Shown here piece by piece: positions 1 to 64,000 of a stretch of 64,000 nt of DNA. The number at the start of each line of letters is the position of its first letter. Position 1 is the first letter of the stretch. A model generated the notes under the pieces. The model saw only the letters and a list, made by a program, of their open reading frames with translations, was not told where the DNA came from and did no database searches. Origin of the DNA: Ureibacillus sp. FSL W7-1570 (GTDB lineage: Bacteria > Bacillota > Bacilli > Bacillales_A > Planococcaceae); assembly GCF_038593265.1 (NCBI RefSeq), contig NZ_CP151979.1:682001-746000 (forward strand), in the 5' to 3' direction. Position numbers and translations under genes: made by a program.

Positions 1-1
1 T

Positions 2-1297
2 TTTGTGACAGGAATTTTTTCAATCATTGGTGCGATCGGAATTTTGCTTTGGCTTGATTGGAAAATGACCCTTCTAATGCTTATTTCTGTACCTCTTGCA
101 ATTGTGGTCATGCTGCCCCTAGGTTCAAAAATGCACAAAATCGCAAAAGAAAACCAAGATCAACTAGCGAAATTTAGTGGACAACTTGGCAGAATTTTAT
201 CCAATATTCGATTAATCAAATCAACACAAGCTGAAGAGAAAGAAACAAAGGAAGGCGCGCAAAATATTGAAGGCCTATATGGCTATGGCGTTAAAGAGGC
301 TAGAATAATGGCCATTTTATCGCCAATTATGACGCTTATTATGATGGTGGTGCTTATTTTAATTTTCGGGTATGGTGGAGCACAAATTGCATCAGGCAAT
401 ATTTCAGCTGGAGAGCTGGTTGCGATCATGATTTATTTAGTGCAAATCATCATCCCGTTTACACAAATGGCTACGTTTTTCACAGCACTTCAAAAGGCGC
501 TTGGTGCCACTGAACGCATTCAGCAAATTTTAAAGGAACCTATTGAAATAAAAGAAGGGATAGACTTACCAGAAACGCTTCAAGACTTAGTGTTTGAAAA
601 CGTGACGTTCCGCTATACTGATAAAGATGTATTAAAAAATATGAGCTTTACAATACCTGCTGGAAAGACAACCGCCTTTGTCAGCCAAAGCGGCGGTGGA
701 AAAACAACGATATTTTCATTGATTGAACGATTTTACGAGGCATCGGAAGGGACCATTCGATATGGTCGCACGGACATTACGCAATTTGATTTGTATAAAT
801 GGCGAAATTTGATTGGCTACGTATCTCAAGAAGCCCCACTTTTGAATGGAACCATTCGGGATAATTTAAAGTATGGTAATCCAAATGCAACAGAAGAAAA
901 AATGAAAGAAGCGTTAAAAGCAGCTTTTGCTTGGGATTTTGTCGATAAATTGCCAGAAAAGCTGGATACATCCGTTGGAGAAAACGGTATTAAGTTATCG
1001 GGAGGGCAAAAGCAACGAATCGCCATAGCCCGTGCGATCTTACGAAACCCTCAGCTCCTTTTACTGGACGAGGCAACTTCCAACCTTGACAATGAATCCG
1101 AGCGGGAAGTACAACTTGCCTTATCGAACTTAATGAAGGGGAGAACAACGATAGTTATCGCTCATCGACTATCCACTATTACAAATGCTGATCAAATTCT
1201 TGTTTTTGAAGATGGCCATCTTTCAGGAAAGGGCACTCACCATGAATTATTAAAAAATCATTCTTATTACAAACAGCTTTGGGAAAACATTACTTAA
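2..1297 (+). CDS. ABC exporter, fused permease/ATPase, 5'-truncated by window edge
   Basis: This is the C-terminal 430 or so residues of a half-size ABC exporter of the BmrA/LmrA multidrug type. The reading frame is open to the window edge, so the first membrane helices are missing. Several hydrophobic helices (about residues 1-165 here) precede the nucleotide-binding domain, which has a Q-loop (YVSQEAP), the signature LSGGQKQR, Walker B (LLLLDEATSNLD) and the H-loop (IAHRLST). The Walker A reads SQSGGGKTT: the first glycine of GxxGxGK[ST] is replaced by serine. The substrate is not readable from sequence; drugs or lipids are usual for the family. It ends just before a terminator hairpin that has been duplicated by the neighbouring IS. 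Confidence 0.9.
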   Translation, partial: FVTGIFSIIGAIGILLWLDWKMTLLMLISVPLAIVVMLPLGSKMHKIAKENQDQLAKFSGQLGRILSNIRLIKSTQAEEKETKEGAQNIEGLYGYGVKEARIMAILSPIMTLIMMVVLILIFGYGGAQIASGNISAGELVAIMIYLVQIIIPFTQMATFFTALQKALGATERIQQILKEPIEIKEGIDLPETLQDLVFENVTFRYTDKDVLKNMSFTIPAGKTTAFVSQSGGGKTTIFSLIERFYEASEGTIRYGRTDITQFDLYKWRNLIGYVSQEAPLLNGTIRDNLKYGNPNATEEKMKEALKAAFAWDFVDKLPEKLDTSVGENGIKLSGGQKQRIAIARAILRNPQLLLLDEATSNLDNESEREVQLALSNLMKGRTTIVIAHRLSTITNADQILVFEDGHLSGKGTHHELLKNHSYYKQLWENIT

Positions 1298-1322
1298 TAA
1301 AGGCCGGGACAAAGAGTTAAAT

Positions 1323-1343
1323 AAGCACCCTATTCGGGTGCTA
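1323..1343 (+). repeat. Left copy of 21-bp IS target duplication (terminator stem-loop)
   Basis: The 21 bp form a hairpin, stem AGCACCC/GGGTGCT with loop TATTC. They are repeated exactly at 2884-2904 on the other side of the IS1182-family element. Only the right copy is still followed by a T-run, so the left copy is the stem of the ABC exporter terminator cut off from its U-tract. Confidence 0.88.
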
Positions 1344-1352
1344 CAGACTGTC

Positions 1353-1403
1353 GACAAACCCCAACTCAAATGCTTCATTTGAGTTGGGGTTTGTCTTTTT
1401 TTT
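1353..1403 (+). terminator. Strong hairpin terminator in the IS left end
   Basis: A perfect 20-bp stem (1353-1372 with 1376-1395) and 3-nt loop are followed by T8. It would stop read-through from the ABC exporter into the IS in the antisense direction to the transposase. Confidence 0.85.
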
Positions 1404-1433
1404 GCTCATCATTTTCTAAGATTCTTCTCTTAT

Positions 1434-2789
1434 TTAGGCTGGACATGGTCTTTTCCATGTCCAGTTTGCCATTTTCTTTAAGTTCATGGCAGCGAAAGTA
1501 AGCATCGCCTGCATGGACAATTTTTCCAGTCCTCGTAGAGTTGTCCATCGCATGCCATGCTTCTCTTTTCCATCGGCAAAGACCCGTTCAATCGTTTCTT
1601 TGCGCTTATCATATATATTTCTATTGATTTCTGTATGTCTTAAGTGGTCGACTTCTTCCACATAGTGCTCCCAAATGTGGCGATGAATAAATTTAGTGTG
1701 ATCTTTACTTTGGGTACACTTTTCTAAGAACGGGCACGTTTTACATATTTCCGGATTAGAAGCGTACTGTCGATAACCTTCTCTTGTCGTGGTTCGGTAT
1801 TCAAGAATTTGGTTGTTTGGGCAGATATAACAATCATAATGTTCATCGTATACATACTCATACTTTTTAAAGAAACCGTCTTTTGTTCTTGGTCTTGTAT
1901 ATGGCATAACGGGACGAATCTCTTTGTCCAACAGACTTTTCGCATTCGCTGGGGTTTTGTATCCGGCATCTACGGCTACTGCAGTTGGTTTGCCTACTTT
2001 TTCGATGACTTGTTCGAGTAATTGACCAAACACCTGACTATCATGAATATTCGCTCCCGTTACCTTGGTAGCTAAGACAAAGCCTTTTGCATCACAGGCG
2101 GTATGAAAAGAATAGGCAAACATCTTTTCCCGTTCATCTTTTACGTAATAGCCACTATCAGGATCGGTTGTACTGACCTTTATTTCCTTGGTTTCTTCAT
2201 TCTCTTTCGGGGGAAAGGGCTTTTTTCCATGGTTTTCACGGTCTTGGTTAATCTCTAACTCTAATTGCGCTTGATAGCTTTTTGTTTCTGCCCGGACAAT
2301 TTTCTTATCGAACTTCTTTTTATTGGCGCTCGCTTTGACATGTGTTGAATCAATAAAGGCAACAGATGCATCCACTAATCCTTTATTCATCGCTTCTTTT
2401 AAAATACGATAAAAAATCTGTTCAAATAAATCAGTACCTTGAAAACGACGAACATAATTCTTGCCGAACGTTGAAAAATGAGGAATTTTCTCTGTGAAAC
2501 CATATCCTAAGAACCATCGATACGCCACGTTGGTTTCAATTTCTTTGATCGTTTGACGCATGGATCGAATACCAAATAAATACTGCACAAAGACCATTTT
2601 AATGAGCACAACAGGATCAATACTAGGCCTTCCGTTATCTAGGCAATAGGTATCTTTGACAAGATCGTAAATAAAATCAAAGTCTATGGCTTGTTCAATC
2701 TTCCTTACCAAATGATCTTCTGGAACCAATTGATCAAGAGCCACCATTTCCAATTGATTTCGATTATTGTCAGTACGCTTCGATAACAT
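1434..2789 (-). CDS. IS1182-family transposase
   Basis: The 451-residue DDE-type transposase is full length for the IS1182 family. The N-terminal part contains the LDNGRPSIDPVVLIK and FGIRSMRQ segments seen in these proteins. A catalytic-type Asp lies in VAFIDSTHVKA, and later come VAVDAGYKTP and the ERVFADGKEKHGMRWT segment carrying the conserved Glu. A cysteine cluster (ICPN, CKTCPFLEKC) lies between about residues 325 and 360. The start is preceded by a G-rich Shine-Dalgarno and a TATAAT-like -10 (about 2824 on the minus strand). Codon use and frame are undamaged, so it is probably functional. Confidence 0.93.
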   Translation of the reverse strand: MLSKRTDNNRNQLEMVALDQLVPEDHLVRKIEQAIDFDFIYDLVKDTYCLDNGRPSIDPVVLIKMVFVQYLFGIRSMRQTIKEIETNVAYRWFLGYGFTEKIPHFSTFGKNYVRRFQGTDLFEQIFYRILKEAMNKGLVDASVAFIDSTHVKASANKKKFDKKIVRAETKSYQAQLELEINQDRENHGKKPFPPKENEETKEIKVSTTDPDSGYYVKDEREKMFAYSFHTACDAKGFVLATKVTGANIHDSQVFGQLLEQVIEKVGKPTAVAVDAGYKTPANAKSLLDKEIRPVMPYTRPRTKDGFFKKYEYVYDEHYDCYICPNNQILEYRTTTREGYRQYASNPEICKTCPFLEKCTQSKDHTKFIHRHIWEHYVEEVDHLRHTEINRNIYDKRKETIERVFADGKEKHGMRWTTLRGLEKLSMQAMLTFAAMNLKKMANWTWKRPCPA

Positions 2790-2832
2790 CCTAAATTTCC
2801 CCCGTTAACCAAGAATTCTATCCCTATTATAC

Positions 2833-2878
2833 AAAAAAAGCCTGTAGATTTGGCCCCTAGTTAGGGACTTTGTCTACA
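2833..2878 (-). terminator. Weaker hairpin terminator in the IS right end
   Basis: On the minus strand the stem TGTAGA/TCTACA with an inner TCCCT/AGGG pairing is followed by GGC and a T-run. It faces transcription entering the IS from the right. Confidence 0.5.
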
Positions 2879-2883
2879 AGCTG

Positions 2884-2904
2884 AAGCACCCTATTCGGGT
2901 GCTA
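2884..2904 (+). repeat. Right copy of 21-bp target duplication, with T-run (original terminator)
   Basis: It is identical to 1323-1343 and followed by T8 (2905-2912), so it is a complete intrinsic terminator. It presumably ended the ABC exporter transcript before the IS inserted. Confidence 0.85.
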
Positions 2905-2932
2905 TTTTTTTTGAAAAAAATGGCACTCTTTC

Positions 2933-2961
2933 TTGATGTAAATAGTAATAATTACGATTAT
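2933..2961 (+). promoter_or_regulatory. Promoter with embedded Zur box upstream of ycgR
   Basis: A possible sigma-A promoter TTGATG-N17-GATTAT spans 2933-2961. Within it, 2943-2957 reads TAGTAATAATTACGA, which differs at one base from the Bacillus Zur consensus TCGTAATnATTACGA and lies across the spacer and -10. The flanking AAA and TTA bases also fit the extended palindrome. Zur binding there would block polymerase in zinc-replete cells. The match is seen directly; regulation by Zur is inferred. Confidence 0.72.
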
Positions 2962-3027
2962 CAACGAATACATTATGGAGAAAATAATTTTTTCTGCGGA
3001 TTTTAGTAAATGAAAGTGGGAGTTCGG

Positions 3028-4017
3028 ATGCAAACGAAATTGAAAAATGTTAACCAGTTTTTATCCCTTTTGCTTATAGGGTTTTTCCTTTTGTTTTTGG
3101 TTCCTATTTTTATTGATTACGAAGGATTTGCTTTACCAAAATCCTTTTATCAATTTAATACCATTTTTCTTAGTATTTTAATAGAAGCAATTCCATTTGT
3201 GTTGATTGGAGTGTTAATAGCGGGATTTATCCAAATGTTTATTACGGAGGATCATATTCGAACGTTCATTCCAAAGAATAAAATATTGGCAATTTGGATG
3301 GGCTGTATTATTGGATCCCTGTTTCCGGCATGCGAATGCGGGATTGTGCCGATTGTCCGGCGTTTAATTGAAAAAGGGGTGCCCCTTTATGCGGGAGTGG
3401 CTTTTTTATTGACGGGACCTTTAATTAATCCCATTGTGATATTATCGACTTATATGGCCTTTGGAAATGATTTGGAAATGGCATTGCTCCGGATGGGAGT
3501 CGGATTTGTGGCCGCTTTACTCATTGCATTCATCGTCAGTATACTCTATCCATCGAATCAACTTAAACGGGTGAATAAAAAGAAGACGATCATTTTGAAG
3601 AAAAGGCGGCCGATTGGGACAAGAATCATGGATATGTTCAAACATTCAATCGATGAATTTTTCGACATGAGCAAGTATTTAATTATTGGTGCGATGGTAG
3701 CGGCATTATTTCGAACGTTCGTGTCAATACAAAGCTTATTTCCATTTGGAGATGGATTGCTTCATTCGACAGTTGTCATGATGGTGCTTGCTTATGTTTT
3801 ATCATTATGTTCGGAAGCGGATGCATTTATTGCGGCATCATTTAAAACGATGGTTCCTTCAACATCCATTTTAGCCTTTCTCGTTTATGGCCCGATGATT
3901 GATTTGAAAAATACTTTTATGTTACTCAGTGTGTTTAAATTCAAATTTGTAGTTGGACTATTTATTCTCATAACTTCCATTGTTTTTACGTTTGTTACTT
4001 TAACGAATTTTCTTTAG
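3028..4017 (+). CDS. ycgR: COG0701/UPF0718 permease, YcgR-like
   Basis: This 329-residue integral membrane protein has about eight hydrophobic segments, a central positively charged linker (about residues 185-205) and the family signature FPACECGIVPIVRR (about residue 105). The family includes ArsP methylarsenite permeases and B. subtilis YcgR, whose substrate is not established as far as I know. I chose ATG 3028 over the in-frame ATG 3010 because a GGGAG Shine-Dalgarno (about 3018-3022) sits just before it. It is followed after 12 bp by ycgQ, and both lie behind a Zur-box promoter. That context points to a role linked to zinc or another metal. Confidence 0.83.
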   Translation: MQTKLKNVNQFLSLLLIGFFLLFLVPIFIDYEGFALPKSFYQFNTIFLSILIEAIPFVLIGVLIAGFIQMFITEDHIRTFIPKNKILAIWMGCIIGSLFPACECGIVPIVRRLIEKGVPLYAGVAFLLTGPLINPIVILSTYMAFGNDLEMALLRMGVGFVAALLIAFIVSILYPSNQLKRVNKKKTIILKKRRPIGTRIMDMFKHSIDEFFDMSKYLIIGAMVAALFRTFVSIQSLFPFGDGLLHSTVVMMVLAYVLSLCSEADAFIAASFKTMVPSTSILAFLVYGPMIDLKNTFMLLSVFKFKFVVGLFILITSIVFTFVTLTNFL

Positions 4018-4029
4018 GAAGGGGATTGA

Positions 4030-4944
4030 ATGGGTATCAACACGCAGCAATCATTGAAAGCAATGATACTAGGGTTGTTCGCACTATTTTTTTTCAAGCT
4101 TCATATGACAGGGGATATTGGGAAATACATTAATCCGAAATACGATTTTATGAGTAAGATTGCAATCGGTTTTTTTTTGATTTTCTTGTTGATTCAAGTG
4201 CCAAGAATTTTTCAAAAGAGGCATGCCCATCACGATTGTACGAATCATTGCTGCCATCATCATCATGAAAAATGGAATGTCGGGAAAATCATAAGTTTTG
4301 CCATCGTTATTTTTCCAATCATGACTGGTTTGACATTTGCTCCTGCAACATTAAATTCTTCGCTTGCTGCCAATAATGGGTCAATCCTTTCACAAATCAG
4401 TTATCAAAAAGAAGAAGCGTCATTGGAAGAATTGCTCAATCAAAATTCGGAGTCATTAACGGAAAAAGAATCGATTGATATTTACTCCAGTGATTATGAG
4501 CCATTAGTAAACGAAAATTATTTAACGGAAGAGGAAATAAAATCAAAACATGAAAAACTCCAAAATGCGGAAATTATTGAAATGGATGAGGATATTTTTA
4601 TTTCCTATTACAGCAGCATTAACGATAATCCATCATCCTTTGAAGGCAGAACGATCAAAATGAAAGGATTTGTATTTAAAGAAGGGGATTTTACGGAAAA
4701 TCAGTTTGTCCTATCGAGATTTTTTATTACCCATTGTGTTGCTGATGCGAGCGTGATCGGATTTTTGGCGGAATTGGACGGGGCCGATCAATTACAACAG
4801 GATTCATGGTTGGAAATCGAAGGAGGATTGGCTGTTGCAAATTATCATGGAATGGAAATCCCCAAAATCAACGTCACAAATTGGAAAATCATTGAGGAAC
4901 CTGAAGAACCGTATATATTCCCGATTCAAACATGGGTAGAATAA
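4030..4944 (+). CDS. ycgQ: TIGR03943/DUF1980 family protein with His-rich loop, YcgQ-like
   Basis: This 304-residue partner of the ycgR permease starts with two hydrophobic segments (about residues 8-25 and 38-55), followed by a strikingly His/Cys-rich stretch, HAHHDCTNHCCHHHHEK (about residues 64-80), and a third hydrophobic segment (about 87-105). The remaining 190 residues look extracytoplasmic and acidic, with a conserved-looking C-terminal part containing RFFITHCVADASVIGFL and a final EPYIFP. B. subtilis ycgR and ycgQ are likewise adjacent. The His/Cys cluster suggests metal binding, and the upstream Zur box makes zinc the best guess; biochemistry is unknown. Confidence 0.82.
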   Translation: MGINTQQSLKAMILGLFALFFFKLHMTGDIGKYINPKYDFMSKIAIGFFLIFLLIQVPRIFQKRHAHHDCTNHCCHHHHEKWNVGKIISFAIVIFPIMTGLTFAPATLNSSLAANNGSILSQISYQKEEASLEELLNQNSESLTEKESIDIYSSDYEPLVNENYLTEEEIKSKHEKLQNAEIIEMDEDIFISYYSSINDNPSSFEGRTIKMKGFVFKEGDFTENQFVLSRFFITHCVADASVIGFLAELDGADQLQQDSWLEIEGGLAVANYHGMEIPKINVTNWKIIEEPEEPYIFPIQTWVE

Positions 4945-5015
4945 ACGATTTCATCCAAAAAAGCTTATTATGTTTCGGGCAGAACCATTACAGGTATCTG
5001 TTTCTTCCATTTTGG

Positions 5016-5071
5016 CCTATTATAACAGTTCACGCATTCGGATGCTTTACACCGCGTGCTGTTATAATAGG
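5016..5071. repeat. Long imperfect inverted repeat (18-bp stem)
   Basis: CCTATTATAACAG then CACGC on the left pairs with GCGTGCTGTTATAATAGG on the right, with a 2-nt bulge and an 18-nt loop. It is followed by TTTTAATTTT, so it may terminate the ycgRQ transcript. The stem is unusually long and AT-rich at its base, and the arms contain TATAAT-like cores. Confidence 0.6.
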
Positions 5072-5131
5072 TTTTAATTTTACAGAGACAATGAAGTCAT
5101 TTGGAAGTAGGCTTCGTAAGTTTAGGGAATA

Positions 5132-5170
5132 TCGAAAAAACGAAAGAGGGGAAAATTTACATTCCCTCTT
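5132..5170 (-). terminator. Terminator of the tyrosine recombinase gene
   Basis: On the minus strand, AAGAGGGAA/TTCCCCTCTT forms a stem followed by TTTCGTTTTTTCG. It lies 15 bp beyond the recombinase stop codon. Confidence 0.65.
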
Positions 5171-5185
5171 ATCAATGGCAGTACG

Positions 5186-6139
5186 TTATTCAAAAAACTT
5201 CGCCACATTTTGATTCCGCATGGCTTCTTGTTTTTGTTTGTTGTTTACATGGGTATAAATTTGCGTGGTACTTAAATTGGTATGGCCCATCAACTCTTGT
5301 ACCGTCACAAGATCGACCCCTTCCCGCACAAGTCTTGTGCCGAACGTATGTCTCAATTTATGGGAAGATAACTTTTTGCTTTGTAAATAATGGAAGTCGG
5401 GTAAACTTTTCAGCCTATTGAATGCCTCTTCTGAAATCATTTGAATTCTTCTTCTTGAAAGTCTTTCTCCCCGTTTTGAAACAAAAAAGGCATTGCGATG
5501 TTCCTGCTTTGGCGTTGGCCGATACATGTGTTCGTACTCCATTAGTAAATGAAACAAGGGGGCAGGCAATGGAATATAGCGAGCTTTGCTCCCTTTTCCC
5601 ATGACATTAATGCCGGGTTCGTTTTCATCCCGAATGAGATCTGATGTGTTTAAATGATAGATTTCAATGACACGTAATCCAGCCAGACTCATAAGCATCA
5701 ATATGCATTTATTACGGATATGGTATTGGTCATGTTTAATGCATTGAAATAGCAAACGAAGCTCTTCATCGTTTAAATAGGTGGGCAATGGATTTTTTTC
5801 AGTTTTTGCTATATCGATTTCAAGAGCCGGGTTAAAGTTCAGCTCCTCCGCTTTCACAAGGGATTTAAAAAACGTTCGCAAAGACATCAATCTCCGGTTG
5901 CGCGTTGTTTTTGCCTTGCCTTTTTGCGTTTTCCTCAAATATTCTTGGATATTTTTCGATCCCACTGTGTCGAGTGGAATCAACTTTTCTTCCTTTTCAA
6001 ACAGGAAAGTTAGAAAAGACTGCACATCAGATAGATAACATTTAATTGTATAAGGCGAATAGCCCAAATCCTCCAGATAGGTTTTAAAAATATCGATTTC
6101 ATTTTCATAATGGTCTAAGACTTGTTGTGATTCCATCAT
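5186..6139 (-). CDS. XerC/XerD-like tyrosine recombinase
   Basis: This 317-residue site-specific recombinase has an N-terminal SAM-like/core-binding domain (about residues 15-100) and a C-terminal catalytic domain. The catalytic set is visible: Arg in LAGLRVIEI (about residue 155), a Lys in MGKGSKARYIP, HKLRH (HxxR, about 263), GHTNL, and the nucleophile in TQIYTHV (about 293). An AAGAGG Shine-Dalgarno precedes the start. It is monocistronic. Length and architecture fit the Xer group, but the sequence alone does not say whether it is chromosomal XerC/XerD or a paralogue of mobile origin; no phage or ICE genes surround it. Two palindromes (5016-5071 and 6257-6286) lie on either side. Confidence 0.85.
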   Translation of the reverse strand: MMESQQVLDHYENEIDIFKTYLEDLGYSPYTIKCYLSDVQSFLTFLFEKEEKLIPLDTVGSKNIQEYLRKTQKGKAKTTRNRRLMSLRTFFKSLVKAEELNFNPALEIDIAKTEKNPLPTYLNDEELRLLFQCIKHDQYHIRNKCILMLMSLAGLRVIEIYHLNTSDLIRDENEPGINVMGKGSKARYIPLPAPLFHLLMEYEHMYRPTPKQEHRNAFFVSKRGERLSRRRIQMISEEAFNRLKSLPDFHYLQSKKLSSHKLRHTFGTRLVREGVDLVTVQELMGHTNLSTTQIYTHVNNKQKQEAMRNQNVAKFFE

Positions 6140-6256
6140 CTAAACCTCTTTTCAGGCCTTGTAGTTTCTGAATCAGCTTTTTCATCAAATAATCTATTGA
6201 GTCCATAAGATAGGGGATTGTTCGTTAAACAAAGGAAATTAAAAAATTAAAAACAT

Positions 6257-6286
6257 AACTGCATATAATATACATTATATGCAGTT
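6257..6286. repeat. Perfect palindrome, 13-bp arms, upstream of recombinase gene
   Basis: AACTGCATATAAT and ATTATATGCAGTT are exact inverted repeats separated by ATAC, 118 bp upstream of the recombinase start codon. Each arm contains a TATAAT-like hexamer. It has no U-tract, so it is not a terminator. It could be an operator or a recombination site; this is open. Confidence 0.7.
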
Positions 6287-6357
6287 AAAAGTAAAATACA
6301 GGAAATAATATAAGGGGAATATGAAGCTCTCTGTAAGCGATTCTCAGATGATTTTGA

Positions 6358-6522
6358 AGGGAACGGTTCGCAAAATCATTTTTCGATGCGTCTCAGGGCG
6401 TCACAGGGAAAGATCCGGTTTATTCCATGTATATAGGTGGACGAGGTGTCATGATCCATTGCCGAAAGGGACAAGCGGGGAAAGTGCCAACAACGTACAT
6501 ATTGGGTTTTTGGCACTATTAA
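6358..6522 (+). pseudogene. Possible remnant of a coding sequence (C-terminal end)
   Basis: This frame is open for 54 codons between stops, has protein-like composition (for example YSMYIGGRGVMIHCRK), but has no start codon with a ribosome site. I read it as a decayed 3' gene end; I do not recognise the family. The rest of 6140-6611 holds a palindrome and AT-rich DNA but no supported gene. Confidence 0.3.
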
Positions 6523-6611
6523 TTTTATTTGTCAAAATTCATAAAGCTATTTTTATCTGGAGAGAAAATTGTTATGATTTGAAAAAGTGCATATAAAGGA
6601 GAGGAAACAAA

Positions 6612-7787
6612 ATCGCCAGAACAGTTATATTCATTTTATCGGTACTTTTTTTAGCAGCGTGCAACATAGATTCGGAAAATGCTTCGGATATTTCATCCCC
6701 GCCAAAAATAGAAACGGAAGAGCCTCTAACTGTACCCGATGCTCCGGTGACATATACCGCAACCATTTCGGCGGTCGGCGATATTTTATTACATAATTCT
6801 GTCTATGAAGATGCATCCATCGGGAATCAACAATACGATTTCACCAAAATGTTCCGTGAGGTGAAGCCTTATTTGGAAAGTGCGGATATCACGGTGGCGA
6901 ACTCGGAAAGTATTATCGGCGGAAAAGAGTTGGGGCTTTCCAGTTATCCTCAATTCAACAGCCCGTTTGAAATCGGCGACGCATTGAAAGATTCGGGTGT
7001 GGATGTGGTGAATATGGCCAACAATCATACACTCGATCGTGGGGAGCGTGCCATACTGAATGCAACCAACTATTGGAACCAGATCGGTATCATCTATGTT
7101 GGGTGTGCCGCAACAGAAGAGGAATCAAAAATTATCAAAACGATAACGAAAAATCATATTACCTTTTCTTTTTTAGGGTATACATACGGGACAAACGGGA
7201 TTTCCGCGCCTCCAGGCAAGGATTATTTAGTCAATTATATAAATTTGGAAAAAATGAAAGAGGATATCCAACGGGCAAAGGAAATTTCTGATGTGGTTGT
7301 CGTGAATGTACATATGGGGAATGAATATGAGCGCCAATTCAATGATTTCCAGGATGAGATTGCCCAACATTTGGCTGATTATGGTGCCGATATCGTTTTT
7401 GCCCACCATCCCCATGTATTGCAGCCGGCGAAATGGTACACAGGGGAAAAAGGGAATCAAACCTTTGTCATTCATTCGTTAGGCAATTTTTTATCTGGAC
7501 AAGATCGGCTTTATACACGTATTGGAGCCATTTTGCAATTGGATGTGAAGAAGACGGTCAATTATGACGAGTTTGGCAAAGAGCGTTCAACGATTGAAGT
7601 CATGAATCCCCAGTTGCTTCCAACTTATGTAAAGTTTCAACGTTGGAGAAATTATGAAATTCTTCCATTATATAGCGTTACCAACGAGGAACTGCAAAAT
7701 GCCCAAGGGATTTATGAAGAAATCAAATCCCATATGATGCAGTACATGCCTGAAATCACATTTATTGAATGGGAGCCGGTACAATAA
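6612..7787 (+). CDS. CapA/PgsA-type metallophosphatase-like lipoprotein with non-canonical start
   Basis: The body matches the CapA/PgsA poly-gamma-glutamate family (calcineurin-like fold): SAVGDILLH, NSESIIGG, NMANNHTLDRGE, NVHMGNEYE, FAHHPHVLQP and SLGNFLSG occur in order. The frame stays open upstream of the GTG at 6747 and encodes a lipoprotein signal, ARTVIFILSVLFLAAC, with a lipobox Cys at about residue 17. Yet no ATG, GTG or TTG exists between the stop at 6594 and that GTG. An AGGAGAGG site (6597-6604) sits 7 nt before ATC at 6612, so initiation at ATC, or a mutated/misread ATG, is likely. No capBC genes are nearby, so a polymer-synthesis role is not implied. Confidence 0.78.
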   Translation: MARTVIFILSVLFLAACNIDSENASDISSPPKIETEEPLTVPDAPVTYTATISAVGDILLHNSVYEDASIGNQQYDFTKMFREVKPYLESADITVANSESIIGGKELGLSSYPQFNSPFEIGDALKDSGVDVVNMANNHTLDRGERAILNATNYWNQIGIIYVGCAATEEESKIIKTITKNHITFSFLGYTYGTNGISAPPGKDYLVNYINLEKMKEDIQRAKEISDVVVVNVHMGNEYERQFNDFQDEIAQHLADYGADIVFAHHPHVLQPAKWYTGEKGNQTFVIHSLGNFLSGQDRLYTRIGAILQLDVKKTVNYDEFGKERSTIEVMNPQLLPTYVKFQRWRNYEILPLYSVTNEELQNAQGIYEEIKSHMMQYMPEITFIEWEPVQ

Positions 7788-7803
7788 TCATCACAAATTT
7801 TTC

Positions 7804-7840
7804 AAGCTGAGTATACAGTGGCTATACTTAGCTTTTTCTT
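7804..7840 (+). terminator. Terminator after capA-like gene
   Basis: AAGCTGAGTATA/TATACTTAGCTT (one G-T pair) with a 7-nt loop is followed by TTTCTTTTT. Confidence 0.8.
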
Positions 7841-7940
7841 TTTGTCATATCCGTTCCGCCTTTGGACATTCTAAAGATAAGGTGTTTGGATTAGTATGGA
7901 GCAATTCATCACATTTATGTAAAAAGAAAGGAGTGAGAAA

Positions 7941-8849
7941 GTGCCGATTCATTTGTATATCGAACAGTATTTTCAACAATATCCGAAGGCAAGAAAAACG
8001 GGCATTGAAGTGAAAAACCCGCCTCTGGAAAAACGCCCGAAAGTGTTTAATGTGGAAGATCGACTCGTTTCGATAGGGAATATGCAAGTTCCAATCCGTA
8101 TTTATGAACCGAATGGAAAAAAGAGACATCCAATATTGATTTTTCTCCACGGAGGAACTTTTATTCCTGGCGGTGTCGAAAGCCATGATGTCAGTTGCCG
8201 GTTGATCTGTTCTTTATCGGGTTATAAAGTGGTTGCGGTCGATTATTGCACCAATGAAAACGTTTCGAACATGTTCCGGCAATGTGACGTTGTGGCGAAG
8301 TGGATTGTTGATCATGCCGAAGAATTGGGAGGCCTTTCAGAAGAAATGGCAATCGGCGGGCCAAGCATCGGCGCCCATTTTGCCGCAAGGATTGTTCTGA
8401 ATTTCATCATTCAAGGCGATTTTCGATTTAAGAAGCAGATATTGTTTTATCCCATCATTGATTTCAATGATCAGGTGAAGAACAGCCCCCATTTTTCAAG
8501 AATGCTTTTTAATGGAAAATACGGCCTTGATCTCACAATGCATTCTTTGAATTTCTCCGAACATGATACATCTATTTCCTATTATGCGCCCCTTTACGAA
8601 AATAATAAGTATTTAACACAAATACCGCCCACCTTAATCTTGACGGCAGAATATGATCCGTTATGCGATGAAGGAGAACATTATGCAGAGAATTTGCGGA
8701 AAGCCGGTGCTGATGTAAGGCTCGTACGCTTTGATGGAAATGTTCACGGGTTTATGCAAAATTTTCCTGGTTCGCCGGATTATATGCGAGGTTACGACAT
8801 CACTGCGGAATTTTTGTCTGTTCCATCCCTCATTTCACATGTGTTGTGA
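7941..8849 (+). CDS. Alpha/beta hydrolase, HSL-type esterase/lipase
   Basis: This 302-residue cytoplasmic hydrolase has the oxyanion-hole motif HGGTF (about residue 70, HGGG-like), the nucleophile elbow GGPSIGAHF (GxSxG, Ser about 136), the acid in TAEYDPLCDEG and the histidine in GNVHGFMQ. This order is typical of the hormone-sensitive-lipase/acetyl-hydrolase family (alpha/beta-hydrolase-3). Initiation is at GTG 7941, 6 nt after AAAGGAGTG. There is no signal peptide. The natural ester substrate cannot be told from sequence. It is monocistronic, converging on the CorC-like gene. Confidence 0.86.
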   Translation: MPIHLYIEQYFQQYPKARKTGIEVKNPPLEKRPKVFNVEDRLVSIGNMQVPIRIYEPNGKKRHPILIFLHGGTFIPGGVESHDVSCRLICSLSGYKVVAVDYCTNENVSNMFRQCDVVAKWIVDHAEELGGLSEEMAIGGPSIGAHFAARIVLNFIIQGDFRFKKQILFYPIIDFNDQVKNSPHFSRMLFNGKYGLDLTMHSLNFSEHDTSISYYAPLYENNKYLTQIPPTLILTAEYDPLCDEGEHYAENLRKAGADVRLVRFDGNVHGFMQNFPGSPDYMRGYDITAEFLSVPSLISHVL

Positions 8850-8860
8850 CATCAAATCAA

Positions 8861-8886
8861 AAGGGAAGCCGGATTGGACTTCCCTT
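8861..8886. terminator. Bidirectional terminator between esterase and CorC-like genes
   Basis: AAGGGAAG/CTTCCCTT with a 10-nt loop has T-rich flanks on both strands; its right arm overlaps the minus-strand stop codon. Confidence 0.75.
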
Positions 8887-10195
8887 ATTTTTCCGCTTCT
8901 TTTTTGTCCTTTTCCAATATCGTTAAAATGACCATTTCAATCCGATTTTGTTCAAATTCGAGGATTTGGAACCTCAAGTTTTCATATTCGATGACTTTAT
9001 TTTGTTTTGGATACCGTCCCAATTGTTCCAGCAAAAAGCCGTTGAGCGTGTCAAAATCCTCGGATGGCAGATGGATCCCCAATTCATCTTCAATTTTATA
9101 TAAATGGGTGATTCCTTTAATCAAATATTGATTTGGAGCAATTTTTTGAATTTCCTTTTCTTCTTCATGGGTTTCGCTATGGATTTCCCCCACGATTTCT
9201 TCAATGACATCTTCTATCGTCACCAATCCTTCTGTACCACCGTATTCATCAATAACAATGGCCATATGAACATTGCTCTTTTTCATCGTTTGGAACAATA
9301 TATCGATTGTTAGCGAATCGATGACAAAGGTTGGTTTTCGCAATATTACCCTCAAATTAAACGGTTTTGTCCCCCAGTTCAAATGAAGCAATAAATCTTT
9401 CACATGCAAAATTCCAACGATATGATCGATATCTTCTTCATAAACGGGATAGCGGGTATATCGGTTTTCATTGACAATTGCCAACGTTTCTTCCAAAGTC
9501 GCTTCCATCGGGATGGCAACGATATCTACCCGGTGGGTGAAAATATCCGTTACCGATTTGTCATTGAATTCAAATACGTTTTGGATCATTCTGCTTTCGC
9601 TTTTTTTGATGGTTCCCTGAATATCGCCCAATTCGACCATCATCCGGATTTGTTCTTCCGTAGCCTCTTCACGGATGACTTTCTCATTCATTTTCAACAG
9701 ACGAAGAACTGCATTCGTTGAAAAACTGAGCACTTTTACAAGTGGATAACATACATAAAAAATCAACGTCAGTGGCAATGCCACCATATTGGCAACACTT
9801 TCATACCGCTGCAATGCGATTTTTTTCGGCACCAGTTCCCCAAATACGAGGGTAAAATAAGATAAAACGGCAGTAATGACGATAACGGAAAGAATATCGA
9901 GCACTTCCAGGGATAAAGGGATGCCCAGGTCAAATAAAACTTGGGCAAAACGGTCCGAAAAATTATCTGCAGCGAAGGCGCTTGCCAAGAAACCCGCCAA
10001 TGTAATCCCGATTTGGATGGTGCTTAAAAAACGGCTCGGTTCGGAAATTAATTTATCCAATAATTTTGCTTTACGGTCGCCTTTTTCCGCCAAATTTTTT
10101 ATTTTTATTTCATTCAATTCCACAAGCGAAAATTCAGATGCGGCAAAAAAGGCGTTTAATAATACAAGGAAAATCAATACGATGAAAGTCGTCAT
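8885..10195 (-). CDS. CNNM/CorC (hemolysin-C-like) membrane protein
   Basis: The 436-residue protein has the full family layout: an N-terminal DUF21/CNNM membrane domain with about four helices (residues 1-180, including FAASEFSLVE and GELVPKKIALQR), a CBS pair (about 200-330, including MVELGDIQGTIKKSE, TRYPVYEED and VIDEYGGTEGLVTIEDVIEEIVGEI), and a C-terminal CorC/HlyC-associated domain (about 350-430). Related proteins take part in Mg2+/Co2+ export or homeostasis; B. subtilis has several paralogues such as YhdP and YrkA. It is monocistronic. Substrate is an inference from the family. Confidence 0.9.
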   Translation of the reverse strand: MTTFIVLIFLVLLNAFFAASEFSLVELNEIKIKNLAEKGDRKAKLLDKLISEPSRFLSTIQIGITLAGFLASAFAADNFSDRFAQVLFDLGIPLSLEVLDILSVIVITAVLSYFTLVFGELVPKKIALQRYESVANMVALPLTLIFYVCYPLVKVLSFSTNAVLRLLKMNEKVIREEATEEQIRMMVELGDIQGTIKKSESRMIQNVFEFNDKSVTDIFTHRVDIVAIPMEATLEETLAIVNENRYTRYPVYEEDIDHIVGILHVKDLLLHLNWGTKPFNLRVILRKPTFVIDSLTIDILFQTMKKSNVHMAIVIDEYGGTEGLVTIEDVIEEIVGEIHSETHEEEKEIQKIAPNQYLIKGITHLYKIEDELGIHLPSEDFDTLNGFLLEQLGRYPKQNKVIEYENLRFQILEFEQNRIEMVILTILEKDKKEAEK

Positions 10196-10401
10196 GATAC
10201 TAGCCCTCCAGTAACAGGGGTGATTACCTATATTTTAGCAGAGAGCATAAAATTGGTTAAAACTTTTCAAAGTATGGTTCTTACAAAATGTTGACGGGAT
10301 GGCAGTTGATCGGCATCATCATTCGGCCAAACTTTTTTATTTTCAACGAGAACTATTTATGAGATAAATATTGGTAAGAATAAGGGAGAGGAGTGGGAGA
10401 T

Positions 10402-11118
10402 TTGAGCAAAATCGAAACGGTTGTCAATTGGCTTCAGTCATCGAAAAAAACAGTCGTGTTGACTGGCGCCGGCATGTCTACAGAAAGCGGAGTTCCTGAT
10501 TTCCGTTCCGCATCCGGTTGGTGGACGAAAACGGATCCCCAGCAAGTGGCGACGGTGGATGCGTTAGAATCCAATTACCCTCTGTTTCATGAATTTTATT
10601 CCATGAGAATTCAATTGCTTGATAAATGTTCTCCCCACAAAGGCCATTACATTCTGGCGGATTGGGAGAAAAGAGGGATTCTTCATCATATTGCCACCCA
10701 AAATGTGGACGGTTTTCATTCCAAGGCGGGAAGCAGGAAGGTGGACGAACTGCACGGCTCAATTTATACGTTCCGCTGCCATTCTTGCGGAAGAGATGCT
10801 TCAAAAGAAGCCTTTTTGGCAAAGGAACGCTGCGCCCATTGCCAAGGCTGTTTGAGGCCGAATGTCGTCCTTTTTGGTGAAATGTTGCCAGAGAATGCTT
10901 GGAGAAGCGCTTTATCCAATATTCAAAGTGCGGACGTCGTCATCGTGATCGGAACAAGCCTGGAAGTGTATCCGGTCAATCAGCTTCCGATGATGACGAA
11001 AGGGAAGAAGGTCTACATTAATAAAGAAGCGGCGTCCCACGCATCTTATTTCGATTGCATTTTGGAAGGGAAAGCGAAAGAAGTTATAATGGAGCTGGAT
11101 GACCGGCTAATTGGATAG
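10402..11118 (+). CDS. Sirtuin, NAD-dependent protein deacylase
   Basis: This 238-residue Sir2-family enzyme removes acyl groups from lysines using NAD. The Rossmann motif GAGMSTESGVPDFRS (about residues 24-38), TQNVDGFH, the catalytic-base His in ELHGS, and the zinc-binding set CHSCG with CAHCQGC are visible, followed by GTSLEVYPVNQLP. I prefer TTG 10402 (8 nt after GAGGAG) over the in-frame GTG 10393, whose Shine-Dalgarno would be too close. It has no operon partner. B. subtilis SrtN is the nearest-named counterpart; exact acyl preference is unknown. Confidence 0.9.
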   Translation: MSKIETVVNWLQSSKKTVVLTGAGMSTESGVPDFRSASGWWTKTDPQQVATVDALESNYPLFHEFYSMRIQLLDKCSPHKGHYILADWEKRGILHHIATQNVDGFHSKAGSRKVDELHGSIYTFRCHSCGRDASKEAFLAKERCAHCQGCLRPNVVLFGEMLPENAWRSALSNIQSADVVIVIGTSLEVYPVNQLPMMTKGKKVYINKEAASHASYFDCILEGKAKEVIMELDDRLIG

Positions 11119-11190
11119 CTGTTCGGGGTTCCAAAGAAGGTTGGGAGGATAATCTCATATGAATTATCCTCTTTTATCGTTTTAAAGGGC

Positions 11191-11661
11191 TTATTGAATT
11201 TCTAATTTATATAATCGCTCGATCGGCGAATCTTTCCGAAACGTTTGGACTTCCCCGATGAACTTCCAACCGAATTTTTCATATAATCCCATGTGTTTTG
11301 TATATAAGTACAGTTCGTTTAAATTCGCTTTTTTCGCATTTTCATTGACGGTGTTCATTAATGTGCGGAAAACGTTTTTTCCCCGGAATTTTTCATCCAC
11401 ATAAACATTGATCAACCAAGGATACAGATCCGGCCTGCTTTCCAAATCATCAAACATGGCCAGTTGGTACATGCCTGCAGGTTCATCCCCGATCATTGCG
11501 ACAAAGGTTTGGGGCAACCGCACTTCATTTAATGAATGTTCCAAATTGCACCGCACCTCTTCGAAACTCTTTCCGTCCCTTAATCCCCACCAGTGATAAT
11601 TCCATTCGCATATTTTTTCAAAGATCGGATGATTTTTGTCCACCAATTTTATGATTTTCAT
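11191..11661 (-). CDS. GNAT-family N-acetyltransferase
   Basis: This 156-residue acetyltransferase contains the acetyl-CoA-binding region YVDEKFRGKNVFRTLMNTVNENAKK (about residues 90-115; RGKNVF stands for the Q/RxxGxG/A loop) and the C-terminal LYTKHMGLYEKFGWKFIGE, typical of GNAT proteins. I start at the internal ATG 11661, preceded by GGAAAGGAAA, instead of the upstream in-frame ATG 11709, which lacks a ribosome site. Substrate unknown. It is monocistronic and convergent with the sirtuin gene. Confidence 0.83.
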   Translation of the reverse strand: MKIIKLVDKNHPIFEKICEWNYHWWGLRDGKSFEEVRCNLEHSLNEVRLPQTFVAMIGDEPAGMYQLAMFDDLESRPDLYPWLINVYVDEKFRGKNVFRTLMNTVNENAKKANLNELYLYTKHMGLYEKFGWKFIGEVQTFRKDSPIERLYKLEIQ

Positions 11662-11889
11662 CGGCGCCGTTTCCTTTCCATCGTTGTACATTCCCTTGTA
11701 TGTTACCATATGGCGACATCCAAAATCACTCGCTTTTGTGGGGCTTTTTATCGGAAAATGGGGTAAGCAAAATTCTGAAAAAAGAAAATCGGAGAATAAA
11801 TGATGGAGATTATTGAATGTTTAATGATTGAATTTTTTATGCAACAGCACCTAAAATAGGATGGACTACATCTAGAGAGGTGCATACAT

Positions 11890-12726
11890 ATGTGGATAGG
11901 GGCGGCATTGGCCACAATGTTTTGCTTTGGAACGAATAATATGATTTTCAAGTGGAGTACGACAAAAGGGTACTCGAAAATACATATCCAGCTTTATTTT
12001 TATTTGATCGCCTTTTTGTTGGCTTTGGGCTATGGCCTGATGACGGGAATCCATGCAATGAACTTGGCGACAATCGTTCTGGGGGCATTGATCGGCATAT
12101 TAAATACGAACGGCAACATCCAAATGTCCAAAGCCTTCGAAAAAGGGCCGGCAAGCATCACCAGTTCGCTCATCAGTTTGAACACCATTATTCCGATTTT
12201 AAGTGCCGCGTTGATATTCCATGAACATATCACCGTTTTGCAATGGACGGGCATTATCATCATGTTGTGCTCCGCCGTGGTGATTCAATATTCGCCTTCA
12301 AGCAATGTGCATGCGGAATATTTGCCTTGGATGATCAGAATTTGCCTCGCCATTCTGTCATTAGGGATTCTAGGAATTTTGATGAAAGCATCGACTTATT
12401 TGCATATTGAGCCGCTCAATACTTTAATTTGCATGTATGGCGGCGGGGCGGTTTATTTGATTGCAAATAGTCTTGTCCAAAAAGAAAACTGGCAGCCTTC
12501 CGAATTGAAAGTGGGCGCCGTTGTCGGTTTGTTGAGCGTGATCGCCTACAGCTGCTATTTCTTCGCTTTGCAAAAAGGAATCGCAAGCATAGTTTTCTCC
12601 ATCGTTTCGTTAAGCTGTTTGGTGGTCGTTTGCGGAAGTTGCCTGATCTTCCACGAAAGGCTCAAAACTTATCAGATTATTGGTGTTATCACCGCGCTGT
12701 TGGGCATCATTTTTACAAAAATATAG
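11890..12726 (+). CDS. EamA/DMT-superfamily transporter
   Basis: This 278-residue protein has about ten hydrophobic segments in two EamA-like repeats (about residues 1-137 and 150-277). The ends of the repeats look typical (FHEHITVLQWTGIIIMLCSAVV, and FHERLKTYQIIGVITALLGIIFTK). The start follows GAGAGGTG. DMT permeases move amino acids, nucleotides or drug-like compounds; which one is not predictable here. Confidence 0.85.
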   Translation: MWIGAALATMFCFGTNNMIFKWSTTKGYSKIHIQLYFYLIAFLLALGYGLMTGIHAMNLATIVLGALIGILNTNGNIQMSKAFEKGPASITSSLISLNTIIPILSAALIFHEHITVLQWTGIIIMLCSAVVIQYSPSSNVHAEYLPWMIRICLAILSLGILGILMKASTYLHIEPLNTLICMYGGGAVYLIANSLVQKENWQPSELKVGAVVGLLSVIAYSCYFFALQKGIASIVFSIVSLSCLVVVCGSCLIFHERLKTYQIIGVITALLGIIFTKI

Positions 12727-12847
12727 GATTGGGTGATTGTCATGACGTGAGGGCTGATTCGGCCCTCATTTTTCATTTCCATGAACAATTAATCAAGTTG
12801 TTCAATATATATAAATATGGAAACATAAATAGAAAAGAGGTACGCAA

Positions 12848-13498
12848 GTGGTTACTTATCATTGGGGTGTTGATTCATCGCAAAAAGTGACGACAGACCT
12901 TTATAATTGTGTTTTGAACAATTACGGGAAGCCGGAGTTTTGGGGAAGATATTTGACCCGTGTCGAAGGGGCATCAGAAGGTTTGGATCGCGAAGAAATT
13001 GAACTGCTCCATAATAGTGGTACAAAATTGCTGCCAATCTACAACGATTTTAAAAGAGCGGTAGGGGAAAATGAAGGAAGAGTGGTGGCGATGTTTGCCT
13101 CTTATCATGCAAAAAGGCTTGGCATCCGGAAGGGAACACCGATTTTCGCCAATGTCGAACGTTTTTTTGATGTGGATGGCAGTTGGATCCGTGGATATGT
13201 CAATTACATGTATAATACGGATTTTAAACCGGGCTTTTATCACGATCCGACGGAAGGAAACTTTGCAAAAGCCTATTGCGAGGCGGTCAATCAAGATCCG
13301 TTGGTGGCGAATCAGGCCATCTTATGGAGTGCGGAGCCTGATCCGGGGGTGACAAAAGCACAATTGGCCCCAAAATTTGATCCGGCGAAAGTGCCTTGTG
13401 AAGGAAATGTCTGGATTTGGCAATACGGAAGAAATTCAAGAACATGTCCTATTGATACGAACTTGGCGGACAGCCGTTTATTTGAAATGTTATATTAG
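12848..13498 (+). CDS. DUF1906 (Rv2525c-like) glycoside-hydrolase-like protein
   Basis: The 216-residue protein resembles DUF1906, a TIM-barrel domain related to GH25-like hydrolases and found in Rv2525c: it begins YHWGVDSSQ, and continues with FWGRYLTR, LLPIYNDF, GTPIFANVERFFDVDGSWIRGYVNYMY and ends VWIWQYGRNSRTCPIDTNLADSRLF. There is no signal peptide, so it is cytoplasmic or, in a spore-former, may be deposited in the spore. Initiation is at GTG 12848, 9 nt after AGAGG. Enzyme activity is not shown for the family as far as I know. Overlapping GTAAA/TTTAC palindromes lie just downstream. Confidence 0.75.
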   Translation: MVTYHWGVDSSQKVTTDLYNCVLNNYGKPEFWGRYLTRVEGASEGLDREEIELLHNSGTKLLPIYNDFKRAVGENEGRVVAMFASYHAKRLGIRKGTPIFANVERFFDVDGSWIRGYVNYMYNTDFKPGFYHDPTEGNFAKAYCEAVNQDPLVANQAILWSAEPDPGVTKAQLAPKFDPAKVPCEGNVWIWQYGRNSRTCPIDTNLADSRLFEMLY

Positions 13499-13507
13499 AT
13501 ACAAGGA

Positions 13508-13542
13508 TTTTGTAAATGAAGTTTACAAAAATAATTGTAAAC
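13508..13542. repeat. Two overlapping GTAAA/TTTAC palindromes
   Basis: TTTTGTAAA-N5-TTTACAAAA (13508-13530) is a perfect inverted repeat, and its right arm takes part in a second one, GTTTACAA-N6-TTGTAAAC (13521-13542). There is no T-run, so it is not a normal terminator. This looks like a protein-binding site or a processing hairpin at the 3' end of the DUF1906 gene. Confidence 0.6.
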
Positions 13543-13669
13543 ATGTTGATGAAATAAACGCTGTTCAACAGTTATAGGAAAAGGTTAGGGGGAATTTTTA
13601 TTTGTTATGGGAATTTTCCCTTTATTCAAGTAATCAAATTTGATATAAAAAGCAAATTTTTAATAATAA

Positions 13670-13849
13670 TACAAAGAATATGCGGGAAGAATCGTTCAGC
13701 ATGTTGAAGGAAGATTAAACAGCCCATTCGAAACATCCGGAAGCATTTCGGCAATTGCTTCCGCTACAGAACAAGAACTTGGCACGATGCAGGAAATCGC
13801 CGATGAAGCCCAAAAGATGGTCCTTGAATACATCCACTCAGAAATTTAA
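13670..13849 (+). pseudogene. Remnant of a methyl-accepting chemotaxis protein C-terminus
   Basis: A 59-codon frame without a start codon ends in a sequence like the end of an MCP signalling domain: GSISAIASATEQELGTMQEIADEAQKM recalls the heptad pattern of such proteins. The upstream part of the gene is missing, so this is a truncated relic. The remaining bases of 13499-13980 contain palindromes and a terminator. Confidence 0.42.
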
Positions 13850-13883
13850 ATTTTATTCTGGACTGCCAGCAAATTTTCATTCC

Positions 13884-13917
13884 AAGAAGGCGCAAGAAAA
13901 TATCGCCTTCTTTTTTT
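13884..13917 (+). terminator. Intrinsic terminator after MCP remnant
   Basis: AAGAAGGCG/CGCCTTCTT with an 11-nt loop is followed by T7. It shows that a transcribed gene once ended here. Confidence 0.82.
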
Positions 13918-13980
13918 GTATGAGTCAATTGAATCGGGGAACAATACATAGCAAAAAGATTGGGTTGTGTGGAACCATTG

Positions 13981-14910
13981 ATGAAAAGAAGTTTAATCCT
14001 TTTGCTATTACTGACCTTTTTCAAGCAGCCGGTTGCAACCGGTGCTTATTTTGACTCGATATTGCCACTTACCGGAGAAAGAAAGATCGATCTCATTGAT
14101 CCTTATACCAAAGAAGTCATACACACTTTTCATCCTGAAGATTATTGGATTGAACTGGACGTAAGGATTTTCAAGGAAGAAGTGGAAAATTGGATTCAGG
14201 AAATTCAACCAAAATATTTTAAAGAAATGACACTGGATCGGATTGATACCGATGGCGAAATCATCAAAGGCACACCGAAAACGGAAATCAATGCCTCCTT
14301 ATTGACTGAAGAGGTATTAAAGCGGGCTTTTACAGGAGGCAGAATCGAAATTCCGTTAAAAGTGACCGAAAGCAATTATCGGCCAACGGATGTGCCTCAT
14401 TTGAAGGAAGTGGTGATTGCCACTTATACCACCCGTTTCAACCCGAATCAGACGGGCAGAAGCAAAAATATCGAAATTTCGGCGGCCGCCATCCATAATG
14501 TGATCGTCGGAAGCGGGGACAAATTCTCTTTCAATTCCATCGTGGGGCCAAGAGAAATTGCCAATGGCTATCAAATGGCTCCGGAAATTGTCAACGGTAA
14601 GTTAGTCATGGGAATCGGCGGGGGAATCTGCCAAACTTCATCCACTTTATTCAATGCTGTTGATCAGCTGTCAGTGGAGATCATTGAAAGACATCATCAT
14701 TCAAAGGATGTGGGATATGTCCCAAAAGGGAGAGACGCAACGGTTTCCTTTTATGGGGGATTGGATTTCCAATTTATTAATACGACGGGAGTCCCTTTCC
14801 TCATCCAAACGTATTACAGGCCGGGTTCCCTTACTGTCGTTATCAGGACGTCCAAAGAATATGCGGAATTGATGCAAAATGAATTGGCAAAAAACGATGA
14901 ATCCCCTTAA
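13981..14910 (+). CDS. VanW-family secreted or membrane-anchored protein
   Basis: This 309-residue protein begins with a signal peptide or anchor (MKRSLILLLLLTFF, residues 1-20). A poorly conserved central region (about 30-140) is followed by a VanW domain (about 150-280): GDKFSFNSIVGPRE, then the hallmark GIGGGICQTSSTLFNA and ERHHHSKDVGYVPKGRDATV. VanW was named from a vancomycin-resistance cluster but its function is unknown; B. subtilis YoaR is similar. I chose ATG 13981 because it opens the signal peptide; an in-frame TTG at 13960 is possible. Confidence 0.85.
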   Translation: MKRSLILLLLLTFFKQPVATGAYFDSILPLTGERKIDLIDPYTKEVIHTFHPEDYWIELDVRIFKEEVENWIQEIQPKYFKEMTLDRIDTDGEIIKGTPKTEINASLLTEEVLKRAFTGGRIEIPLKVTESNYRPTDVPHLKEVVIATYTTRFNPNQTGRSKNIEISAAAIHNVIVGSGDKFSFNSIVGPREIANGYQMAPEIVNGKLVMGIGGGICQTSSTLFNAVDQLSVEIIERHHHSKDVGYVPKGRDATVSFYGGLDFQFINTTGVPFLIQTYYRPGSLTVVIRTSKEYAELMQNELAKNDESP

Positions 14911-14927
14911 AATTTCATTTCATAGTT
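14898..14927 (+). promoter_or_regulatory. Sigma-G-like sporulation promoter for tlp
   Basis: TGAATC-N17-CATAGTT agrees well with the sigma-G consensus (TGAATA, 17-18, CATACTA). It overlaps the stop codon of the VanW gene and lies about 50 bp before tlp, as expected for a forespore-expressed spore protein. Confidence 0.65.
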
Positions 14928-14975
14928 CCTCTGAATCAACTCAAAATAAGACTGAACAATAAAAAAGGAGGAGAG

Positions 14976-15215
14976 ATGGCAATGACAAACCGCAAACCGA
15001 AACCTGACGACCGTTCCGATAATGTGGAAAAATTACAGAACATGATTCAAAATACAATCGAAAATTACCGTGAAGCAGAAGCAAGTATGGAATTTGCCGG
15101 ACCTGAAGAAAGAGAAAAGATCAAAGCGAAAAATGAACGGCGAAAAAAAGCGATTGAAGGTTTCCGAAAAGAAGTGAAGGAAGAAGCGGCTGCCCGTGAA
15201 AACGGGGAAGTCTAA
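14976..15215 (+). CDS. tlp: Small acid-soluble spore protein Tlp
   Basis: The 79-residue hydrophilic protein matches Tlp strongly from memory: KPDDRSDNVEKLQNMIQNTIE, EAEASMEFA, KNERRKKAIEGFRKEV and AARENG are family hallmarks. Tlp is a minor small acid-soluble protein made in the forespore under sigma G. An AAGGAGG site precedes two possible ATGs (14976 and 14982). This is the clearest sign that the organism forms spores. Confidence 0.94.
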   Translation: MAMTNRKPKPDDRSDNVEKLQNMIQNTIENYREAEASMEFAGPEEREKIKAKNERRKKAIEGFRKEVKEEAAARENGEV

Positions 15216-15224
15216 TGATCATAT

Positions 15225-15256
15225 GGAAACTGGCGACTGGCCAGTTTCCTTTTTAT
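15225..15256 (+). terminator. Terminator of tlp
   Basis: GGAAACTGGC/GCCAGTTTCC with a 5-nt loop is followed by TTTTTATTTT. Confidence 0.85.
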
Positions 15257-15344
15257 TTTGCAATTGAAATTTCTTTTTTTATAATTAATATTGTGTTTGA
15301 AAATAGATTTCGAAAACTGTGAGTTTTTTGGGGGGGAATTCAGG

Positions 15345-15713
15345 ATGAATATGGTAGAAACGCTTATCAATCAAAGCCAAAACGTCATGGAACTGATGAA
15401 ACAATTGAAAAAGGTTGCATCCAAGAAAGGAAGCAAACGGGCTGAATTGATTGAGAAATTCACTGCCAACCATCATTCATTTAATGTTTATACATATGCC
15501 AGCGAGGAAGCGAGACAATCGAAGGAAGTGGATACATTAAAACTGAAGTTGGATGAATTCAGCAGCCAATTCGATGCAGCCCGTTATGAAGATGACGGGG
15601 AAGTGAATGTAGAGCAAGTGCATGTTTTATATAAGGAAGTGCTGGTCGCGTACAACGATATGGTGATTGCCCTTGGGTACGACAAACATGTGATTGATAT
15701 TGAGAAATTTTAG
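15345..15713 (+). CDS. Small helical protein of unknown function
   Basis: This 122-residue soluble protein is rich in charged residues and probably almost all alpha-helical (QSQNVMELMKQLKKVASKKGSKRAELIEKF, LKLKLDEFSSQF). I do not recognise the family with confidence. The start at ATG 15345 follows a run of seven G residues, which can serve as a strong though unusual Shine-Dalgarno; ATG 15351 is an alternative. It lies between tlp and the yneR-plsY genes with its own terminator. Confidence 0.7.
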   Translation: MNMVETLINQSQNVMELMKQLKKVASKKGSKRAELIEKFTANHHSFNVYTYASEEARQSKEVDTLKLKLDEFSSQFDAARYEDDGEVNVEQVHVLYKEVLVAYNDMVIALGYDKHVIDIEKF

Positions 15714-15720
15714 TCCAATA

Positions 15721-15768
15721 AAAAAAGAAGCGGATCTTTTGGCGTGCTTTCAGATCCGCTTCTTTTTT
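15721..15768. terminator. Bidirectional terminator
   Basis: AAAAAAGAAGCGGATC/GATCCGCTTCTTTTTT is a perfect 16-bp stem with A- and T-runs, serving both the helical-protein gene (+) and the yneR gene (-). Confidence 0.9.
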
Positions 15769-16057
15769 AATTTTTATAACTATATTCCAGTTCCTCCGTT
15801 TCCGGATTGACAGTAACGTATAAATCATGTTCATTGAAAAACCATACATCATCTTTTTCAATATAGAAATGGATATCATCAATGACCGTTTCAATGCCGA
15901 TATCATGGGGTTGTTCCCGATTCATCCCAAGGGAAAAAGCTTCATGAAAAGGAGATGAACCGCCATAGCGGGCATAAAACCGGATATAATCACCTGCCGT
16001 TGCTTCCATTTCTTCCTTGAACCAAGATAATGCTTCCTCTGAAATGACGATTTTCAT
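15767..16057 (-). CDS. yneR: HesB/IscA-like domain protein, YneR-like
   Basis: This 96-residue protein resembles the HesB-like B. subtilis YneR: it starts MKIVISEEALSWFKEEM, and continues with YIRFYARYGGSSPFHEAFSLGM and VWFFNEHDLYVTVNPETEELEYSYKN. The three conserved cysteines of true A-type Fe-S scaffolds are absent, so it probably does not carry an Fe-S cluster. The gene lies just downstream of plsY, the same order as yneR-yneS in B. subtilis. ATG 16057 is preferred to TTG 16069. Confidence 0.85.
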   Translation of the reverse strand: MKIVISEEALSWFKEEMEATAGDYIRFYARYGGSSPFHEAFSLGMNREQPHDIGIETVIDDIHFYIEKDDVWFFNEHDLYVTVNPETEELEYSYKN

Positions 16058-16085
16058 TCCCCCAACCAAATCCTTTCAAGTAACA

Positions 16086-16688
16086 TTATAACCATTTCAC
16101 TTTCGGCTCAGTGCCTTCCTTGATGCGTTTAATATTGGAGCGGTGGCGGTAGATAATGAATGACGCCAATATCACAACCATTATAAATAATGCATAATCA
16201 CCTGTCACAATCCAATAAATAATACTATAAACGACGGCGATGAGCGAAATGAGCATGGAAGACAAGCTGACGATTTTGGTGATTTTTAATAGAATCAAAA
16301 ATCCAATCACAAGGAACACAAAGAATGGCCAGGAATATCCAAGCAACACCCCTCCGGATGTGGCGACGGCTTTCCCGCCCCGGAAACCGGCAAATATCGG
16401 GAACATATGTCCAAAAGCGGCGATTGCCCCCAAAATAAGAGGATGCACGCCGGTATCGCTGAAATAAGAGAAAGTCGGCAATAGCGTAGCAATGGTACCT
16501 TTTAATATGTCCATAACGGTTACAACAATTCCCGCTTTTTTCCCTAACACTCGGAAAGTGTTGGTGGCTCCTAAATTTCCGCTTCCATGTTCCCGGATGT
16601 CCGTTTTATAAAAAATTTTTCCAATCCATAAACCAGACGGAATCGAACCGATTAAATACGCACAGATGATTGCCAATACATTAATCAT
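16086..16688 (-). CDS. plsY: Acyl-phosphate:glycerol-3-phosphate acyltransferase PlsY
   Basis: PlsY transfers the acyl group of acyl-phosphate to glycerol-3-phosphate, the first step of phospholipid synthesis, at the membrane. The 200-residue protein has about five membrane segments and the conserved motifs [33 protein letters not shown], and [15 protein letters not shown] 16688 follows GAAAGGAATC and gives the usual family length; the in-frame upstream extension to 16802 lacks support. It is divergent from parE with a 420-bp gap. Confidence 0.94.
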
Positions 16689-17038
16689 ATCTTGATTCCT
16701 TTCAATTTTTACTATTTCTTTAGCGATAATCATTTTACACTTTTTCGCTTCTTTGAGAAAGTGTAATTTCTCTTTTTCGGCATTGATGAAAAACTTTTTC
16801 AAAAAAAACGGTGATAAAAGGAGGAAATTGTGAACTGTATCGGGAATGAAAGAAATGTTTTATTTATTATATATGGTATACAAAGTAAAATAAATAACTG
16901 CAAAATCATCCGTCGAAAAGACATTTTCGATATTCTCGAATCGTAAATCTTGAAAAGTGTACGGGTTTTCTTCATAAAACTCCTTTTTTATTTGAAAGGA
17001 TTTGTTAAAATGATAAAGATGCTCTAACGTGCTAGTTA

Positions 17039-17067
17039 TTGACAGATGCGTATATTCTCAGTACGAT
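17039..17067 (+). promoter_or_regulatory. Sigma-A-like promoter of parEC
   Basis: TTGACA-N17-TACGAT gives a predicted start near 17074, just before a LexA box and the parE ribosome site. The remaining 16689-17038 gap is AT-rich and shows no gene. Confidence 0.65.
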
Positions 17068-17076
17068 TAGTGATAC

Positions 17077-17090
17077 AGAACGGATGTTTG
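17077..17090 (+). promoter_or_regulatory. LexA box at the parE start site
   Basis: AGAACGGATGTTTG matches the B. subtilis LexA consensus CGAACRNRYGTTYG at 13 of 14 positions. It lies immediately downstream of the predicted transcription start, a good operator position. From memory, parEC belongs to the B. subtilis LexA regulon. Confidence 0.75.
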
Positions 17091-17108
17091 TATGTGGAGG
17101 GATTACTT

Positions 17109-19082
17109 TTGGCAATAAATCAACCGGAACTCAGATATGATGCTGATGCCATTCAAGTATTGGAAGGTTTGGATGCAGTACGGAAACGTCCAGGGATGTA
17201 TATTGGATCCACTGACAGCCGGGGACTTCATCACTTGGTTTATGAAATTGTCGACAATGCGGTCGATGAAGCCCTTGCCGGATTTGGATCGCATATCATC
17301 GTAAAAATACATGAAGACAATTCGGTCAGCGTGCGGGATTATGGCCGCGGAATGCCAACCGGAATGCATAAATTGGGGAAACCCACTCCGGAAATCATTT
17401 TTACGATTTTACATGCCGGAGGGAAGTTTGGACAAGGGGGATATAAAACAAGCGGTGGATTGCACGGTGTAGGATCTTCCGTTGTAAATGCCCTTTCCAA
17501 ATTTCTTGAAGTCACTATATATCGTGACGGGAAAATCCATCGCCAGCGTTTTGAAAATGGCGGAAAACCGGTGACGACCCTTGAAATCATCGGGGATACA
17601 AAAGAAACGGGAACACTGGTGCATTTTCTTCCGGATGACACGATTTTTTCCACGACAAAATTCAATTATGATACATTGGCGGAACGTCTTCGGGAATCCG
17701 CTTTTCTGTTAAAAGGATTGAAAGTGGAATTGATCGATGAACGGGAAGAAGGAAAGCATGAAGTATTTTATTACGAAAACGGCATCCAGGCGTTTGTGGA
17801 ATATTTGAATGAAGAAAAAGATGTCATGCATCCCGTGAAATATGTGGAAGGGATTCATGAAGAAATCGAAGTGGAATTTGCCTTTCAATTCAACGACGGC
17901 TATTCGGAAACGATTTTATCCTTCGTCAATAATGTGCGCACCCGCGATGGCGGCACCCATGAAACGGGGGCGAAGGCGGCTTTGACACGGATTTTTAATG
18001 AATACGCCCGCAAAGTAGGTCTATTGAAAGAAAAAGACAAAAACCTGGAAGGATCGGATATTCGCGAAGGCCTTTCAGCCATCATTTCCGTCCGCATTCC
18101 GGAAAGTTTGCTGCAATTCGAAGGGCAGACAAAAAGCAAACTTGGAACGCCGGAAGCCCGTACGGCAGTGGAGTCTGTATTATCCGAAAAATTGCTTTAT
18201 ATTTTAGAGGAAAATGCCGAATTATCCGCAACCCTTGTCCGCAAGGCGATCCGTGCCCAACAGGCCCGTGAAGCGGCGAGAAAAGCCCGCGAAGAAGCTC
18301 GAAGCGGCAAAAAGGGCAAAAAAGAAAAAACCATACTTTCGGGCAAGCTGACGCCGGCCCAATCCCGCAATCCAAAAAAGAATGAATTATTCCTTGTGGA
18401 AGGGGATTCGGCAGGCGGATCGGCAAAACAGGGACGGGACCGTACTTTTCAGGCCATATTGCCTTTACGGGGGAAAGTCATCAATACAGAAAAGGCAAAA
18501 CTGACGGATATCATGAAAAATGAAGAGATTGCAACGATCATTCATACGATCGGTGCAGGCGCAGGTCCGGACTTCAACATTGAAGATGCAGCCTACGATA
18601 AAATTATCATCATGACCGATGCGGATACGGATGGCGCCCATATCCAAGTGCTGCTGCTCACATTTTTCTACCGTTACATGCGCCCATTGATTGAGGCGGG
18701 AAAAGTGTATTTGGCGTTGCCGCCCCTTTATAAAGTGTCAAAGGGCACCGGCAAGAAAGAAATCATTGAATACGCTTGGACAGAACGGGAGTTGCAGGAA
18801 AAAATCAAAAAAGTCGGGAAAGGGTACGTCATCCAACGTTATAAAGGTCTCGGTGAAATGAATGCGGACCAGCTTTGGGAAACGACGATGAATCCTGAAA
18901 CAAGAACCTTGATCCGCGTGACGATTGAAGACGGTGCCCGGGCAGAACGCCGTGTGACAACATTGATGGGAGACAAGGTGGAACCACGCCGCAAGTGGAT
19001 TGAATCCCATGTAGACTTTGGGATGGAAGAGGATACGAATACATTGGTACCTGATTTCATCCAGTATAAGGAGGAAGAATAA
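17109..19082 (+). CDS. parE: DNA topoisomerase IV subunit B
   Basis: ParE is the ATPase subunit of topoisomerase IV, which unlinks daughter chromosomes. The 657-residue protein has the GHKL ATP-binding site ([14 protein letters not shown] and [15 protein letters not shown], within residues 35-120), the transducer domain, and the TOPRIM region with [17 protein letters not shown] and [13 protein letters not shown] 17109, 7 nt after GGAGGG, gives the usual length and the standard N-terminus; the longer frame from 17046 is unlikely. Its stop overlaps the parC start by one base (TAATG), so the two are translationally coupled. Confidence 0.97.
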
Positions 19083-21532
19083 TGGCGCTAACCGAACGAT
19101 TTCACGAACTGACTTTGGAAGATGTAATCGGTGACCGCTTTGGCCGTTACAGTAAATACATTATTCAAGATCGTGCCATTCCTGATGCACGGGATGGGTT
19201 AAAACCGGTGCAACGGAGAATTCTTTATGCGATGTATCGGGAAGGGAACACCCATGATAAACCATTCCGAAAATCCGCCAAAACGGTCGGGAACGTAATC
19301 GGGAATTACCATCCCCACGGGGATTCTTCCGTATATGAAGCGATGGTGCGCCTCAGCCAGGACTGGAAAGCCCGCTATCCATTGATTGAGATGCACGGAA
19401 ACAATGGTTCCATTGATGGCGACCCTCCCGCAGCGATGCGTTATACGGAAGCCCGCCTTTCCGCATTGGCAATCGAAATGCTGAAAGATATCGATAAACA
19501 AACGGTCGATTTTGTTCCAAATTTTGATGACCAGGATGTGGAACCGACAGTACTCCCTGCGAAACTGCCCAACTTGCTTGTGAACGGTGCCACAGGGATT
19601 TCTGCCGGTTATGCCACGGATATTCCTCCCCACAACTTGGCGGAAGTGCTGGATGGTGTATTGATGCGGCTTGATCGTCCGGATTGCACCGTGGATGATT
19701 TAATGACGGTCATCAAAGGGCCGGACTTTCCGACTGGCGCCATCATCGAAGGGATTGATGGCATCAAAAAAGCTTATGAAACAGGAAAAGGAAAAATCAT
19801 TATCCGTTCCAAAGCGACGATCGAACCGATCAGAGGCGGAAAAGAACAAATTGTCATTACAGAAATCCCTTATGATGTCAATAAAGCTTTGCTTGTTAAG
19901 AAAATCGATGAAATGCGCTTTGACAAACGGCTTGAGGGAATTGCGGATGTACGGGATGAATCGGACCGGACAGTGGGGCTTCGGATCGTCATTGAGTTGA
20001 AAAAAGATGTAGATGGGGAAGCCATTTTAAACTACCTTTATAAAAATACGGATTTGCAAATCACGTATAACTTTAATATGATCGCCATCCATAATCGCCG
20101 TCCGACTATGATGACGCTTCCACTCATGCTGGATGCATATATCGATCATCAAAAGGATGTCGTGACAAGAAGAACGAAATATGACCTGCAAAAAGCAAAA
20201 GATCGGCTACATATCGTTGAAGGATTAATCAAAGCATTATCCATACTTGATGATGTCATTCAAACCATTCGTTCTTCCAAAGATAAGAAGGATGCCAAAA
20301 ACAACCTGCAAGTGAAGTTCCAGTTTACGGAACAACAGGCGGAAGCGATTGTCAACTTGCAACTTTACCGTTTGACGAACACAGATATTACGCAATTGCA
20401 AAAAGAGCATGAAGAATTGCAAAAAACAACTGAAAAGCTGACAAAAATATTAAGCAGCGAAAAAGAGTTAATTAAAGTGATCAAAAAAGAAATTCTGGAG
20501 TTGCGTAAACAATTTGCCGAGCCCCGCCTTTCCACAATCCAGGCGGAAATCAAAGAGATCAAAGTATCCCTTGATGTATTAATACCAAGTGAAGATTTTG
20601 TTGTGACCGTGACAAAAGATGGCTACGTAAAGCGGACAAGCCTTCGTTCCTATGCGGCTTCCAGTCCGGAAGATATTGCAATGAAGGAATCGGATTATTT
20701 GCTGTATGAAAACACATTGAATACACAGCATTTTCTTCTCATCTTCACGAATAAAGGAAATTACATTTTTCAACCGGTTCACGAACTGCCGGAAATTCGT
20801 TGGAAGGACTTGGGACAACACATATCAAGCATCGTTCCTATTGAAGAGGGAGAAAAGGTTGTCGGCGCCGTTGGGGTTGAAAACTTTGAGGATGAAAATC
20901 TCTTCATTTTAACAGCGACAAAACAGGGGCAAGTGAAATTGTCGAAACTTAATGAATATCAAGTAACCCGTTACTCAAAACCGATCAAAACGATGAATTT
21001 GAAAAATGATGATGAAATGATTTATGCAAACTTGGTGACTCCTGGAAAAGAAATCATTCTTACTTCATATTTGAGTTATACAGTTCGATTTGACATTGAG
21101 GAAATTCCGGTAACGGGAATAAAAACAGGAGGAGTAAAGGGAATCAATCTAAAAGACGAAGATTTCCTTGCGGCTGTCAATGTCATTGAAGAAAATTCCG
21201 AGAAAGATGTGATTGTCGTTACCCAACGCGGAGCCATCAAACGGATGAGTTTATCGGAAATTGAGCAAACGGGAAGAGCCAAACGCGGATTAGTCATTTT
21301 GAAAGAATTGAAGAAAAATCCTCACCGCATTTTTGATGTTTCTGTTGTTCATCAAGACGATACGATCGTGATGTCAACAATCAAACAGGTTCAAGAAACA
21401 ATGGCAGTATCGGATCTTCCGATTTCCGACCGCTATTCGAACGGCTCACTGAAATTTGATGTAAATAGTGATGGCGATTTATTGTTTGTGAAGATCCTTC
21501 ATCCCGAACAAGATGAAAATAAAGAACAATAA
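19082..21532 (+). CDS. parC: DNA topoisomerase IV subunit A
   Basis: ParC cleaves and rejoins DNA as the partner of ParE. The 816-residue protein begins [45 protein letters not shown]; the quinolone-region motif [12 protein letters not shown] carries Ser and Glu as in susceptible enzymes; the catalytic Tyr is in [11 protein letters not shown] (about residue 120). A coiled-coil region (about 430-500) is followed by a beta-pinwheel C-terminal domain with repeated GxxKR-type strands. It overlaps parE by one base. Confidence 0.97.
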
Positions 21533-21618
21533 TCCATATATGAACCAATGCCGTCCGCCGTTTAGTGATGAGAACCGGAAAGAATAGTGATAAAGAAAAA
21601 TATTTTGACAGGATTTTT

Positions 21619-21650
21619 GCCGTCTAGATCATATCCGGATTCTAGGCGGC
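21619..21650 (+). terminator. Probable terminator of parEC
   Basis: GCCGTCTAGA/TCTAGGCGGC (one mismatch) is followed by TTTCATTGTC, a weak T-tract. Confidence 0.5.
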
Positions 21651-21721
21651 TTTCATTGTCATTGAAAAAAGTAAGAAAAGGTTTTACTATTTTTATATGG
21701 ATAAATCTGGAGGAGTATAAG

Positions 21722-22624
21722 ATGGGAAAATTCTATTTAACTTTTGAAGCGCGTTCGAAAGGGATTTTCTTAGTGATTATCGCCGCGTTGTTTTGGGGCA
21801 TTTCCGGAACTGTTTCCCAGTATATGTTTCAACATTTACATATCAATACAGAATGGTTTACCACCTGCCGCCTGTTGCTTGCCGGATCCTTGTTGTTAGC
21901 GATTGCTTATAGAAATGAGGGAAACCACATTTTTGACATATGGAAGCAAAAAAGGGATGCCATCCGGTTAGTGATTTTTGGAATTGTCGGGATGATAGGA
22001 GTCCAATATACATATTTAACGGCCATCGCCCATGGCAATGCCGCAACAGCCACCGTTTTGCAATATTTAGGACCAGGTTTGGTGACGATGTATTATGTTC
22101 TGATTGCGAAGCGTTTACCGACAGTCAAAGAGCTGATCGCCGTTTTTTCGGCTCTCATCGGAACGTTTTTGCTTGTAACCCATGGAAAAATGGATGTGTT
22201 GACGATTTCGAAAGAGGCCTTTATTTGGGGAATCTTATCCGCATTCGGATTGGCTTTTTACACCATTTATCCCATTGAATTATTGAAAAAATGGGGATCA
22301 TTTATCACAATCGGATGGGGAATGATGGTGGCGGGGATTGTTTTCAGCTTCATCAGAGCCCCTTGGCAATTTGAAGGACAATGGCATTGGACAACAAACT
22401 TTGCCTTTTTGTTTGTCGTGATTTGTGGAACAGTCTTGGCATTCTATTTCTATTTGGATAGTTTAAAATATTTGACTGCTTCAGAAACGAGCCTGCTTGC
22501 CTGTGCCGAACCATTATCTGCCGCTTTCACTTCCGTCGTCTTTTTAGGGGTGCCTTTCGGATGGATGGATTGGCTTGGTTCTTTATTGATTCTGTTTACT
22601 ATTGTCATATTATCGAGAGAGTAG
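21722..22624 (+). CDS. EamA-family permease
   Basis: This 300-residue transporter has about ten membrane segments in two EamA domains (about residues 12-145 and 160-298), including AALFWGISGTVSQYMF near the N-terminus and SETSLLACAEPLSAAF with FLGVPFGWMDWLGSLLIL near the end, which resemble the RhaT/YdcZ-type drug-metabolite permeases. ATG 21722, after GGAGGAGT, is chosen over the longer in-frame GTG 21587. Substrate unknown. It is unrelated at close range to the other DMT gene at 11890. Confidence 0.87.
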   Translation: MGKFYLTFEARSKGIFLVIIAALFWGISGTVSQYMFQHLHINTEWFTTCRLLLAGSLLLAIAYRNEGNHIFDIWKQKRDAIRLVIFGIVGMIGVQYTYLTAIAHGNAATATVLQYLGPGLVTMYYVLIAKRLPTVKELIAVFSALIGTFLLVTHGKMDVLTISKEAFIWGILSAFGLAFYTIYPIELLKKWGSFITIGWGMMVAGIVFSFIRAPWQFEGQWHWTTNFAFLFVVICGTVLAFYFYLDSLKYLTASETSLLACAEPLSAAFTSVVFLGVPFGWMDWLGSLLILFTIVILSRE

Positions 22625-22628
22625 GGAA

Positions 22629-22658
22629 GGGGAGGGGCAACTATTCAACCCCCTCCCC
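22629..22658 (+). terminator. GC-rich hairpin after EamA gene
   Basis: GGGGAGGGG pairs with CCCCTCCCC across a 12-nt loop. There is no U-tract, so it could protect the 3' end or end transcription only partly. Confidence 0.4.
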
Positions 22659-22691
22659 AACTTGCCTGGTTTTGAATAGTATTGGCTGTAC

Positions 22692-22721
22692 AAAAAAATC
22701 CTTGAGTATTACTACTCAAGG
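22692..22721 (-). terminator. Terminator of ywcB-ywcA operon
   Basis: On the minus strand CCTTGAGTA/TACTCAAGG is followed by ATTTTTTTG. Confidence 0.82.
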
Positions 22722-22757
22722 AAAATAGAAAGATAAGGATGAATGTAAGCGATTCAA

Positions 22758-24302
22758 TTAGTGGGAGACTTTGCTTACTGAAATACCAGTTTGTGCGCGA
22801 ACTTCAACTTCGCTGTATTTTGCGTAATCCGCTTCTTTAGAGAAGACTGTACCAAGCCATCCGCAGATGAAACCAACAGGTACGGAAACAATCGCAGGGT
22901 TTGTTAAGCTTACAAGTGGTGTACCCACGAAAATGGCTTTACCTGGTTCTGGGTTCCATACGTTTGGTGAAACTGCCACAAGTACTAATGCAGTAATCAA
23001 ACCACCAAGGATAGCCCATACAGCTCCATTTGAATTGAAGCGTTTCCAGTAGATTGTATAGATAATAACTGGTAAGTTAGCAGATGCTGCAATACAGAAT
23101 GCTAATGATACCAGGAACGCAACGTTAAGTGTTTGTGCACCTAATGCCAATAAGATGGAAATTACTGAAATGACTAATGAACCGATACGAGCTGCAACAA
23201 CTTGTTCTTTTTCAGTAATATTACCTTTCTTAATAATTTGACCGTAAATGTCGTGAGATAGAGCAGAAGCGCCGGAAAGTACCAAACCTGCAACTACCGC
23301 CAAGATTGTCGCGAATGCAACGGCGGATACGAATGAGAACAGGATGTCTCCACCTAAAGCTTCCGCAAGCAACGGTGCAGCCATGTTACCAGCAGGGTTT
23401 GCGGCAACAATTGTATCTTTACCAACGAATGCAGCTGCTCCGAATCCTAAGAAGATTGTCAATACATAGAAAAGACCAACGATCCATGTAGCCCAAATTA
23501 CAGATGAACGCGCTGTTTGGGCATCTTTTACTGTGAAGAAGCGCATTAGGATGTGCGGAAGTCCTGCAGTACCCAATACTAACGCCAATAGTGTGGAAAT
23601 TGTATTGATACCGCTCTTATAAAGCAATCCCGGATTCAAATATGCTTCTCCAGCTTCAGTGGCAGTTGTCATTTCCGAGAACATTCTGACAATACTGAAA
23701 TCAAATTTCAATAATACTAAGAAAGAAATAATAGCAGTACCAAACATCAATAGAACAGCTTTAATGATTTGTACCCATGAAGTAGCAGTCATTCCACCGA
23801 ACAATACGTAAATTGTCATCATGACACCTACGATTAGAACAGCCACCCAATAAGGAATACCGAATAATAACTGAATAAGTGCTCCTGCACCAACCAGCTG
23901 TGCAATCATGTAGAATAAAACGATTACAATTGTACTTAAAGCAGCAGCTCCACGAACTTTGGCCATTTCGAAACGAGCTGTGATCATATCGGCCAATGTG
24001 AATTTACCAAGGTTACGAAGTGGCTCGGCAACGATATATAATACAACCAAGTAAGCTACTAGATAACCGATAGAGAAGTAGAAGCCATCATAACCGTATA
24101 ATGCAACAGAACCTGCAATCCCTAAGAATGAAGCCGCAGATAGATAGTCCCCTGAAATAGCAAGCCCGTTTTGCCAACCTTTCAGTCCGCCCCCGGCAGT
24201 ATAGAATTCGCTCGCAGTGCTAGTTCTTTTGGAAGCCCAATAAGTGATATACAACGTGATTCCTACGATCAATAAGAACATTACTATGGATGGTACACTC
24301 AT
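22758..24302 (-). CDS. ywcA: Sodium/solute symporter, cation-acetate type (ActP/YwcA-like)
   Basis: This 514-residue member of the sodium:solute symporter family has about thirteen membrane segments. The N-terminal EFYTAGGGLKGWQNGLAISGDYLSAASFLG region, GGMTATSWVQ and AVVAGLVLSGASALSHDIY are characteristic of ActP-like acetate permeases. It overlaps the upstream DUF485 gene by 4 nt, an arrangement conserved for ActP systems. Role by family: uptake of acetate or another short monocarboxylate. I saw no convincing CcpA site upstream. Confidence 0.92.
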   Translation of the reverse strand: MSVPSIVMFLLIVGITLYITYWASKRTSTASEFYTAGGGLKGWQNGLAISGDYLSAASFLGIAGSVALYGYDGFYFSIGYLVAYLVVLYIVAEPLRNLGKFTLADMITARFEMAKVRGAAALSTIVIVLFYMIAQLVGAGALIQLLFGIPYWVAVLIVGVMMTIYVLFGGMTATSWVQIIKAVLLMFGTAIISFLVLLKFDFSIVRMFSEMTTATEAGEAYLNPGLLYKSGINTISTLLALVLGTAGLPHILMRFFTVKDAQTARSSVIWATWIVGLFYVLTIFLGFGAAAFVGKDTIVAANPAGNMAAPLLAEALGGDILFSFVSAVAFATILAVVAGLVLSGASALSHDIYGQIIKKGNITEKEQVVAARIGSLVISVISILLALGAQTLNVAFLVSLAFCIAASANLPVIIYTIYWKRFNSNGAVWAILGGLITALVLVAVSPNVWNPEPGKAIFVGTPLVSLTNPAIVSVPVGFICGWLGTVFSKEADYAKYSEVEVRAQTGISVSKVSH

Positions 24303-24625
24303 TGACCAGCACCCCTTTCATATTCATCGATAATTTCTTTCGCTTCTTTGTCAAATTTGTTTGCTTTCCCTACATAGAAGTGTGCCAGTCCCCAAACCAT
24401 GATGAATAGTCCAAAGGAGTAAAACCATACCCATGTAATTTCCCCAACTGCTTTTTGGTGCAAAATTTGTGTGTAGGATGTCAAGACGGGTAGCAACATG
24501 TAAAGAACAAAGAAGATTACCGTCATCGTCCAGAGAAACGAGTTTTTCTTTTTCGATAACCGTCTGAACGATTGACTATTGGCGATTTTTTCGTAGTCGA
24601 TATTTTTACCGTTTTCTCTCGCCAT
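24299..24625 (-). CDS. ywcB: DUF485 membrane protein, YwcB-like
   Basis: This 108-residue protein has two membrane helices (about residues 30-55 and 65-85) and the DUF485 pattern NSQSFRRLSKKKNSFLW, followed by PVLTSYT. DUF485 genes regularly precede actP-type symporter genes and probably make an accessory subunit. ATG 24625 is chosen because AAGGGGG lies 7 nt before it; ATG 24631 is too close. Its stop overlaps the symporter start. Confidence 0.88.
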   Translation of the reverse strand: MARENGKNIDYEKIANSQSFRRLSKKKNSFLWTMTVIFFVLYMLLPVLTSYTQILHQKAVGEITWVWFYSFGLFIMVWGLAHFYVGKANKFDKEAKEIIDEYERGAGQ

Positions 24626-24670
24626 AAACATACCCCCTTTAAAATTGAACGTTTTTTCTGTATCATGTTC

Positions 24671-24696
24671 GTAAAATTCTAGTTTAAGAATTTTAC
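24671..24696. repeat. Inverted repeat upstream of ywcB
   Basis: GTAAAATTCT-N6-AGAATTTTAC is a perfect 10-bp inverted repeat about 46 bp before the ywcB start, suitable as an operator. The rest of 24626-25179 (550 bp) is very AT-rich and I see no gene in it. Confidence 0.55.
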
Positions 24697-25166
24697 AATT
24701 TCAATTTTATAGAGCGGTTCACAAAATTGCAATACTTTTTCTATAAATTATTCAAATTTTTTTGCGAAAAAAATTGATTAAAAGAGAAAATTTTTGCGTG
24801 AAAACAACAAAAGGATCAAATGTAGTGCAGATAAAAGGGAACAAATAAATATTTAATAGGTAAAATTGAAAAAAATAATGCGGAAATGACTATTGGAAAA
24901 CAGAACATTGATTTCAGGTAATAATAATTTGATGAAAATAGTGGATTTATAATCATAAAATTATTATACTGCATATTTTGATCGAACTTAAAAAGCTATA
25001 TTATTATTATTTTGCAACAAATATTTGACATCGGTTTCGGAAAAAAATGTCGGAAAATCAAAAAAAGAACAAGAATTCTTCTTCTGTCTCACTATTAGAA
25101 GTATTCTTGGATTATGAGATATTACTTCCGATAAGATATATTATGTCGGGGTCCCTATTTTGCCGA

Positions 25167-25190
25167 ATAAAAAAAGGCGCTATTCGCCTT
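25167..25190 (-). terminator. Terminator of the endonuclease/RHH operon
   Basis: On the minus strand AGGCG/CGCCT with a 5-nt loop is followed by T6; the stem overlaps the stop codon. Confidence 0.65.
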
Positions 25191-25563
25191 CGTATTCTAC
25201 TCTATATCTCCAACTTTCTTGTTTTACATCATTTGTGTTTATGTATGCAACACTTGCTTCAATAACATCGTTTAGATTCAATTGGTGGTCTTTTGCAAAT
25301 TTTTTTAATCTCTCAAGCAATTCTTTATCACATGTTGTACGAAATTCTACTCGATCTTTTGGACGGTTTTTTTTATCAAATGTTATTGCATTCTCCTTTA
25401 ATATATTTTCAAAGCCATTTTCAAGTAAATATCCAACATAAGTATTATTCTTATCTGCCATGATTTTTAAATCATCCAACAAGGCTTTGCTTATACGAGT
25501 TTTATATTTAATTCTTGAAGTATCAATAGTTTGTAATAATTTCCCATTTACCAATTTCCACAA
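25180..25563 (-). CDS. Small protein with two RHH-like repeats
   Basis: This 127-residue basic protein of unknown function seems to contain two copies of a ribbon-helix-helix-like unit: KTRISKALLDDLKIMADKNNTYVGYLLENGFENIL (about residues 21-55) and EFRTTCDKELLERLKKFAKDHQLNLNDVIEASVAYI (about 73-108). A tandem repeat could bind DNA as a monomer. Initiation is at TTG 25563, 8 nt after a full AGGAGGT; that ribosome site overlaps the stop of the endonuclease-like gene 13 nt upstream, so the two are coupled. I infer a DNA-binding partner or regulator; no family name is certain. Confidence 0.75.
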   Translation of the reverse strand: MWKLVNGKLLQTIDTSRIKYKTRISKALLDDLKIMADKNNTYVGYLLENGFENILKENAITFDKKNRPKDRVEFRTTCDKELLERLKKFAKDHQLNLNDVIEASVAYINTNDVKQESWRYRVEYEGE

Positions 25564-25576
25564 AATAGTCCACCTC

Positions 25577-26434
<858 letters not shown>

Positions 26435-26479
26435 TTATTTAGGTGACTTCTTCATCCTGTTTTCTCCTTGAAAAAGATT

Positions 26480-26944
26480 TTAACCCACGGATACAGACCG
26501 ATATTTATTTGAAAGCTCCAAGAGAGGTCCTGTATAAGCATAATTCCATTCCCCATCGATTAAATACGTGGCTTCGTATCGAACAATCAACCGTTTCATT
26601 TCTTTCAGCACATGCTCCGGAAAAGGATGGCTTTTTACCACTTTCCCCTCCTTCCCAATCAGAGAACCATTTCCCCCGATCATCGGCAACTGATGAAATG
26701 TATGATCGATAACAGGCAGCATATCCCGTATCGGTCTTGCAGAAGCAAAGACAATTTCATGGCCGTCTTCCCTGACCTTCTGCAACGAATCTAAAATCTT
26801 TTCCGATATCGGTTGTCCTATAAAGACTATGGTTCCATTCAAGTAAAAACAAACTTCATCCGTATCACCTTTTCCTTTAATTTTCCATTGCCTAATATAC
26901 CATGAAACTGTTTTTATGGGATATTTCGCCAAACGTTTTGCCAT
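26480..26944 (-). pseudogene. Decayed HAD-family (Cof-type) phosphatase
   Basis: The 154-codon frame resembles the N-terminal half of a Cof-type HAD hydrolase (usual length about 250-270): PISEKILDSLQKVREDGHEIVFASARPIRDM, then GGNGSLI. The catalytic DxDGT motif is degraded to YLNGT, losing the nucleophile, and an unrelated stretch precedes it. The cap domain is cut off after YTGP and the C-terminal motifs (conserved Lys, GDxxND) are missing. I take it as a pseudogene damaged at both ends, next to the endonuclease operon. Confidence 0.72.
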
Positions 26945-26962
26945 CTATGTACCAAAAAATAT

Positions 26963-26988
26963 ATGCGCCAGTTTTCCAACTGGCGCAT
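26963..26988 (-). terminator. Terminator of the small 59-aa gene
   Basis: ATGCGCCAGTT/AACTGGCGCAT is a perfect 11-bp stem with a 4-nt loop; on the minus strand it is followed by ATATTTTTTGG. Confidence 0.75.
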
Positions 26989-27045
26989 GGCCAAGAAGGG
27001 TGTTCTGGCCCTGATATCCCGACTTCCTTTATATAAATGCCATTA

Positions 27046-27225
27046 TCAGCGAGCGATTGTTAGGCCTGTAGTATCTGTTGATAATAATCTAGTCTCGCCG
27101 TTCACATAAGAAACCCAAACAAGGAAATTATCTTGGAATGCGATGAAAATTCCTTGCGTATTGTTGAAGCCGTTGCCTGTTACATAAATTTTTTCGCCGA
27201 AATCAAACTCCAAGTGTTTTTCCAT
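27046..27225 (-). CDS. Small protein of unknown function, 59 aa
   Basis: The compact, probably all-beta protein (FGEKIYVTGNGF, GIFIAFQDNFLVWVSYVNGETRLLSTDTTGL) has a strong ribosome site, GGAGGTG, 9 nt before ATG 27225; the ATG at 27243 overlaps that site and is unlikely. It has its own terminator. The pattern of alternating hydrophobic residues recalls small spore-associated or SH3-like proteins, but I do not assign a family. The gap 27226-27789 behind it contains a somewhat GC-richer stretch (27360-27550) that may be decayed coding DNA, but no supported gene. Confidence 0.68.
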   Translation of the reverse strand: MEKHLEFDFGEKIYVTGNGFNNTQGIFIAFQDNFLVWVSYVNGETRLLSTDTTGLTIAR

Positions 27226-27789
27226 GCCATCATTCACCTCCATTTTTGAAGTTACTATAATAAATGCAGATTTTTTTATGCGAACTGAGTCATATGTACC
27301 AGGTTCAAAACAAAAATTTATATTTTATTTATAGAAGAAAATCTAATGAACATCTCTTTCAACAAATGCCCATTCCTATCAAATTGAACCGGCTGAACAA
27401 GACCGGAAAATAATCGCGCATTATAAACGAACATAAGAAACGCTTCAACATCAGCTCATTGGTGAACGCGCGTTTTGCGCCCGGAAGATGCGGGAAATGG
27501 ATTATACGAAGGAAATGAATGGATATGTATGACGGAGAACAAAAGGAAAGGAAAAGCTGTTTCAGAATAAAAAAATAGGTTACAGGTTTCATAAATTGGA
27601 GATTTTGTTAAATTTCAATATATTCACTGCAATTGAATCATGATTATGATATAACTTTCATAAAATTTACAAGATGGACCGTGTATACATAAAACAAGAC
27701 TTTTTGTTCATTTTTCTTGAATGATTTCATCGATTTATACCCCGTTATTTCTCCAAAAAGTATATAATAGCTGTATATGGAGGTCGAAC

Positions 27790-29181
27790 ATGCTAAAAAT
27801 TAAGAAAATCGAATTTATTAAAGCGGTATATGATGAATCTTTGTCCCATAATATTTTCTCTATCGCCAATGTCTATTTTTCGAACTATCCGCCCATTTTA
27901 GGCGCGTTGATATATTGGAAGAAAAACAATTCCCGTTCCGAATTTACACGGGAAGGTGAATATAAATTTTTTTACAACCTGGATGATATCACGTATTTTG
28001 CTGCTGTGAAATTCCCGAAAGGCACGAAATTGACGAGGGACCAAAAACAAGAATTATCTTATATCTTATTGGACGAACGGGGATCCATCGGCACATATAC
28101 CTTTAAAACCCATCCGAGCAGAAGAAAGCGATTCGATCCGAAAAAGACGCTTGCAAGATTGAACATTCCTGAAGATTTTGATGTCAAATCGATTCCTGTC
28201 CATTATGGTCCGATCATTGATGAACAGAGCGCGGAAGAAATCCGTAGGGAAAATCCGCATTTATCAAAGGAATTCATTATCGATTATTGTTATTGGCGAT
28301 ATCGTTTAATAAAGCTCCATCCGACTGATTTCGAGCCTTATTTAAAATATGTGGATTTTGCATATGTATGCTATGCTTGCGATCAAATTTCGGAAAAATA
28401 TTTGATTGATCATTTGGATATGGTGGATGTTTCTGCATTGCAATATAATTACCCGGTGCTTGCAAGGCTTTCTTCATCCTTTAAAAAATATTTGGTCGAA
28501 GAATTGATTCGAAATGGTATGGAAATCAATCCGCATTTTGGTGATGAAATTGATACGTTTATTGAGGATGATACGTATTTCAGCGAATATGCAACCATTG
28601 ATTTGTTGGATGATGATTTATTTGAAGAAGATGAGGAAAAAGTCGAATTTCAATTCTTTGAATTCGACCGCGGCCCATATAAGTGGCTTGGAAGTGAACA
28701 TTTGGTGAAAGGCATCCCTTCCCTCGCTTCCCAATTATATGATGATATGGGCTATAAAAAACCGACAAACGAAGAAATGGATGAACAATTTGACAAATAC
28801 AGCAAGCAGCAAATCTCATTGATCAGTGCCATTTTGGAGCCCCATTGGCTAAACCGCTACAAAGATCGCATCGATTGGAAAGCGGCCTGTTTATATAATA
28901 AACACCTGACGGATGAGTTCTTGACAGAGCATATCGAATTCGTCGATTTTGAGTGTCTTGGCAATAATTTGAGTTGCGTTTTATCCGAAGAATTCATTGA
29001 AAAGCATATGAATCAGTTCAACCACGACAAACCTGTACCGTTAATTATCCGCTTTTTGACGGTGCAAATGTATTTGAATCATAAAGACAAAATCAAAGTG
29101 AATTCCGAATTGCTGTTCCAATATTATAACAGCATCGGCGCACCCGAATACAAACAAATTCTTGATTTGCTGGATGAATAG
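27790..29181 (+). CDS. Large acidic cytoplasmic protein of unknown function
   Basis: I do not recognise this 463-residue protein. It has no signal peptide or membrane segment, is rich in Asp, Glu, Tyr and Phe, and contains a very acidic stretch, IDLLDDDLFEEDEEKVEF (about residues 270-287). The C-terminal part (about 340-460) contains recurring units of about 25-30 residues with xLxxxHLT(D/E)EFLTEHIEFVDF-like patterns, and similar units appear near residues 175-230 (YLKYVDFAYVCYACDQISEKYLIDHLDMVDVSAL), suggesting a helical repeat. ATG 27790 follows GGAGG and a TATAAT-like -10. It is monocistronic. Confidence 0.75.
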   Translation: MLKIKKIEFIKAVYDESLSHNIFSIANVYFSNYPPILGALIYWKKNNSRSEFTREGEYKFFYNLDDITYFAAVKFPKGTKLTRDQKQELSYILLDERGSIGTYTFKTHPSRRKRFDPKKTLARLNIPEDFDVKSIPVHYGPIIDEQSAEEIRRENPHLSKEFIIDYCYWRYRLIKLHPTDFEPYLKYVDFAYVCYACDQISEKYLIDHLDMVDVSALQYNYPVLARLSSSFKKYLVEELIRNGMEINPHFGDEIDTFIEDDTYFSEYATIDLLDDDLFEEDEEKVEFQFFEFDRGPYKWLGSEHLVKGIPSLASQLYDDMGYKKPTNEEMDEQFDKYSKQQISLISAILEPHWLNRYKDRIDWKAACLYNKHLTDEFLTEHIEFVDFECLGNNLSCVLSEEFIEKHMNQFNHDKPVPLIIRFLTVQMYLNHKDKIKVNSELLFQYYNSIGAPEYKQILDLLDE

Positions 29182-29191
29182 CAGTTTTTGG

Positions 29192-29225
29192 ACGCCATTT
29201 TCAATGAAAATGGTGTTTTTTTTTT
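29192..29225 (+). terminator. Terminator of the 463-aa gene
   Basis: ACGCCATTTTC/GAAAATGGTGT with a 3-nt loop is followed by a T-run. Confidence 0.8.
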
Positions 29226-29234
29226 ACCAATAAA

Positions 29235-29272
29235 ACAACCTTGCTTGCGGCAACTCGACAAGCAAGGTTGTT
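29235..29272 (-). terminator. Terminator of the 53-aa gene
   Basis: AACAACCTTGCTTG/CAAGCAAGGTTGTT is a perfect 14-bp stem with a 10-nt loop; on the minus strand it runs into TTTTATTGG. Confidence 0.7.
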
Positions 29273-29358
29273 AACTGGCTCGTATGTTTAATGTAGACAA
29301 GTGTATGACCTCTCTTTTCTGCGATCTGTAATGGTTACAGAATATATTCGCGATTTTC

Positions 29359-29520
29359 TTATGCATTTGCTTGTTCTTTCGTTTTTCGTGCATGTTCGTT
29401 GAATTGATCCAATTGTTCTTGGGATAGATGCTCAACGAAAATTGAAAAATTGATTGGTTCCAGACCGAATTGTTCGCATTTGGAAACGTAATATTCATAG
29501 CCTTCTTGATAAGTAGTCAT
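29359..29520 (-). CDS. Short conserved-looking protein, 53 aa
   Basis: This small gene encodes MTTYQEGYEYYVSKCEQFG..., a hydrophilic helical peptide ending in LDQFNEHARKTKEQANA. An AAAGGAG ribosome site lies 9 nt before the ATG and a perfect terminator follows about 85 bp beyond the stop, so expression is likely. It has no membrane segment. I do not recognise the family and no operon partner is present. Confidence 0.72.
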   Translation of the reverse strand: MTTYQEGYEYYVSKCEQFGLEPINFSIFVEHLSQEQLDQFNEHARKTKEQANA

Positions 29521-29649
29521 AAAAAACACTCCTTTTTGATTTGTACTATAACAGTTGTTGTTTTATGATTCTAATATAGTACAGTTTTATTTTGCTGTCA
29601 ACAAAAAGTTGAAAGACTTGTCTAAATTTTTAAACAAGTCTTTTTGATC

Positions 29650-30075
29650 TTAAATGAGGCTTTTTACCACTTTCGCGATCGTTGCTCCATCGGCTTTTCC
29701 TGCAAGGAGCGGTTTTGCGATTTTCATCGCCTCCCCCATATTCATTCCTTTTGAAATGCCTGCTTCTGTTAAAACATTGGCAATTTCCTCTTCAGATAAT
29801 TGTTTTGGCAAGAAACTTTGCAAAATTTCCAGTTTGCGGTTTTCCTTTTCGATTAAATCTTCACGGCCTGCTTGCTTTGCTCCTTCAAGGGCTTGATGGG
29901 TCTGTTTCACTTCACGATTGACAACCGCAATTTCTTCTTCATGGGAAAGTTCGGAACCTTTTTCTTTTTCCGCTTGATCCAAGGCGGATTTTAATAATGT
30001 AAGAACTCCTTTTGCAACAGCATCCTTTTCTTTCATCGCCTGTTTCAATTGTTCGAAAACGGCTTGTTTCATCAT
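29650..30075 (-). CDS. yqeY: GatB/YqeY domain protein
   Basis: The 141-residue helical protein is a full-length YqeY: VFEQLKQAMKEKDAVAKGVLTLLKSALDQAEKEKG at the N-terminus, ILQSFLPKQLSEEEI in the middle, and GMNMGEAMKIAKPLLAGKADGATIAKVVKSLI, like the tRNA-binding tail domain of GatB. Its function in bacteria is unclear; tRNA-related roles are proposed. In B. subtilis yqeY follows rpsU, but rpsU is absent here, so the gene has been relocated or the operon split. The start is ATG 30075 or 30072 after AAAGGAG. Confidence 0.92.
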   Translation of the reverse strand: MMKQAVFEQLKQAMKEKDAVAKGVLTLLKSALDQAEKEKGSELSHEEEIAVVNREVKQTHQALEGAKQAGREDLIEKENRKLEILQSFLPKQLSEEEIANVLTEAGISKGMNMGEAMKIAKPLLAGKADGATIAKVVKSLI

Positions 30076-30378
30076 ATGATCATTATTCTCCTTTCATGGG
30101 ATTTTATGAATATTATTATAATAAATTTTCTTTTCGCCATGAATGAAAAAGTGCTATTTAATCCAGGATTCAAAACTGCAACAAACAAGGATGGATAGTA
30201 GAATGCGGCAGGAAAATCGTCGAACGCCGCCAGCATTTCCTCTGGTTTAAACAGATCTGTTTTTATTTGGATACCAAAAGCGAATTTTCCATTTTTAAAT
30301 ATAAAACTTCCTATCCCCTGTACAAATACGATCTTTAAAGCTATACTTAGAGCGACAAAATTAAAATCATGATTGAAA

Positions 30379-30468
30379 CCACAGGGGGAGCTTTATGCTG
30401 AGAGTGAACAGCTTTTCGTTGTTCTGACCCTTCGAACCTGTAAGATAATGCTTGCGCAGGGATTGTGG
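30379..30468 (+). ncRNA. TPP riboswitch (THI element)
   Basis: All conserved parts are visible: GGGGGAGC, GCTGAGAG, GACCCTT, GAACCTG, AGATAATGCTTGCGCAGGGA, closed by P1 pairing CCACA with TGTGG. It lies 92 nt before the thiT start. The element binds thiamine pyrophosphate and should turn off thiT when TPP is plentiful. The 300 bp before it contain no supported gene. Confidence 0.97.
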
Positions 30469-30514
30469 GATTTTGGATATATGTTGAATGGCGGACGAGG
30501 AGTTCTCCATACAT

Positions 30515-30560
30515 ATTCTCCCCCTTGAGGTTTCCATTTTATGGAGGGGAGAATTTTTTT
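30515..30560 (+). terminator. Expression-platform hairpin overlapping thiT ribosome site
   Basis: ATTCTCCCC pairs with GGGGAGAAT, followed by T7. The right arm includes most of the GGAGGGGAG ribosome site of thiT, so the same hairpin could end transcription or block translation when TPP is bound. Confidence 0.78.
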
Positions 30561-31163
30561 ATGAAAAAAATTAAATTGCAGGCTCTCATTGAAGCGGCGT
30601 TTTTTGCGGCATTCGCTTTAATTTTGGATTTGCTGCCATCGATCCAATTGGGGCCCTGGATGTCGGTTTCCTGTGCCATGTTGCCAATCTTCATTTTAGC
30701 TTTCCGTTGGGGGTTCACTGTCAGCGTGATTTCCGGGTTTATTTGGGGGTTGTTGCAAGTGGTCACGGGGGATGCCTATATATTAAATATAGTGCAATTC
30801 TTAATCGAATATTTTGTCGCTTTTGCTTTCGTCGGTTTTGCCGGATTATTGTATAAACAGATACAAATCGCCTTTTTTGCAGAGAAGAGGAAAGCAAAAG
30901 GATTGATTTTGGCTGTATTGGCCGTCTTCCTGGGAAGTATCGCCCGGTATTTTTGGCATTTTCTTGCGGGTGTCGTTTTCTGGGCGGAATATGCGCCGGA
31001 AGGAATGTCCCCGGTGATCTATTCGTTGGTCGTAAATGGTGCAACGATGATTGGCGCGGCCATTTTCTGCTCGATTTTGATCGTGCTTCTCCTTTCAGCC
31101 GCACCCCGGTTGATTCAGCGAAAAGGATTTGACATTGAAACGAATAAAACAACCACATCCTAA
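30561..31163 (+). CDS. thiT: Thiamine ECF-transporter S component ThiT
   Basis: ThiT is the membrane substrate-binding subunit of an energy-coupling-factor transporter and binds thiamine. The 200-residue protein has six membrane segments; KLQALIEAAFFAAFALILDLLP at the start, WMSVSCAMLPIFILAFRWG and the WGLLQ-region and ARYFWHFLAGVVFWAEYAPEG resemble the B. subtilis YuaJ/ThiT thiamine site. It sits behind a TPP riboswitch, which confirms the vitamin. ATG 30561 follows GGAGGGGAG; the longer frame from 30465 runs through the leader. The shared EcfAAT module is not in this window. Confidence 0.95.
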   Translation: MKKIKLQALIEAAFFAAFALILDLLPSIQLGPWMSVSCAMLPIFILAFRWGFTVSVISGFIWGLLQVVTGDAYILNIVQFLIEYFVAFAFVGFAGLLYKQIQIAFFAEKRKAKGLILAVLAVFLGSIARYFWHFLAGVVFWAEYAPEGMSPVIYSLVVNGATMIGAAIFCSILIVLLLSAAPRLIQRKGFDIETNKTTTS

Positions 31164-31188
31164 TAGGATGTTTCATTTTGCGATCGGG

Positions 31189-31229
31189 CTGTCTGAAAAA
31201 CGGGTTAACCGCTTTTTTGGACAGTTTTT
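31189..31229 (+). terminator. Terminator of thiT
   Basis: CTGTC-GAAAAA-CGG pairs with CCG-TTTTTT-GACAG, followed by TTTTTATTTTTTT. Confidence 0.82.
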
Positions 31230-31277
31230 ATTTTTTTATAAAAACTTCTTTCACTAAAATATTTTGATAAAAAATAA

Positions 31278-32684
31278 CACTAGTGTCGCATAAAAAATAT
31301 CAATAGACATAATAAATCTGAATTTTCTGTAACTATATTTTTCCATAAAAAAATCCTTTATAATGGTTTGGTGGTAGTAAACCTATCCAAATCCAATATA
31401 AAGGAATCACGATTATGGATAAGTTTACACGAAAAACATCATTTGAACAATGGTTTTCACCAATTAATTTCAACTTATTTGACGATATGGTGAAAGCCTA
31501 TCATTTAGATTACTATACAAAGAAGCTTTATATGGCTTCATTTCTGAAATTACTGTTGTACGCTCAATTACATGAAACCGAGAGTTTGCGAGCTTTAAGT
31601 GACGCTGTTTTTTCTGAAGAATTACAACGTGCAACAGGTCTTCCATCGATTAGCTTTTCCCAATTAGGAAGACGAATCAATGCCATTCCAACGGTTTTCT
31701 TTCAATCGATTTTTCTTGATTTAGTGGCTCAAATTCATGAGAAAACACATTTTCAAAAGCGAAGAAAGCTGACAACGCCACTAAAAATCATTGATTCGAG
31801 TACGTTGCCACTGAATTTGACGAACCACAAATGGGCAGAGTTCCGAAAAACAAAATCGGGCGTGAAGCTTCACTTGCGTCTTGTATTCATGGAAAAAAGA
31901 CTTTCTTATCCCGACAAGGCCGTACTGACAAACGCAATCGAACATGATCGTGGTCAATTAGAGGTATTCATTGATGATCAAGAATGCCTGTACGTGTTCG
32001 ATCGTGGATACTTAGATTATGAGCGATTTGACCGTATGACGGATGATGGGTATTTCTTTGTTTCACGTTTACGAAAAAACGCTGTCGTCCGTGTGTTAGA
32101 ACGATTTTCGTTACCTGAAGATTCGCCTGTATTCTCCGATGAAATGGTGGTTATTGGAACCACGCAAAATCGTTCTGAAAACGCGTTCCGTCTCATCAAA
32201 TTGTTGGATACAAAAGGAAATGAACTTCATTTACTGACGAATCGTTTTGATATGGATGCAGATGAAATCGCTGAAATCTATAAGTCACGTTGGGCCATTG
32301 AACTCTTTTTCAAATGGATGAAACAACACTTGAATATCAAGAAGTTCTACGGCCACAGTGAACAAGCCGTACACAACCAAGTATACGTAGCGATGATTGT
32401 ATACTGTTTAAATGTGTTAGCTCAGTTGAACACTAATAGTGACCGAAGTACGTTACAAATAAGTCGATATTTGAAAGCAGCTTTATGGAAATCTGCACAC
32501 ATTTGGTTACGGAAAATCGAAGGGATGAGCGTTCCTTAAAGGTTGATTTGTCGTTGTTGCACTCGTCTTAAGCTATAGGTAAAAAATGGATGTTTACTAC
32601 CTTTATTTAGGTGTTTTCGTTTTTCGCTAATTTTCCAGAAAAATAAAATCTGAAATTTCAAAACTTATTTATGCGACGCTAGTG
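31278..32684 (+). mobile_element. IS4-family insertion sequence, 1407 bp, intact
   Basis: The ends are inverted repeats CACTAGTGTCGCATAA and CACTAGCGTCGCATAA (15 of 16 match). They are flanked by an exact 9-bp target duplication AAAAAATAA (31269-31277 and 32685-32693). One complete transposase gene is inside. The element inserted in the AT-rich gap between thiT and the EIIC gene and disrupts no recognisable gene. Confidence 0.92.
31415..32539 (+). CDS. IS4-family DDE transposase
   Basis: The 374-residue transposase has all catalytic parts: the first Asp in KIIDSSTLPL (about residue 124), the second in YVFDRGYLDYERF (about 193), and the YREK signature in YKSRWAIELFFKWMKQHL (Y-x2-R-x3-E-x6-K, about 289-306). 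An N-terminal DUF4372-like region precedes them. A TATAAT -10 lies near 31361 inside the left end. The ribosome site is weak (AAGGAATCACG), common for transposases. It looks active. Confidence 0.94.
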   Translation: MDKFTRKTSFEQWFSPINFNLFDDMVKAYHLDYYTKKLYMASFLKLLLYAQLHETESLRALSDAVFSEELQRATGLPSISFSQLGRRINAIPTVFFQSIFLDLVAQIHEKTHFQKRRKLTTPLKIIDSSTLPLNLTNHKWAEFRKTKSGVKLHLRLVFMEKRLSYPDKAVLTNAIEHDRGQLEVFIDDQECLYVFDRGYLDYERFDRMTDDGYFFVSRLRKNAVVRVLERFSLPEDSPVFSDEMVVIGTTQNRSENAFRLIKLLDTKGNELHLLTNRFDMDADEIAEIYKSRWAIELFFKWMKQHLNIKKFYGHSEQAVHNQVYVAMIVYCLNVLAQLNTNSDRSTLQISRYLKAALWKSAHIWLRKIEGMSVP

Positions 32685-32902
32685 AAAAAATAATAAATAG
32701 ATGCCGCTTTTTTCTTTTCCAAACCTAATTTTGCTCGATTAAACCCATAAACAAAGGATATTTAACCTTCAAAAATTTATCTTTAATATGAATTATCAAA
32801 ATATTTATAGTTGATAAAATATTATTTTTATATATAATTTACTATATTAATATACAATATTTCCACTATTAAAACAGTTCTAACAGAAAGGGTTTTGCAA
32901 CG

Positions 32903-33946
32903 ATGAAAGATTTCTTCAGTAAATTATTAACGGGAATGAGTTTAGGGATTGTGGTTTGTTTGATCCCTAATGCTCTTGTCGGAGAAATATTAAAATTGAT
33001 TATTCCACATGCAGGGCCCCTTGAAACGTTCTTGACCGCCGTTTTGAACGCCTCTGTACTTGTGATGAGCTTACTGCCGGTGATTATGGGGGTTCTGATC
33101 GGAATCCAATTCAAACTGAATCCGGTTCAAATGTGTTCCATCGGACTTGCAGCTTTTATCGGCAGCGGTGTAACGACAATGGATGAAAATGGGGTCATTA
33201 CGATGGCGGGGATTGGAACGGTCATCAATATCGGGATTACGGCAGCCATTGCCACATTATTCGTAAAATTCTTAGATGTGAAATTGAAGGATTGGACATT
33301 GTTATTGATGCCGGCCCTTACCATTTTCATTCCCGGTTTAATCGGTTTGGCCATTTTGCCTTACGTTCGTGATGCAAGTTTGGCCATTGGGGAAGGCATT
33401 ATCTACTTAACAAATTTACAACCTGTGTTCATGGGTATGTTAATCGCAATGGTGTTCTCCATTCTGATTCTCTCACCGATTTCAACGATCGGTGTTGCTA
33501 CCGCCATTATGATTTCAGGGGTCGCAGCGGGAGCGGCAAACCTCGGTGTGGCGGCTTCAGGTGTCGGCATGTGCATTGCCGCCTATAAAGCGAATAATTT
33601 AGGGACTGCCATCGCCCATCTTGCATCAGCCAAAATTCAAATGCGCAATTTCTTCATGAAGCCGCGCATTGCCTATCCAATGATCATTACAGCCGCGATT
33701 CTCGGTGCTTTATCAGGGGTTCTTCAAATTGTGGGAACACCGTACAGCGCGGGATTTGGTCTCGCTGGATTCGTGGGACCATTGAAATATTTGGATCTGG
33801 TCGGCTGGAACTTTAAAAGCATTACCATTGCAACTGTGATGTTCATCGCATTGCCTGTCATTTTAAATCTCATTTTCATTAAAGTCTTTGAGAAAAAATT
33901 TAAATGGATCAAATCGGATGATTATCTCGTTTCATACGAACATTAA
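32903..33946 (+). CDS. Orphan PTS-EIIC-type membrane protein (PTS_EIIC_2)
   Basis: This 347-residue protein has about nine membrane segments and Gly/Ala-rich motifs, FIGSGVTTM, ISGVAAGAANLGVAASGVGMCIAAYKANN and IVGTPYSAGFGLAGFVGPL, typical of the PTS_EIIC_2 family. EIIC proteins carry a sugar across the membrane for a phosphotransferase system, but no EIIA or EIIB is present here, and this subfamily often occurs alone. The substrate is unknown. An AAAGGG site precedes ATG 32903. The gap before it (32694-32902) shows only AT-rich DNA. Confidence 0.82.
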   Translation: MKDFFSKLLTGMSLGIVVCLIPNALVGEILKLIIPHAGPLETFLTAVLNASVLVMSLLPVIMGVLIGIQFKLNPVQMCSIGLAAFIGSGVTTMDENGVITMAGIGTVINIGITAAIATLFVKFLDVKLKDWTLLLMPALTIFIPGLIGLAILPYVRDASLAIGEGIIYLTNLQPVFMGMLIAMVFSILILSPISTIGVATAIMISGVAAGAANLGVAASGVGMCIAAYKANNLGTAIAHLASAKIQMRNFFMKPRIAYPMIITAAILGALSGVLQIVGTPYSAGFGLAGFVGPLKYLDLVGWNFKSITIATVMFIALPVILNLIFIKVFEKKFKWIKSDDYLVSYEH

Positions 33947-33954
33947 CATGGGAT

Positions 33955-33988
33955 GGCTAACCTATTATAATATAGGTTAGCCTTTTTT
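33955..33988 (+). terminator. Terminator of the EIIC gene
   Basis: GGCTAACCTAT/ATAGGTTAGCC with a 6-nt loop is followed by T6. Confidence 0.9.
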
Positions 33989-34134
33989 CGTTCATACGCC
34001 ATTTTGGTGGGATGAAACTGTTATAAAACAGATAATTTCTGAATATTGTTTGATTTTTTATGAATATTGAAATAACTCTAGGATGATGTTTCACTTTCAA
34101 GTAAGATGGAACTAATGTGAAGGAGGTATTTAGG

Positions 34135-34929
34135 ATGCAAGTTCGTACGATGAGACTTGAAGAAGAAGAAGCAAAAATTGTCTATCAAGAAACAGCCGGT
34201 TTGGCCATCATCACAATCCATCGCCCTCAATTGAAAAACGCGTTGACAGCCAATATGTGGGATCAACTAGCCAAAATCGCAAAACAATCCCTTGAAAATC
34301 CAAAAAACAAAGTATTGATCCTCCGTGGTTCCGGTGAGAATTTTACAGCCGGTTCAGATATAAAGGAATTCAATCGGATGTCGTTGGAAGAAGCGGAAGA
34401 AGCGTTTGTCAGAATGGAAAATACGATTTCGACAATCGAGAATTTACCGCTCCCGACCATCGGAGTGATCAACGGACCTGCCATGGGCGCCGGACTGGAG
34501 CTTGCATTGGCATGTGATATACGCATCGGTTCTGAAAAAGCGCGCATGGGCATTCCTGTCGGCAAACTGGGCATTACGTTGAATAATAAATTTGCCAAAC
34601 GTCTTGTGGATTTGGTGGGCCCATCCACAACGAAAGACTTTGTTTTCACCGGCCGCACATTCAAAGCGGAAGAAGCTTATCGGGCGGGCATGTTGAACTA
34701 TTTGGTGCCTGAAAAAGAATTGACGCGCTTTTCCATCCGCTTGGGAAAATTGGTGGCCAGCATGTCCCCTGCCTCACTGCTGGCAGTGAAAAATTCGGTA
34801 AAAGAGTGCATCGATTCCGCTCCGGTTCTTTGGCAAGGTTCGACGCCTTTTGTAGATCCGATCGATTTTCCTGAAGGCGTCCGCGCGTTTGTTGAAAAAC
34901 GTTTGCCTCAATTTACAAGAAAAAGCTAA
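34135..34929 (+). CDS. Enoyl-CoA hydratase/isomerase-family protein lacking one catalytic Glu
   Basis: The 264-residue crotonase-fold protein keeps the CoA oxyanion-hole segments (LRGSGENFTAGSDIKEF, about residues 60-80, and NGPAMGAGLELALACDIRI, about 112-130). The first acidic residue (Glu in GLELA) is present. The second, in the usual QPE, is Val (GIPVGKLGI), and the PGxGGxxRL loop is replaced by TLNNKFAKRLVD. True hydration is therefore doubtful; an isomerase, hydrolase or other crotonase reaction is possible. ATG 34135 follows AAGGAGGT; GTG 34117 upstream is not needed. No fatty-acid oxidation genes are adjacent. Confidence 0.85.
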   Translation: MQVRTMRLEEEEAKIVYQETAGLAIITIHRPQLKNALTANMWDQLAKIAKQSLENPKNKVLILRGSGENFTAGSDIKEFNRMSLEEAEEAFVRMENTISTIENLPLPTIGVINGPAMGAGLELALACDIRIGSEKARMGIPVGKLGITLNNKFAKRLVDLVGPSTTKDFVFTGRTFKAEEAYRAGMLNYLVPEKELTRFSIRLGKLVASMSPASLLAVKNSVKECIDSAPVLWQGSTPFVDPIDFPEGVRAFVEKRLPQFTRKS

Positions 34930-34933
34930 ACAA

Positions 34934-34971
34934 AAAATGTGGTTGGCGATAAGTCAACCACATTTTACATT
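34934..34971. terminator. Bidirectional terminator
   Basis: AAAATGTGGTTG/CAACCACATTTT separates the converging crotonase and P-loop genes. Confidence 0.82.
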
Positions 34972-35768
34972 ATGCCTTTCAAAAAGATGAGAATATGCAT
35001 CGGTTCAAATTCAAAATGGCGTTGAAACTGGACGGAAATCTGTTTTTGTAACTGCTCCATTTTCTCGATCACATCATAATCAACCGGGGTTTTAATATGA
35101 AGGGATACATAAATCTTCGGCTGGAACTTCTTCATGGTGAATTGGACGGAATCCACTTTCGCAACCGCCGGATGGTTCGAAACGACATATTTGATCAAAT
35201 CGAGATAAACATTCGGCGATATATCGATGGTTTGCCGGTGGAAATCCGGTTGGACAATGGTCGTTTCCCCCAACTTCACCCGATTTTTCGTAAATATATC
35301 AAATCCCTTTTGGATGATTCGTCTGAAAAAATTTTGTTCCACTTGCCGATATGGGATGGGCATCAAATGTTTCCCCTGGGTGAAACGGATAAATTGGGAC
35401 AATTTGATTTCATTTTTTGAGCGGATATCGTCAATATAATAAAATTGTTGGATCGGGCCGAGTTCCAGCTGTTCCGCAATCTTTTTCGTCATTTTATCGC
35501 TTGTGCCGATGATCAATATGGATTGGATGTTCTGCTTTTTGATTGCTTCCATCACTTCTTTCCGATGGGCTTCATCCTGAAAAATCGCTCTCCGGACCGC
35601 CCGGATCGTGTTCTTTTCAAATTTCGCCGACGTGCCCGCAATTTTTTGCCCGTTTTTGATCAACAACCCATCGTCGATGATGGCTTCGATTTGATGATCA
35701 TGGGCAAATTGCAAAGCGCTTGTACTCTTCCCTGACCCGCTCGGACCGCTTAAAGAATATACTTTCAT
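34965..35768 (-). CDS. P-loop NTPase with C-terminal Asp23-like domain
   Basis: The 267-residue protein starts directly with a P-loop, SGPSGSGKST (residues 7-16), followed by FEKNTIRAVRRAIFQDEAHRKEV and SILIIGTSDKMTKKI, which are those of a small kinase-like NTPase. The last 60 residues (VQFTMKKFQPKIYVSLHIKTP, LQKQISVQFQRHFEF) resemble the Asp23/Gls24 fold. I know of no assigned function for this combination. The start lacks a strong ribosome site (GAAAGAATG). It is monocistronic and divergent from the aminotransferase. Confidence 0.78.
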   Translation of the reverse strand: MKVYSLSGPSGSGKSTSALQFAHDHQIEAIIDDGLLIKNGQKIAGTSAKFEKNTIRAVRRAIFQDEAHRKEVMEAIKKQNIQSILIIGTSDKMTKKIAEQLELGPIQQFYYIDDIRSKNEIKLSQFIRFTQGKHLMPIPYRQVEQNFFRRIIQKGFDIFTKNRVKLGETTIVQPDFHRQTIDISPNVYLDLIKYVVSNHPAVAKVDSVQFTMKKFQPKIYVSLHIKTPVDYDVIEKMEQLQKQISVQFQRHFEFEPMHILIFLKGIM

Positions 35769-35914
35769 TCTTTCAACTCCATCACTTCTTTTCTAGTATC
35801 ATATACAAAAACTGGGTGGAAAGCAAAATCCTTTATTTTTACAACTTTGAAAGAATAAAAATATGTTAAAATATTTTTACGATTTGAATTCGTCAATCTT
35901 AAGGAGTGTTTATT

Positions 35915-37078
35915 TTGAATATTGTACCATCCAAGAAGATGTCATTATTCCAGCCAGCAATATTCGGCCAATTGAAAGAATATGCAAACAAGCAACAAGC
36001 AAAAGGTACGAAAATCATTGATTTAAGTCTCGGAAGTCCTGACCTTCCACCCCATGAAATGATAAGAAATCATTTGGCGGAGAAAAGCAAACATCCAAAT
36101 GCCTATGGATATACATTGACAGGGACAAAGGAATTCAATGAAGCGGTGGCCCGTTACTACAAGCGGGTAAACAAAGTGGAACTCGATGCCGATACGGAAG
36201 TGCTGCTGACGATGGGTTCCCAGGAAGGATTGGTGCATCTGCCAATCGCCTTTTGTGATCCCGGTGACATTATCCTTACGACCAATCCCGCCTATGTCGC
36301 TTATATGGCAGGCATCCATTTGGCAGGGGCGGAAGCATATTACATACCGTTAAATAAGGAGAGAGGTTTCCTTCCGGATTTGTCGGCCATTCCTGAAGAA
36401 GTGGCAACCAAAGCGAAATTGATGATTTTGAATCTTCCCGGCAATCCGGTTCCAGCCATGCCATCGATTGAATATTTCACAGAAGTGGTTGAATTCGCAA
36501 AAAAACATAATATCATCGTCCTGCATGATGCCGCCTACTCGGAATTTTACTTTTCCGGCGATGGTCCGGTCAGTTTCTTAAACGCCCCTGGTGCAAAAGA
36601 AGTTGGAATGGAAATCAATTCTTTATCCAAAAGTTTCAGTTTGGCTGGCGCCCGGGTGGCTTACATCGTCGGAAACAGTGAAATGATCCAAATTTTAAAG
36701 CAGCTGAAATCCAATTTGGACTACGGCATTTTTGAACCGATTCAGTCCGCCGCAGCCCTTGCCTTGGATCATTCAGAAATCATTACCGACCATTTGCGGA
36801 AAACTTTTTCGGAAAGACATCATGTTCTTACAAAAGGGCTTGAAAAAATCGGTTGGGAATATGCCCCATCGGACGGAGGCATGTTTGTGTGGGCAAAATA
36901 TCCATTTGACATCGACAGTGTTTCTTTCGCCTTTAAAGCCATTGAACAGGCGGGTGTCGTGATGGTGCCAGGCACTTCCTTCGGTTCTGAAGGGGAAGGC
37001 TTTGTCCGCATTGCCCTTGTCCAAGAAAAGGAACTGTTGGAGGAAGCAATCGGGCGATTGAAAAAGTTGAACATCTAA
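35915..37078 (+). CDS. PLP-dependent class I/II aminotransferase
   Basis: This 387-residue fold-type-I aminotransferase shows SLGSPDLPPHEMI (substrate loop), YGYTLTGTKEFNEAVARYY, GSQEGLVHLPIAFCDPGD, LPGNPVPAM, HDAAYSEFYF and the PLP lysine in INSLSKSFSLAGARVAYIVG (about residue 235), and near the end FVRIALVQEKELLEEAI. The sequence resembles LL-diaminopimelate/alanine-type aminotransferases of Bacillus, but substrate cannot be assigned. TTG 35915 is 8 nt after AAGGAG and is favoured over GTG 35906, which overlaps that site. Confidence 0.9.
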   Translation: MNIVPSKKMSLFQPAIFGQLKEYANKQQAKGTKIIDLSLGSPDLPPHEMIRNHLAEKSKHPNAYGYTLTGTKEFNEAVARYYKRVNKVELDADTEVLLTMGSQEGLVHLPIAFCDPGDIILTTNPAYVAYMAGIHLAGAEAYYIPLNKERGFLPDLSAIPEEVATKAKLMILNLPGNPVPAMPSIEYFTEVVEFAKKHNIIVLHDAAYSEFYFSGDGPVSFLNAPGAKEVGMEINSLSKSFSLAGARVAYIVGNSEMIQILKQLKSNLDYGIFEPIQSAAALALDHSEIITDHLRKTFSERHHVLTKGLEKIGWEYAPSDGGMFVWAKYPFDIDSVSFAFKAIEQAGVVMVPGTSFGSEGEGFVRIALVQEKELLEEAIGRLKKLNI

Positions 37079-37096
37079 AGGGTCGGTTCTGAATCG

Positions 37097-37132
37097 GCTA
37101 TCATCCAATCAAAATTGGATGATAGCTTTTTC
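37097..37132 (+). terminator. Terminator of aminotransferase gene
   Basis: GCTATCATCCAAT/ATTGGATGATAGC with a short loop is followed by TTTTTC. Confidence 0.9.
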
Positions 37133-37186
37133 ATTTGCCGGAATCCTGTCAATCTGCCATTGGATTTGCTTTATTTGCCGATATAA

Positions 37187-37218
37187 AGAAAAAAAATCGG
37201 CCGAAATTTCAGCCGATT
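37187..37218 (-). terminator. Terminator of AI-2E-type permease gene
   Basis: On the minus strand AATCGGC/GCCGATT is followed by T8; the stem begins at the stop codon. Confidence 0.8.
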
Positions 37219-38438
37219 CAATCCACTTTATATTTGTAAGAATCATCTTCTTCATAGCGGTTATAACGCTTTTTGAACAATTCAAATAAGTAAGACACCA
37301 ACACTTTTAAGATCGCATAACCCGGAATCCCCAGAACCACACCGGCAACGCCGAACAAAGAACCCGCCGTCAACAATACAAAAATGATGGTGATGGGATG
37401 GATTTTTAAGGATGAGCCCATAATATTAGGCGTAATGAGTTTTCCTTCAATGAGCTGGACAATCGTCCAAACGATAATCAGTTTCAACACCATGAATGGA
37501 GAATTCACCAGTGCAATGATGATGGCCGGTGTGATGGCAATGGCTGGACCCAAATATGGAACAACGCTCGTGATCATCGCCAAGAAACCTAACAGGAAGG
37601 CGTAATCCAATCCGATGATGAGAAAGCCGATCGTCATCATGATCCCGATGCAAAATGAAACTAAAATTTGACCTAATATGTAATGGCTGATTTGGTGGTC
37701 CATTGCCTTCATTACCTTGGCCGCATCATTGCGCGCGCGCGGCGGAAGGATATTCAATATAAATTTTGGAAGTTTTTCCCCTTCATATAACAGGTAAAAC
37801 AAAATGAAAGGAACGGTCACCAGCGATAAAATGAAGCCTGTCACCGCGGAAACGAATCCCGTAATCCCGCTGGCGAGAGTCGATGCCAGATTCGTAAGGG
37901 TTTCTCTTACGGTTGTAATTAAATTGTCCGTCACATCCGTCAATACCCGGTCGTAATTGATGTTATATTTTGAAAATAAATCGCTGACGCCGGAATTATT
38001 TAAAAATGTGACAACCCCTTCGACAGCCGCTTTGAAGTAAACGGGAAATTCATAAACCAAATTGGTGAATTGCTCGCGCAAAAACGGAAATACAAGCAAC
38101 ACCAGCAAAGTGATGGCTCCAATCGCCAAGAGAAAAATCAAAAAGATGGACCAAATTCGCGGAATCCATCGTTCCAAAAATTTTAATATTGGTCTGAACA
38201 AGTAATATAAAATGACCGCAAGTACACCGGGCAATATGACAACTTCGAATAAAACCTGAAATGGATAGAAAATAAAGGAAATCTTATCAAAAATATAGAT
38301 AACGAGCCCCAATAACAAAAGTACAATCAGTGTGAATAATAAATTTTTGCCTCCGAGAAAACGGATAAACTTTGTTGAAAAAAATTTCGATTCCTTTGAT
38401 CGATTAACTTCACTTTCCAATTCTTTCTCTCTTTCCAA
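37218..38438 (-). CDS. AI-2E family transporter
   Basis: The 406-residue membrane protein has an N-terminal cytoplasmic tail and about eight membrane segments; it contains ILPPRARNDAAKVMKAMDHQISHYILGQILVSF, GLDYAFLLGFLAMITSVVPYLGPAIAITPAIIIAL and EGKLITPNIMGSSLKIHPITI, the conserved C-terminal block of PF01594. The family covers AI-2 exporter TqsA, sporulation protein YtvI and Na+/H+ antiporters, so the substrate is open. Initiation is at TTG 38438 after GAGGTGATTTT. It is followed upstream by the LCP gene, 65 bp away and co-directional. Confidence 0.9.
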   Translation of the reverse strand: MEREKELESEVNRSKESKFFSTKFIRFLGGKNLLFTLIVLLLLGLVIYIFDKISFIFYPFQVLFEVVILPGVLAVILYYLFRPILKFLERWIPRIWSIFLIFLLAIGAITLLVLLVFPFLREQFTNLVYEFPVYFKAAVEGVVTFLNNSGVSDLFSKYNINYDRVLTDVTDNLITTVRETLTNLASTLASGITGFVSAVTGFILSLVTVPFILFYLLYEGEKLPKFILNILPPRARNDAAKVMKAMDHQISHYILGQILVSFCIGIMMTIGFLIIGLDYAFLLGFLAMITSVVPYLGPAIAITPAIIIALVNSPFMVLKLIIVWTIVQLIEGKLITPNIMGSSLKIHPITIIFVLLTAGSLFGVAGVVLGIPGYAILKVLVSYLFELFKKRYNRYEEDDSYKYKVD

Positions 38439-38503
38439 AAAATCACCTCATCATTTTTCGACAAAATCATTTTATCACGAAAAATAATTGGAAGAAAACT
38501 TTT

Positions 38504-39454
38504 CTATCCACCAATTCCTAAAAATTCGTGCAATTCTTTCTTGTTCGCTTCCAAATCAATTTCAATGACTGATCCCGCATGCTGGTAAGAGTTGAACCAA
38601 TAAGTTCCTTCCACCGGTATGGTCATTTTTTCGATGGAAGGTTTTCCGCCTGCCAATACGGACAGCACCGTTTTAAACTCTTCCCCTGAAGTCATATCCG
38701 TAAGAACGTAGCCTTGTGCGGCACCGATAAATTTCGGCAGGTTTTTAATATTTGCCGGTTTCATAACTTCCTCTTTCAACACTTCAATGACTTTTTGCTG
38801 CCGTTCGACACGGCCGAAATCCCCTTGGGCATCATGACGGAATCGGGCATAGCCAAGGAGCTCTTTGCCGTTTAACCGTTGCACGCCTTTTTTCAGGCTC
38901 ACCCCGATATAAGCGGACATGTCTTTCTCCACATCAATTTCGACACCATTCGGGGCAATGATGTCTATGAGCGATTCAAAGCTTTGGAAGTCCATCACCA
39001 TATAATGATGGATCGGAATATCGAACATTTCGTTCAATGTTTGCTTCAATAATTGAACGCCGCCCAAATAGTAGGCAGTATTCAACTTCCAAGAATCATA
39101 GCCGGGGATTTCCGTATAAATATCCCTCATAAAGGATACGAGCTTCATATCATTCGTATCTTTATTCCAAGAAAGGACCATCATCGTATCAGAACGGGAT
39201 TTTTCCTCTCCCCTGCTGTCCACGCCGATGATTAAATAGTTCACAATGTTTCCTGTTTGTTCATCAGGGAGAAAATCCATTTTTTCCTTTTCTGCATCTC
39301 CCGCAAGTTCCAATCCGATCCGATATTGATGGATCGAATAGGCGCTGACCCCAATAATGATCAGCAATAAAATCAAAACAATGAATCTTCCTATTCTAAA
39401 CCGTTTTTTCTTATAGCGTTTTTCACTCCGGCTTCGAATTTGATTATCTTCCAT
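38504..39454 (-). CDS. LytR-CpsA-Psr (LCP) family cell-wall ligase
   Basis: This 316-residue protein has a cytoplasmic basic N-terminus, one membrane helix (about residues 22-42) and an extracellular LCP domain: NYLIIGVDSRGEEKSRSDTMMVLSWN, SFMRDIYTEIPG, KLNTAYYLGG, VMDFQSFESLID, GVEIDVEKD, LGYARFRHDAQGDFGRVERQQ. The Asp and Arg residues that bind the polyprenyl phosphate are present. LCP enzymes attach teichoic acids or other glycopolymers to peptidoglycan. An AGGGGAAA site precedes the start. It shares its strand with the AI-2E gene and may be co-transcribed. Confidence 0.93.
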   Translation of the reverse strand: MEDNQIRSRSEKRYKKKRFRIGRFIVLILLLIIIGVSAYSIHQYRIGLELAGDAEKEKMDFLPDEQTGNIVNYLIIGVDSRGEEKSRSDTMMVLSWNKDTNDMKLVSFMRDIYTEIPGYDSWKLNTAYYLGGVQLLKQTLNEMFDIPIHHYMVMDFQSFESLIDIIAPNGVEIDVEKDMSAYIGVSLKKGVQRLNGKELLGYARFRHDAQGDFGRVERQQKVIEVLKEEVMKPANIKNLPKFIGAAQGYVLTDMTSGEEFKTVLSVLAGGKPSIEKMTIPVEGTYWFNSYQHAGSVIEIDLEANKKELHEFLGIGG

Positions 39455-39646
39455 GCTTATTTCCCCTTATTCTTTTGGACTTCATCATAATAGAACGTTG
39501 AAAGATTGGGACAAGTTCACTTCTATCAATCATTATACTATGCTCCCATAGGAAATGCTTTTCCTGCATATGAAAGTTCCAGTTTTTGTTGTTATAATGA
39601 TATCTTGTAGCAATGCATTGGATTTTAAGCAAAAGGAAGTGAAAAA

Positions 39647-40165
39647 ATGGAAAAAGCTACATTTGCCGGCGGCTGTTTCTGGTGCATGGTGAAGCCTTTT
39701 GTGGAATGGGACGGAATTGAGAAAGTCACTTCCGGTTATATGGGAGGCCACGTTGAAAATCCTACATATGAACAGGTGAAATCCGGAACGACCGGCCATT
39801 TGGAAGTGGTGCAGATCGAATTTGATCCGGCTGTTTTCCCATACGAAAAACTGCTTGAAATCTATTGGATGCAAATCGATCCAACAGATGATGGCGGCCA
39901 GTTCCATGATCGTGGCGAAAACTATAAAACAGCCATTTTTTATCATACAGAAGAACAGCGGATACTGGCGGAAAAATCGAAAAAACAGCTGGAAGAAAGC
40001 GGCCGTTTCAAAAAGCCGATCGTCACCGAAATCCGTCCGGCTGCCCCTTTCTATGAAGCGGAAGATTATCATCAAGATTATTACAAAAAAAATCCCACAC
40101 ACTATGAAGAAGATCGCAGAAAATCCGGAAGGGACGATTTCATCCGGAAACATTGGAATGGTTAA
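39647..40165 (+). CDS. msrA: Peptide methionine-S-sulfoxide reductase MsrA
   Basis: MsrA reduces methionine-S-sulfoxide in proteins. The 172-residue enzyme has the catalytic GGCFWC motif (catalytic Cys10), [15 protein letters not shown], and [22 protein letters not shown]. There is no fused MsrB domain and msrB is not adjacent. AAAGGAAGTG precedes the ATG. It ends at a strong terminator next to a dif-like site. Confidence 0.97.
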
Positions 40166-40172
40166 TTTAATG

Positions 40173-40197
40173 GCGGCAAAAGTGCCGCTGTTTTTTT
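40173..40197 (+). terminator. Terminator of msrA
   Basis: GCGGC/GCCGC with a 6-nt loop is followed by TG and T7. Confidence 0.85.
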
Positions 40198-40221
40198 ATA
40201 CATAGAATCGGACAATCAGTT

Positions 40222-40249
40222 AGTTTACATAATATATTTATTAAAAACT
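40222..40249 (-). repeat. dif-like Xer recombination site, copy 1
   Basis: Read on the minus strand the 28 bp divide into AGTTTTTAATA, AATATA and TTATGTAAACT. The last 11 bp are identical to the XerD arm of B. subtilis dif, as I remember it (ACTTCCTAGAA-TATATA-TTATGTAAACT), the centre is 6 bp, and the XerC arm matches at about 6 of 11. A second copy in the same orientation is at 44625-44652. The stretch from 40250 to 40440 is AT-rich, without a gene. Confidence 0.65.
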
Positions 40250-40440
40250 AATATATTTTATTATCCTGAAGTAACTTATCCGCCTCTAAATAAGTGATGT
40301 ATTATGTGATAATTGATAACAATTATAAAAAATCAATTTAATTAATATATCTATTTTAGAATATTTTATTGAAAAACAATCCAATATTGTTATATTTTAT
40401 TCTATATAAATGAGTTATTTTGCACAAGGGGGATGCCGTC

Positions 40441-41814
40441 ATGTTTTTTATGAAAATGATTCCTTTGAAAACCGAATACAAAGAAGCCGCTTCTTCACCT
40501 CAAATGGATGGACAAATTCAAGTGGCTGTAGATCAATTAAAAGGCGTTGTGGAGCAAATGAATTTGACTTCGCTGTCGCTCGAGGAAATTTCCAAATCCA
40601 CAGAAGCAAAAACCGCCCAATTGTTTACCCACAGTGAACAAACCGTTTCCTTCTCTCAAGAAGCTTCTGAAAAAATGAAGGCAATCGAAGCGGCGGCTCT
40701 GCACATATCATCGTTTTCCCAAGAAATCCTTTCAAACAGCCAGACATCCTACGCCGAACTCCAAAACTCTTTTGTTTCTTTCCAAACCCTGCAGCAGAAG
40801 TTTGAACATTTAAGCCGCAGTCACAACGACTTGCTTGAACAAATGCATCAACTGGTTGAATACTCCAACAAAATTCAGGAAATTGTCTACACAATCGGTT
40901 CGATTTCACAAAAAACAAAAATCCTTGCTTTGAATGCTTCCATTGAAGCGGCTCGCGCTGGCGATCATGGAAAAGGGTTTTCTGTAGTTGCAAAAGAGGT
41001 TGGGAATTTAGCCAATCAAACATCCCAGGCTGTTGAGGAAACAAGAGATACCATCCAAATCATTCAAACGGAGATCAAATCGACTGCGGAAAAAGTGAAA
41101 TTGGAAACGGCACAAGTGCATGAAGGTTTTCATGAAATGAATAAAATACTTGATGCGCTGGAGTCTTTCAAAGGAAAACTGAACATCATCACAAAGATGG
41201 TGCAGGAATCTTCGGAATCGGTGGACGAACAAAGGGACAGTGTCGTCGATATAGCAAACCTCCTTCAGGAAATAGCGGATATGGCATTGGAAAATAAAAA
41301 ATACGTCGTTCAAGTGACAACCGATTTACGGACACAGCACAAGAATATAGAAGATATCCGCTCCATCAATCAGTCGTTGACAAAAACCTCATCGGAACTG
41401 CAAACGCTGGTTCATGAGAATGGACAAAACGTCCAATATGATGAAACCCTCGTCAAGCAAGTGAAAAACATGCTTTCTCAAAAAGTTCAATCCAAAACTC
41501 TCCTAAGTATGGATGAAAAGATTCATCAACTACTGCTCGATGAGATTCTATATTCGAATCCTCAGTTGGAAACGATTTGGACCAATCGGAGGGATGGAAC
41601 CTTCATCTACTCCAACCCGCCTGCCGGACTTGTCAACGCCAAAATGCGCCCATGGTTCAAAGAAGCGATCAATGGTAAAGAGTATGTTTCCGAACCATAT
41701 ATCTCCGCAGTCACGAAAAACTATTGCATTACCCTTTCATTTCCGATAGTAAGCGAAGGCAAAATCATCGGTGTCTTAGGGGCGGATATGGCATTGAAAG
41801 AAAACGGGCGCTGA
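40441..41814 (+). CDS. Soluble methyl-accepting chemotaxis-like protein with C-terminal PDC/Cache domain
   Basis: This 457-residue protein has no membrane segment. A coiled-coil MCP signalling domain occupies about residues 20-330, with the hairpin tip region [47 protein letters not shown] (about 145-195) that binds CheA/CheW. The C-terminus (about 350-457) is a PDC/Cache-type sensor: [35 protein letters not shown] and [12 protein letters not shown]. This order is the reverse of membrane chemoreceptors. ATG 40441 follows AAGGGGG. No other chemotaxis genes are near; it lies between two dif-like sites. Confidence 0.88.
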
Positions 41815-41990
41815 AAGGCGGAAAAGCTCAATCCTCTCCTTTGCCGATGTTTTTTTCTGTTTCATCCGTTTTTTTTCTATAAAGGATAGTGCGGAAACAC
41901 GAAGATTAGTGTAAAATTATTATGTGCATTTTATCCTTTTTATCCCTTTTTATTCCATTTTTTTACATTCATTAAATGGAGGGAATGAGC

Positions 41991-42647
41991 TTGACGATTC
42001 TTGGAGCTGAATATTCTTTAAAGGAGCAAAACCTATTCAACTTCAGTGGAAACAAAATATATGTTGAAGACAGGGAAATTGATGTATTGGTGAAATACGA
42101 ACAGCCGTTGGTGGTGGTGTTGGGTTCGGTGCTGGATGACGAAGAATGCGACAAACTCATCGAATTATCAAAGGATCGACTCCAGCGTTCCAAAATCGGC
42201 GCAGACAAAATTGTCAGCGACATCCGGACCAGCAGCGGCGCATTTCTTGCAGACGTGAATGATGATATGGTGAGAAGAATTGAAAAACGGGTTGCTTCCA
42301 TTGTGGGGATCCCTGTGGAACATGCGGAAGGGTTACATATTTTAAACTATAAACCCGGACAAGAATATAAAGAGCATTTTGATTATTTTGCGGCGACAAG
42401 CAGAGCTGCAAGCAACAACCGGATTTGCACATTTGTCTTATATTTGAGCGATGTGGAAGATGGCGGAGAAACTTATTTTCCAAAACTGGGGTTAAAAGTG
42501 TATCCGAAAAAAGGAATGGCGGTATACTTTGAATATTTTTACAACGATCAAACATTAAATGAATTGACACTGCATGCCGGTTTACCGGTCGTTACAGGCG
42601 AAAAATGGATTGCAACGTTGTGGTTCAGAAGGAAGAAATGCATTTAA
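41991..42647 (+). CDS. 2-oxoglutarate/Fe(II) dioxygenase, prolyl-4-hydroxylase-like
   Basis: The 218-residue enzyme fits the P4H family, close in length to the B. anthracis enzyme: SVLDDEECDKLIEL, SDIRTSSGAFL, the Fe ligands His and Asp in EHFDYF, the second His in TLHAGLPV, and the 2-oxoglutarate-binding Lys in GEKWIATLWFR. It probably hydroxylates proline in some protein; collagen-like spore surface proteins or elongation factor are possible targets. I favour TTG 41991 (7 nt after GGAGGG); ATG 41985 and 41976 are closer to or overlap the ribosome site. Confidence 0.87.
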   Translation: MTILGAEYSLKEQNLFNFSGNKIYVEDREIDVLVKYEQPLVVVLGSVLDDEECDKLIELSKDRLQRSKIGADKIVSDIRTSSGAFLADVNDDMVRRIEKRVASIVGIPVEHAEGLHILNYKPGQEYKEHFDYFAATSRAASNNRICTFVLYLSDVEDGGETYFPKLGLKVYPKKGMAVYFEYFYNDQTLNELTLHAGLPVVTGEKWIATLWFRRKKCI

Positions 42648-42687
42648 CTTACATATCTCAAAATGGCAAGACTCACCTTTCACGTTA

Positions 42688-42726
42688 CGGAATTGGAGAA
42701 CAAAACATTTTCCAATTCCGTTTTTT
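42688..42726 (+). terminator. Terminator of the P4H-like gene
   Basis: CGGAATTGGA/TCCAATTCCG with a 13-nt loop is followed by T6. Confidence 0.85.
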
Positions 42727-42872
42727 CTTGCTTCTATGTTTTCCCCCAATCCCCTCCCCTTTTACGAATGAATGTAAACCTTCTATAGCTTTTCGCCCCA
42801 CTTCCTGATATAATGGTGGCATTATGTGTAAAAGAGAAAATGGCGCTGGATTCCATCTTTTTTATACATTGA

Positions 42873-44501
<1,629 letters not shown>

Positions 44502-44522
44502 TAGAAAAAAATGAGAATCCTT

Positions 44523-44572
44523 AAAAGAGTGGATGGGGAAAGTATTGCGTTTCCCCTATTCACTCTTTTTTT
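44523..44572 (+). terminator. Terminator of ABC-F gene
   Basis: AAAGAGTG-A-GGGGAAA pairs with TTTCCCC-AT-CACTCTTT, followed by T-run. Confidence 0.88.
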
Positions 44573-44624
44573 GGATTTGAATTTGGCCAGGAATGGCTTT
44601 TTTGGATTTATCCATTCCTAAACT

Positions 44625-44652
44625 AGTTTACATAATATAATTATTAAAAAAT
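44625..44652 (-). repeat. dif-like Xer recombination site, copy 2
   Basis: Read on the minus strand: ATTTTTTAATA, ATTATA, TTATGTAAACT. The XerD arm is again identical to B. subtilis dif. Between the two copies, 25 of 28 positions agree. It follows the ABC-F terminator and lies about 66 bp before the lipoprotein gene; next to it, ATTAGTG-N6-CACTAAT (44651-44670) is a small inverted repeat. Confidence 0.65.
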
Positions 44653-44717
44653 TAGTGTATGGGCACTAATATCATTTTATAATAATAAGTAATATAGAAC
44701 GGAAGGAGCTGTGCGTG

Positions 44718-45401
44718 ATGAGAGCAATGCGAATTTCCATGATCTTTCTGCTGGTTCTGCTGTTTGGCTGCCAACAACAAGACAATGCGGGCGATCCCGA
44801 ACCTGTGAACGGAGAAACGCCTAATGGAGAAGAAAATGGGGATAATCAAAATGCGGTGGAAGAAGAACCGGAGGATGAATTGGAATTAAGCCAATTTTTA
44901 AAACCGGACGGATCGACGGCGAAATTTTTGGGCGATGGCAATGAATTTGCTTCATATACCGAAAAAACGACTTGGCTGGACGATCAGTATGTGGGCACAA
45001 TTGTCGATAACGGCGGTGTGACCATGATGACCATTTATAAAATCGGTGATGAAAAAATCGAGATTGTTTACAAAGAGCCGGTGGACCTTGATGCCGCTTT
45101 TCCGGACATGGAAGACATAAAGTCCATGCAGCCTATTGAAACGTATTTTGCAAAACCGATCGAGGTTGGCACATCCTTCGGCAACTGGAAAATCATAAAA
45201 ATCGATGAACCTGTCGAAACACCTTATAAAAACTTTGATGAGGCCATTGTAATCGAAGAATCCGGTGAAAATTACGTCAACAGAAAGTACTTTGTTGAAG
45301 GGCTTGGAGAAGTGAAAACCGAATATATCATGGATACGGATCAGGGAGAAAAATATATCGTGACCTCCACCCTTGAATCGGTCTCAACGGAAGATGAATA
45401 A
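44718..45401 (+). CDS. Lipoprotein of unknown function
   Basis: The 227-residue protein has a lipoprotein signal, with lipobox LLFGC giving a lipidated Cys at about residue 18, followed by an acidic Asn/Glu-rich linker (about 20-55). The mature domain alternates beta-strand-like stretches (WLDDQYVGTIVDNGGVTMMTIYKIGDEKIEIVY, GTSFGNWKIIKIDEPVETPYKNFDEAIVIEE, RKYFVEGLGEVKTEYIM). The last segments resemble those of other Bacillus cell-surface lipoproteins that report on their own export, but I cannot name a function. ATG 44718 lies 9 nt after AAGGAG. Confidence 0.83.
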   Translation: MRAMRISMIFLLVLLFGCQQQDNAGDPEPVNGETPNGEENGDNQNAVEEEPEDELELSQFLKPDGSTAKFLGDGNEFASYTEKTTWLDDQYVGTIVDNGGVTMMTIYKIGDEKIEIVYKEPVDLDAAFPDMEDIKSMQPIETYFAKPIEVGTSFGNWKIIKIDEPVETPYKNFDEAIVIEESGENYVNRKYFVEGLGEVKTEYIMDTDQGEKYIVTSTLESVSTEDE

Positions 45402-45426
45402 TCTTTCCCCTCCCCTGCCGCTTAAT

Positions 45427-45469
45427 AGGAGCAATTCCTCACAATCAAGAGGAAGATGCTCCTTTTTTA
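45427..45469 (+). terminator. Terminator of lipoprotein gene
   Basis: AGGAGCA-CCTC pairs with GAGG-TGCTCCT, followed by T-run. Confidence 0.82.
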
Positions 45470-45606
45470 TTTTTTATTAGACTTTTTACCCATTTAATAG
45501 AAAAGGGCTATCAAAAAGAATGAAACAATTTCCGGTCACATACACATTTAATAGAAATCTTTGAATTTTAACAGAAATTTCGTAACTTACTAAAGGGGGG
45601 AATCCG

Positions 45607-46929
45607 ATGATTTTAGGTTTCATCGGGCTGTTGGGAAGCTTGGCGCTGATGATCTATTTGACGATGCGCGGCGTCAACTTGCTTATTGCGGCGCCTTTTG
45701 CGGCATTCTTTGCAGCCATTTTCAGCGGAATTACGATATTTCCGCAATTGGCTTCGGAAGGTGCGCCGGACTTTATTACCAGCTACATGGGCGGCTTTAC
45801 GGGATTCATCAGTTCCTGGTGGCTCATGTTCTTGGCGGGGGCCATTTTCGGAAAAGTGATGGAAGACAGTGGGGCTGCTGATAGCGTCTCCAAATGGATT
45901 GTTGAAAAGATTGGCGCGAAACACGCCATCTTGGCTATTGTTGTGGCTTGTGCCGTTTTGACCTATGGTGGTGTGAGCCTGTTCATTGTTGCCTTCTCTG
46001 TTTTCCCGATGGCATTAAGTCTATTCAAAGAAGCCAACCTTCCAAGACGGTTTATTCCGGGTACATTGGCATTGGGATCCGTCACATTCACCATGACTTC
46101 TGCCGGTTCTCCGGAAATCCAGAACTGGATTCCCATTGAACACTTGGGAACGACACCTTATGCAGGTTGGCAAGTGAGTTTGATTGTCGCCATTTTCATG
46201 GCCGTTATCGGTTATTTTTGGTTAAAGTGGATGATTGGACGAGCAGTGGCGAGAGGTGAAACTTTCGTTGCAAAAGAATCCGACCAATTTGAACATGAAG
46301 AAATCCGCCCTCTTCCGAATCCTTTGCTCAGTCTGTTGCCGTTGGTCGTCGTTCTTGGATTTTCCTTCATTTTCCATGATACGTTGGGAACATCCGCATT
46401 GATCATCGCTTTGCTCGGCGGCATCATCATGGCTTATCTTGTGAGCTTCAAATATATGCAAAATCGGGAAAAAGCGATTGCGGATGGCGCGTTAGGGGCA
46501 ATAATCGCCATCGCCAATACAGCTGCGGTCGTCGGATATGGCGGTGTTGTGAAACAGACGGCTGCCTTCCTGCAAACGGTGGATTACATGACAAACATTC
46601 CGGGCAATCCGCTTATTGGCGGGGCCATTGCGGTTGCGGTGCTGGCAGGTCTCACCGGATCTTCATCGGGTGGACAATCCATCGCCTTGCCATTAATTGC
46701 TCCCCATTATTTGGATATGGGAGTCAATCCGGAACAATTGCACAGGGTGGTGGCCATTGCTTCAGGATCTTTGGATACATTGCCCCATAGCGGTTATGTG
46801 GTGACCACGATTACGGCCATCGCGAAGGAATCCCATAAAGACGCATATCCGGCAATGGGGGCGCTCACCGTCATCATTCCTCTGCTCGGAACAATACTTG
46901 CGATCATCTTATTCTCATTAGGATTATAA
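45607..46929 (+). CDS. GntP-family permease, YxjC-like
   Basis: The 440-residue permease has about twelve membrane segments and the GntP pattern: GGFTGFISSWWLMFLAGAIFGKVMEDSGAADSVSKWIVEKIG near the N-terminus, TYGGVSLFIVAFSVFPMAL, and GLTGSSSGGQSIALPLIAPHYLDMGVNP, HSGYVVTTI near the end. GntP proteins take up gluconate or related acids; this one is followed after 19 bp by a 3-hydroxybutyrate-dehydrogenase-like gene, as yxjC lies in the scoAB-yxjF operon of B. subtilis. Uptake of 3-hydroxybutyrate is therefore the best guess. The start follows AAAGGGGGG. scoAB is absent here. Confidence 0.85.
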   Translation: MILGFIGLLGSLALMIYLTMRGVNLLIAAPFAAFFAAIFSGITIFPQLASEGAPDFITSYMGGFTGFISSWWLMFLAGAIFGKVMEDSGAADSVSKWIVEKIGAKHAILAIVVACAVLTYGGVSLFIVAFSVFPMALSLFKEANLPRRFIPGTLALGSVTFTMTSAGSPEIQNWIPIEHLGTTPYAGWQVSLIVAIFMAVIGYFWLKWMIGRAVARGETFVAKESDQFEHEEIRPLPNPLLSLLPLVVVLGFSFIFHDTLGTSALIIALLGGIIMAYLVSFKYMQNREKAIADGALGAIIAIANTAAVVGYGGVVKQTAAFLQTVDYMTNIPGNPLIGGAIAVAVLAGLTGSSSGGQSIALPLIAPHYLDMGVNPEQLHRVVAIASGSLDTLPHSGYVVTTITAIAKESHKDAYPAMGALTVIIPLLGTILAIILFSLGL

Positions 46930-46948
46930 ACGGTTGGAGGTACTGTCA

Positions 46949-47713
46949 ATGAAAGGAAAAACGCTTTTTATCACCGGAAGTGCCCAAGGAATCGGGTTTG
47001 AAATTGCCAAAAACTTTGCTGAGGCGGGGGCAAACGTCGTCATTTCCGATTTGAACGAGGAAAAATTGGATCAAGCGATAAAACAATTGCCCGGACAGGT
47101 TTCAAGCGTCGTCTGCGATGTGACGAGCGAAGAACAAATAAAACGGGCGATTGACTATACCGTAGAAACATACGGCTCGATCGATATTTTGATCAACAAT
47201 GCCGGAATCCAGCATGTGTCATTCATCGAAAACTTTCCCACTGAAAAATTTGAATTGATGATCAAAATCATGCTGACGGCGCCTTTTATTACAATGAAAT
47301 ATGCGATTCCACATATGAAGAAAAAGCAGTTCGGGAGAATCATCAATATCGCTTCCATCAACGGCTTGATCGGGTTTGCGGGCAAATCCGCATACAACTC
47401 CGCCAAGCACGGTGTCATCGGATTGACAAAAGTGGCGGCCCTTGAAACGGCTCCTTATCACATTACGGTGAATGCCATCTGCCCTGGTTATGTGGATACA
47501 GCATTGGTGCGGGGGCAATTTGAAGATTTGGCGAAAACGCGCAATATCCCGGTGGAAAATGTGTTGGAAGAAGTGCTATATCCATTGGTTCCGCAAAAAC
47601 GGTTGATTTCAGTCGATGAAATTGCGTCCCTTGCCCTTTATCTTGCAAGCGATGCCGCCAAAGGAATCACCGGTCAAGCCGTGGTCTTGGACGGAGGTTA
47701 TACCGCACAATAA
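46949..47713 (+). CDS. 3-Hydroxybutyrate dehydrogenase-like SDR
   Basis: This 254-residue short-chain dehydrogenase has the NAD site TGSAQGIGFEIA (about residues 8-19), NNAGIQH, the catalytic Ser in INIASINGLIG, YNSAKHG (YxxxK), and NAICPGYVDTALV. The IQHVSFIENFP segment and overall order resemble D-3-hydroxybutyrate dehydrogenases such as YxjF, which convert 3-hydroxybutyrate to acetoacetate with NAD. ATG 46949 follows GGAGG by 8 nt; TTG 46934 is less likely. It is the second gene of the operon with the GntP-type permease. Confidence 0.88.
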   Translation: MKGKTLFITGSAQGIGFEIAKNFAEAGANVVISDLNEEKLDQAIKQLPGQVSSVVCDVTSEEQIKRAIDYTVETYGSIDILINNAGIQHVSFIENFPTEKFELMIKIMLTAPFITMKYAIPHMKKKQFGRIINIASINGLIGFAGKSAYNSAKHGVIGLTKVAALETAPYHITVNAICPGYVDTALVRGQFEDLAKTRNIPVENVLEEVLYPLVPQKRLISVDEIASLALYLASDAAKGITGQAVVLDGGYTAQ

Positions 47714-47718
47714 TAAAA

Positions 47719-47746
47719 AAACAGCGGGAAAAACCCGCTGTTTTTT
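47719..47746 (+). terminator. Terminator of permease-SDR operon
   Basis: AAACAGCGGG/CCCGCTGTTT with a 5-nt loop is followed by T-run. Confidence 0.9.
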
Positions 47747-47767
47747 AGATTCCGAATCCCGGACAAA

Positions 47768-47800
47768 TAAAAAAGGCTTCCAAGATTGGAAGGAAGCCTT
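47768..47800 (-). terminator. Terminator of cold-shock gene
   Basis: On the minus strand AAGGCTTCC/GGAAGCCTT is followed by a T-run. Confidence 0.82.
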
Positions 47801-47819
47801 AATATTTTAGGTTCGATTA

Positions 47820-48020
47820 TTATAATTTAACTACGTTAGCAGCTTGTGGTCCGCGGTTACCTTCAACCACTTCGAATTCCACTTTTTGACCTTCTTCAAG
47901 AGTTTTGAACCCTTCACCTTGGATAGCTGAGAAGTGTACGAATACGTCGTTTTCACCTTCAACTTCGATGAATCCAAAACCTTTTTCTGAGTTAAACCAT
48001 TTTACTGTACCTTGTTTCAT
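47820..48020 (-). CDS. Cold-shock protein (CspA/CspB family)
   Basis: The 66-residue single OB-fold protein has RNP1 (KGFGFIEVE) and RNP2 (DVFVHFSAI) and is full length: [17 protein letters not shown]... to ANVVKL. It binds single-stranded RNA/DNA as an RNA chaperone. ATG 48020 follows GGAGGTTTTTTCA. The longer frame to 48125 runs through the leader and is not coding. A sigma-A promoter (48187-48215) implies a leader of about 160 nt containing a large hairpin (48093-48149), which may serve temperature control. Confidence 0.95.
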
Positions 48021-48092
48021 TGAAAAAACCTCCAAAAAGATAAAAATATTTTTGCAATATGGAATTATTTTATTACATTGATAATAAAAAAA

Positions 48093-48149
48093 TTCACATA
48101 TTACGAAGAGTACCGTAAAAACCACCGATCACTCTTTGTAATATGTGAA
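48093..48149 (-). promoter_or_regulatory. Large hairpin in cold-shock gene 5' leader
   Basis: TTCACATATTAC-AAGAGT pairs with ACTCTT-GTAATATGTGAA, a 19-bp stem with one mismatch and a 19-nt loop, in the middle of the csp leader RNA. It has no U-tract in the minus-strand direction, so it is not a simple terminator. Confidence 0.65.
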
Positions 48150-48186
48150 TCATCTGTTTCCGGCCTTGCAATTTAATTGTATATTC

Positions 48187-48215
48187 ATTTTATAACACCA
48201 TATTACAAAAGTCAA
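48187..48215 (-). promoter_or_regulatory. Sigma-A promoter of cold-shock gene
   Basis: On the minus strand TTGACT-N17-TAAAAT gives a start near 48180. Confidence 0.75.
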
Positions 48216-48286
48216 ACGATTTTTTTATTTTTTATCGTTTATTTTGGATCGGGTAATGAACTATATGATATTTCTATTATATATGA

Positions 48287-48565
48287 TTACCCAACTTCCT
48301 GCACAATTAAACCATGAAAAATTTGTAAATTCTCATCACAAGCTTCGCAATAGTTTTTTTCATCCTCCGACCAGAAGGCGAAATACTTCCCTTCCCTGCT
48401 TTCCTCATGGTCATATTTTTTTCTGAATGTTTCCAGCATCTGTTGGAGCGTTTGCTCAAGCTCTTCCTTTGTTTCAAAAATCCGCTCCGAAACGATGTGC
48501 GATTCCCATCCTTCCAGCTGCCACCATGGTTCATAATCCGCTTTCATATAAATCAATTTATACAT
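48287..48565 (-). CDS. DUF1033 family protein
   Basis: The 92-residue protein begins YKLIYMKADYEPWWQLEGWESHIV and continues IFETKEELEQTLQQMLETFRKKY and KYFAFWSEDEKNYCEACDENLQIFHGLIV, the pattern I know from DUF1033 proteins of Firmicutes. Function is unknown. There are two Cys near the end (YCEAC). The ribosome site is weak. It is monocistronic. The next 370 bp upstream (48566-48934) show no gene. Confidence 0.8.
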   Translation of the reverse strand: MYKLIYMKADYEPWWQLEGWESHIVSERIFETKEELEQTLQQMLETFRKKYDHEESREGKYFAFWSEDEKNYCEACDENLQIFHGLIVQEVG

Positions 48566-48934
48566 GTAAAAATACTACCCCAATCTTTAATATTAAATAA
48601 AGGCTTCCATATGTTAAAATCATATGTATTATTGACGAATCATTCAATCTGACGGGCACGCCTGCTTATACCGATTGATTGGTAAAAGAAATGGATTGGA
48701 CGAATTAAGCCATTTTTATTCCACGCCCATATACCTTATTTGACCAATAAAGATCGGCAATCATCACAAGAATGATCTAAGAAAATTGTAAACCTCCCTT
48801 CCACAATGAGCAATTTTTTTGAACTATAATTAAAAATGCTGTTGGAAGCCATCTTATATTTTTCTGAGACTGGAATGCACAATATAGGGACGAAACCGTT
48901 TTTGAATGACTAAAATTGATTGCGGGGGAATTGG

Positions 48935-49216
48935 ATGACAAAGCGGATGCGCATACGTACAAAAGCAAATGCGGCGGATATAAGATATCGCCTGCTCGTC
49001 CGGCAAATAGCCATGGAACTGGGATTGAAAGGATATTGCCGGATGAACGAAGACCATCAAATGGAGATTGAAGTGGAAGGGAGAGACCAGTCCGTCGAAG
49101 AATTTTTGCGCTTTTTTCATCAAGAAAGAAGCCATGATAATAAATCCGAATCCATTTCAATCGAAATTTTCGATGATTTAAAGGGATACAAAAAAATGGA
49201 TACGGATCTCGCATGA
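48935..49216 (+). CDS. Acylphosphatase-like protein without catalytic motif
   Basis: This 93-residue protein resembles an acylphosphatase fold in spacing: RIRTKANAADIRYRLLVRQIAMELGLKGYCRMNEDHQMEIEVEGRDQSVEEFLRFF. The catalytic loop GxVQGVGFR is replaced by ANAADIRYR and the conserved Asn in the GWVxN segment is also replaced, so phosphatase activity is unlikely. It could be a degenerate acylphosphatase with a binding role. ATG 48935 follows GGGGGAA; the longer TTG frame is not favoured. Confidence 0.66.
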   Translation: MTKRMRIRTKANAADIRYRLLVRQIAMELGLKGYCRMNEDHQMEIEVEGRDQSVEEFLRFFHQERSHDNKSESISIEIFDDLKGYKKMDTDLA

Positions 49217-49368
49217 ACGGACGTTTATCATTTCCAGCGGATACATAATTGAAAAATATGCTAAAAGTTGTATCATGAAATAGATTCCAAATAATAAAAG
49301 TAATAAATTTTGAAACTTTTCATCTCCAAGCTACGTAATTTATACTAAGAACGTGAGGAGGTACGCAT

Positions 49369-50016
49369 ATGCTGGGGGTTAGCAATTTTCTGGTACGGCA
49401 TTTACTGAATTTTTTATTTACCATCACTGCAGTCGTTTTGTTGGATACTTTTGATTTGGTGGAAGATTTGTTTTCTTTGCTTGCCGCAATTTTAATATAT
49501 ATTGTCAGCAATGTCGCCATTAAAACCATTCAAAAACAGAAAAAGGCGAAAGCATTCGGTCTTACACGCTCGGAATTTAATCAGATTGAGTCGCAGATCA
49601 AACAGGCGAAAAGCCATATCAATTCATTGACACAACAATATATCCGGGTCCGTTCCATCCGATCCTTCAAGCTGATCAACGAAATGACGAAACTGTCAAG
49701 AAGAATCGTCAATATCGTTCAATCCAACCCTCAAAAATTTTACATGGTGGAAGAATTTTTCTATTCCCATCTGCCTTCAGCTGTACAATTGAGCAAAAAT
49801 TACACGACACTCGTACAGCAGCAAATCAAGGATGCGGATGTGCACATCGCTTTGGAAGAGGCGCGGAAAGCGATGAAAAATTTACAGGATTCCATGCAAG
49901 ATGATTTGAAAGCGGCTCTTGCCACAGATATTGAGAATTTAAAATTGGAGTTGGAATATGTAAAACTTGAGCAGGAAAAGAAACAACAGATTGAATATCG
50001 GAGTGAAGACCAATGA
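49369..50016 (+). CDS. xpaC: XpaC-family protein
   Basis: The 215-residue protein has two N-terminal hydrophobic segments (about residues 8-25 and 33-52) followed by a long helical region with heptad-like spacing (LTRSEFNQIESQIKQAKSHINSLTQQYIRVRSI). It matches XpaC, named for hydrolysis of 5-bromo-4-chloroindolyl phosphate although its real role is unclear. The stop overlaps the start of the TelA-family gene by 4 nt (ATGA), the same order as xpaC-yaaN in B. subtilis. A GGAGG site precedes the ATG. Confidence 0.88.
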   Translation: MLGVSNFLVRHLLNFLFTITAVVLLDTFDLVEDLFSLLAAILIYIVSNVAIKTIQKQKKAKAFGLTRSEFNQIESQIKQAKSHINSLTQQYIRVRSIRSFKLINEMTKLSRRIVNIVQSNPQKFYMVEEFFYSHLPSAVQLSKNYTTLVQQQIKDADVHIALEEARKAMKNLQDSMQDDLKAALATDIENLKLELEYVKLEQEKKQQIEYRSEDQ

Positions 50017-51068
50017 GTGGGAAAAAGAGCTCAGAAAAACCGTTCCACACCCTTGCTAGCAGCGGGAGCTCTTTTTCTGTTTCGGATCCCATAGTCTTTC
50101 CTTCCCTCCCTCAAGAAGAGCAGTCAAAAGCATTATATTTGGCCAGTGGATTGGATATGACCGATTATGAAGACGTTCTCCGTTTTGGCGAGGATGTCCA
50201 AAAATCGTTGAAGCATTTTACCCATCAACTTTTAACCCAAGTGCAAAGAAACGATACTTCTCCAATCCGTGAAATTTTATCATCTTTGGTTGAACAATTG
50301 GATTCCATCGATCTTGATGAATTTGCCCAGCAAGGCAAAGGCTTTTTCCGGAAACTGTTCAAGCGGCAAAAATCCGTTCAACAAATCGTCTCCCAATATA
50401 ACCGGTTAAGTGTACAAATTGACCGGTTGACCGTTCATTTGAAACGGGCGCAGCAAAATTTATTGGCCGACAACGACATGCTGAATAAAGTATTTGAGAA
50501 AAACGAAGAGTATTATCAAAAAATTAATCTTTATATTGCGGCACTGGAAATGAAAAGAATGGATGCATTCAAACAACTGCAAAAAATGGAACAAGATGCG
50601 GCACAAGTGGACAACCCGTTGATGCAGCAAAAATTGCTCGATATGAAAAATGCCGTCGAATGGTTGGACCGGAGAATGTATGATTTGCAAATTTCGAGGG
50701 AAATTGCCATTCAGACGGCCCCGCAAATACGGATGATCCAGTCGACGAACGAAATGCTCATCGAAAAAATTCAATCATCCATTTTATCGACCATCCCTTT
50801 ATGGCAATCCCAAATTTCCATGCTCGTCAATTTGAACCGGCAACATCGGGCCAATGAGACAAGCAAAAGCTTGATGAACACTTCCGAAAAAATGGCGGAA
50901 AAAAACGCAGAAATGATGAATATTACCAATCATGCGGATTTGGATCAATTAAAAGAAACGCAAACCCAACTGCTTGATTCCATTGAAGAAACATTGCGGA
51001 TCCAAGCCGATTGGAATGAAAAACAGCAAGCCCTTGAAAAAACGGTGCATAAAATCGAAACCATTTAA
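50013..51068 (+). CDS. yaaN: Toxic-anion-resistance (TelA) family protein, YaaN-like
   Basis: The 351-residue, mostly helical soluble protein fits the TelA family: KALYLASGLDMTDYEDVLRFGEDVQKSLKHFTHQLL, DEFAQQGKGFFRKLFKRQKSVQQIVSQYNRLSVQIDRL and QTAPQIRMIQSTNEMLIEKIQSSILSTIPLWQSQISM. TelA is linked to tellurite resistance in Gram-negative bacteria, and the family is more generally associated with envelope stress; how it works is unknown. It is translationally coupled to xpaC. Confidence 0.9.
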   Translation: MSGKKSSEKPFHTLASSGSSFSVSDPIVFPSLPQEEQSKALYLASGLDMTDYEDVLRFGEDVQKSLKHFTHQLLTQVQRNDTSPIREILSSLVEQLDSIDLDEFAQQGKGFFRKLFKRQKSVQQIVSQYNRLSVQIDRLTVHLKRAQQNLLADNDMLNKVFEKNEEYYQKINLYIAALEMKRMDAFKQLQKMEQDAAQVDNPLMQQKLLDMKNAVEWLDRRMYDLQISREIAIQTAPQIRMIQSTNEMLIEKIQSSILSTIPLWQSQISMLVNLNRQHRANETSKSLMNTSEKMAEKNAEMMNITNHADLDQLKETQTQLLDSIEETLRIQADWNEKQQALEKTVHKIETI

Positions 51069-51071
51069 AAA

Positions 51072-51098
51072 AGCACGAGTGAATGAGGCACTCGTGCT
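51072..51098. terminator. Bidirectional terminator
   Basis: AGCACGAGTG/CACTCGTGCT, with an A6 run on the left, ends xpaC-yaaN (+) and the small 67-aa gene (-). Confidence 0.78.
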
Positions 51099-51300
51099 AA
51101 ATATTTTCAAAATACTCCTTATAATATCCGCCCACTTTTCCAGTGTTATCAATGATAAAAATGAATTCTTCCGTTTCATTTTTCACTTCATATTCTTTTC
51201 CAACAGTCAACACATTGGATACTAAATATTTTTTCGCATTAGTATTTACACATTTCACTTTTCGGATGGTCGGTGCATCCTTCCATTTCAAATTTAACAT
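51097..51300 (-). CDS. Small basic protein of unknown function
   Basis: The 67-residue protein, probably mainly beta, contains KVKCVNTNAKKYLVSNVLTVGKEYEVKNETEEFIFIIDNTGKVGGYYKEYFE. It resembles small conserved Bacillus proteins I recall under DUF6501, but I am not certain. ATG 51300 is 7 nt after GAGAGGG; ATG 51306 would be too close. The adjacent gap 51301-51759 holds AT-rich DNA with no gene I can support. Confidence 0.7.
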   Translation of the reverse strand: MLNLKWKDAPTIRKVKCVNTNAKKYLVSNVLTVGKEYEVKNETEEFIFIIDNTGKVGGYYKEYFENI

Positions 51301-51759
51301 AAACATACCCTCTCTTCTCTATATATATCGTTTACAATTATATCATTTATATGATCAGTATATACATGAAAATTATCAAAATACTGTCAGGAGCTTTTGA
51401 CGTTCAAGGAATTTGAAGAAGTTATGCGGTTTTCCGGGATCAATATTCGGATTTCCAATGGCTTTTTGTCTCTTTATCATATCCCATCTTTCCCCATTCC
51501 CGGACATTCGCTTGATTTTCCGTTTGCATGACAAAAAAATTGATTACAAAAGTCGAAGTCTCCAAAGTAAAAAACATTGGCACGATTGAAAACATAGGTA
51601 CAGTTGTCATGGTACATTTCTGTGCAATTTACATATAATAATGATAAACCATTTTGATTTGTTCTCAAATTTAATGATTAAAAGTCAAAATATTGCAAAA
51701 GACTATAGAGTAAACCGTCCCTGCCGTTTCACGAAAACGCTTACGAAAAGGTGATTGCG

Positions 51760-52527
51760 ATGTTAAATTACTTGGATGTCGGGAAAGGTGAAGAAATAGT
51801 CTTTATTCACGGGTTAGGCAACCGGATTCAGGCCTGGGCCCCCCAATTGGAACTTACATCCCATTACCGTTTGATTATCATTGAATTGAGGGGACATGGT
51901 TACTCTCCGGAAAAGGAAAATATCCAGGTTGAATTCTTTGCCAAAGACATTATTGAAGTATTGGATTATTTGAACATCGATAAAGCGCACTTTGTCGGTC
52001 TGTCTTTGGGTGGCATTGTGGCTCTGGAAATATGTAAGCGTTTTAAAAACCGTGTAAAATCCCTCATTTTATGCAATACAACCTACTACATTCCAACCTT
52101 GTTTGGAAAATTGACCCTTGAAAAAACGAAACGATTATTGGAGAAATCATCAGTTGATCAATTAAACGAACGGCTCATCAAAAAATGTTTATATAATCCT
52201 GAAGAAAAAAATGTTTATGAATTGGCGAAAAATGCTTTTTACATTCGGGAAGATACGTATTTGCAATCCATCCAATCCGCTTTTGGAAGAAACTACTTTT
52301 ATGATTTATTCACCATTAATGTACCTACGCTGATTATCGGTTCATTGGAAGATAAGGTCGTACCGATTCAAAATGCCTACTTGATGCATTACATGATCAA
52401 GTCTTCCCACTTGATTGTGTTTGAAAATACTGGGCACTTGTCAAATATCGAACGGCCGGAACTCTTTAATCTGGCCATTTCCCATCATATACAGCAATAT
52501 CAAAAGAAAATGAATAAAGTGAGCTGA
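51760..52527 (+). CDS. Alpha/beta-fold hydrolase
   Basis: This 255-residue hydrolase has the oxyanion motif FIHGLG (about residue 17), LRGHGYS, the nucleophile elbow GLSLGG (Ser about 90), an acid in GSLEDKVVP (about 200) and the catalytic His in NTGHLSNIERPELF (about 226). It resembles 3-oxoadipate enol-lactonase-type or BioH/MenH-like enzymes; no biotin or menaquinone genes are adjacent, so the substrate is unknown. ATG 51760 follows AAAAGGTGA. A weak cre-like sequence (CGAAAACGCTTACGA, about 51732) lies just before it. Confidence 0.85.
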   Translation: MLNYLDVGKGEEIVFIHGLGNRIQAWAPQLELTSHYRLIIIELRGHGYSPEKENIQVEFFAKDIIEVLDYLNIDKAHFVGLSLGGIVALEICKRFKNRVKSLILCNTTYYIPTLFGKLTLEKTKRLLEKSSVDQLNERLIKKCLYNPEEKNVYELAKNAFYIREDTYLQSIQSAFGRNYFYDLFTINVPTLIIGSLEDKVVPIQNAYLMHYMIKSSHLIVFENTGHLSNIERPELFNLAISHHIQQYQKKMNKVS

Positions 52528-52529
52528 AA

Positions 52530-52562
52530 AAGGACCGTTTTCTCTTAATCAAAACGGTCCTT
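52530..52562. terminator. Bidirectional terminator
   Basis: AAGGACCGTTTT/AAAACGGTCCTT separates the hydrolase gene and the convergent amino-acid ABC operon. Confidence 0.85.
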
Positions 52563-52569
52563 GTCATTA

Positions 52570-53307
52570 TTATTTGTTTAAAGTTCGTCTTAAAAATTCT
52601 CTTGTCCGTTCATGTTTAGGATTCACAAGCACTTCCTCAGGAGGGCCTTCCTCGACGATAACCCCTTTATCCATAAATACGACACGGTCTGACACTTCTT
52701 TCGCAAACTCCATCTCGTGGGTTACAATGAGCATCGTATTTCCCGCTTCGGCAAGATCCCTCATGACTTTCAACACTTCCCCCACCATTTCCGGGTCAAG
52801 GGCGGAAGTAGGTTCATCAAACAACATCACTTCCGGATCCATGGCCAGCGCCCTTGCGATTGCCACCCTCTGCTTTTGTCCACCGGAAAGCTGGCGTGGT
52901 CTTGCATGCTTGAATTTATCCATTCCAACGACCGTCAGATATTTCATTGCATTTTTTACGGCCTCTTCCTTTGAACGTTTCAATACTTTGATTTGGCCGA
53001 TCGTGCAGTTTCCTAAAACATCCAAGTTATTGAATAAATTAAATTGTTGGAACACCATCCCTAAATGGGTGCGGTATTTTCTTTTGTCCAGGCTTTCATC
53101 CAAAATATTTTGCCCGTCAAAGATGATTTCCCCGCCTGTAGGTATTTCCAGCAAGTTAATACATCGCAATAACGTCGATTTTCCTGATCCTGAAGAGCCG
53201 ATCAATGTCACAACTTCCCCTTTTTTAACTTGGAAATTCACATCTTTTAACACTTCATGATCGCCGAATTTTTTATTTAAATGCCGTATATCAATGACCA
53301 CAGACAT
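52570..53307 (-). CDS. Amino-acid (probably lysine) ABC transporter, ATPase
   Basis: The 245-residue ATPase of a polar amino-acid transporter has Walker [10 protein letters not shown] (about residue 36), Q-loop VFQQFNLF, signature [15 protein letters not shown], Walker [14 protein letters not shown] and H-loop [11 protein letters not shown], all typical of GlnQ/ArtM-type PAAT ATPases. It is the last gene of an operon with the permease (2-nt gap) and binding protein. The operon leader is a lysine riboswitch, so the substrate is probably lysine. Confidence 0.93.
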
Positions 53308-53309
53308 TG

Positions 53310-54056
53310 TTACTCACCACCCTTTTTCGGCTTGTTGCCTGTCACAAGTTCCATCCGGTACGAATCATGGCCGTCCATTTTCCTTTCAAACCATAACAAG
53401 ATTCGTGTTACAGTGAAAGTCATAATGAAGTACAATACACAGGCAATCAAGAAGGCTTCCGCATAACGATATGTACTACCAGCAACGGAATTTGTAGTGA
53501 AGAACAATTCAACGACACTGATAACACTTAATACGGAAGAGTCTTTGATATTCATGACAAGCTGGTTGCCGGTAGCCGGTAATATATTGCGGGCTACTTG
53601 CGGAAGGATTATATAGAACATTGTTTGGAAATGGCCCATACCGATCGCTTCACTGGCTTCATATTGTCCCTTGTCGATGGATACGATGCCTCCACGGACA
53701 TATTCGGCCATATACGCGCCGGTATTCAAACTGATTACAATCAAACCTGCAACGAACCGGTTCAATTGAATATCGATGGCGTATAGTCCGTAAAAGACCA
53801 CCATGGCTTGTACCATCATCGGCGTGCCACGGAAAATTTCAACATAGCAAGTTAGTATGAAATTGATAGTTTTTAATACAAATGTTTTGAAAGATTTTTT
53901 AGGCATTGGAATCGTGTGCATGATACCGATGAAAAAACCGATGATCGCTCCGAAAATCGTACCGAGCACCGCAAGAATCAGAGCAATCCATGCGCCACGC
54001 AAAAAGAGATCCCAGTTATTCAGGAAAATATTCCAAACCGTTTCTAAGAAAGACAT
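53310..54056 (-). CDS. Amino-acid (probably lysine) ABC transporter, permease
   Basis: The 248-residue PAAT permease has five to six membrane segments, a HisM/GlnP-type N-terminus ([42 protein letters not shown]) and the EAA loop that contacts the ATPase, [47 protein letters not shown] is also conserved. The long gap (119 bp) to the binding-protein gene contains a terminator-like hairpin, which would lower expression of permease and ATPase relative to the binding protein. Confidence 0.93.
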
Positions 54057-54124
54057 AAAGAAATCTCCTTATTCATAGTTTTAATTATAATAATGAAACA
54101 TCCTTGATGAAACAGGAGGAAAAT

Positions 54125-54166
54125 GGAAAAAGGTTGTCTTGTAAAGTGAAAATCTCAAGACAACCT
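54125..54166 (-). terminator. Intra-operon hairpin between binding protein and permease genes
   Basis: AGGTTGTCTTG/CAAGACAACCT is a perfect 11-bp stem followed by TTTTTCC on the minus strand: a partial terminator or an RNA-stabilising hairpin. Confidence 0.72.
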
Positions 54167-54175
54167 TTCACCACA

Positions 54176-55033
54176 CTATTGTTGTGATGGTTGATTTTTG
54201 ATAGCGTCTTCCATGATTTGTTGACGTTCTTCTTCGGAAATTCCTGCTAAAATTTCGTTAATTTTATCTTTTAAATCCGAACCTTTTTTCAATCCGACCG
54301 CAATGGCAGTATCGGATTCATCCGCCTCAAAGCCGTCTTCAGGAACAATGTAAGTGAAGTTTTTGATGGCTGCTGCGGCAGACATACCTTCTGGACGTTC
54401 AGAAATGTATGCGTCAATAGCGCCGGAAGATAATTGGATGCGCATTTGACCGAAGTCGTTTGCCGGAACTTGTTTTTGAACGCCTGTCATTTGATCGATG
54501 ACTTTATAGTGAGTTGTTCCTTGTTGTGCTGTGACTTTGGCACCTTTGAAATCATGGATGGATTTCGCATTGGCATACGGGCCATCTTTTTTCACAACGA
54601 TTACAAAGTCGCTTGTATAATAGTTGTCCGTAAAATCGATTACTTCCATTCGTTCAGGTGTTGGTGACATACCTGCAATGACAAGGTCAATGGCACCTGA
54701 TTGCAATGAAGGAATCAAACCGTCCCAATCCGTTTTTACGATTTCAAGTTCCATTCCAAGCCCTTCCGCAATGCGTTTTGCGATTTCAACGTCATAACCT
54801 GCTGCGTATTCTTTTGAATCTTTGATTGGAACCGCACCATTTGAATCATCTTTTTGTGACCAGTTGAATGGAGCATAAGCGGCTTCCATTCCCACCCGCA
54901 ATACGCCTTTAGAATCGGATGAGGATTCTGAATCCTGTTGTGATCCCTCATTTTTATCATTGCCGGAACCGCATGCCGCAAGTGCTAATACCATCACCAT
55001 TGCAAAAATTAGTAACATCAGGTTTTTTTTCAT
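54176..55033 (-). CDS. Amino-acid (probably lysine) ABC transporter, binding lipoprotein
   Basis: The 285-residue extracellular binding protein starts with a lipoprotein signal, lipobox LAAC (Cys about residue 21), and an Asp/Ser-rich linker. The SBP_bac_3 domain contains VLRVGMEAAYAPFNW, GYDVEIAKRIAEGLGMELEIVKTDWDGLIPSLQSGAIDLVIAGMSPTPERMEVIDFTDNYY, and EDGFEADESDTAIAVGLKKGSDLKDKINEIL. The R-containing and D-containing motifs that hold the amino group and carboxylate of polar amino acids are present. It is the first gene behind the lysine riboswitch. Confidence 0.93.
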   Translation of the reverse strand: MKKNLMLLIFAMVMVLALAACGSGNDKNEGSQQDSESSSDSKGVLRVGMEAAYAPFNWSQKDDSNGAVPIKDSKEYAAGYDVEIAKRIAEGLGMELEIVKTDWDGLIPSLQSGAIDLVIAGMSPTPERMEVIDFTDNYYTSDFVIVVKKDGPYANAKSIHDFKGAKVTAQQGTTHYKVIDQMTGVQKQVPANDFGQMRIQLSSGAIDAYISERPEGMSAAAAIKNFTYIVPEDGFEADESDTAIAVGLKKGSDLKDKINEILAGISEEERQQIMEDAIKNQPSQQ

Positions 55034-55076
55034 AAGCTTCCCCCAGTTTCTGATTAGAGTTGTAAGGCTGCAACAA

Positions 55077-55110
55077 ACAAAAAGCGACCTAAGAAGAACT
55101 TAAGGCCGCA
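55077..55110 (-). terminator. Riboswitch expression-platform terminator
   Basis: On the minus strand GCGGCCTTAAG/CTTAGGTCGC is followed by TTTTTGTTTG, 36 nt after the aptamer. Lysine binding would favour it and stop transcription before the ABC genes. Confidence 0.8.
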
Positions 55111-55145
55111 TCAATTTGTTAGACTAATACCCCTAGTTCCACTTT

Positions 55146-55316
55146 GGAATAGCACACCTTACATATTAAGTATGTAAGACAGTGTTGCAGTTATTCACTG
55201 CAACCCCAGCATAGTTACTTGAGCATATAACTATACTTCGGCGATATTTCCTCATTTCCCATGTCATTGCCCGCTCAAGCTCCTTAGGAAACTAATAAAT
55301 ACCGCACCTCTACCCC
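55146..55316 (-). ncRNA. Lysine riboswitch (L box)
   Basis: The conserved core elements are visible on the minus strand: AGAGGTGCGG, GAGGAAATATCGCCGAAG, GCTGGGGTTGCAGTGAAT, CACTGTCTTACAT and GTGCTATTCC. P1 forms between GGGGTAG and CTATTCC (two G-U pairs). The order and spacing match the lysC L box of B. subtilis as I remember it. It lies upstream of the amino-acid ABC operon and identifies it as lysine-responsive. Confidence 0.93.
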
Positions 55317-55350
55317 ACAAAGTGAGGCTAGATATTTAGTTGTTATAAAA

Positions 55351-55380
55351 AGAATAGCGTAATTTAGGACTAATTGTCAA
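55351..55380 (-). promoter_or_regulatory. Promoter of the lysine ABC operon
   Basis: On the minus strand TTGACA-N18-TATTCT, start near 55344, about 30 nt before the riboswitch aptamer. Confidence 0.6.
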
Positions 55381-55410
55381 TATTCCTTGGTCATTCTATC
55401 CTATCAAATA

Positions 55411-55438
55411 TACTCCCCAACAAAATTGATGGGGAGTA
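55411..55438 (-). terminator. Terminator of odhAB
   Basis: TACTCCCC/GGGGAGTA forms an 8-bp stem 15 bp after odhB; the following U-tract is poor (ATATTTG). Confidence 0.5.
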
Positions 55439-55452
55439 TGAAAGTTTGCTTA

Positions 55453-56709
55453 TTATGAATTTAGAAGCAAGTCTTCCGGATTTTCGATCAATTCTTTTAC
55501 TGTTTTCAAGAATCCTACGGAGTCTTTACCGTCGATGATTCTGTGGTCATAAGAAAGTGCCACATACATCATTGGACGGATTTCAACTTGGCCGTTCACG
55601 GCTACTGGACGGTTCACGATTGCGTGCATGCCAAGAATTCCGGCTTGTGTACCATTGATGATCGGAGTTGACATTAATGAACCGAATACACCGCCGTTAG
55701 TAATTGTAAATGTGCCACCTTGCAAGTCGGAAAGGGCCAATTTTTTCTCGCGTGCTTTTTGGGCAAGTTCCGCAATTTCTTTTTCGATTTCAGCGAAGTT
55801 TTTGCGGTCTGCATCACGTACAACAGGCACAACTAGACCTTCTTCAGTGGATACAGCAATACCGATATCATAAATGTTGAATTTATGAATTTCGTCACCA
55901 ACGATTTGAGCATTTACATAAGGGTATTTTTTCAATGCTGCAACAACAGCTTTTGTAAAGAATGACATGAATCCAAGTTTGATGCCATTTTCTTTCACGA
56001 ATTGTTCTTGTTTGCGTTTGCGCAATGCCATTACGTTCGTCATGTCGATTTCGTTGAATGTTGTCAACATGGCTGTGCTTTGTTTTACTTCGAGCAAGCG
56101 TTTTGCGATTGTTTGACGACGGCGGCTCATTCTTTCCACAGTCACTCGGGAATCGTCAACTGGTGCCACTACAGGCGCTTTCGTTTGAGCTGGTTGGGCA
56201 GCAGGTTGAGCCGGTTTTGCCGCATGTGCTGCAACGTCTTGAACGCGTACACGGCCTTGTGGATCGACTGGTGAAATCGCAGCCAAATCGATTCCTTTTT
56301 CACGTGCAAGTTTACGGGCAGCTGGTGATGCCACTACCCGGCCGCTGTTTGTTTCTTCAACAACCGGTGCAGGTTGAGCCGGTTGGGCAGCTGGTGCTTG
56401 TTGTGCAGGTTGCGCTTCTTCTTTTGCAGCCTCTTTTGCAGGTTCCGCTTGAGGTGCAGGAGCAGCTCCGCCTTCAGCTGGTTCAACAACGGCGATTGTT
56501 TGGCCAACTTGTACTGTGTCGCCCTCTTGAGCCAAAATTTGTGTCAATACTCCCGCTTCTTCTGAAATGATTTCCGCATTTACTTTATCTGTTTCCAATT
56601 CAACGATGAATTCGCCTTTTTCAACGCGATCTCCAACTTTTTTCACCCATTGTGCAATGGTACCTTCTGTAATCGATTCTGCTAATTCAGGGACTTTAAT
56701 TTCAGCCAC
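55453..56709 (-). CDS. odhB: 2-Oxoglutarate dehydrogenase E2 (dihydrolipoyl succinyltransferase)
   Basis: OdhB is the core of the 2-oxoglutarate dehydrogenase complex of the TCA cycle. The 418-residue protein has an N-terminal lipoyl domain (residues 1-76; the lipoylated Lys is in ETDKVNAEI), a long Pro/Ala/Gln linker (about 78-115), the E1/E3-binding domain ([35 protein letters not shown], about 127-160) and the acyltransferase domain ending with [18 protein letters not shown]. It follows odhA by 61 bp with a GGAGG site. The lpd (E3) gene is not in the window. Confidence 0.97.
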
Positions 56710-56770
56710 TTTAGGTTCCTCCTTTAATTCTCCACACTAATCTTTTTTTCTGTATGAACGATGTGTTCGA

Positions 56771-59572
56771 TTATAGATCTGCTAAAGCATCACTGATCAC
56801 TTTTGCTTGAGCAGCTTTATGTGAATCCGCGTCTCCCTCGGAAGTAGAAGACATTTCTGGACGACCAACATAACGAACTTTTTTGCCTTCTGCAAGTTCG
56901 AGTAAATATTCCAATACAAATCTCCAAGGACCTTGGTTTTTAGGTTCTTCTTGCACCCAAACGATTTCTTTCGCATTCGGATATCGAGCGATGATTTCTT
57001 TCACTTTATCCATTGGGAATGGGTACAATTGTTCAATGCGAATGATATGAAGTTTATCCAAGCCTTTGCCGTCTTTTACAGCTTCAGCCAAGTCGATTGT
57101 CACTTTGCCGGAAGCTAAAATGATGCGTTCCACTTTTTTCGCATTTTGTCCAAGTCCTGGTTGTTCAATCACTTCTTCAAATTTGCCTTCGGATAATTGT
57201 TCCAAAGTCGCTGCCGCCAATGGATGACGAAGCAATGATTTAGGTGTTGCAACCACTAATGGGCGCACCGCTTCTGTGCCAAGCATTTTCGCTTGTCTGC
57301 GCAATAAGTGGAAGTAGTTTCCTGCATTTGAGCAGTTCGCAACGATCCAGTTGTTTTCAGCGCATAGTTGCAAGTAGCGTTCAATACGAGCTGAGGAGTG
57401 TTCCGGACCTTGTCCTTCCATACCATTTGGAAGCAATAGAACAAGTCCTGATTTTAATCCCCATTTTGAACGGGCAGCGGAAATGAAGTTATCGAACATC
57501 ACTTGGGCCATATTTGCGAAGTCCCCGAATTGGCCTTCCCAAATTGTCAATGCTTTTTCATTTTCAAGATTGTAGCCGTATTCGTAACCGACAATCGCCG
57601 CTTCTGTCAATGGAGAGTTGTATACGCTGAAAGATGCTTTGGCGCCTGAAATATGATTTAATGGCGTCCATTCAGAACCATTATTTTTGTCATGAAGCAC
57701 TAGATGGCGTTGTGAGAACGTACCGCGTTGCGCATCTTGCCCTGAAATGCGGATTGGATTTCCTTCGCGCAAGATGGATGCGAATGCCAATGTTTCTGCA
57801 TGACCCCAGTCAATTTTGCCAGTTTCCAATGCTTCTGTGCGTCTTTTTAGGATTCTTGCCAATTTGTTTTGTGGCTCGAAGTTTTCCGGCCATGCCAACA
57901 ATTCTTCATTGATTTGTTTCAATTCATCCGCTGAAACGCCTGTTTCCACTTCTGGATATGGCTGTTTCACGGCTTCAGGCATTTCGATTTCAAATGGTCC
58001 TTTTTCTTCGCCGACTTTTTTCACATAGTCGTAGCATTTTTGCATTTCACTATAAACATCTTTGTCCAGTTGTTCAACATATTCTTTCGTCACAACACCC
58101 TCATTGGCGATGCGTTCACCATACAACGCACGGACAGTTGGATGTTTATCAACAATGATATATGTGAGCGGGTTTGTCACAGTCGGATCATCTGTTTCGT
58201 TATGTCCGTATCTGCGGTAACCGATCAAGTCGATTAAAATATCTTTTCCGAATGTTTGGCGGTATTCAAAAGCGAATTTTGCCACTTGGATAACCGCTTC
58301 AGGTTCATCCGCATTCACATGGATAACCGGAATGCCATATCCTTTTGCCAAGTCGGAAGAATAATGTGTTGAACGGGAATCGTAATATTCTGTCGTAAAT
58401 CCGATCATGTTGTTTGAAATGATATGGATGGATCCGCCAGTTGTGAATCCTTTCGTTCTTGCCATGTTGAATGTTTCTTGAACGATTCCTTCACCGCTGA
58501 ATGCAGCGTCTCCGTGAACCATCACCGCCAATGCTTTGGAAGTGTCCTGCACCGGTTCACCCGCATTGGATGTTTCTTCTTGGGCCGCTCTTGTAGAACC
58601 TGCGACAACAGGGCTTACCACTTCCAAGTGTGAAGGGTTGTATGCAAGTTTTACAGTTAAACCTGATGGCTTATGATAAGTTGCACCCATATGATATTTT
58701 ACGTCGCCGGTCCAACCTTTGGAAATTTCGATTGAACCGTCTTCCGGGAAGAAGTAATCATTCGGTACATGGGCAAAATCCGCAAACATCATTTCATACG
58801 GTTTTTTCACGATGTGAGTCAACACATTCAAACGGCCACGGTGAGCCATACCGATTTGTACGGATTTCATTTGATTAGTTTCTGCGGATTTAACAATTTC
58901 ATCAATCAACACTACAAGTGTATCCAAACCTTCGATGGAGAATCGTTTTTGTCCAACGAATGTTTTATGAAGGAATTTTTCAAAGTTTTCAACGCGTGTC
59001 AGTTGTTCCAACACCGCTTTTTTCTCTTCGGCTGTCAATTTCGCTTTGAAGAATCCTGATTCAACTTTTGATTGAATCCAGTTTCGTTCAGATTCATCTT
59101 CAATATGGCTATATTCGAAACCGATTTTATCCGTATATAATGAACGTAAATATTCAATGGCTTGTTTACCATTGGAAACGTTTGCAGGAACATTATTAAA
59201 GAATAGAGAAGCAGGCAGTTCAGCCAGATCCGCATCTGTCAAACCATAAGTTGCAGGCTCGATTTTCGCGGAATCCAATGGGCGATCTTTTAATGGATAA
59301 ACATCTGCCGCATAGTGGCCAAAGGCGCGTATCGCATCAGCAAGGCGAATCGCTGCCAATACTTTTTTCACATCTCCTGTTTGAGCCGCTTGAGCACCAC
59401 TTGAAGCTTCTTCTAATACTGGAGCACCGAATTGTTGGAATAATTCAACTAAATCCGCATCCACTTCCTCAGGGTTTTGCAAAAATAGTTCATATTGTTC
59501 CATCAAATACCCCAAGTTCGGACCAGAAAATGCTGACCAAGGAGTTCCAGCAGTAAAAACATTATTTGACAT
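56771..59572 (-). CDS. odhA: 2-Oxoglutarate dehydrogenase E1 component
   Basis: OdhA decarboxylates 2-oxoglutarate using thiamine diphosphate. The 933-residue length is normal. The thiamine-PP binding part includes GMAHRGRLNVL, HGDAAFSGEGIVQET and NNMIGFTT, RRYGHNETDDP, and the pyrimidine-binding part has SGQDAQRGTFSQRH and ANMAQVMFDNFI, then LPNGMEGQGPEHSSARIERYLQL. I start at ATG 59572 after TTGGAGG; TTG 59587 overlaps the ribosome site. The operon is odhA-odhB. Confidence 0.97.
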   Translation of the reverse strand: MSNNVFTAGTPWSAFSGPNLGYLMEQYELFLQNPEEVDADLVELFQQFGAPVLEEASSGAQAAQTGDVKKVLAAIRLADAIRAFGHYAADVYPLKDRPLDSAKIEPATYGLTDADLAELPASLFFNNVPANVSNGKQAIEYLRSLYTDKIGFEYSHIEDESERNWIQSKVESGFFKAKLTAEEKKAVLEQLTRVENFEKFLHKTFVGQKRFSIEGLDTLVVLIDEIVKSAETNQMKSVQIGMAHRGRLNVLTHIVKKPYEMMFADFAHVPNDYFFPEDGSIEISKGWTGDVKYHMGATYHKPSGLTVKLAYNPSHLEVVSPVVAGSTRAAQEETSNAGEPVQDTSKALAVMVHGDAAFSGEGIVQETFNMARTKGFTTGGSIHIISNNMIGFTTEYYDSRSTHYSSDLAKGYGIPVIHVNADEPEAVIQVAKFAFEYRQTFGKDILIDLIGYRRYGHNETDDPTVTNPLTYIIVDKHPTVRALYGERIANEGVVTKEYVEQLDKDVYSEMQKCYDYVKKVGEEKGPFEIEMPEAVKQPYPEVETGVSADELKQINEELLAWPENFEPQNKLARILKRRTEALETGKIDWGHAETLAFASILREGNPIRISGQDAQRGTFSQRHLVLHDKNNGSEWTPLNHISGAKASFSVYNSPLTEAAIVGYEYGYNLENEKALTIWEGQFGDFANMAQVMFDNFISAARSKWGLKSGLVLLLPNGMEGQGPEHSSARIERYLQLCAENNWIVANCSNAGNYFHLLRRQAKMLGTEAVRPLVVATPKSLLRHPLAAATLEQLSEGKFEEVIEQPGLGQNAKKVERIILASGKVTIDLAEAVKDGKGLDKLHIIRIEQLYPFPMDKVKEIIARYPNAKEIVWVQEEPKNQGPWRFVLEYLLELAEGKKVRYVGRPEMSSTSEGDADSHKAAQAKVISDALADL

Positions 59573-59587
59573 GAGAAAAACCTCCAA

Positions 59588-60979
59588 ATTTTGCTAAATA
59601 GCAATCCGTTTTAATTTTCGAATTCTTCTATTAATATTCATTTATATAATTTGTTGAGAAGAACCTTTTTTCCATTTCAATCTTACTACTCTTCACAAAA
59701 AATACAACTATTTTTCACAAAATTAAATGAAAAATTTTCTGTGTTAAGAAAATTTTTTCCTCTACATATTTAGGCAGTCCATCAGGATATGATACATCCA
59801 TTTTGTTCCATCATTTTCCGTTGATTGTTGATTCCAATCCACCTCCGCAGCAATATTTTTTGAGGTTCCAAACAAAATTGCACCTATTTCAAAATGCCAA
59901 GTTTGTTTTCTTTTATCATCATATAAATATTATCTGCAAAAAAATAAATTTGAAAATGGGGAATTTTATGTTTTTCCATGTGCATTTTCAAATCATATGT
60001 AAAAAATCTTGGGAGATGGATTTACAAATTTTACACCCATTTGGCGCCCTAACTAATTGTAACATTTGAAAATACAACTTCAAGCAATTTATCTTCAATA
60101 ATTAAGTAAAATTAACACCCTCTTTTTTCCCCGCTTTCCATGGGTACACTCTCTGCCATCCGGAAAAGGTAACCCCTTTTTTCTTCACGAATTTTGCAAA
60201 GGAAACATCCGATCTGCACTTTTCATCCAATGTCAGGTTGGAGGCGGTTTCCTGGACAGAATCACTTGCCTCCCGAATTTTCAACAAATTTTCATCATTA
60301 TTTCCATAATTGTTTACAATATTTTTTAAATCAACCTTAAAAAAGGTTTAAACTTATATAAAAGTGGTTATTTAATAACTATACACATGACACCCCTAAA
60401 CACTTTTTTCATAAAGTGTATCATCCTATATTTTTAAAGTTTTGGTGCCACAATTAAATTTCCTTGAATTGTGGCGCATTTTTTTTTTGAAAAAGCATTG
60501 TCCTTCGGCTTTTGATGATGAAGAAAAAATAATTTCATTTTGGTTAGTAACATTTTTTAAAAATTGCATATTTTATTTTTGTGCAACATCCATTGAATTC
60601 GTAAAATGTACCCAGTTTTGGCTCTTTTCGATGTTGGTAGTATATATGTAAATCATTCTAAAATTGACAAAATCCTTCCTAATTCTTTCCGCTTATTATT
60701 CAACTGTATCATATTGGGGTTTTTAGTTGTGCTGTCTTCTGATTTTTAATAAAATTGTTTTATTACATTCACAAACTTTCCACAGAAAATACCGTATTTT
60801 TTTAAACAAATTCTTGTAGAATCGATTATATTTATTATAAGATATATTGGTCAAACAACGAAATTATTTTCAGAAAACGTTGGATGCGCCTTTTTAATTT
60901 TACGAGTTATTCGGTTGCAGATATGTTCTGTGTTAATTGGAATTTTTTTGAAGATATCCTAAAAAAAGGAGGCGTTTTA
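59588..60979. other. Gene-poor AT-rich region with one orphan terminator
   Basis: I see no convincing protein gene in this 1.4 kb. A minus-strand frame at 60102-60287 (61 codons, TTG start, no good ribosome site) has protein-like composition but no recognisable relatives and may be a relic. A strong plus-strand terminator (60445-60490) stands alone, which suggests an untranslated transcript. Promoter-like AT-rich stretches occur near 60310-60365 and 60830-60860; the latter probably serves the acetyltransferase gene. Confidence 0.6.
60445..60490 (+). terminator. Orphan intrinsic terminator
   Basis: TGCCACAATT/AATTGTGGCG with an 11-nt loop is followed by T10. No gene precedes it within several hundred bases on this strand. 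Confidence 0.75.
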
Positions 60980-61528
60980 ATGCTAAAACCTCGTGACTTA
61001 TTTGAAACTAATGAATTGTACCAATTGATGATCCACCCAACGGTATTCCCTTATGTACGCCACAAAGCGGCAAGCCCGGAGGAATATTTGTTTATCACAA
61101 AGCAAATAATCGAAGAAGAGGCGTTGGGAAAAACCATTTCAAGAACGATTCTTGATGAATGGGGTCAACCGATCGGAACAATCAGTCTATACGATATACA
61201 AGACGGTGCTGGATTTCTGGGGACTTGGATTGGAGTTCCATTCCAAGGAAAAGGATATAATCAATTAGCGAAAAAAGAGTTTTTGAACGAGATTTTTTTC
61301 AAATATAATTTTCACACAGTTTTTCTAAGAATCCGAAAAGAAAACGAAAAATCGAAACGTGCCTCCTTAAAGTTGCAATATGTTATCAACGCGAATGAAT
61401 TGCATCCGACTTTATATGAGGAAATCAATGCCGGTGAAGCGAAATACGATTTATATAAAATCCCTCGGGATCTATTTTACTTGGTGACCGCCAATGAACA
61501 GGAAAATGAAGAAGAACAAGTTATTTAA
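60980..61528 (+). CDS. GNAT-family acetyltransferase (RimJ/RimL type)
   Basis: The 182-residue protein resembles the RimJ/RimL group: MLKPRDLFETNELYQLMIHPTVFPYVRHKAASPEEY, GQPIGTISLYDIQDGAGFLGTWIGVPFQGKGYNQLAKKEFLNEIFFKYNFHTVFLRIRKENEKSKRASLKL. The acetyl-CoA loop is QGKGYN (about residue 92-97) and the NEKSKRASLKL segment is the usual C-terminal GNAT motif. ATG 60980 follows AAAGGAGG; the upstream TTG/ATG frame is leader. Substrate unknown. Confidence 0.87.
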   Translation: MLKPRDLFETNELYQLMIHPTVFPYVRHKAASPEEYLFITKQIIEEEALGKTISRTILDEWGQPIGTISLYDIQDGAGFLGTWIGVPFQGKGYNQLAKKEFLNEIFFKYNFHTVFLRIRKENEKSKRASLKLQYVINANELHPTLYEEINAGEAKYDLYKIPRDLFYLVTANEQENEEEQVI

Positions 61529-61537
61529 TAAAAAGTA

Positions 61538-61572
61538 AAAACACCAAATCAAAAAATGATTTGGTGTTTTTT
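61538..61572. terminator. Bidirectional terminator
   Basis: AACACCAAATCA/TGATTTGGTGTT with a 5-nt loop is flanked by A and T runs, between the converging acetyltransferase and MurG genes. Confidence 0.9.
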
Positions 61573-61574
61573 TA

Positions 61575-62651
61575 TTATTTTTCATATTGCAGGATTAATT
61601 TGATCATCTCTTTCGGCGTTTTCGGTCTTTCCGCTTTCGACATCGCATCCAAAATGGAATCTTTATTCCGGATTAACGTTTGCAGGGATTTCAGGAACGT
61701 TTCTTTCGTCAATTGTTCCTCTTCCAACACTTCCGCAAATCCTTGATTTTTGAACAATCTTGCATTCAATATTTGATCCCCGCGGCTTTTCGATGATGAT
61801 AAAGGAATGAGCAGCATCGGTTTCTTTAATGCAAGGAATTCAAAAATGGAGTTGGAGCCTGCACGGGATACGACGAAATCCGCCGCGCTGATCAGATCCG
61901 GCAATTCCATTGTAACATATTCGAACTGTTTATATCCTTTCAATTCCAATAAAGACGAATCGACATTCCCTTTTCCGCATAGATGGATTACATTGAAATC
62001 CTTCAACAGTTCAGGCAAATTGCTCCGGATGGCATCATTCAGGACGACTGATCCCAAGCTGCCTCCCATGACAAGAAGCACAGGTTTTCGATTTTCAAAT
62101 TGACAAAGTTTGAATCCGCGCATTTTATTTCCTTTAAAAAGCTGTTCACGAACCACCGAGCCGGTGCATGTCGACTTCTCTTTCGGCAAATATTTCAAGG
62201 TTTCCCGGAACACGGTGAAAATATGGGATGCAAAAGGCTGGGCCAACTTATTGGCAAGCCCGGGCGTCACATCGGATTCATGGATCACGACCGGTATATT
62301 TGACAATTTCGCCGCAATCACGACCGGTACGGACACGAAACCGCCTTTTGAGAATACAATGGATGGTTTGACTTTTTTCAAAATCGCGAAAGCTTGGCCG
62401 ATCCCTGCCAGCACTTTGAAGGGATCCGTAAAGTTTTTCAATGAAAAGTACCGTCTCAATTTGCCGCTTGAAATGCTATGGTATGGAAGGTCGGGGAAAT
62501 TTTTTGTAATCAATTCTTTTTCAATTCCATCATGGGATCCGATGTAATGGATGGAATAGCCTTCCTCTTGCAAAGAAGGAATAATCGCTTCATTCAATGA
62601 AACGTGCCCTGCAGTTCCCCCACCTGTTAAAACGATTGTTTTTTTGTCCAC
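61575..62651 (-). CDS. murG: MurG-like UDP-GlcNAc:undecaprenyl-PP-MurNAc-pentapeptide transferase, stand-alone
   Basis: MurG adds GlcNAc to lipid I to give lipid II at the inner membrane face. The 358-residue GT28 protein has the N-terminal [16 protein letters not shown] loop (GGTGGHxxP in canonical MurG), [41 protein letters not shown], and [23 protein letters not shown], the donor-binding region. GTG 62651 follows AGGAGAATTATC. The gene is alone, not in a dcw cluster; some Bacillaceae carry such extra MurG paralogues, so it may not be the main enzyme. Confidence 0.87.
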
Positions 62652-62835
62652 GATAATTCTCCTATTCTCATGAAACTGCATTCTTGATGATTACATTATG
62701 CCGTCAACACTGATTTTATCATAAAGCGCCATAGAAACAATGGTGTAAGCAGAAGGCGGGCCGGATTTTGCCTATTTGCCAGGCAAGCCTGAATCCATTT
62801 AATTTTCCAAAAAACCCTCCAACCCACAGCCACAC

Positions 62836-62862
62836 AAAAACACCCACCAATTGAGATGGGTG
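62836..62862 (-). terminator. Terminator of the CAP-domain gene
   Basis: On the minus strand CACCCA/TGGGTG with a 10-nt loop is followed by TTTTTGTG. The stretch 62652-62835 before it has no gene. Confidence 0.75.
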
Positions 62863-62876
62863 ATTTGTTTTTTCCC

Positions 62877-63830
62877 TTACATTTGAATGAACTGTTGTGT
62901 CCAATAGTATCCATTTTCAACAAAGCCTACGCCGATATGGGTATAATTCGCATTTAATATATTCGCCCGATGCCCTGGTGAATTCATCCATGCATTTACC
63001 ACCTGTTCCGGTGTTCTTTGGCCTTGGGCAATATTTTCACCAGCCGCTCTGTATTGGATACCGGCTGCACGCATTTGGTCAAACGGGCTGCCGTAAGTGG
63101 GACTTGTATGGGAAAAATAACCTAAATTCGCCATATCCTGTGATTTTGCTTTGGCAACGGCCATTAAAGGATTGTACATCGTAAGAGGTTTCAGACCCGC
63201 TTTGGCCCGTTCCGCATTTGTCAACTCAACGACTTGTCTTTCAAACTCTGAAACTTGGTTGGTAACAGAAGTTGACGGTTTCTCTTTTGTTGCAGGATTT
63301 TCCGATTGCGGCTCTGCATTTTGTGTTGATGGAACTGCAGGTGCCGCTTGTTCCCCACCTTTTGACGGGCTGGATGGATTTCCTTTGAAATAGTGATTGA
63401 TTTGTTTGGACGTTCCGTTATTTGTCCCTTTGCCGCTTTCTGTTTCATCTTTTGCGGCATGTTGAGAGGCATTTGTCTGTCCTGAAGAATTGTCAGCTAT
63501 TGAATTTGCCGGAACTTTGACAGCCGTTTTTTCCTCTTCCTGGGTCGCAGTTGGTTGCTTGAAGGCTTTAAAAGGATCGGAAACAATGCTGTTTACGGTC
63601 TTTTTTGCCAATTCGGCGGCTTGTGTCATATCTTTCAGAAGTTCATCATTTCCTAATGCCCATCGTTCAATTTTTTTGACGATGATTCCGTTATGATTTT
63701 CAAATTTGATGATTTGTATCGTTCCTGGAGGTTGCCCCGTGTTCTCCTTACTGATGGTTGTTGCACTTGCTTGGGGAACCACCGTTGCAAATAAACATAA
63801 TGCACAAAAAGTCATGAACCATTTTTTCAT
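62877..63830 (-). CDS. Secreted CAP-domain (SCP/PR1) protein, YkwD-like
   Basis: The 317-residue protein has a signal peptide (MKKWFMTFCALCLFATVVPQASA, cut after ASA at about 23-24), a 60-residue domain, a low-complexity Ser/Thr/Gln/Asn/Lys linker (about 90-195) and a C-terminal CAP domain: FERQVVELTNAERAKAGLKPL, GYFSHTSPTYGSPFDQMRAAGI, GENIAQGQRTPEQVVNAWMNSPGHRANILNANYTHIGVGF. The CAP His/Glu residues (SHTSP, GENIA) are present. Many Bacillus relatives (YkwD) are found in spore coats or the medium; function is unknown. A GAGAGAAAA ribosome site precedes ATG 63830. The final 170 bp of the window show no gene. Confidence 0.9.
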   Translation of the reverse strand: MKKWFMTFCALCLFATVVPQASATTISKENTGQPPGTIQIIKFENHNGIIVKKIERWALGNDELLKDMTQAAELAKKTVNSIVSDPFKAFKQPTATQEEEKTAVKVPANSIADNSSGQTNASQHAAKDETESGKGTNNGTSKQINHYFKGNPSSPSKGGEQAAPAVPSTQNAEPQSENPATKEKPSTSVTNQVSEFERQVVELTNAERAKAGLKPLTMYNPLMAVAKAKSQDMANLGYFSHTSPTYGSPFDQMRAAGIQYRAAGENIAQGQRTPEQVVNAWMNSPGHRANILNANYTHIGVGFVENGYYWTQQFIQM

Positions 63831-64000
63831 TATTTTTCTCTCCTTTCAATATATCCATGATAAGGGAGAAAACTTGAAAAAAATGGTCCAGCTATTGCCA
63901 AAAACGCCAAATCATTTTCGGCTCAATCATTTAAAGAGTTTTCAGAAGAAAAAAATACAATGTTTTACAACTGAAAAATATATTGCTAACAATAAACTAT

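Follow-up and report, generated by a model that had tools for sequence, protein, structure and literature searches.

Probable near-cognate AUH start codons in the CapA-like lipoprotein gene of Ureibacillus sp. FSL W7-1570 and its relatives

A CapA-like lipoprotein gene of Ureibacillus sp. FSL W7-1570 very probably initiates translation at an ATC codon, at position 6612 of the window, judging from comparison with its homologues. The window is the whole stretch of DNA that was analysed, 64,000 nucleotides of contig NZ_CP151979.1. A near-cognate codon (ATT, ATA or ATC; ATH below, AUH in the message) was the best start candidate in 18 of the 20 homologues from the genus, and the predicted near-cognate start is thus a state common to the genus, which is not visible from a single sequence.

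Results

The CapA-like gene and its flanking elements

The features of the locus are collected in Table 1. The sequence-only reading of this DNA had claimed that no canonical start codon lies between the upstream stop at 6594 and a GTG at 6747, that a lipoprotein signal with the lipobox LAAC is in frame upstream of this GTG, and that a Shine-Dalgarno sequence is correctly spaced to the ATC at 6612. All three claims were borne out. Reading of the sequence found no in-frame ATG, GTG or TTG between the stop and the GTG, so that no usable canonical codon precedes the conserved N-terminus in the window. The ATC is followed directly by IARTVIFILSVLFLAAC, which contains the lipobox (residues 14-17, Cys codon 6660-6662), and the Shine-Dalgarno sequence lies at an aligned spacing of 9.

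In a profile search PF09587 (PGA_cap) was matched at full length (positions 1-255 of 255) with 239.5 bits, against a cut-off of 27. The encoded protein consists of a signal peptide, a linker and then the complete PGA_cap domain. Having both a lipobox signal peptide and a domain score above the curated threshold, it belongs to the CapA-like PF09587 lipoproteins. The genome is a single contig of 3.28 Mb, 100% complete, and the gene is therefore not at a contig edge.

The -10-like element upstream would give a short leader of about 30 nt, and elements resembling it were seen by eye at about the same position in several relatives. Downstream, the terminator-like hairpin suggests that the CapA-like gene is transcribed as a single-gene transcript. 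The next gene, separated by a gap, encodes an alpha/beta hydrolase and runs from 7941. A local RNA hairpin was considered as a cause and rejected, as the leader and first codons fold no better than shuffled sequences (z -0.87).

Table 1. Features of the CapA-like gene and its surroundings (positions in the window)
Feature	Position	Strand	Remarks
XerC/XerD-like tyrosine recombinase gene	5186-6139	-	just upstream, divergent; over Pfam, below NCBIfam cut-offs
Extended -10-like promoter element TG-T-TATGAT	6570-6578	+	found by eye; absent from the consensus scan, in which a -35 is required
In-frame upstream stop TAA	6594-6596	+	read from sequence
Shine-Dalgarno AAAGGAGAGG	6595-6604	+	aligned spacing 9 to ATC
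Inferred start codon ATC (AUC)	6612-6614	+	ATT/ATA/ATC at the inferred start in 18/20 genus homologues
CapA-like (PGA_cap, PF09587) lipoprotein gene	6612-7787	+	391 codons plus stop; TAA 7785-7787
Lipoprotein signal peptide	6612-6662	+	17 codons, start through lipobox Cys; LAAC 6651-6662
First canonical codon GTG	6747-6749	+	sole ATG/GTG/TTG before the PGA_cap domain
Terminator-like hairpin with T tail	7804-7834	+	one of 2 terminator-like sites found in the region, where shuffles give an expected 1.5

Homologues within the genus

A protein search (E 1e-30 or better) found the CapA-like gene in 20 of 25 genus genomes; locus L002, which with an equal length of 14,552 bases is apparently the same contig as L005, was not counted separately. 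Four further genomes gave no match, and G020 holds only a C-terminal remnant (query residues 345-390; L140, G020:C1:2070001-2090000, about 9200-9337), which sits immediately before the conserved hydrolase gene. No plasmid relatives of the gene were found.

All 20 homologues have an in-frame ATH codon at an aligned spacing of 8-9 from the Shine-Dalgarno sequence, compared with 49 ATH codons among the 299 in the remainder of those signal peptides. We judge the ATH at the start position to be more than chance, in a comparison of related rows that carries no formal P value. The inferred start codons were ATT in ten rows, ATA in seven, ATC in the window only, and ATG in L009 and L010. All 18 ATH rows, drawn from several species, have the codon at this standard distance of 8-9; two adjacent ATH codons were possible in seven rows (L007, L008, L013 and L018-L021) and the one at spacing 8-9 was taken, so that the uniform spacing is partly the analyst's choice. 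Counted from the ATH codon and including the lipobox position, each of the 18 has 16-17 codons. In L009 and L010 the ATG is at spacing 5, with ATT or ATA beside it at 8; its use there indicates that AUG is not forbidden.

The pattern of substitution supports translation of the N-terminus. Second-position differences in the signal peptide were fewer than third-position differences in 16 of 16 row pairs, and the closest pair, L012 and L013, differs in this segment by four synonymous changes and no others. Nonsynonymous codon differences outnumbered synonymous ones in 8 of the 16 pairs. Signal peptides usually conserve hydrophobicity and not sequence, and such an excess is hence usual in them.

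Two rows, L020 and L021, have the lipobox Cys replaced, yet ATT and the hydrophobic segment are still present; their protein may have become a membrane-anchored form. In L005 (G015), apparently from a metagenome assembly, an in-frame TGA closes the open frame at 354 codons, through either assembly error or truncation.

Competing start codons

A canonical codon was regarded as usable if it had a Shine-Dalgarno score of 5.5 or more and lay ahead of the hydrophobic core. Thirteen of the 20 rows (L003-L008, L011-L014, L016, L017 and L022) have no such codon. Some of these do carry canonical codons elsewhere: an ATG upstream of the Shine-Dalgarno sequence (L007, L008), a GTG or TTG overlapping it (L016, L017, L022), or a TTG within the hydrophobic part (L006, and L017, where it scores 7.6). 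In L015 and L018-L021 an ATG, GTG or TTG falls within or just after the Shine-Dalgarno sequence and scores 5.6-9.7 in another pairing register; these codons might be used as starts. Under the plain criterion applied to the outgroup (below), 8 of the 20 genus rows count as canonical (L009, L010, L015 and L017-L021), the codon counted in L017 being the TTG inside the signal peptide.

These data bear on three other explanations of the ATC. If the start codon had been lost by mutation or base-calling error, leaving a gene broken or misread in this genome only, a lone genome with a near-cognate ATC exactly at the expected ATG site would look just as the window does. However, relatives of 59-79% identity show the same state while differing in the third base, and the gene has an open reading frame with a complete Pfam domain. 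We consider such a loss highly improbable, and the earlier suggestion that an ATG was mutated or misread finds no support, since the corresponding codon is ATT or ATA in other genomes of the genus. No more probable is a start at GTG 6747 or its counterpart, yielding a cytoplasmic protein without an anchor. This GTG is the first canonical codon, just ahead of the PGA_cap domain, and a gene finder limited to ATG, GTG and TTG would pick it. But a signal peptide of equal length is kept in the 18 ATH rows (two of them without the lipobox Cys), and by eye the GTG is not conserved. In L005, L012, L013 and L014, moreover, no canonical codon occurs until after the GD motif of the domain, and a canonical start there would delete part of it. 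We rejected GTG 6747 because the signal peptide would be lost and no Shine-Dalgarno sequence was seen by eye before it. The further suggestion of the sequence-only reading, that only the GTG might work, is unsupported, given the signal peptide kept in the relatives and the position of the first canonical codon in those four rows.

An upstream canonical start, from which the signal peptide would be reached either directly or through readthrough or a frameshift, is only marginally less improbable than these two. In-frame canonical codons do occur upstream in L007, L008, L015 and L018-L021, and in 7 of the 20 genomes translation from an out-of-frame start no more than 60 nt away would run past the ATH codon. 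This genome is among the seven, with a GTG 25 nt upstream of the ATC that has a Shine-Dalgarno score of 5.6. Against this, in-frame stops leave merely 1 to 5 codons ahead of the ATH codon in L003, L004, L016 and L022, and the other 13 genomes have no such out-of-frame start, which makes frameshifting unlikely as a shared mechanism, though single genomes may still use it.

Shine-Dalgarno strength and control genes

The 18 ATH rows had a mean Shine-Dalgarno score of 13.1. A set of 130 canonical genes taken from this genome averaged 10.5 (Mann-Whitney P 0.002) and the 70 outgroup loci 10.35 (P 0.0006), the rows not being independent in either comparison. The gene in the window scored 11.7, at the 60th percentile; the median of the 130 canonical genes was 11.1.

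As a positive control we used infC, for which 25 of 25 genus genomes have ATT where it is expected after GGAGG. This ATT was taken as the start because infC is a known case and the spacing is 9; most genomes also have an ATG four codons further on. Together with the 18 ATH rows among 20, the control lends support to the proposal of the sequence-only reading that translation of the CapA-like gene may begin at ATC as that of infC does at ATT.

To the comparison of gene families, 24 genomes contributed 40 stretches, the window included, and 24 families present in at least 8 genomes each. No member was flagged in 19 families. The 38 flagged instances, among 356, fell into five families: dnaI (15/20), the CapA-like gene (8/20), infC (8/20) and two others (4/11 and 3/20), whose flags look by eye like alignment overrun into the leader before an ATG. 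ATH starts that have a canonical codon about five codons away or less escape this control. It is free of shadow ORFs and superseded an initial control in which 144 of 519 ORFs had been flagged, antisense shadow ORFs accounting for many. When this genome was compared with G020, 21 of 132 orthologous pairs were flagged; inspected by eye, infC and dnaI were the only two that resembled ATH starts. The remainder were one apparent shadow ORF and 18 pairs with a canonical codon slightly inside the alignment, which look like conserved leaders, as judged by eye with the Shine-Dalgarno sequence not checked for each. Judging by both controls, ATH starts do not seem to be a general feature of these bacteria.

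Other genera and the tree

Matches at 1e-30 were obtained in 140 other genomes of the family, and 70 loci were fetched as an outgroup. In 69 of the 70, a canonical codon with a Shine-Dalgarno sequence at spacing 4-12 precedes the protein. The best-scoring canonical codon was ATG in 31 loci, GTG in 23 and TTG in 16. The exception, L083 (G157, from another genus), has a strong Shine-Dalgarno sequence followed at spacing 8 by ATT, and its canonical codons score poorly; it also has an ATG very close to the Shine-Dalgarno sequence. L083 is possibly an independent ATH case.

On a tree of the mature domain that included the outgroup, the related rows require a minimum of two changes between ATH and canonical codons. 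The same tree implies at least five start-codon changes among the 20 genus rows, the two ATG rows included. As the tree does not resolve the base of the genus, the ATG of L009 and L010 was either kept or regained. The third-base events, with T, A and C all seen, are too few to prove selection against G.

The start column of dnaI

The helicase-loader gene dnaI of this genome (L143, 1213501-1233500, minus strand) scored 393 bits with NF006505, whose cut-off is 228, which confirms its identity. Its start column holds ATC or ATA in 44 of 59 loci of the family, and ATG, GTG or TTG in the other 15. Within the genus, AGGTGA is followed after five or six bases by ATC or ATA in all 23 genomes read, while the 36 loci from other genera have ATC or ATA in 21 cases and all 15 of the canonical codons. 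That relatives have canonical codons in this very column suggests that it is the start. Six of the 23 genus genomes (G001, G007, G011, G015, G017 and G023) have an in-frame GTG three codons upstream of the column, as does G180 outside the genus. A TAG in another frame just upstream is probably the end of the preceding gene, and translational coupling may therefore help dnaI.

Discussion

The PF09587 domain of this gene is shared by the CapA/PgsA lipoproteins of poly-gamma-glutamate synthesis and by the lasso-peptide epimerase MslH. Weak sequence matches were obtained to 8gq9 and other solved chains, whose deposited name is poly-gamma-glutamate synthesis protein and which we take to be MslH; the gene itself missed the NCBIfam cut-off for MslH (44 bits against 700). 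The CapC family (PF14102) was found in none of the 25 genus genomes, with a positive Bacillus subtilis control. The gene is thus not encoded with CapC, as CapA/PgsA of poly-gamma-glutamate synthesis is, and is not the CapA of such a CapC-bearing operon.

The textbook gene with an AUU start is infC, which encodes IF3, for example in Escherichia coli. Binns and Masters reportedly described an AUU start in pcnB of the same bacterium in 2002. The pcnB case resembles that proposed here in that an inefficient start sets a low level of expression; it concerns another gene, in a distant bacterium. The CapA-like gene shares with infC a near-cognate AUH codon behind a Shine-Dalgarno sequence, common to several species. 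However, infC is autoregulated by its own product, whereas the CapA-like protein is an exported lipoprotein. In other bacteria infC starts at AUC (Streptomyces; PMC5472188) or at AUA (Staphylococcus aureus; PMC13009471). AUU, AUA or AUC starts have been documented in few bacterial genes other than infC (PMC5472188, PMC13009471). Two of them, ccpN (AUA) and cvfC1 (AUU) of S. aureus, are like the CapA-like gene in being Bacillota genes outside infC with a conserved AUH codon and a strong Shine-Dalgarno sequence. They are different genes, and their starts were verified by Ribo-Ret and reporters (PMC13009471), whereas that of the CapA-like gene is predicted by comparison. Streptomyces sigR (PMC5472188) is likewise a gene other than infC with a noncanonical, IF3-repressed start that is misannotated in genomes; it encodes a sigma factor and starts at GTC, unlike the AUH of the CapA-like gene. 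Our search of the open-licence literature found no report of a CapA-like gene with a start of this kind.

By analogy with infC, pcnB, ccpN and sigR, ATC 6612 is probably a weak, IF3-sensitive codon. In the mechanism that we propose, the gene would be intact and the ATC would be decoded as formyl-methionine by the initiator tRNA. The well-spaced Shine-Dalgarno sequence would hold the 30S subunit on the message, and the near-cognate codon would pair with only two bases of the initiator anticodon, that is, poorly. Because of this poor pairing IF3 would reject most complexes, and little protein would be made. The genus would mostly have retained a weak AUU, AUA or AUC where an AUG could have stood at a good position; the likeliest reason is that small amounts of the exported, phosphoesterase-like lipoprotein are what is required. 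In S. aureus grown in poor medium, reporters of cvfC1 (AUU), ccpN (AUA) and citZ (AUA) yielded about 10% of the expression obtained with AUG; for ccpN the figure rose to as much as 30% in rich medium (PMC13009471). The GTC start of Streptomyces sigR is repressed by IF3 (PMC5472188). These cases suggest by analogy that the CapA-like lipoprotein, too, would be made in small amounts.

A low yield that brings the benefit of a low dose is, on these analogies, a reading we favour only slightly. It has to be set against the possibility that the ATH start is real but neutral, tolerated in a gene that is little needed, which competes only with the dosage part of our interpretation. The tree has few independent start-codon events, the gene is absent or a mere remnant in 5 of 25 genus genomes, ATG has been regained or retained in one clade (L009 and L010), and the Shine-Dalgarno sequence of this genome's copy is merely average. 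All of this fits a neutral state, but all 18 ATH rows have kept a Shine-Dalgarno sequence at standard spacing, with a mean score above that of canonical genes, and AUG is a single third-base change away, yet 18 of 20 rows are without it. We therefore hold neutrality to be rather unlikely.

Gene finders that allow only ATG, GTG and TTG misplace starts of this type; here they would strip a lipoprotein of its signal peptide. Shared across a genus, the predicted start state provides an example for comparative study of how the dose of a protein may be set by a weak start codon. The CapA-like gene and dnaI suggest that such starts can be found by comparison of homologues, as opposed to genome by genome.

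For dnaI, too, our search of the open-licence literature found no paper that links the gene with such start codons. More doubtfully, and as a conjecture that we think will probably not hold, infC, dnaI and the CapA-like gene might form an IF3-sensed translational regulon in this Bacillota family through their shared AUH starts. If so, a shortage of IF3 relative to ribosomes would raise helicase loading and an envelope enzyme along with IF3 itself, and replication and envelope work would be tied to initiation capacity. The AUC of dnaI would then be an example from a replication gene, of which the same search found none. The significance of the CapA-like start would be greater if it and dnaI proved to be jointly controlled by IF3, and dnaI may be the more interesting case of the two.
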